Shown: piece by piece, positions 1 through 21,713 of the stretch
How positions within the stretch are numbered: position 1 is the stretch's first letter
Layout: the number at the start of each line of letters is the position of its first letter
Virus record (IMG/VR): IMGVR_UViG_3300023179_000573
Coordinates: 1 to 21,713 of that record
DNA from: a virus
DNA: 21,713 nt
Strand: one strand, 5' to 3'
The notes under the pieces: generated by a model
The model's input: the letters and a program-made list of their open reading frames with translations, nothing else
What the model was told of the DNA's origin: nothing
Database searches by the model: none
Made by a program: the position numbers and the translations under genes

Positions 1-200
1 GTTGTGGAACTTGGCTCAGGAAGGGTTGATGTAGATGTTGTTTGAGGCTGCACTGACGTGGTGCTTGGTGGCAGTGTTGTTGATGTTGTCGTTGGGATAG
101 ATGTTGTTGCAGGTTCTGTCGTTGTCGTACTTGGCAATAGTGTTGTGGTTGTTGTGGAAGTGGATGAAGTAGTAGTCGTCGTGGTCGGTGCTGCCTGAGT
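1..200 (-). repeat. Low-complexity Thr/Ser/Pro-coding tract
   Basis: Imperfect ACA/ACG/ACT codon repeats encode the extracellular-type linker of the PA14-like protein. The repeat is coding in one frame only and is not a CRISPR or transposon feature. Such tracts are common in secreted actinobacterial proteins and are prone to slippage. Confidence 0.7.
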
Positions 201-716
201 AGTGAACGCGCTATCTGGCACGATCACGAAGCCTGCGCCGTTGATACTCCAGGCGAGCATGTAGCAGGCGTAGCCACCAGATTCGAAGAACCATCCGTCA
301 AGTGGATATGTTCCTGCTGGTAGTGCGAAAGATGTTCTCGCCGACCAAGAGCATCCTTTGAAGTTCCATGTGCCGAACTCAGGCGTGTCACCGATCTTTA
401 CCGTGCCACCGTCGTCAGCTGCGACCATGAAACTGATTGTCTGATTCTCTGGAATTGTGATTGAGCCGGTGTAATGAACCATGAAGTTGTCGTTGCCACA
501 TTGCTGGAATGGTTCACCATCAAAGTTCCGATTGATGTTGTTTTCTAACTCCGAACCACATTGCGGATAGGCGATATCGGACTTGGTTGGCAGACCAGAT
601 ATCAGATACCCGACCGCGTTCAACCCTGCGACTGGGTCAGCCTTGGCAGGGTTTGGGAAGAATGCGAACAGTAAGGCTGGTATAGGTATCAGCCATCGAG
701 TCAAGTTTCGTTTCAC
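1..716 (-). CDS. Secreted PA14-like domain protein with Thr-rich stalk (partial, runs off left edge)
   Basis: This open frame is 238 codons long and has no stop before the window edge, so the C-terminus is missing. The GTG at 716 is chosen because an in-frame TAG lies 24 nt upstream with no other start between; a weak GGAAG lies just before it. Residues 1-26 form a Sec signal peptide: KR-rich start, hydrophobic run LIPIPALLFAFF, cleavage site AKA before Asp27. Residues about 70-160 resemble a PA14/GLEYA beta-sandwich: a PENQTISFMVAADDGG core with the adjacent Asp pair 101-102 that binds calcium and sugar in adhesins, then LPAGTYPLDGWFFE and YMLAWSI. Four cysteines (53, 73, 122, 151) could pair in an oxidising compartment. 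From residue 173 on it is almost only Thr, Ser and Pro, a stalk-like linker. The domain call rests on pattern recognition. Role unknown; glycan binding at the cell surface or virion is an inference. Confidence 0.72.
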   Translation of the reverse strand, partial: MKRNLTRWLIPIPALLFAFFPNPAKADPVAGLNAVGYLISGLPTKSDIAYPQCGSELENNINRNFDGEPFQQCGNDNFMVHYTGSITIPENQTISFMVAADDGGTVKIGDTPEFGTWNFKGCSWSARTSFALPAGTYPLDGWFFESGGYACYMLAWSINGAGFVIVPDSAFTTQAAPTTTTTTSSTSTTTTTLLPSTTTTEPATTSIPTTTSTTLPPSTTSVQPQTTSTSTLPEPSST

Positions 717-794
717 TTCGCTTCCATCTTCGGAATACTAGTTGTCCGACCAATACGCTACCGCTCGCCTTTAGAAACAAAAGTGGCTCGTGAT

Positions 795-851
795 TAGAAA
801 ACAAAGACTCGCCAGTTAGACGAGTCTGAATCCAGACACCGAAGCGTCTGG
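795..851 (-). terminator. Tandem-hairpin terminator after the tail operon
   Basis: Two perfect hairpins follow the stop of the 862-1131 gene by about 10 nt. The first (851-832) has an 8-bp stem including one G-U pair, closed by a UUCG tetraloop, a very stable fold. The second (827-805) has the 7-bp arms AGACTCG and CGAGTCT around a 9-nt loop and runs directly into the T-rich TTTGTTTTC on the minus strand. This fits an intrinsic terminator separating the tail operon from the PA14-like gene. The rest of 717-861 holds no gene that I can support and only a weak ribosome-binding site. Confidence 0.7.
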
Positions 852-861
852 AGTAGAAACT

Positions 862-1131
862 TTACGCTGATCTTGGTGATTGTATTCTGCCGTCACTAGC
901 CAAGAAACATTGTGGATTGACTGTTTGAGCCAAAATCAAAGCCTCTGCCTGAGTTTTAGCTGTCACATTCCATTCAGATAGTCCTGTTATATCTACATCA
1001 TCTGACATGTAGCCAAGAACAGTATTGATATCAACTGATAGTCCACCTGACGCACTTCCACCAAAACTTTGAATCGTTGACTCAGGTGTCGTACCCTCAG
1101 GTCGTTTGATAGTCCAAGTTGCGTATTTCAT
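862..1131 (-). CDS. Hypothetical protein, 89 aa, end of tail operon
   Basis: I do not recognise this protein. It starts MKYATWTIKRPEG and is hydrophilic with no membrane segment. An upstream start at 1218 would add residues read out of the neighbour, so I chose the ATG at 1131, which has AAGGAG placed 8 nt before it and overlaps the upstream stop as ATGA. This tight coupling to the previous tail gene and the terminator just downstream make it the last gene of the tail transcript. A virion or tail-tip accessory role is inferred from position only. Confidence 0.7.
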   Translation of the reverse strand: MKYATWTIKRPEGTTPESTIQSFGGSASGGLSVDINTVLGYMSDDVDITGLSEWNVTAKTQAEALILAQTVNPQCFLASDGRIQSPRSA

Positions 1132-1649
1132 TGTTGCAACTCCTTCGCTTTGTCCTGTTGGGCTTGAATCATTGGTTGAAGAACACCGATCTGGTCTAGG
1201 GCTTCTAGATGCGCCCAACCAGCTCCACCAGCCATGACCTGCAAGTTTGCTTGACGGCTGAGTCGAGCCTGCCAGTAGTCCGGTTGTGATTCATCTATCT
1301 GTTGGCGTGTGAAGTGAGGCATCGCATCATACATTTTTATCAGTTCGTCTAATTCTCGACGTGCGCCGATAGCGACAAGCCGTGTGCGTTCAAGTCCTAA
1401 TTCTTTGATGTCGGCATCTATCGCATCAATCTCATCACCCGTTGCACGAAGTGCCGCAATCTGAAGTTCGGTCTTCTTGTTTGCCATTCCGACTTCTTTA
1501 ATCGTGTAATACAAGGCTTCAAGTTCTCGACACACTTGAACGAATTGCATCTCTGGTGTGTCGTGTTGCCCGACCACGAAGCGTTCCAACTGGTATGGAG
1601 TGCGTGGCATCTGACATTCAATGAAACTGAGTTGGATATCTTCACGCAT
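1128..1649 (-). CDS. Hypothetical tail-module protein, 173 aa, helical
   Basis: The protein is largely charged and helical: residues about 45-110 are rich in Glu, Leu, Arg and Ile and look like a coiled coil. It contains PRTPYQLERFVVG near the N-terminus and the more conserved-looking FTRQQIDESQPDYWQARLSR further on. It has no signal peptide or membrane segment. It starts at ATG 1649, overlapping the upstream stop as TAATG, and its own stop overlaps the next ATG, so it is translationally coupled on both sides. Proteins of similar look occur in tail-fibre regions of environmental phages, but I cannot name a function. A structural or assembly-helper role for the fibre genes upstream is a guess. 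Confidence 0.7.
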   Translation of the reverse strand: MREDIQLSFIECQMPRTPYQLERFVVGQHDTPEMQFVQVCRELEALYYTIKEVGMANKKTELQIAALRATGDEIDAIDADIKELGLERTRLVAIGARRELDELIKMYDAMPHFTRQQIDESQPDYWQARLSRQANLQVMAGGAGWAHLEALDQIGVLQPMIQAQQDKAKELQQ

Positions 1650-2569
1650 TAGAACACCCCACAGTCAGCGAACGCACCAAGTTGGTTACGAGCAGTCGTC
1701 AAAGTTGCAGACAAAGTAGTTTTAGTATCTGCGGGAAAAGTTATCTTGTCAATTCTTGAAACATATCCGCCTCCGTCAACACCGCCACCAAAATAGCCTG
1801 CTACACCAGTATTAGCCATCGCACCAGGACCAGAATTCCCAGTGGTCAAAGTCGCGGACAAAGTAGTTTTAGTATCTGCGGGAAAAGTTATTTTGTCGAT
1901 TCCTGATATCAATCCACCTGAATCTTCTCCTCCACCAAAATATCCAGCCGTGCCTGAGTTCGCCATAGCCGCCAAATTGTAACGAGCATTGGTTAAAACT
2001 GCACTCAAAGTAGTTTTAGTATCTCCTGGAAAAGTTATCTTGTCAATTCCTGCCACTGGTGAACCATCATAACCGCCACCAAAATATCCCGCGGTGCCTG
2101 AGTTCGCCATCCCTGCCGTAGAGTAACGAGCAGTCGTCAAAGTTGCAGACAAAGTACTCTTGCTATCTGCTGGGAAAGTTATCTTGTCAATCCCTGACAA
2201 ACTCCCTGGTCCAAGACCTCCACCAAAATATCCAGCCGTTCCTGAGTTTGCCATACCTCTCAAATATCTTCGAGCGGTGGTCAAAAATGCAGACAAAGTA
2301 GTTTTAGTATCTGCGGGAAAAGTTATCTTGTCTACATCTGAAATCAAGGCTGTGTCAAAACCACCGGCGAAATATCCAGCAATCCCAGAATTAGCAGCAG
2401 CGCCCATACTGTCACGAGCAGTTGACAAAGTTGCTGCCAAAGTAGTTTTAGTATCTCCGGGAAAACTTATCTTGTCAATTCCTGATAAAACTGCACCACC
2501 AAAACCGCCTCCAAAATATCCTGACAATTCGCCAGCAACTCCACCGGATACTCCTGCAAGTATTTGCAT
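1649..2569 (-). CDS. Kelch-like beta-propeller tail fibre protein, six repeats
   Basis: After a 16-residue lead (MQILAGVSGG onward) the whole protein is six tandem repeats of 48-49 residues. Each follows the plan GYFGGG, a variable stretch, IDKITFPADTKTTLSATLTT, a second variable stretch, then MANSGTA. The GG pair after an aromatic residue and the spacing are those of kelch or galactose-oxidase-like blades, so a six-bladed propeller is likely. Such repeats occur in phage tail fibres and would bind host surface glycans. I chose the ATG at 2569, which follows the upstream TAG by 2 nt. A longer start at 2626 would overlap the neighbour by 55 nt and has a non-matching, charged N-terminus. No catalytic residues are evident. 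The last repeat ends in CGVF with the stop immediately after. Confidence 0.8.
   Translation of the reverse strand: MQILAGVSGGVAGELSGYFGGGFGGAVLSGIDKISFPGDTKTTLAATLSTARDSMGAAANSGIAGYFAGGFDTALISDVDKITFPADTKTTLSAFLTTARRYLRGMANSGTAGYFGGGLGPGSLSGIDKITFPADSKSTLSATLTTARYSTAGMANSGTAGYFGGGYDGSPVAGIDKITFPGDTKTTLSAVLTNARYNLAAMANSGTAGYFGGGEDSGGLISGIDKITFPADTKTTLSATLTTGNSGPGAMANTGVAGYFGGGVDGGGYVSRIDKITFPADTKTTLSATLTTARNQLGAFADCGVF
1652..2521 (-). repeat. Six tandem 144-147 bp coding repeats
   Basis: Units are 144, 144, 144, 144, 147 and 147 bp. The core that encodes KITFPADTKTTL is almost identical at DNA level between units, including synonymous positions, while two short stretches per unit differ freely. 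The array is fully in frame within the propeller fibre gene. Confidence 0.88.
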
Positions 2570-2571
2570 GA

Positions 2572-2955
2572 CTACGCTTTCAACGAGCCGAGTGCGATCC
2601 ATTCGTTCGTGTCGATCTTGATACAAGTCGCAACGGAATACTGATCGTTAGTCTTCAATTTTGTACCACTTGAACGCACCGTTACCGTCGCAGCAGGTGT
2701 GATTGTCACGGTTGCTGTGCCTGCCTGATATATGTTGATTTGGTCGCCGACCGAGAATGCGACAGTTGCGTTCGCTGGAATTGTAAATGCAACCGCGGTG
2801 CCGGACGTAAAACTAATTAACTTGCCGACATCGGTGAGTGCTGCGGTGACTGCGGTGCCTGATTGTGTTACGAGTGCGACGATTGAAGTTGCGAGGATAT
2901 TAGCGTTCACCGCTGTGAATATATCTCCGCTAGTGAAACTCGGTCTTGTTGCCAT
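2572..2955 (-). CDS. Small beta-rich virion or tail-fibre-associated protein, 127 aa
   Basis: The protein opens with MATRPSFTSGDIFTAVNAN and continues with a beta-rich Thr/Val/Ala domain: VGKLISFTSGTAVAFTIP, FSVGDQINIYQAGTATVTI, TVTVRSSG, then a QYSVATCIKI...EWIALG ending. This layout, with a GDQI...QAGTATV core and a final W-containing strand, is seen in small phage fibre or decoration proteins that sit next to tail-fibre genes. There is no signal peptide. It lies directly before the propeller fibre gene, with only 2 nt between its TAG and the next ATG, so the two are coupled and may assemble together. The family is recognised from pattern only; the exact role (fibre base, cap or trimerisation piece) is not shown by the sequence. 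Confidence 0.65.
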   Translation of the reverse strand: MATRPSFTSGDIFTAVNANILATSIVALVTQSGTAVTAALTDVGKLISFTSGTAVAFTIPANATVAFSVGDQINIYQAGTATVTITPAATVTVRSSGTKLKTNDQYSVATCIKIDTNEWIALGSLKA

Positions 2956-2962
2956 ATTGCTC

Positions 2963-4207
2963 CTATCCTAGTCCAACATTGACTTCGTCAAGTTTGCTTG
3001 TGTCGAGTATAAATGCGGTCACGATTTGGGCTTGACCTAGTTTGAATGATATCCGATGATCTGATGGTGTGATGTCATGCGAGACGGCTTCAATGAACAC
3101 GGACTCGGTGCGGGACAATGGCAGACCTTGGTCGTATCGTTTCGTCACATCAATAACATCGCCGACATCGAGTGTCAGGACGGTCGGCCAGAGTGCCGAC
3201 CCGCAAGCGTTGAGGCTGGTTGAGATCTCGTCGAAGCGGATCTTGGGTTCTTTGTATTTGTTTAGAAGGTTCTCTGCCAAGGCTGACCCAGCCGCCAAAG
3301 TATCTAGTGGCACATTTGAGAATGACAAAGTTTGCACACCGTACTGAGTTTGACTTGTGGCGTCTGATGCGACTTGCGCTGCTGTGCCACCATCAACATC
3401 TATCTGAACACGGTTGAATAATGTTTCTTGACCGTACGCGACTCCGATCGCCAAGATTGGAATCTCATTTGAAGCGGTACCACCAAACGACGCGATAGCG
3501 GTTGAGAATGTGAATGCGATTCTTGGATTGAACTCAATTTGATTTTTGCGGTTTGAGAATAGTCTGCCATCTTCGGCAATGGCGACAGACTGCAACGCTG
3601 CGAGTGTGTTGGTGTTGTCGGTATAGGCGACCGTGCCACATGTTGCGATACCTGTTGAGATGTCTCGTAACGCGGTTGAGAAGTTAACTTCTGGTCTATC
3701 CAAGATCGCCGACACCCGATCTGATGTGAGTTGTGATGAAGGATTAAATGCGGTCAGCGCGGTGCGTGACAGTTCGTACAGTGCGTCCGCAGATTGGATT
3801 GACGCGAACGACAGGTTGGGTTGCTCATAGGTGATGTCAAGGTCGGTGATTGCTCCGACGAACAGTTCTGCGGTACCGGCAAGAACCTTTATCGCCCGCC
3901 TTGGTGCTAAGTCGAACGATCCTTGATACCAGGCTGATGCGGTGTTCGCTGGATCGAACAATCGCCCAGAAGCACGATCGTCAGCCAACACTCGACAGGT
4001 GCCAGGTGAGAACTGATCGGTCTGACTGCCACGACCGCGCTGGATTGCAACCGATAACACATACTCGGTCGCATCCACGAAGTCGGTTGAGCCATCAAGT
4101 GTGTCTGTTCCGTCCAGTGTTGATGTGTCAAGAATGAATGAGTCAGCTATTTGACCGACATCTAACAGAACCGAATATGCCTGTCCCCACTTCAATGTCT
4201 TTGGCAT
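2963..4207 (-). CDS. Minor tail protein, 414 aa
   Basis: This gene follows the tape measure gene by 2 nt and has the size and layout of siphovirus minor or distal tail proteins. It has an N-terminal strand-rich part with a stretch on released record coordinates (FSPGTCRVLADDRASGRLFDP), then LAPRRAIKVLAG and ELFVGAITDLDITYEQ, which match the usual baseplate-hub-like start. A longer C-terminal region ends in SVFIEAVSHDITPSDHRISF. The protein carries the motif FILDTSxLD twice, near residues 24-32 and again close to the C-terminus, and the same motif recurs in the repeat protein at 16471-17145. It probably sits at the tail tip and joins tape measure and fibres; this rests on position and pattern, not on a diagnostic active site. 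Confidence 0.72.
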   Translation of the reverse strand: MPKTLKWGQAYSVLLDVGQIADSFILDTSTLDGTDTLDGSTDFVDATEYVLSVAIQRGRGSQTDQFSPGTCRVLADDRASGRLFDPANTASAWYQGSFDLAPRRAIKVLAGTAELFVGAITDLDITYEQPNLSFASIQSADALYELSRTALTAFNPSSQLTSDRVSAILDRPEVNFSTALRDISTGIATCGTVAYTDNTNTLAALQSVAIAEDGRLFSNRKNQIEFNPRIAFTFSTAIASFGGTASNEIPILAIGVAYGQETLFNRVQIDVDGGTAAQVASDATSQTQYGVQTLSFSNVPLDTLAAGSALAENLLNKYKEPKIRFDEISTSLNACGSALWPTVLTLDVGDVIDVTKRYDQGLPLSRTESVFIEAVSHDITPSDHRISFKLGQAQIVTAFILDTSKLDEVNVGLG

Positions 4208-4209
4208 CG

Positions 4210-6300
4210 TTACCTTTGCGACACGAGTTGCGCAATCGCGTTGCGATCAAGTTTCGTGTAAGTTTGCAACACTTCAACGATCTCTCGACCAGCTTGAATA
4301 CCGTTCGTGCCGATCCCAGTGTTGATAACGATGTTTGTACCACCGCCACCAGTTGAATCTGCACCACCAGATGAACCTCCAGGCGTCGGCACAGTTGGCA
4401 AAGCCGGAACCACGAGATTGGCTCGACCAGCGTTCTTCGCCGCTTCAGCCACTTTGGCGATCGCTTCGGCGAGATTCTCGTACGCTTCTTTCTCTCGATC
4501 TAGCGCGTCAGTCAAACGATCCGAAGCAGTTTCTTGTTGTTCTTTTGCTTTGTTGACCGCGTCAAGAAACACCATATAAGTAGCAGACCCGACCACCGCA
4601 CCACTGACCGCTTCGTTCAACAGATTCTGAGCCTTTGACAAGCCAGTAGTTGCTTCATACTGTGCGTCAGTCGCATCAGACACAGCCAACTTCGCTTGAG
4701 CCAAACTGATCTCGGCTTCTCGAATCATCTGCGGATTCGACTCAGGATCTGAACGAACATCGGCAAGTTTCTTCTCAGCATCACGAACAGCGAACACCGC
4801 TTCCTCAACTCGATACCCAGAGTTCTCTACACCGCGTTGAGCCTTCGCCAGTTCACGCTGGGCATCTTTGGCTTGTTGCGAATCTGCACCGTATCCGTTA
4901 ATTGCTTGAGTGAAGTTTTCTTGCGCGGTCGTTAGCGCAGTGTTGGCATCGTTCAAAGATTGTTGCGCCTGAACACTGCCCTTCTGCGCACTGGTGAACG
5001 CCTTCTGTGCAGAAGTGGAACCTTTCAACGCATCGGTGTACTTCTCAAACTTCTGTTTTGCTGTCTCAACAATCTTGGATGCACCACCTGCCTTGCTGCC
5101 GAGACTGGTAAGCGAGTTTGACCAGTCGTCTGTTGCTTCTTTGGCTTTCGGCAGAACTTTGTTACCTAACCTGTCAGTCTGGTCAATCAACGGCGAGATC
5201 TTGTTGCCTTGCAGATTCAACGCATTGCTGGTGCTGGTGACAGAGTTACGCAATCTGTCAAATGTTGAAGTGACATTGTTGGTTCGGTCAATCAGCATCT
5301 GCTCAACTGTGATGATTCCGTCGCCACCTGTAACTGTTGAAGCAATCAGTCTCAAAGTGTCAAGGAATGCGAACGCTGGTTTCAAGAAGTTCACGATCGC
5401 TTGTTCAAACTGAACGAATCCGAGAATGATTCGTTCAACACTGTCAATGACTGCGATCGAGACAGGACCCATCGCCGCAGCAAAGTATTTCACTGCACCG
5501 GTCAGACCTTCTTCTTTGAATCCGTCAACTGCGGCTTTCAATGCTGGAATGATTCGAGTTTGTAAGAACCCGACAATTTTCTCGAATGCTGGGAGCAACA
5601 AGAAGCCAACTGTTTCAACAACTTCACCGAATGATGTTTTAAGAATCTTGACCCGACCAGAGAACGTGTCGGCTGCCGTTGCGGCTGCACCACCGAACTG
5701 TTGCTCCAAAGTTCCAAGAATCGCACTAAAGTCTTTTGACTTCTTCGCACCTTCATCAAGCGGGATGCCGAGTCGAGTCAGTGCGCCAATGTTGCCGGTC
5801 GCCGCACGACCGAGACCTAAGGTCACTGACGTGAGGTCGCGTTGTGTGGCGGCTGAGATATCGAGCGCAAGATTGAACAGACGCTGAGATTTATCTAGAT
5901 CACCTGTAGCACGAGCAAGATTGCCGAACGCTGGTCGGAGTTCATCGTCGGCGATACCTGTCGCCAACATCGCCTTCTCAATGAATGCTTCGGTTGCTTG
6001 CACTTGTGCTGTCGTTGCACCAGCTGATCGGATCAACTGTGCTTCAAGACTTTTCTGTGATGCTTCGTCGGCGGCTGCCGCATAGACCGCGGCTGTCGCT
6101 GCACCCGCAACCGCTGTGACTGCACCGAGCGCGATTAGCGCACCCTTCTTTACAACATCAAACGCATTGCCCAATGAGTTGCCAACTGATTGAAGTTGAC
6201 CGATTGTGTCTTGACCTTCTCTGGCAAGTTTCTTGAACGCCGTGATTGCGCCGTCCGCGTTTCCAAGAATCTTTACAACGAATGTGCGTTCACCTGCCAT
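4210..6300 (-). CDS. Tail tape measure protein, 696 aa
   Basis: The longest tail gene lies just before the minor tail genes, as expected for a tape measure. The start is MAGERTFVVKILGNADGAI. A hydrophobic, Ala/Val-rich segment at residues 53-77 can insert in a membrane. This is followed by a helical region with LTSVTLGLGRAATGNIGALTRLG, typical of TP901-type tape measure cores, more hydrophobic segments around 270-330, and a long helical stretch (about 430-620) rich in Ala, Gln, Lys and Glu. A Gly/Ser-rich linker precedes a short conserved-looking C-terminal helix (ending AIAQLVSQR). By the usual relation of about 0.15 nm per residue the tail would be near 100 nm long, an estimate only. No clear Shine-Dalgarno precedes the ATG, which begins 16 nt after the preceding gene. 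Confidence 0.85.
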   Translation of the reverse strand: MAGERTFVVKILGNADGAITAFKKLAREGQDTIGQLQSVGNSLGNAFDVVKKGALIALGAVTAVAGAATAAVYAAAADEASQKSLEAQLIRSAGATTAQVQATEAFIEKAMLATGIADDELRPAFGNLARATGDLDKSQRLFNLALDISAATQRDLTSVTLGLGRAATGNIGALTRLGIPLDEGAKKSKDFSAILGTLEQQFGGAAATAADTFSGRVKILKTSFGEVVETVGFLLLPAFEKIVGFLQTRIIPALKAAVDGFKEEGLTGAVKYFAAAMGPVSIAVIDSVERIILGFVQFEQAIVNFLKPAFAFLDTLRLIASTVTGGDGIITVEQMLIDRTNNVTSTFDRLRNSVTSTSNALNLQGNKISPLIDQTDRLGNKVLPKAKEATDDWSNSLTSLGSKAGGASKIVETAKQKFEKYTDALKGSTSAQKAFTSAQKGSVQAQQSLNDANTALTTAQENFTQAINGYGADSQQAKDAQRELAKAQRGVENSGYRVEEAVFAVRDAEKKLADVRSDPESNPQMIREAEISLAQAKLAVSDATDAQYEATTGLSKAQNLLNEAVSGAVVGSATYMVFLDAVNKAKEQQETASDRLTDALDREKEAYENLAEAIAKVAEAAKNAGRANLVVPALPTVPTPGGSSGGADSTGGGGTNIVINTGIGTNGIQAGREIVEVLQTYTKLDRNAIAQLVSQR

Positions 6301-6316
6301 GGTGACGCAATTCTAC

Positions 6317-7030
6317 TCAGTTAACGGACATCCGTTTGCGCAACTCTGCCCACTCACGTTGCATGTCACGATGAATCTCTTGCTGTGTCATACCGTCATA
6401 TTGTGACAAGTCAACTGGTGCATCCCACCACTTCGGATCCTGCACAATTCGCGCCCACTTACCACTCCTAGTTTGTCGAGTTGAGCGAATGTTCGGAGTG
6501 TTGAAAGTGCGGGTCGGCGCAGCGATATCGGTGATGGTCGGGTCAATGAACCGCCAACCTGAGTGATGTGTGCGGAATGGTTGACCAGCCTCGTGTTGTG
6601 GCAGGTAGAAGATACGAGCAGGATCTTTCGTTGCTGGGTCGCCTTTGAGACGGAGACGAGCGTGTGTCTCATGCCAAACTTCCTCCCAGTTGTCAACCGG
6701 TACAGCCTGCTCGAATGGGATGACAACGTGCCAGTGAGGATTATCTTCACGATGCGACCAGGTTGTGTACGCGAAATGGATATACGATCCGATATCACAA
6801 TTCTCAAACGCTTCACCGTCAAGGTCGGCGACTAACGCCCAGATGTGCGACACGTTGCGATTGCCTCGGGTTGTGTGGTCACGATAGGTGACAGGCGAGT
6901 AGAGCGAACCGTCAGACTTCTTGTCGTGTTCTTCATGTTTGCCAAGCATTGAGGCAAACTGCATCCACGATTCGGCGATCGTCTTTGGATAGACAGATTT
7001 GACCGATGGGAACCCGACGACTTCAAACAT
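6317..7030 (-). CDS. Stand-alone primase-polymerase (AEP)-like protein, 237 aa
   Basis: The protein has the motif order of the archaeo-eukaryotic primase superfamily. There is a hydrophobic strand ending in two Asp (WALVADLDGE, D69 and D71), then YTTWSHREDNPHWHVVIPF with H99 and H101, then KDPARIFYLPQ (D136, R139). The spacing matches the N-terminal primase domain of phage and plasmid replication proteins, but the helicase that normally follows is absent, and the C-terminal 65 residues are charged and unmatched. I chose ATG 7030, which overlaps the end of the regulator gene by 8 nt and has GAGGCAGG upstream; a TTG at 7048 is possible. It sits between tail genes, far from any replication gene seen here. 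It may prime DNA, or be a repurposed or inactive domain; activity is not shown. Confidence 0.68.
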   Translation of the reverse strand: MFEVVGFPSVKSVYPKTIAESWMQFASMLGKHEEHDKKSDGSLYSPVTYRDHTTRGNRNVSHIWALVADLDGEAFENCDIGSYIHFAYTTWSHREDNPHWHVVIPFEQAVPVDNWEEVWHETHARLRLKGDPATKDPARIFYLPQHEAGQPFRTHHSGWRFIDPTITDIAAPTRTFNTPNIRSTRQTRSGKWARIVQDPKWWDAPVDLSQYDGMTQQEIHRDMQREWAELRKRMSVN

Positions 7031-7163
7031 TGTGCAGACCTGCCTCAATATATCGGCGAAGTAACTCTGACACGCTCACATCTTCACGCTTCGCTTGACG
7101 CTCAATCAGAGTCTTGACTTCTTGGTCAAGTCTGATCGTGATGGTTGGATATTTGATTGTCAT
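7023..7163 (-). CDS. Ribbon-helix-helix (CopG/Arc-type) DNA-binding protein, 46 aa
   Basis: This short gene encodes the classic ribbon-helix-helix layout. The strand PTITIRLD contributes the alternating side chains that contact the DNA groove. Helix A is QEVKTLIERQAKRE. The turn DVSVS leads into helix B (ELLRRYIEAGL). At 46 residues it is a complete single-domain protein that would bind as a dimer or higher oligomer. Its ATG overlaps the stop of the 60-aa gene (TGATG), and its stop overlaps the start of the primase-like gene, so all three are translated as one operon. Two direct repeats over the operon promoter are candidate operators, making autoregulation likely by inference. Confidence 0.82.
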   Translation of the reverse strand: MTIKYPTITIRLDQEVKTLIERQAKREDVSVSELLRRYIEAGLHNV

Positions 7164-7345
7164 CACATCACCACGATTGATTGGATGATTTCGTTGTCAA
7201 CAATCAGAAGGTTTGCGTAGTAGACCTTGGTTCCCTTTGGTCGTTGTACTGCTGCGAAGTGTGTCCAGCCTGTTGTGCGCATGCTTGGAGTGTGTTCTTT
7301 GATTTCGATAACTTTGAGTGTTTGGTTCTTGTGTTTGATTTGCAT
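7163..7345 (-). CDS. Hypothetical 60-aa protein, first gene of the inserted cassette
   Basis: I do not recognise this protein. It begins MQIKHKNQTLKVIEIKEHTP and has a beta-rich, mixed-charge composition with WTHFAAVQRPKG in the middle and a hydrophobic end (YYANLLIVDNEIIQSIVVM). The ATG at 7345 is chosen over a further upstream start because a full AAGGAGG lies 5 nt before it, the strongest ribosome-binding site in the neighbourhood. It is co-transcribed with the ribbon-helix-helix gene. It has no signal peptide. It could be a partner of the regulator or of the primase-like protein, but nothing in the sequence decides this. Confidence 0.7.
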   Translation of the reverse strand: MQIKHKNQTLKVIEIKEHTPSMRTTGWTHFAAVQRPKGTKVYYANLLIVDNEIIQSIVVM

Positions 7346-7360
7346 GACTACCTCCTTAGG

Positions 7361-7393
7361 TATGTAAGACAATCTAACAACTATGTAAGACAA
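7361..7393. promoter_or_regulatory. Two direct repeats spaced 21 bp, candidate operators
   Basis: The 12-bp word TATGTAAGACAA occurs exactly at 7361-7372 and 7382-7393. The start-to-start distance of 21 bp is two helical turns. One copy overlaps the -10 element and start site, the other fills the -35 side of the spacer. Ribbon-helix-helix repressors bind such phased direct repeats, and one is encoded by this operon. Binding is inferred. Confidence 0.55.
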
Positions 7394-7399
7394 ATGCAA
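7371..7399 (-). promoter_or_regulatory. Sigma70-like promoter of the RHH/primase-like cassette
   Basis: On the minus strand TTGCAT (7399-7394) and TAGATT (7376-7371) are separated by 17 nt, close to the vegetative consensus TTGACA and TATAAT. The predicted start would fall near 7364, giving a leader of about 20 nt before the AAGGAGG site at 7357-7351. The location directly upstream of the cassette, in an AT-rich gap after the gp10-like gene, supports it. Confidence 0.55.
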
Positions 7400-7401
7400 C
7401 T

Positions 7402-7441
7402 ATCTTTTGAAAGATTTTTTAAGCCTTATTCTGTAAGGCTT
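7402..7441. other. Two inverted repeats in the gap before the cassette promoter
   Basis: A perfect 8-bp inverted repeat (AAGCCTTA at 7421-7428, TAAGGCTT at 7434-7441, 5-nt loop) follows the stop of the gp10-like gene. An AT-rich 6-bp pair (ATCTTT, AAAGAT, 2-nt spacer) is at 7402-7415. The stronger hairpin has no T-run after it on either strand, so it is not a convincing intrinsic terminator. It may stabilise the 3' end of the upstream message. Confidence 0.45.
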
Positions 7442-7458
7442 TCAGCCGATTGCAAGCA

Positions 7459-8073
7459 TCAGATGTTCAGTTGTTCAATCACTTTGTCTAAGCCATCTAG
7501 GTATTCTTTGGCGATCGCGTTCTTGCGTTTGCGGACAGTCGGCCAGAAGAAGTAACCAGACTGACCTCGATGTCTCAAGAACTGTTTCGTCTTAGAAGTT
7601 GCGCCACCACCGAACTCTGCACCGAAGAAGATGTCACTCAACACAACCCTTTGGTTGCGACCTTTAATCTTCTTGCGGTCATTCTTGTTCACAGGTCTTG
7701 TGGTTGATCTGAATGGTTCGTTGCCACGAAGTTTGATTGTCGGCACATTGTCATTGTTCGCTCGAAGACCTTTGGCAACTTGGAGATATTGTCGCGCTCG
7801 ACCAGGTGAAGCTCCAGCGAGTCCGGCTTCAATCTTGACTCTGCCTTGTAGATCTTTGGCGATTGCGTATGCGACTTTGCGCATCTCCTTCTTGAAGAGA
7901 GGACTTGCCTTCTCGTATCGGCGCAAAGTTTCAAACAAGTCTTTGACGATGACCGTGTTGCCATTAGGCACCACACTGAATCCGAGATTCTGACCTTTGA
8001 GCATTCCACTGCCACGACCGACAGTTGAACCAGCATCACCTGGAAGATCTGGGAATGCCGAGAAGTATGCCAT
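7459..8073 (-). CDS. HK97 gp10-like head-tail joining (tail completion) protein, 204 aa
   Basis: After about 45 extra residues the protein follows the gp10-like plan: a helix (DLFETLRRYEKASPLFKKEM), then RKVAYAIAKDLQGRVK, a polar stretch with ARQYLQVAKGLRANNDNVP, and the typical end FFGAEFGG...TKQFLRHRG, GYFFWPTVRKRKN and a final helix. This family closes the neck between connector and tail. The ATG at 8073 overlaps the stop of the frameshifted chaperone as TGATG. It normally lies before the major tail gene; here it follows the chaperone. After it the tail order is interrupted by the cassette. Confidence 0.75.
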   Translation of the reverse strand: MAYFSAFPDLPGDAGSTVGRGSGMLKGQNLGFSVVPNGNTVIVKDLFETLRRYEKASPLFKKEMRKVAYAIAKDLQGRVKIEAGLAGASPGRARQYLQVAKGLRANNDNVPTIKLRGNEPFRSTTRPVNKNDRKKIKGRNQRVVLSDIFFGAEFGGGATSKTKQFLRHRGQSGYFFWPTVRKRKNAIAKEYLDGLDKVIEQLNI

Positions 8074-8491
8074 CAGTTGATCCTTTGCGGTGGGTTCATC
8101 TTGACACTCTTCCAGCGCAGATAGCCGAGCATCGTGTACAGCATTCTAGGTGATTCTTGCAGAAGTAAAGATGGAGCGATGTGAGTCTCACACGCCAGGT
8201 ATGCGATCAGCCAGTGGGCTGAGGATTCTCCAAAGGGACGATCACCGCAGAATCGGTTCCAACCTCCACGCTCTCGATTGTTTCAATCCATTCTTCAAAC
8301 TTCATCGCAGTATTCTTCGTGCGTTTCGTTGCGTGCCACGCCAACCATGCAAGGTCGGTGAGGCGTAGTTCTGTTTGAAAGTTTGCGACCGAACGATTCT
8401 TTTCTGTTTCGAATGCGATGAAGTCGGCAAACTGTGCAGACACTTTCGTTGTGACGGCGTCCAGCGTTGTTACTTCTAGATTGATTTTCAT
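8073..8491 (-). CDS. Tail assembly chaperone, long form (GT-type) by -1 frameshift, 139 aa
   Basis: Ribosomes that slip back one base on CCCTTTG (8237-8231) read 87 residues of the short form and then 52 residues in the -1 frame, beginning GESSAHWLIAYLACETHIAP and ending PPQRIN at a TGA at 8075-8073. The extension has no start codon or ribosome site of its own at its beginning and looks like the T part of other chaperones (HWLIAYL...ETHIAPSLL...MLYTMLGYLRW). In lambda-like phages both forms are needed in a fixed ratio, the long form recruiting the tail tube subunit. The product is inferred from the sequence, not measured. Confidence 0.82.
8207..8491 (-). CDS. Tail assembly chaperone, short form (G-type), 94 aa
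   Basis: Position between the major tail protein and the tape measure region, size and helical composition match the short tail assembly chaperone of siphoviruses. The protein begins MKINLEVTTLDAVTTKV, has FQTELRLTDLAWLAWHATKRT in the middle and ends PQPTG. The start is supported by AGGAGG 5 nt before ATG. It would coat the tape measure during tail assembly and does not stay in the virion. A slippery heptamer near its end makes a longer product in the -1 frame. The usual stop is at 8207-8209. Confidence 0.85.
   Translation of the reverse strand: MKINLEVTTLDAVTTKVSAQFADFIAFETEKNRSVANFQTELRLTDLAWLAWHATKRTKNTAMKFEEWIETIESVEVGTDSAVIVPLENPQPTG
8231..8237 (-). promoter_or_regulatory. CCCTTTG slippery site for -1 frameshift
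   Basis: The heptamer fits X XXY YYZ in the zero frame (C CCT TTG). It lies 24 nt before the zero-frame stop of the chaperone, and the -1 frame stays open for 52 codons beyond it. No other slippery heptamer is evident in the overlap. Confidence 0.8.
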
Positions 8492-8519
8492 TCTTACCTC
8501 CTGATTGTTTATTTAAGAA

Positions 8520-8930
8520 CTATGCAACAGTTTTTGTGATCGCTCCGCTGATTGGCCACGTTACGTCCGCTGTATTTAATTCTCCAACGGCGCCATTCAC
8601 TGGAGTGAACTCGGTGCAAAGTACTGAGAACGTGTAGTGAGGCGAAGCCGATCCTGCTGCTGCTGTTCCTGCTGGTTTCACAATCATCGTGACTGCGGTC
8701 GAGCCAATCAATGGCGTGATGAGTCCGTCAATGGCGTTGTAGTCATTGTGCAACGAGAGTGTCACCGAGTTGTCGATCAATCCTGACACGCGGGTCACTG
8801 CGCCACCACTGCCGAACGAAGTTGTTGGAACTTCGGCTGCTGAGGTGCTTAGAGTTATTGCAGCCACGCTTGAGGTGATATCTGTGCCATTCAAAGAAAC
8901 ATTTGAGTTGAGAAGGACTAACTTTGCCAT
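8520..8930 (-). CDS. Major tail protein (tail tube subunit), 136 aa
   Basis: The protein is beta-rich with no signal peptide. It opens MAKLVLLNSNVSLNGTDITS, continues with AAITLSTSAAEVPTTSFGSGG, VTLSLHNDYNAIDGLITPLIG, then YTFSVLCTEFTPVNGAVGELN and ends DVTWPISGAITKTVA. The pattern of an Asn/Gly turn near the start, the SFGSGG stretch and a closing strand after a Trp-Pro fits small siphovirus tube proteins. The location directly before the frameshifting chaperone is diagnostic. GGAG lies 10-13 nt before the ATG. The gene probably gives the most abundant tail protein. Confidence 0.8.
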   Translation of the reverse strand: MAKLVLLNSNVSLNGTDITSSVAAITLSTSAAEVPTTSFGSGGAVTRVSGLIDNSVTLSLHNDYNAIDGLITPLIGSTAVTMIVKPAGTAAAGSASPHYTFSVLCTEFTPVNGAVGELNTADVTWPISGAITKTVA

Positions 8931-8932
8931 GA

Positions 8933-9100
8933 TTATTTATCTCCTGCCGTATCGGCTTTCGAGGTTGATTTATCTGCGACCAAGACAATGCGACCCGATT
9001 GCACTAATGAGTCTAGATGATCAACATCAGCCTCATCAATAGTGGCTGGATATTGTTTGTCAAGAACAGTGAAGCCCTCAACTACCTGATACTTTGCCAT
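8933..9100 (-). CDS. Small conserved-type head-tail region protein, 55 aa
   Basis: This gene is too short for most callers. It fills the gap between the tail terminator-like gene and the major tail gene, with 3 nt and 2 nt spacing, so it is almost certainly translated. The protein reads MAKYQVVEGFTVLDKQYPAT, then an Asp-rich helix (DEADVDHLDSLVQSG), RIVLVADK and a hydrophilic tail. Small proteins of this type, with a beta hairpin followed by a helix ending LVxSGxI, are common in phage head-tail regions, but the function is unknown to me. The 75-aa overlapping gene at 12524-12748 has a similar plan. Confidence 0.72.
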   Translation of the reverse strand: MAKYQVVEGFTVLDKQYPATIDEADVDHLDSLVQSGRIVLVADKSTSKADTAGDK

Positions 9101-9103
9101 GAT

Positions 9104-9514
9104 CTAAGCGTACACCACGACCCGAAAGTCAACAGTCAGGTAGGTGGTGTCGTTCGCGTCAACTGTTGAGATGTTGGATGCCTCTTCAACAATAAGAGTC
9201 TGGGCATATCCGCCGAGTGTTTGGTCGGCTTCAATAGCGGCACGAATCCCGCTGTCGTAAGACAGATAAGTGTCGAGCAGGTTCTGTGATGTGCGTTCAG
9301 CTGCTCGTCCGACGATCACACTGACGGTGAAGACATGTGTGACAAGTCCTCTGCCCATCGCGCCGTGGTAGGTGATTGATTCCAGTGTCGGCCATGCAAG
9401 TCCGCCGATTGAAGGGTTGACCTGGTCGGGTTGTTGTGCGAATGCGCGAAGGTTCGTGATTGTTGCGAGACGGGTCTGCAATCCTGTTTTGAGTTCGGTG
9501 ACTGTTGCGGTCAT
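9104..9514 (-). CDS. Tail terminator / neck protein, 136 aa
   Basis: The start is MTATVTELKTGLQTRLATI, a helix that opens many tail terminator proteins. This is followed by LAWPTLESITYHGAMGRG, the strand HVFTVSVIVGRAAERTSQ, the helix LLDTYLSYDSGIRAAIEAD, and a final beta pair ending TTYLTVDFRVVVYA. This alpha-beta order and the position between connector and tube gene fit a tail terminator that caps the tube and joins the head. The start overlaps the connector stop as ATGA. Sequence identity in this family is low, so the call depends on order and predicted strands. Confidence 0.68.
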   Translation of the reverse strand: MTATVTELKTGLQTRLATITNLRAFAQQPDQVNPSIGGLAWPTLESITYHGAMGRGLVTHVFTVSVIVGRAAERTSQNLLDTYLSYDSGIRAAIEADQTLGGYAQTLIVEEASNISTVDANDTTYLTVDFRVVVYA

Positions 9515-10137
9515 GCAAACATTCGCATTCGGCGATAAGGCTCGACAAGTTGTGCGACGTCTGGGTCGAGTGCGCGTGTCACTCTTATCGCACCTAAGTC
9601 TCCGAAGCCTGCAACGCCGAGCGGTGAATCGTAACGCTTAAAAATTCTTGATGCCTGAATGATCACCGCTTGAGTGATCGGTTCAGGCACGGACGGCCAA
9701 CCATAGACCGCGGTCAGTTGCACTAATGCTTCTGATCCATAGTTTGCGTTCACGGTTGGGAATAGGAAGTCGCCGACTGCGCGGATGCGTGTGAACGGAA
9801 CAGTCAATCCGTCAAGGATTCCGTTGACTGGTTCTAGTTGATAGTCGGTTCGTGTGAATGTGACATCAAAGTTGCCATCAGCCATCGTTGAAGTTTTGAG
9901 TGTGATTGCAGTTCCTGAGATGTCATCAATCTCGCAAACATATTCGTCACCAGCAGTGAAAACTCTGGTCGTCGCAGAACCGTACGCCCAGAACTGTCGA
10001 TTGGCATAACCATCAATTAGTCGACTGGCAGCTCCGGCACAGTTGTCTATCAGTTCGTCGTCTTGTGTGTCGGCTGTACCGATTCGAAGTGCAGCCTTGA
10101 TCTGGTTGCGTGTGGCGTAGCCGTTAGTGATTGCCAT
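9511..10137 (-). CDS. Head-tail connector (adaptor, gp6-like), 208 aa
   Basis: The N-terminus MAITNGYATRNQIKAALRIG, followed by an acidic helix (DDELIDNCAGAASRLIDGY), is typical of gp6/gp15-like adaptor proteins that ring the portal. A beta-rich insertion with a DDISGTAITLKTS stretch follows. The helical end (PEPITQAVIIQASRIFKRY...SPLGVAGFGD) and the closing LVEPYRRMRMFA are also usual for this family. It is the first neck gene after the glycosyltransferase block. The stop overlaps the next start by 4 nt. Confidence 0.78.
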   Translation of the reverse strand: MAITNGYATRNQIKAALRIGTADTQDDELIDNCAGAASRLIDGYANRQFWAYGSATTRVFTAGDEYVCEIDDISGTAITLKTSTMADGNFDVTFTRTDYQLEPVNGILDGLTVPFTRIRAVGDFLFPTVNANYGSEALVQLTAVYGWPSVPEPITQAVIIQASRIFKRYDSPLGVAGFGDLGAIRVTRALDPDVAQLVEPYRRMRMFA

Positions 10138-10148
10138 AGTTCCTTATC

Positions 10149-10811
10149 TTACTTCAAGATCCGTGGTGGGAACTCTACTCCAGGCACAACTTCATGTTCA
10201 CGCAAGATTGCTCGCATCTGCTCACACTCAAGTTCGCCGTTCGCCTGCGGTGCAATCGAGTAGGAATCTGATCGCCGAATATGATCGCCACACGGATTGC
10301 CTCGGAACGCGACTTTGTAGCCAAGTTTCTTGATCTCCATCCACTGAATCCAATCATTCCAAACAACTTGTCGATATGGGATTGACCATAAAACTGACCT
10401 ACGAATCAAGATTCCGCCAAGCATTGGATTGTGAGATACATGAAGAATCTGATTGAAGCCTTCTTCGGATGCAGCCCAAACTTGTCCATCTTGCATCCAC
10501 GGATTACAAATAATCTTCACATCCTCACCAACATCGGTCAGACCGTCAAGCGCGTCAGGGAACCAAATGTCATCCATCCCGACTGGCATCACCCAGTCCG
10601 AGTTCGCTGCAAACATGGTGTCATTCCAACTATTCCATTTGTGATGCGGTTGAACAATTTCGTGCCAATGCTTCGGAAGATTCAACGGCACAGGTGAAGA
10701 CACAATCACCTCATCAGGTTCAGTGTTCAACTTCTCCATCTGTTCAATGAACTGTCCGCCGAACCGATCCCAGAAGTCACCCCAAACTGTGACACACACA
10801 GCGATGCTCAT
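10149..10811 (-). CDS. GT-A-like glycosyltransferase, 220 aa
   Basis: The protein starts MSIAVCVTVWGDFWDRF and keeps the order of family 2-like glycosyltransferases in shortened form. There is an initial strand, a helix (FIEQMEKLNTEPDEVIVS), then SDWVMPVGMDDIWFPDAL with an acidic pair D80-D81 that can bind the metal and sugar nucleotide. GGILIRRSVL, WNDWIQWMEIKKLGY and GDHIRRSDS follow in the acceptor part. No membrane helix is present, so it acts in the cytoplasm. It starts 1 nt after the previous glycosyltransferase stop. The donor and acceptor are not shown; a structural protein of the virion or a host glycan are both possible. Confidence 0.72.
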   Translation of the reverse strand: MSIAVCVTVWGDFWDRFGGQFIEQMEKLNTEPDEVIVSSPVPLNLPKHWHEIVQPHHKWNSWNDTMFAANSDWVMPVGMDDIWFPDALDGLTDVGEDVKIICNPWMQDGQVWAASEEGFNQILHVSHNPMLGGILIRRSVLWSIPYRQVVWNDWIQWMEIKKLGYKVAFRGNPCGDHIRRSDSYSIAPQANGELECEQMRAILREHEVVPGVEFPPRILK

Positions 10812-10812
10812 G

Positions 10813-11466
10813 TCAATCCCAACTCAGATCAAGTCGGCGTTGCAGATCCCATTGACCTGCATCAAGTCTCGCGTTGCGAAGTTTGAACAGTTCAAGATTT
10901 GATGCGAAAGTTTGCGCGTTCTTACCTTGCAACGCCACATCGGACAGAAGTGTTGACGAGTTGTCGTGCATGATGATGTCTTGTGACTTGCGAATAGTTT
11001 TGCCCATCCGCACAGCGCGACGCTCATAATCGTTGTCTTCAAAGTATGCGGGATGGAATGCTTCGCAGAACAGTCCGACATCTTTCACAACTTCAGATCC
11101 GATCCACGCGCAAGCCCACTCTGGTGAACCAGTGAGATGAATCTCATCTCGGTCACATCCATTCCAGAACTGTTCAAGTTTGTCTGGTAAGAACCAGGCG
11201 TCCGAGTTGAGAAGAATCCAACCCGATGCGAACGGTGTCATCTTGATACCAAGATTCCACGATGTCGCCACACCAAGATTGCTAGGCATGTCCATAATGT
11301 AGGTCTTGCCGTGACGACTATGTCGTGGCATCATCAAACAGTCCTGCTCGATCTTGCCTCCGTTGTCGATGATGATGATCTTCTCGACTGGGAAGTCAAG
11401 CGAATCTATGCACCGTTCGAGAAGGTCGTATCGGTTGAGGACTGGGATGATTACGACCGGCACCAT
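10813..11466 (-). CDS. GT2-type (GT-A) glycosyltransferase, 217 aa
   Basis: The N-terminus VPVVIIPVLNRYDLLERCID is the standard nucleotide-binding start of GT2 enzymes, followed by IIIDNGG. NLGVATSWNLGI precedes the LLNSDAWF site (N87, S88, D89), the local form of the DxD metal motif. The acidic pair in YFEDNDYERR (E143-D144) could supply the catalytic base. The start at 11466 is preferred over 11496 because AAGGAG lies 8 nt before it and the extra N-terminal residues do not belong to the fold. It overlaps the upstream gene by 16 nt. Soluble, no membrane segment. Substrate unknown. Confidence 0.8.
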   Translation of the reverse strand: MVPVVIIPVLNRYDLLERCIDSLDFPVEKIIIIDNGGKIEQDCLMMPRHSRHGKTYIMDMPSNLGVATSWNLGIKMTPFASGWILLNSDAWFLPDKLEQFWNGCDRDEIHLTGSPEWACAWIGSEVVKDVGLFCEAFHPAYFEDNDYERRAVRMGKTIRKSQDIIMHDNSSTLLSDVALQGKNAQTFASNLELFKLRNARLDAGQWDLQRRLDLSWD

Positions 11467-12746
11467 GCGGACAACTCCTTCATTGTTGGCTTCCAATGCT
11501 GTTCAAATACTGTGTCGGCTCCATACCCTTGCGCATGGCTAATAGCCTGCTCAGAACGCCCTCTAGGCGCGTTATACGCCGACTTGAGAGCATTCACGAT
11601 GTCAGGCACTGACGGTGTGAAGAACCACGACTTCTGAGCCGCATCCCACCATGGCTGACCTTCAACCGTCCAGCCGTCGCCGACCAGCTCAGGTTGTGCG
11701 GTGAAGTTTGCGACAATCACTCGACATCCACACGCTTGCGCTTCGATCACTGGAATGCCGAACCCTTCACCCATCGAGCAAGCCAACAGAACATCGGACG
11801 CCGTGTACATCGCAGCCATCAAGTTCTGTGGCATACCGTGTCGATATGCGTACTGGTCAACGATCTTGTACTTGTCTGAACTGACTCCGCAAGCGTCAAG
11901 AAGTTGAATCAGATTGATACCAGACATCGCACCCATCGGCTCGGTGTAAAGATACAGAACCGCATCAGGATGATCTTTCGCAAAGATTGAATACGCAAGC
12001 AGATTCTCTGCCCATGCCTTTCGCGCAGGCTGACTGCCTTTGTTCGTTGCGACCATTGAGATGACGAATTTGTCTTCTTCCCATCCCATAAACTTTCGGC
12101 CAGTCATCTTGCCACCATCAGCCAACGCGACAGTCTCGGTCGGTTTGAACACTGGTTCAATCGCGTGAGGAACATAAAGATGATCGATGCCTGCGATGTT
12201 CAACATTCGTGAACCAAACTTCGACATCGCGATCGGTTTCACATTCTCACGCGCACACCACTCCAACACTTCTGGCGGTGCAGGCTGATGATCAATCGGA
12301 ACCCACGACGCAATGTTCTTCAACTCTTTCAACGAATCAGATTTCAACACCCAAACATCAAACAAAGTCATCAACAATGTTGGTGTTGAAAGATCTTGAC
12401 TAGCCCATTCCATTGTGTGCGCAACCACAACATCGTCGCTGTATGTCGCGAGTCCTTGTGGATACATTTTGAAACCATTCCAAGTCGATACCGAACCCGC
12501 AAGTCCGTACATCGCGTGGACTGCTATTTGGTGGTCTTCTTTCGCGAGCCTTTGGATGACTTGCGCGGTTTGCTGACCGTATCCTGTTGCAGCCCAAGGT
12601 GCGTTTGAATACCAGACGACTCTGAGTCGGTCGGGATTGGTTTGTCTGATATTTCCAAGTAGTGCGCTGCGCCCGCTCGGACTAATCGCTCCGCCAACGC
12701 TCCTGGCATTTCCACTGGTCTGCCTTTGACTATTACCGTTTCCCAC
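11451..12746 (-). CDS. GT4-type (GT-B) glycosyltransferase, 431 aa
   Basis: The first conserved strand is LRVVWYSNAPWAATGYG at residues 41-57, and the donor-binding half carries SMGEGFGIPVIEAQACG with the EX7E pair E327 and E335. Both are hallmarks of retaining GT-B enzymes that use nucleotide sugars. The 40 residues before the first strand look non-native and lie opposite a second good frame. The only in-frame start before the conserved part is the GTG at 12746, which is placed 5 nt after AGGAGG. It overlaps the ATG of the small gene by one base. No membrane helix is present. It is the first of three glycosyltransferases that probably act in sequence. Confidence 0.85.
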   Translation of the reverse strand: MGNGNSQRQTSGNARSVGGAISPSGRSALLGNIRQTNPDRLRVVWYSNAPWAATGYGQQTAQVIQRLAKEDHQIAVHAMYGLAGSVSTWNGFKMYPQGLATYSDDVVVAHTMEWASQDLSTPTLLMTLFDVWVLKSDSLKELKNIASWVPIDHQPAPPEVLEWCARENVKPIAMSKFGSRMLNIAGIDHLYVPHAIEPVFKPTETVALADGGKMTGRKFMGWEEDKFVISMVATNKGSQPARKAWAENLLAYSIFAKDHPDAVLYLYTEPMGAMSGINLIQLLDACGVSSDKYKIVDQYAYRHGMPQNLMAAMYTASDVLLACSMGEGFGIPVIEAQACGCRVIVANFTAQPELVGDGWTVEGQPWWDAAQKSWFFTPSVPDIVNALKSAYNAPRGRSEQAISHAQGYGADTVFEQHWKPTMKELSAWCRS

Positions 12747-12748
12747 AT
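12524..12748 (-). CDS. Small protein, 74 aa, overlapping the glycosyltransferase start
   Basis: The frame from ATG 12748 reads MWETVIVKGRPVEMPGALAE, then RLVRAGAAHYLEISDKP and a basic tail rich in Lys, Arg and Ser. The first half has the beta-hairpin-plus-helix plan of small phage head proteins and looks more protein-like than the glycosyltransferase frame over the same bases. The basic tail overlaps, in the other frame, the conserved start of the glycosyltransferase. Both frames share one ribosome-binding site, AGGAGG at 12757-12752, with 3 nt to this ATG and 5 nt to the GTG. Function is unknown. Either two proteins are made from staggered starts or one frame is favoured. Confidence 0.62.
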   Translation of the reverse strand: MWETVIVKGRPVEMPGALAERLVRAGAAHYLEISDKPIPTDSESSGIQTHLGLQQDTVSKPRKSSKGSRKKTTK

Positions 12749-12764
12749 GATCCTCCTAAGAATA

Positions 12765-12815
12765 GTGCAGGAATAGATAAAGCCTCGGCAAGTCCTGCAC
12801 GACCGACCGAGGCTT
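12765..12815 (-). terminator. Terminator hairpin with interleaved second stem (possible pseudoknot)
   Basis: Arms AAGCCTCGG (12815-12807) and CCGAGGCTT (12788-12780) form a 9-bp stem followed by TATCTAT on the minus strand, which fits a terminator after the capsid gene. A second pair, GTGCAGGA (12800-12793) and TCCTGCAC (12772-12765), interleaves with it, giving an H-type pseudoknot topology with loops of 6, 4 and 7 nt. It ends 7 nt before the AGGAGG of the next operon. The remaining bases of 12749-12873 hold no gene that I can support. Confidence 0.65.
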
Positions 12816-12873
12816 AATCTTAGTCACAGCCCTTGCGGACTGCTATGTCTTTATTCGGATTAGTTCCTGATTA

Positions 12874-14070
12874 TCAGGATGCGCCACCGATGAAGTATTT
12901 GACATGGCTTGGTTGTGGCAAGTTGCCGTCAACACGCATTGTTGCGCGGAAGGTAACAAGTCCGGTGTTGAATGCGAAGTCATCGCTTCGATCCAAACGG
13001 ATGCCACCGACTTGGCGAACATAGTACGAAGGAAGGTGTCCGAAGATAACCGACTTCGCTGCTGTTCCTGTTGATGCCATTGCTGGGTTCTCGAACACTG
13101 GGTATCCGAGGAGCAAGTCTTGCGCATCAGCGTTGAGTGCTGGTGAGAACACATAGTTGCCTGCTGTGTCCTTCAACGAGCGCATCTTCGCAATTGAAGA
13201 CGAGTTCATCTGGAAGCCTGAACCAGCCAAACGACGACCAGCTGTGTCTACCGAGTAGACGAGGCTGATCAAGTTGTCTGCTGTGAACTGACCAGTTGTT
13301 GCTGTTGCACCAGTGATACCAGAACCTGCTGCTGCGACGATACCTTTTGGTGCATTTGTGCCTGAACCAGTTGTCAACGCATCGTTAACTCGGAAACCAA
13401 GTTCGTTGCCGACCTGAGTTGCCAAGAATGACAAGATGTCAACACCGCTGTCTTCGATCAACTCTTGTGAGAGTTGTACGAGGAACGAATACTTGTACGC
13501 GCCCAAAGTGATGAATGAGTTGAAGATTGGATCCGACTCGCTGATTGCTGTTCCTTCGCCAACGATTGCAGCAGTTGAATACTGGGCAAGCGATGGAATC
13601 TGAAGGTTCTCACCTGATGCTGTGTTCAACACTGTTGAAGTTGTAAGCATTGGACCAACGTGACGAGCGAGCAAGATAACTTGATCGTAGAACGAAGTTG
13701 GAACTGGTGAACCAGTTGATGTTTTTACAACGTCGCGCTTTTCAAATGAGTGCGAACGAACTTCGCCTTTTGCCATCGAGCGGATGACATCAACATCTGA
13801 ACGAACACCGCGTGGAGCGTCAGCGACAGGACGAACCTGGTCTGCCATCTCGCGTGTTGCTGCATCCAAACGAAGTTCACGAGCCTCATCGGCGCGATAC
13901 TTCTCGATTGTCACTTGACGATCTTCAAGTTCTTTGCTGATCTTCTCGTATGTCTGTGTCTCTTCTGCTGTCAAGTCACGCTTCTCAGCGGTTGCAACAT
14001 CAAGAATCTTCTTAGCGGCTTCCCACGCTGTTGCGCGTTGTGCCATTTGTTGTTCAATAAATTGTTTCAT
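12874..14070 (-). CDS. Major capsid protein (HK97 fold), 398 aa
   Basis: The protein has an N-terminal helical scaffold-like part (residues 1 to about 100, MKQFIEQQMAQRATAWEAAK onward, highly charged) of the kind removed by the prohead protease. The HK97-fold body follows: VPTSFYDQVILLARHVGPML, the E-loop region with LQIPSLAQYSTAAIVGEGTA, YKYSFLVQLSQELIEDSGVD, NDALTTGSGTNAPKGI, and the closing LPSYYVRQVGGIRLDRSDDF and VTFRATMRVDGN. All are standard for this family. GAGGAAA lies just before ATG 14070. It directly follows the protease gene and has its own candidate promoter. It is not coupled to the protease: 124 bp separate them. Confidence 0.93.
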   Translation of the reverse strand: MKQFIEQQMAQRATAWEAAKKILDVATAEKRDLTAEETQTYEKISKELEDRQVTIEKYRADEARELRLDAATREMADQVRPVADAPRGVRSDVDVIRSMAKGEVRSHSFEKRDVVKTSTGSPVPTSFYDQVILLARHVGPMLTTSTVLNTASGENLQIPSLAQYSTAAIVGEGTAISESDPIFNSFITLGAYKYSFLVQLSQELIEDSGVDILSFLATQVGNELGFRVNDALTTGSGTNAPKGIVAAAGSGITGATATTGQFTADNLISLVYSVDTAGRRLAGSGFQMNSSSIAKMRSLKDTAGNYVFSPALNADAQDLLLGYPVFENPAMASTGTAAKSVIFGHLPSYYVRQVGGIRLDRSDDFAFNTGLVTFRATMRVDGNLPQPSHVKYFIGGAS

Positions 14071-14122
14071 GGTTTCCTCGTGTGTGGTTGTGATTGGATA
14101 TGCGAATGTAGTTGTCTTCCGA

Positions 14123-14169
14123 TCGTAGCGGAACGCTTACCAATCTCTAGTCGTAGCGGAACGCTTACC
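14123..14169. repeat. Duplicated 19-bp element in the capsid gene leader
   Basis: TCGTAGCGGAACGCTTACC occurs exactly at 14123-14141 and 14151-14169, 28 bp apart. On the minus strand each copy can form a small hairpin (AGCG, TTC loop, CGCT). Both lie downstream of the candidate promoter, so in the capsid mRNA leader. A regulator site or mRNA stabiliser is possible. Confidence 0.75.
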
Positions 14170-14179
14170 GACAAGAAGA

Positions 14180-14209
14180 ACTATAGACGAGAAGTTAGAA
14201 CGATTTCAA
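14180..14209 (-). promoter_or_regulatory. Candidate sigma70-like promoter for the major capsid gene
   Basis: TTGAAA (14209-14204) and TATAGT (14185-14180) are separated by 18 nt on the minus strand. The -35 element overlaps the last codons of the protease gene. A start near 14173 would give a leader of about 100 nt containing the two 19-bp repeats. A separate promoter would let capsid protein be made in excess of the protease. Confidence 0.5.
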
Positions 14210-16471
14210 TAGTTCAAGATGTTTGGCAAGAATGTTCACGGAGGCAGGAACTTGCGCTGGTTCGGCGCGAAGTTTGCTGACCGCGCTCGATAGCAGTTCG
14301 GCTGATTCGTCCGACAAAGTGTTGCCAGATTCGAGCATCGTGATCGCCTCGGCGAGCTTGTCTGCGTCAACACCTGTGCGTTTGGCAAGTAGGTCAAGAG
14401 AACGAACACTTGCCGAAGTTGCCTTGTAAGCAGGGAAGCCAGTCACGACCGACACTTCATGCAAACGAACCTGGCGTAGTTCGCGTGTCATGCCGTCATC
14501 TGACCATGAGTCTCCACCGGCAGGAACTGAGAAGCCAAACGACATCGAGTCAACATCGCCTCGTTGCATAAGAACACTCAGATCACGGCCGACAGTCGTG
14601 TCTGGCAGATCTGCGTTCACTAACAATCCTTTAGAATCTTCTTCAAGTCGTAAAGTCCTTGACCTTGTCGAAGCGAGAAGCATTGACGAATCATGGTTCA
14701 TGTACATTTTGATCGGCTGACGACTCTTCAAAGATTTCTTAAATGCACCTTGCGCGATTCGCTCGATGAATGGCAACGGTTCAGAATCAGAGTTGAACAC
14801 TGCTGCATAACCTGTGAATGACATTCCGTCACCTGTTGGACCTGCTCGCAGTTCAAACTCGTTGACTTGGATGCGACGTGTCTCGACCTTGTTGTCTTCC
14901 ATGCCTGGAATGTTAGCAAAGTATTCAGACTTGGTGCGATAGAAGTTGAACAATCCTCGTTCGGCTTTGATCGCGTTCGCTTTACGCTCGTACCAGTCTC
15001 GTGCTGGTTGAGGGTTCAACGGATTGATGCCCCACAAATAATGTGCTACAGCACCCGCACCAGGAAACTGATCGTTCGTTGAGTCCGAGTTCTTTGGTGC
15101 TTCTAGATCGACTGCGTGTCGTTGCGCCCATGCGTTTGATCGGATGACTTTGTCTTCCGTGATGTCGCCTCTTGCCAGATCTCGTGCTTCACGAACGGTT
15201 CGATCGACCAGCCCTTCACCCGCGAGTCCTTGACCGTAATAGTCCAATCCTTTGCGAGCAGCCGTGCGAATGTACACAGGTATCTCAAGAGATACTTGCC
15301 GATCTTCTTCAACCATGTCTTCATGTGGTTGCCAAGCGTTGCAATAGAATCCGCCGTTGACATAAGCATCCCATCTCTCGCAATACGCTTTGAGATTGTC
15401 ACCTTCGCCTTGAACATTTGATTCGTCGTAAAAGTGACAGTTCCCACATGCGCGACCTTCAGGAACATCAGGCGACAAGGCTGGTCGATAGTTGTCAGGA
15501 AGTGCGCGTTCAGCTTCGGAATGTTTCGGATGATCAACATGTAACAGATCGTTGTCGGTGATGTAGGCAGGATTCTGCGGATGACCAGTGCGACTCAAGT
15601 ACAGGAACGCATTCACACGCGCCATCGACCAAGCCGCTCGACTAACACCAGGACGATGCGATGTCGAATAGGCACCAGACCCGCGACGATAAACCGACTT
15701 CAACACACCAAGCGTCACACGAGTCCAAACTGGCCGATCACCTTCAGTCATCTTCTCGTTGTGATCGGTGACTTTGTTTCGCAACGCAGTTTCGGTCGCT
15801 TCATTGATTTCAATCCCACCTTGTTTGCCTGCTGCTGAACCGGCAGGATTCTTGTCGCTACCTGTGATCTGATCTTCTGGTGGTGCTGGTGCGCGTTGAG
15901 AAGGCACATCAAGCGAAACTTGACGCATAGATGGCATCTCGTCTGCTGTAATTGTTTTCGGATCTTTCGTTGCAATACCAACTGAAGCATATGCACGTCG
16001 AGCGTCAGCATCATTATCAATCGCCAACTTGACTGGATTCTCTTGAAGAATATCTTGAGCAGTCATTTTCTTGTATTCAGGAGTTGACATTGACATATCT
16101 TCATTAAATTGAATGTCATTGAATTGAACTCCAGCATCAGCAAGTTCTTTTATCGTTTTCGCTTCATCCGAATCTGGACGACCTGTCACGATATAAATGT
16201 AATAATCGGTATATAACAGATTTACATAGTCAATATTTTTTTGGATACCACGACTGCCAGAAAGCAGCGTTCCATCAATATCAACGATGATGACTTCATT
16301 GGCTCGAAAATTGCGTTCGCCACCTGGTTCCATGTCTTCGGCGATAGACACCGCGACCATCTGATCGATTGCGTCTTGTTTTGTTTCGTGACAGCCGATC
16401 ACTTCGCCGTCTTCTTTGATAGTTGCCCAACCAGAACAGTCTGGTGACTTGTCAGTAATGAAGTAAGGCAT
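14195..16471 (-). CDS. Multidomain fusion: HAD-like, DUF5872-like, Cys4 and prohead protease, 758 aa
   Basis: At least five parts can be seen. Residues 1-52 (MPYFITDKSPDCSGWATIKE onward) form a small domain common at the start of phage head proteins. Residues 58-165 are HAD-like: VDIDGT (D64, D66), VTGRP (T96) and AIDND (D152, D154), with K148 before it. Residues about 230-320 match DUF5872 (GAYSTSHRPGVSR, NAFLYL, DNDLL). A Cys4 site follows (C342, C345, C364, C377), then a helical domain (398-505) with AARKGL and YLWGI. Residues 538-690 are the HK97-type prohead protease, with H593 and the DSMSFGF serine. A free protease is about 200 residues, so this is much longer. The ATG overlaps the previous stop (TAATG). 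Probably self-cleaved during head maturation; the HAD role is unknown. Confidence 0.82.
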   Translation of the reverse strand: MPYFITDKSPDCSGWATIKEDGEVIGCHETKQDAIDQMVAVSIAEDMEPGGERNFRANEVIIVDIDGTLLSGSRGIQKNIDYVNLLYTDYYIYIVTGRPDSDEAKTIKELADAGVQFNDIQFNEDMSMSTPEYKKMTAQDILQENPVKLAIDNDADARRAYASVGIATKDPKTITADEMPSMRQVSLDVPSQRAPAPPEDQITGSDKNPAGSAAGKQGGIEINEATETALRNKVTDHNEKMTEGDRPVWTRVTLGVLKSVYRRGSGAYSTSHRPGVSRAAWSMARVNAFLYLSRTGHPQNPAYITDNDLLHVDHPKHSEAERALPDNYRPALSPDVPEGRACGNCHFYDESNVQGEGDNLKAYCERWDAYVNGGFYCNAWQPHEDMVEEDRQVSLEIPVYIRTAARKGLDYYGQGLAGEGLVDRTVREARDLARGDITEDKVIRSNAWAQRHAVDLEAPKNSDSTNDQFPGAGAVAHYLWGINPLNPQPARDWYERKANAIKAERGLFNFYRTKSEYFANIPGMEDNKVETRRIQVNEFELRAGPTGDGMSFTGYAAVFNSDSEPLPFIERIAQGAFKKSLKSRQPIKMYMNHDSSMLLASTRSRTLRLEEDSKGLLVNADLPDTTVGRDLSVLMQRGDVDSMSFGFSVPAGGDSWSDDGMTRELRQVRLHEVSVVTGFPAYKATSASVRSLDLLAKRTGVDADKLAEAITMLESGNTLSDESAELLSSAVSKLRAEPAQVPASVNILAKHLELLKSF

Positions 16472-17145
16472 TAGACCAACAATAATATCTCAGCGTCATC
16501 GTCCAAGATGCTGAATGTGATCGAGCTGGTCGCAGTGCAACTTGCACCATTGAGGATGGCCGAGGCGACCGCGTAGCGTCGCTTCGGTTGGATGACAGGT
16601 ATCTCGACTTGCGGTAATGGTTCAATCTTCTTGCGTGGTGATGTTGAATAAACTCGGCGTCCGCCAGACGGTGTCGGCTCAGGTACTGGTATGTCGCCTG
16701 CGGTAGCGATTGCGACAAGCCCGCCAAGCGTCGCAGTGAATACTGGGAACCCTTCAGCCTGAGCAATGGCTGTGGCATCTAAACCACCAAGCGGTGCAGA
16801 TAAGACAGCGAACTGGACGACAGTTGCAGAAGCATTCGCATCTAAACCGCCAAGCGGAGCAGACAAGACTGCAAACTGCGTGACAGTTGCGGACACATTG
16901 GCATCTAGACCACCAAGCGGAGCAGATAAGACTGCAAACTGTGTGACAGTCGCAGAAGCGTTCGCGTCTAAACCGCCAAGACTCGAAGATGCTGTTGCGG
17001 TAGTAAGAAACGGTGAACCGTTTAGAACCTCTGCGCCGTCAAGTTGCGAACTGTCAAGAATGAACGACCGACCAGAAGGACCGTCTAAACCGTAGGCAGT
17101 GTCATCTAACTGTGAAAGGTCTAACTTGAATCTTATGACCGCCAT
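16471..17145 (-). CDS. Repeat-containing virion protein, 224 aa
   Basis: The start MAVIRFKLDLSQLDD is followed by RSFILDSSQLDGAEVLNGSP, carrying the F-x-LD-x-S-x-LD motif twice. Four tandem copies of a 21-residue unit follow (LGGLDANASATVTQFAVLSA type), then a degenerate copy, a Pro-rich basic stretch (PSGGRRVYSTSPRKK, PLPQVEIPVIQPKRR) and a final beta-rich end. No signal peptide or enzyme motif is present. It lies between a small virion protein and the protease fusion, and its stop overlaps the fusion start by one base. A head decoration or fibre role is an inference from repeats and position. Confidence 0.68.
   Translation of the reverse strand: MAVIRFKLDLSQLDDTAYGLDGPSGRSFILDSSQLDGAEVLNGSPFLTTATASSSLGGLDANASATVTQFAVLSAPLGGLDANVSATVTQFAVLSAPLGGLDANASATVVQFAVLSAPLGGLDATAIAQAEGFPVFTATLGGLVAIATAGDIPVPEPTPSGGRRVYSTSPRKKIEPLPQVEIPVIQPKRRYAVASAILNGASCTATSSITFSILDDDAEILLLV
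16775..16983. repeat. 63-bp tandem repeats within a virion gene
   Basis: Units start at 16775, 16838, 16901 and 16964, exactly 63 bp apart, the last partial. They encode the 21-residue LGGLDANASATV type unit. Copies are similar but not identical. In-frame periodicity shows they are coding. Confidence 0.88.
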
Positions 17146-17152
17146 AGCGGAA

Positions 17153-17536
17153 CTAACTTGCGACTGTTAAGGAAGCACTGAGGTTGCCTGCGGTGATCGT
17201 GTAAGTATCGCCTGCGGTGTAAGCACCAGCGACGACAGTTCCAGAGAACAAGAAATTGCCTGCCGTCAAATTATCCCAAACTGTAAAGTGTGTTGCGTCT
17301 TGCGAACCTGCGATGTTCGTCCAAGAAATATCTGCGTCAGAAGTAATCACACCGGCAGAAGCAACACCGAAAGAAATTGCTTTGCGAGTAGTTTCAGTCG
17401 CAGGAAACGCAGTGCCAAGCGGACCAGGATCTTGCGTATGAAGTTTCACATAGGCAACAGCAACAGCGAACGAAGTGTTGTTGCCGACAGCGTCAAGAAT
17501 TGCGTTGCAAAGATAAGCCGATAAACCGTGAGCCAT
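17153..17536 (-). CDS. Small beta-rich virion protein, 127 aa
   Basis: The protein starts MAHGLSAYLCNAILDAVGN, has YVKLHTQDPGPLGTAFPATE and RKAISFGVASAGVITSDADI, then THFTVWDNLTAGNFLFSG and closes with AGDTYTITAGNLSASLTVAS. This family is widespread in actinobacterial and environmental phages next to the portal or fibre genes, with a short helix followed by a beta sandwich. Its start overlaps the portal stop as TAATG. No signal peptide is present. A structural role, perhaps capsid or fibre decoration, is likely but not proven. Confidence 0.68.
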   Translation of the reverse strand: MAHGLSAYLCNAILDAVGNNTSFAVAVAYVKLHTQDPGPLGTAFPATETTRKAISFGVASAGVITSDADISWTNIAGSQDATHFTVWDNLTAGNFLFSGTVVAGAYTAGDTYTITAGNLSASLTVAS

Positions 17537-19065
17537 TAGTCTTCGGTCCTTTCAGTGATAGTCAAAATACGACCCTCAGCATCACGTTCAACTGTTCGCA
17601 CAGTCGGACGGTTCTCAGGAATGTTTACACGCACAACAGTCTCAGGCACATTGATCACAGGTGCAGCGACATTCACTTGAGCCGGTGGAACATTCACCAG
17701 AATCTCTGGCATCGTCACATTCACATCACGCTGATTCACATCGTAAGACGGAGCAGGATCGGCAACAGGTTGCAACATGGTCGGTGCAACACCAGTGTGT
17801 TTGATCGGATCAACATCAAGTGCTTTCAAAACTGACGCAGGTTCGAAACCTGCGTTGATGAGACGCTGAACCATTGTTGTCTTGCGGTCAAGTTCTGTCA
17901 GACCAGCTGCACCAAGATCGACGTTGGCGAGCGGTACACGGTAAGCCTCGCCACCTTCGGCTGGTCGTAGATCTTCGAATCGTCGCACATCATTGATTGA
18001 CAACCAACCCGCTTGCAAACCTGATGAGTAGCCTGCGACACGCGAACCGAAGTCGCCGCGCATCAACCCATCCAAGTTGAACTTCATGAACGCGCCGTTG
18101 GTTAGAAGTTGGCGAGAATATCCGTCTTCAATCTTGGTGACATAAGGTCGCAACGTGTGCATCACGAAATGGATGCCGTTCATTTCGACTGATGCGTATG
18201 CTTGCGCACCGGCTTGAATCACTCCAGCCATTGATGGTGGGACACGGAATGCGCGAAGGATTTCTTCAACTGCGAACTGTCGTGACTGTAGAAACTGTGA
18301 GTCGTCTGGTGCGACCGAGGTTGTGGTGTACTTAGCACCGCCAAACAGGATGCCTGGTCGGTGTGAGCGTCGTAAACCTTTGTGACCTTCTTCGAATCCG
18401 TCAACAAGCGACTTGGCTTGTTCGCGGGTCAGGTTGCCTGGGAACTCGATGATGCCAGAAGTGTGCGAACCTTGACCGAAGAACCTTGCAGCGAACTCTT
18501 CCAATGCTTTCGATAGTCCGAGGTTTTCTTTGACAAGTTCGATGCGTGAACGGCCACGAAGATCGCCTGGCAAACGCAACTCAGACAGATGAATCATGTC
18601 TTCATGTTCGATCACGTCACGGTTGTCAAACACATAGATGATTCGGCGAGACTCGTCACGCTTCACTTCAACCTTTAGAGGATTCAATACAGCCAAACCT
18701 GCAACACCTTGATTGTCACGAATGATTCGAGTGAACGAGTTACCGTTCAACAGCATCGACACGAGAACCTGCTGGAAGTGATCGGTGCGTGACACGCCGA
18801 TCTCAGGCATGTCCAACCATTCAGGTCGCGGACGGTAAGGACGACGATCACCGTCAACACGAATGAAAGTGTCCACCGGTAATGTTGAGATCGAGTCGGC
18901 GATAAGTCGGACACACGCATACACGGTTCCGATCTTTAGCGAATCTTCTTGAGTGACTACCGTGCCAGAGTTCGTTGTGAATTGGAATGCGTCACCTGCT
19001 GCGAACAGCGACTGGAACGAGACCGCTCGTTGCTCGCTTCTTGAATCAAACAGTCTTGACAACAT
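17536..19065 (-). CDS. Portal protein (HK97 type), 509 aa
   Basis: The typical order is present: a short start (MLSRLFDSRSEQRAV), then LKIGTVYACVRLIADSISTL, the wing with NGNSFTRIIRD, EDMIHLSELRLPGDLRGRS, GLSKALEEFAARFFGQGS, and the stem region with SRQFAVEEILRAFRVPPSMA. This makes a dodecameric ring at the unique capsid vertex. Beyond the usual end, residues 440-509 carry a Val/Pro beta-repeat tail (VNVTMPEILVNVPPAQVNV type) ending in a charged strand. The start codon ATG overlaps the stop of the small membrane peptide (TGATG). It is followed by the small virion gene with one base overlap. Confidence 0.92.
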   Translation of the reverse strand: MLSRLFDSRSEQRAVSFQSLFAAGDAFQFTTNSGTVVTQEDSLKIGTVYACVRLIADSISTLPVDTFIRVDGDRRPYRPRPEWLDMPEIGVSRTDHFQQVLVSMLLNGNSFTRIIRDNQGVAGLAVLNPLKVEVKRDESRRIIYVFDNRDVIEHEDMIHLSELRLPGDLRGRSRIELVKENLGLSKALEEFAARFFGQGSHTSGIIEFPGNLTREQAKSLVDGFEEGHKGLRRSHRPGILFGGAKYTTTSVAPDDSQFLQSRQFAVEEILRAFRVPPSMAGVIQAGAQAYASVEMNGIHFVMHTLRPYVTKIEDGYSRQLLTNGAFMKFNLDGLMRGDFGSRVAGYSSGLQAGWLSINDVRRFEDLRPAEGGEAYRVPLANVDLGAAGLTELDRKTTMVQRLINAGFEPASVLKALDVDPIKHTGVAPTMLQPVADPAPSYDVNQRDVNVTMPEILVNVPPAQVNVAAPVINVPETVVRVNIPENRPTVRTVERDAEGRILTITERTED

Positions 19066-19214
19066 CAGTTCTTATCCGCTTTCTTTGACCGTTCCCATGC
19101 CAAGGTGAATGCGAGCATTGATAGTCCTATAAAGATTAGCGCAAGCGGAAGCGAGATGTAAAACACGCCGAGCGCAATCAAGAACACTGCGATCATCTCT
19201 AAAACTAGAATCAT
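19065..19214 (-). CDS. Small membrane protein, 49 aa, between terminase and portal
   Basis: This gene fills the gap between the large terminase and portal genes. It reads MILVLEMIAVFLIALGVFYI, then SLPLALIFIGLSMLAFTLAW and a hydrophilic end (ERSKKADKN). Two hydrophobic stretches suggest a hairpin of membrane helices with a positive C-terminus inside. The start has AGGAGAG placed 5 nt before ATG. The TGA overlaps the portal start. Similar small hydrophobic genes occur at this place in other siphoviruses. Function is unknown; lysis, exclusion or a role in head assembly at the membrane are all possible. Confidence 0.75.
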   Translation of the reverse strand: MILVLEMIAVFLIALGVFYISLPLALIFIGLSMLAFTLAWERSKKADKN

Positions 19215-19222
19215 CTACTCTC

Positions 19223-20692
19223 CTAAACTATGAAGAACCCTGGTTGCTGAATTGTCTCTGTCCGTCTTGTCGCACGATCCACTGCCATCGCCAATGCTAT
19301 CGCAGCGTCAATCTTGCGTTTGGATTTGCCTTTAGATAATCGCCAACCCATATCGGTTGACCGTTGTGCAGCCGACAACACCTGATCAGTAAAGACAGGA
19401 TGACCATCATGAGCGATCTTCTGATTGACGATCATCTCATACAAAGTTCCGCAAGCCGGAACCATACGCGCAGTCGACTGAGAGAACTCAACCATCGCAA
19501 ACCCTTCATCACTCATTGCTTCGGCTGACCGTTGAAAGAAGGCTGGGTCATAAGCGAACTCTTGCACCGTGAACTCTCGACCAAGTTCTCGGATGTGTTG
19601 CTCAACTGCTGACACATCCATGACACCGCCGTCAGGATGCCATATCTTGGCACGAACAACTATCTGACCAGACTCTTGCGGTTGCGCGACCACGACCGCA
19701 ATCGAGTCATGCTTCAACGCCATGTCAATGCCGACGAACACAGGAATGTTCGGATCAAGTTCAGACTCACTGCGACACAACTCCCACGCTCCTTTTGGCA
19801 GCCAAGACTCACCATCGGTGCGAACCCACTGGTTCAGACGGTAACGACGATACGCCGTCTCTGCCGTTTGCATCATTGAGATCTCCATATCTTCAATGTC
19901 AAGAAGTCCTTCAGCCAAGTTTGGGTTCGCGATATTCCAAGCATCACGATCCGACACATCACAATCCGCTGGTGCTTCCCACCACCAGAATCCGAACCGC
20001 TCATCAACCTGATCACCAGAGATCACACGCTTGCCATAGTTGTACAAACTTCCGCACACCGTATCCAAGTCAAACCCTGCGGTCGTGATCGCCACAATGT
20101 TCGGATCTTTACGCGCACCAGAACCCAAAGTCAACGCATCCCACAGATCAGAGTTCGGCTGAACATGCAACTCATCAAACACAACCGTCGAAGGATTTAA
20201 CCCTTGTTGCAATTTGGCGTCACTTGATAACACACGATAGATCGCACCAGTCGAAGGCACCTCAACAACATCTCGATACACCTTGCACACACCCGACAAC
20301 GCAGGCGACTGAGTGATCTGCCACTTCGCTTCATTGAATACAACACGCGCTTGCTGTCTGTCACCTGCAGCCGAATAAACCTCGGCACCAGGTTCACCTT
20401 CAATCAAACCCACCAATGCGACCAATGTTCCTATAAGCGATTTTCCATTTTTCCGAGCCAAACCGATCAGGCTGCGACGGTAACGAAGAAGACCATCATC
20501 ACGACGCTCATACAAACCGTCAAGAAGTGCGACCTGCCAGTCGGTAAGAATCAGAGGTTGACCGGCGCGAACACCTTTGCTGACATGCAAGAACGTGCGA
20601 GCAAAGTCAACGACCTTGTGACCGTCAGATCTGCTGTATAACTTCGGCGTCGACCAGGTTGGAGTTCCTCTGTCGGTATGAGTCAAGCTCAT
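19223..20692 (-). CDS. terL: Terminase large subunit (HK97-like), 489 aa
   Basis: The motor part has a Walker A loop (ARKNGKS, residues 79-85, followed by LIG), the Walker B strand STVVFDEL (D173, E174), and the coupling motif AITTAGF. The nuclease part has GIDMALKHDS (D323), FAYDPAFF (D382) and the late acidic site KIDAAIALAM (D462), the three metal ligands expected. It pumps DNA into the prohead and cuts the concatemer. Start ATG 20692 lies inside the small subunit gene, overlapping it by 68 nt. The residues from the overlap (GTPTWSTPKLYSRSDG) belong to the normal N-terminus, so the overlap is real. Confidence 0.94.
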   Translation of the reverse strand: MSLTHTDRGTPTWSTPKLYSRSDGHKVVDFARTFLHVSKGVRAGQPLILTDWQVALLDGLYERRDDGLLRYRRSLIGLARKNGKSLIGTLVALVGLIEGEPGAEVYSAAGDRQQARVVFNEAKWQITQSPALSGVCKVYRDVVEVPSTGAIYRVLSSDAKLQQGLNPSTVVFDELHVQPNSDLWDALTLGSGARKDPNIVAITTAGFDLDTVCGSLYNYGKRVISGDQVDERFGFWWWEAPADCDVSDRDAWNIANPNLAEGLLDIEDMEISMMQTAETAYRRYRLNQWVRTDGESWLPKGAWELCRSESELDPNIPVFVGIDMALKHDSIAVVVAQPQESGQIVVRAKIWHPDGGVMDVSAVEQHIRELGREFTVQEFAYDPAFFQRSAEAMSDEGFAMVEFSQSTARMVPACGTLYEMIVNQKIAHDGHPVFTDQVLSAAQRSTDMGWRLSKGKSKRKIDAAIALAMAVDRATRRTETIQQPGFFIV

Positions 20693-21170
20693 TGGCCACC
20701 CTTATCTCGGCAAGACCCAACCTCGCACGATCGCTCGGAGTAAAACCGAGCAGACACAACCAAGCCGTGCACTGCGCATCCATCTGCTCGATCTGTTTCA
20801 CCGCAGGATGAGTCACAACCTGACCGTTCGGCGACGTGTACCAGCGCGTCGTCACGTCGTCGCCGAGCCAAAGTTCCAGATCGTAGATCTTCTGATAGTT
20901 GCGACACAACCGACCCATCAACGGACCGTCGTGCAACTCCGACAAATGACGCCGGCCACCAGTCCACAACACAGTCCAGTACTCGGTCGCAACTTTGCCG
21001 AAACCTGTCGGCACCACCGGCACAACCGACATGTCGACTAGCGCGAGCGCTGTCTCTGGCATCGGTGAAGCAGCCTTCATCGGACGCTTGCCAGGATTCC
21101 CACGCAATCGCTTGACCTCCGTAGGAGTTGAATTGCCTCCACGGCCGACACCGGTTACTGGTCGAGGCAT
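20625..21170 (-). CDS. terS: Terminase small subunit (P27 family), 181 aa
   Basis: The basic N-terminus with PTEVKRLRGNPGKRP is the usual start of P27-type small subunits. Helices with EYWTVLWTGGRRHLSELHDG and LCRNYQKIYDLELWLG follow, and the conserved C-terminal part LLGFTPSDRARLGLAEIR. It recognises the packaging site and recruits the large subunit. It lies just downstream of the HNH gene, overlapping it by 16 nt, and its last 22 codons are read a second time in another frame by the large subunit gene. Confidence 0.9.
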   Translation of the reverse strand: MPRPVTGVGRGGNSTPTEVKRLRGNPGKRPMKAASPMPETALALVDMSVVPVVPTGFGKVATEYWTVLWTGGRRHLSELHDGPLMGRLCRNYQKIYDLELWLGDDVTTRWYTSPNGQVVTHPAVKQIEQMDAQCTAWLCLLGFTPSDRARLGLAEIRVANELDSYRQRNSNLVDAEVIQQI

Positions 21171-21688
21171 AACACATGTGCAGGCAATCTATCGCTCTTC
21201 TTGGAATTGCAACCCATATGAACCAATCTTGCATTCTCCATCTTGTGTAAACCACCTTTGCTTATTGGAATAATGTGATCAAGACTAACTCGCTCACGCT
21301 TCACACCAGTTTGCCAATCCATAAGTTCACCGCATATCTGACACAACGGTCCGTCACGAACTAGCAAGTCATCAAAGGTAATTTTCTCACCAGCCTTGAT
21401 GATCTCTCGACGAAGATTTGCTTTGTGACTTCCACGACCAGCATCACTCTGTCTGAACTGTGCTTTGCGACAATCAAGACATTGACGATGCTTACCTCGA
21501 TTAACTTTATTTTTTTTGTAAGGATGTGGGCAAGCCAAGTTGCCACAATCACAAACTGGCAACACAGAATGGTCGGCGACACCGAAGCGTTCAAGTTGAT
21601 GATGGTAGTTTTTGCCACATTCAACGGAACAGAACTTTGGACGATTTGCAAGTTTCACAAAACACCACAAACAATTTTCAGAACTCAC
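21155..21688 (-). CDS. HNH endonuclease with Cys-rich N-terminus (start uncertain)
   Basis: Residues 116-167 form the HNH/zinc fold: CQICG, RVSLDHIIPISKGG (D137, H138), the Asn in KMENARLVH, and HMGCNSKKSDR. The N-terminal 75 residues hold several Cys pairs (6/9, 20/24, 46/48/53, 70/73) that suggest one or two further zinc sites. Such enzymes next to terminase genes are needed for specific DNA cutting during packaging in HK97-type phages. GTG 21688 has no ribosome-binding site, and the frame stays open to the right window edge at 21713, so the true start may lie outside. The region is richer in A/T than the genes downstream. Confidence 0.85.
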   Translation of the reverse strand: MSSENCLWCFVKLANRPKFCSVECGKNYHHQLERFGVADHSVLPVCDCGNLACPHPYKKNKVNRGKHRQCLDCRKAQFRQSDAGRGSHKANLRREIIKAGEKITFDDLLVRDGPLCQICGELMDWQTGVKRERVSLDHIIPISKGGLHKMENARLVHMGCNSKKSDRLPAHVLCLDQ

Positions 21689-21713
21689 AGAACAATGATA
21701 GGCGGTAGTGCAG

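Follow-up and report, generated by a model that had tools for sequence, protein, structure and literature searches.

A predicted AEP primase/polymerase gene housed in the tail block of two phage clades, and the optional ribbon-helix-helix cassette ahead of it

Herein, we report that a gene for a predicted AEP primase/polymerase domain has a fixed place among the tail genes in at least two phage clades, directly ahead of the tape measure gene. In some members of one clade, the short leader of this gene is replaced by a leader, one or two small ORFs and a ribbon-helix-helix (RHH) regulator, which together form a moron-like optional insert absent from other relatives at the same site. The most likely account, which we regard as reasonably probable, is that a self-repressing mobile cassette captured the region controlling the resident primase.

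Results

The window, meaning the whole stretch of DNA that was analyzed, comprises 21,713 nt of IMG/VR record IMGVR_UViG_3300023179_000573. On its minus strand, a 60-aa ORF, a 46-aa RHH ORF and a 237-aa primase-like ORF abut ahead of the tape measure gene. The features of this locus are as follows:

4210..6300, minus strand: tape measure protein gene, directly downstream of the AEP gene (PHROG 4197 tape measure, E = 7.2e-7)
6317..7030, minus strand: AEP-domain primase/polymerase-like gene, 237 aa (PHROG 9765, fold, motifs and synteny)
7023..7163, minus strand: predicted RHH (CopG/Arc-type) regulator gene, 46 aa, optional (Pfam RHH_1, E = 6.6e-8)
7163..7345, minus strand: small ORF U60 (60 aa), one of seven found as alternatives in the slot
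7351..7357, minus strand: Shine-Dalgarno sequence AAGGAGG of the U60 gene, read from the sequence
7364..7393, minus strand: putative RHH operator TTGTCTTAC-N12-TTGTCTTAC, direct repeats 21 nt apart, from a repeat search
7371..7399, minus strand: promoter-like site of the insert, TTGCAT at 7399-7394, 17 nt, TAGATT at 7376-7371 (coordinates checked)
7421..7441, minus strand: inverted repeat with perfect 8-bp arms, AAGCCTTA/TAAGGCTT, at the insert's left edge, without a T-run
7459..8073, minus strand: 204-aa gene, upstream of the AEP slot throughout and syntenic in both clades
8207-8491: gene in the chaperone position (PHROG 6889, unknown function), its chaperone identity given by position only

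A preliminary description of this DNA had placed the three short genes between the tail chaperone and the tape measure gene. The genes and their order held, with the correction that the 204-aa gene, which has no Pfam or NCBIfam match, intervenes on the upstream side and that the chaperone is named from its position. The overlapping ends were confirmed, at 1 nt between the 60-aa ORF and the RHH gene and 8 nt between the RHH gene and the AEP start, and so were the ribosome site (AAGGAGG at 7357-7351) and the AT-rich leader. This 113-nt leader has a GC content of 35%, compared with 49.7% in the window as a whole; among 2160 segments of equal size, only 27 had GC as low.

Relatives were collected through searches with the AEP, major tail protein, tape measure and neck protein, and they fell into two clades. 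AEPs of one clade were 79-99% identical to that of the window and those of the other 41-45%. The synteny set held 149 distinct full-length AEP genes (90 in clade 1 and 59 in clade 2); the counts give the number of distinct sequences and do not represent independent events, and the in-clade relatives are all metagenome contigs from one collection, none shown to be complete. The family of the 204-aa gene lay upstream of the AEP in 147/147 genes with enough upstream DNA, and the tape measure gene followed 13-30 nt after the AEP in 146/146 genes with enough downstream DNA. Among loci found by major tail protein, tape measure or neck, none within the clades lacked the AEP where the contig reached the slot. 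The primase had been described as part of an insert and as not a known tail part; this comparison of relatives instead shows it to be a fixed member of the tail block. In Pontimonas phage phiPsal1 and contigs near it, the neck, tail tube and tape measure genes stand in the same order and an AEP was not detectable. With a dN/dS of about 0.12, similar to that of the structural genes, the AEP evolves under purifying selection, and its distances track those of other tail genes about as well as those track one another. In the open-access literature, we found no report of an AEP gene with a fixed place ahead of the tape measure gene.

A separate Prim-Pol gene was found in 10/13 long contigs, in both clades. 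In the fully read relatives, this replicase is about 610 aa long and combines Prim-Pol and AAA_25 domains, the Prim-Pol (PF09250) match reaching E = 1.2e-42. The tail-block AEP is a predicted second primase beside this separate Prim-Pol/AAA_25 replicase. Scans of GTDB genomes gave no AEP match and one 60% terminase match in a MAG labelled Proteobacteria, which was too little to name a host.

The 237-aa protein matched PHROG 9765 DNA primase with E = 9e-12. Searches of Pfam, NCBIfam and PDB sequences gave nothing significant, the Prim-Pol (PF09250) Pfam model was without a match, and no helicase domain (VirE, D5 or RepA) was found by Pfam, PHROG and NCBIfam profile search. With tblastn, a divergent clade-2 relative was 25-32% identical to phage primases and primase-helicases over their N-terminal region. 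With hhalign, the AEP profile matched the primase of Streptococcus phage Javan405 (prob 95, E = 2.6e-8) and gave no match to the S-2L AEP sequence alone.

AF2 prediction on clade-1 sequences only reached a pLDDT of 33. Because clade 1 alone offered too little diversity, the prediction was rerun with 82 sequences from three groups, and the pLDDT was 74.8 (core about 85). The best PDB match in Foldseek was the AEP domain of cyanophage S-2L PrimPol (6zp9; E = 4.2e-5, prob 1.00, TM-score 0.38-0.47, 14% identity), and VirE- and NrS-1-type phage proteins were among the best matches in the viral library. Residues D69, D71, D131, K135, D136 and R139 were invariant in the alignment of the 82 sequences. 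Motif 1 (hDhD/E) is present as D69/D71, aligned with E85/D87 of S-2L, and the acidic residue of motif 3 is present as D131, aligned with S-2L D146 and followed by the basic residues K135 and R139. The corresponding S-2L residues, E85/D87 and D146, are the metal ligands of that PrimPol (PDB 6ZP9, PMC8065100). The motif-2 histidines H99/H101 are kept in the tail-block clades and are K/R in C48C1-type and VirE-type relatives. The motifs noticed earlier fall on an AEP fold, as both the profile search (PHROG primase) and the fold model (Foldseek 6zp9) suggest. The model and motifs point to an AEP primase/polymerase domain that looks catalytically competent and consists of the core only, lacking both PriCT and helicase domains; its connection with S-2L is based on the predicted fold and a weak alignment.

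The close known kin are the N-terminal AEP domains of VirE-type primase-helicases (Javan405 DNA primase, Corynebacterium phage Adelaide gp43 and Bacteroides phage F2), which share motif 1 (hDhD), the (G/F)D..T...R..Y.P block and the fold with the window AEP. Unlike these proteins, the window AEP stands alone without a helicase domain, sits in the tail block and not in a replication module, and has PHxH where they have PRxR. Stand-alone AEPs of about 300 aa occur in phage C48C1 and Vibrio phage henriette 12B8, 20-27% identical to the window AEP and with the invariant motif residues in common. These belong to replication modules and have a helicase gene nearby, whereas the window AEP lies between tail genes, and its C-terminal part is shorter. 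S-2L PrimPol, the sole possible polymerase of its phage, also contains PriCT and additional C-terminal domains.

In all clade-1 alleles without the insert, the gap ahead of the AEP is 52 bp. This leader mostly carries TTGCAT/A-16-TATCCT and GGAGG, and the clade-2 leader carries TTGACT-16-TACCCT and GGAGG in the same register when the two clades are aligned. The leader element scored 41-45 bits and occurred once per clade-1 contig scanned, with the next best site below 10, and it was missing from the window and from contig G003, both of which bear the insert. In both the 52-bp leader and the insert, the promoter-like site is a weak consensus match (about 7-8/12). Since both hexamer pairs are weak and strict promoter matches in the contigs were not above chance, we infer promoter function from conservation. 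A hairpin, AGGAT/ATCCT, was also considered in the 52-bp leader; across 41 sequences, it had only one compensatory change and was disrupted several times, and visual inspection showed it to be disrupted in clade 2. The promoter-like reading was preferred because this hairpin is poorly kept. With its own 52-bp leader, a conserved promoter-like element and a ribosome site, the AEP of phages without the insert can probably be made independently of the structural genes.

An RHH-bearing insert of 404-802 bp stands in place of this leader in some clade-1 phages. The call of an RHH regulator was upheld, the 46-aa protein scoring 32.7 bits against a cutoff of 20.5 for Pfam RHH_1. RHH genes accompany 19/90 clade-1 AEP genes and 0/59 clade-2 genes, and U60 accompanies 8/90 clade-1 genes. 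On the AEP tree, the RHH distribution requires at least 17 gains or losses, 12 of them forced by well-supported branches. Shuffled labels required a mean of 18.4 changes; the RHH needs no fewer, and the slot has therefore been exchanged very often. Each insert allele carries one or two of seven unrelated small ORFs. None of these was found elsewhere in the loci examined, none had a convincing family match (Pfam and PHROGs; for U60 also NCBIfam), and no RHH homologues were found in named phages. The earlier picture of an early or lysogenic moron operon thus survives in part: the leader, small ORF(s) and RHH behave as an insert, while the AEP is fixed. Lysogeny found no support, with no integrase recognized in an early region annotated in part. 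In relative G001, an early-region gene (L144, 7944-8174, minus strand) encodes a 76-aa protein that shares 28% identity with the RHH protein and may be a second regulator of this type.

An exact 12-nt direct repeat surrounds the -10 of the insert in the window, and the operator repeat pattern matched once in the window and not at all in 100 shuffles. Across inserts, the TTGTCTTAC repeats lie 21 nt apart around the -10, with a single mismatch in one allele; their spacing is constant and the 12-nt spacer is variable. The promoter first attributed to the cassette, TTGCAT-17-TAGATT in the window, is a weak match that the consensus scan did not list, but the promoter-like site is conserved among insert alleles and lies within the repeats. 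The self-regulation proposed for the cassette was upheld on this basis, the repression itself being what the repeats suggest. Most insert alleles have AAGGAGG or GAGGAGG as Shine-Dalgarno sequence. Sequence similar to the inverted repeat at 7421-7441 was present in other insert alleles; this hairpin is without a T-run, and there is no terminator after the RHH gene. In both alleles, the sequence leading into the AEP start is that within which the last RHH codons fall.

Discussion

We propose that, during infection, the AEP most likely works on phage DNA as an additional primase or a short-patch polymerase, because these phages also carry a full Prim-Pol/AAA_25 replicase. In the window phage, a mobile cassette of promoter, small ORF and RHH would have taken the place of the leader. 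The RHH protein probably binds the two TTGTCTTAC repeats bracketing the -10, and such binding would produce a burst of transcription followed by self-shutoff of the cassette. Primase output is probably tied to the RHH circuit by translational coupling, because the RHH stop overlaps the AEP start. The 46-aa protein resembles Arc/CopG-type repressors in its RHH_1 domain and in the two putative operator half-sites two helical turns apart; it differs from them in that the predicted regulator lies inside a late gene block and overlaps the primase gene. Against this account stands the unchanging position next to the tape measure gene, which is unusual for an ordinary replication gene.

It is possible, though we put it forward tentatively, that the optional cassette of small ORFs and RHH is an anti-defence locus like acr-aca, in which variable small inhibitors are followed by an autorepressor that limits them. 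Such a role for the cassette is compatible with the account given above for the primase. The cassette places seven unrelated small ORFs, in varied combinations, before one conserved regulator, its promoter-like site is bracketed by repeats, and its presence is scattered on the AEP tree. This layout is that of published acr-aca loci (PMC9410906), which likewise have variable small genes and then a regulator, have repeats in the promoter, and are optional in a phage gene block. However, published Aca proteins are HTH proteins whose targets are inverted repeats inside the core promoter (PMC9410906). The cassette regulator, in contrast, is of the RHH type, its promoter repeats are direct, and an inverted repeat is found only upstream, at 7421-7441. 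No small ORF of the cassette matches a known family or is a known Acr, and the operon continues into the resident primase. By analogy, the cassette resembles acr-aca in layout, not in membership.

The constant distance of 13-30 nt to the tape measure gene (146/146) would also fit a primase that is built into or ejected through the tail to prime or repair incoming phage DNA in the new host, its gene position reflecting late expression with the tape measure. The presence of a separate replicase agrees with such a role. We nevertheless consider it unlikely, since the gene has its own leader with a promoter-like element, which suggests separate expression, and its closest named relatives are replication enzymes. 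The combined form, in which an active tail-block AEP acts on the incoming genome in or through the tail and the mobile RHH cassette is a swappable control unit, is one we regard as quite unlikely.

We give little credence to the small ORF and RHH being a type II toxin-antitoxin pair that stabilizes the slot. The genes are short and overlapping, and the RHH resembles antitoxin N-termini (RelB_antitoxin, NCBIfam E = 1.4e-6, and CopG_antitoxin, both below cutoff). At 46 aa, however, it has no toxin-binding tail past the DNA-binding domain, its partner varies among seven unrelated ORFs, and the small ORFs are without a toxin family match in Pfam and PHROGs.

Equally doubtful is that the 237-aa protein has an RRM-type fold such as that of an HUH endonuclease, or is a catalysis-dead AEP serving as a DNA-binding or assembly factor. 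The HWH motif at 99-101, a weak Pfam match to REP_ORF2-G2P (E = 0.072) and the fixed seat beside the tape measure gene would suit this idea. On the other hand, D69-x-D71 and D131 are invariant in 82 sequences, and the fold search puts AEPs first and gives HUH structures negligible probability. That the three genes form a single moron operon placed between tail genes, as the overlapping genes, promoter-like leader and AT-rich start might suggest, is scarcely credible given that the AEP is at the slot in every relative of the two clades and only the leader, small ORF and RHH vary.

Phage gene-order rules do not explain why a second primase has been retained over long evolutionary time within a tail operon, as it has in well over 100 environmental phage contigs. 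Its retention suggests a function that benefits from the tail-block position or from separate timing. The slot upstream, with its fixed resident gene, conserved short leader and swapping cassette, is a place to seek new small phage effectors, such as anti-defence proteins. It also offers a natural case in which an insert may seize control of a resident enzyme.

In the window, the head maturation protease gene (14195-16471) encodes 758 aa, the first 170 residues of which match polynucleotide kinase/phosphoheptose isomerase-type PHROGs, and the gene encodes 616 aa in relatives G001 and G003. Between the major capsid and neck genes, at 10149-12746, lie three glycosyltransferase-like genes; the set varies among relatives, and phiPsal1 has glycosyltransferases in the same place. 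In L246, L248, L249 and L253, the neck gene is about 81% identical to that of the window, although identity is only 54-64% in the tail genes that follow, a pattern suggesting that head-neck modules were exchanged between the two clades.
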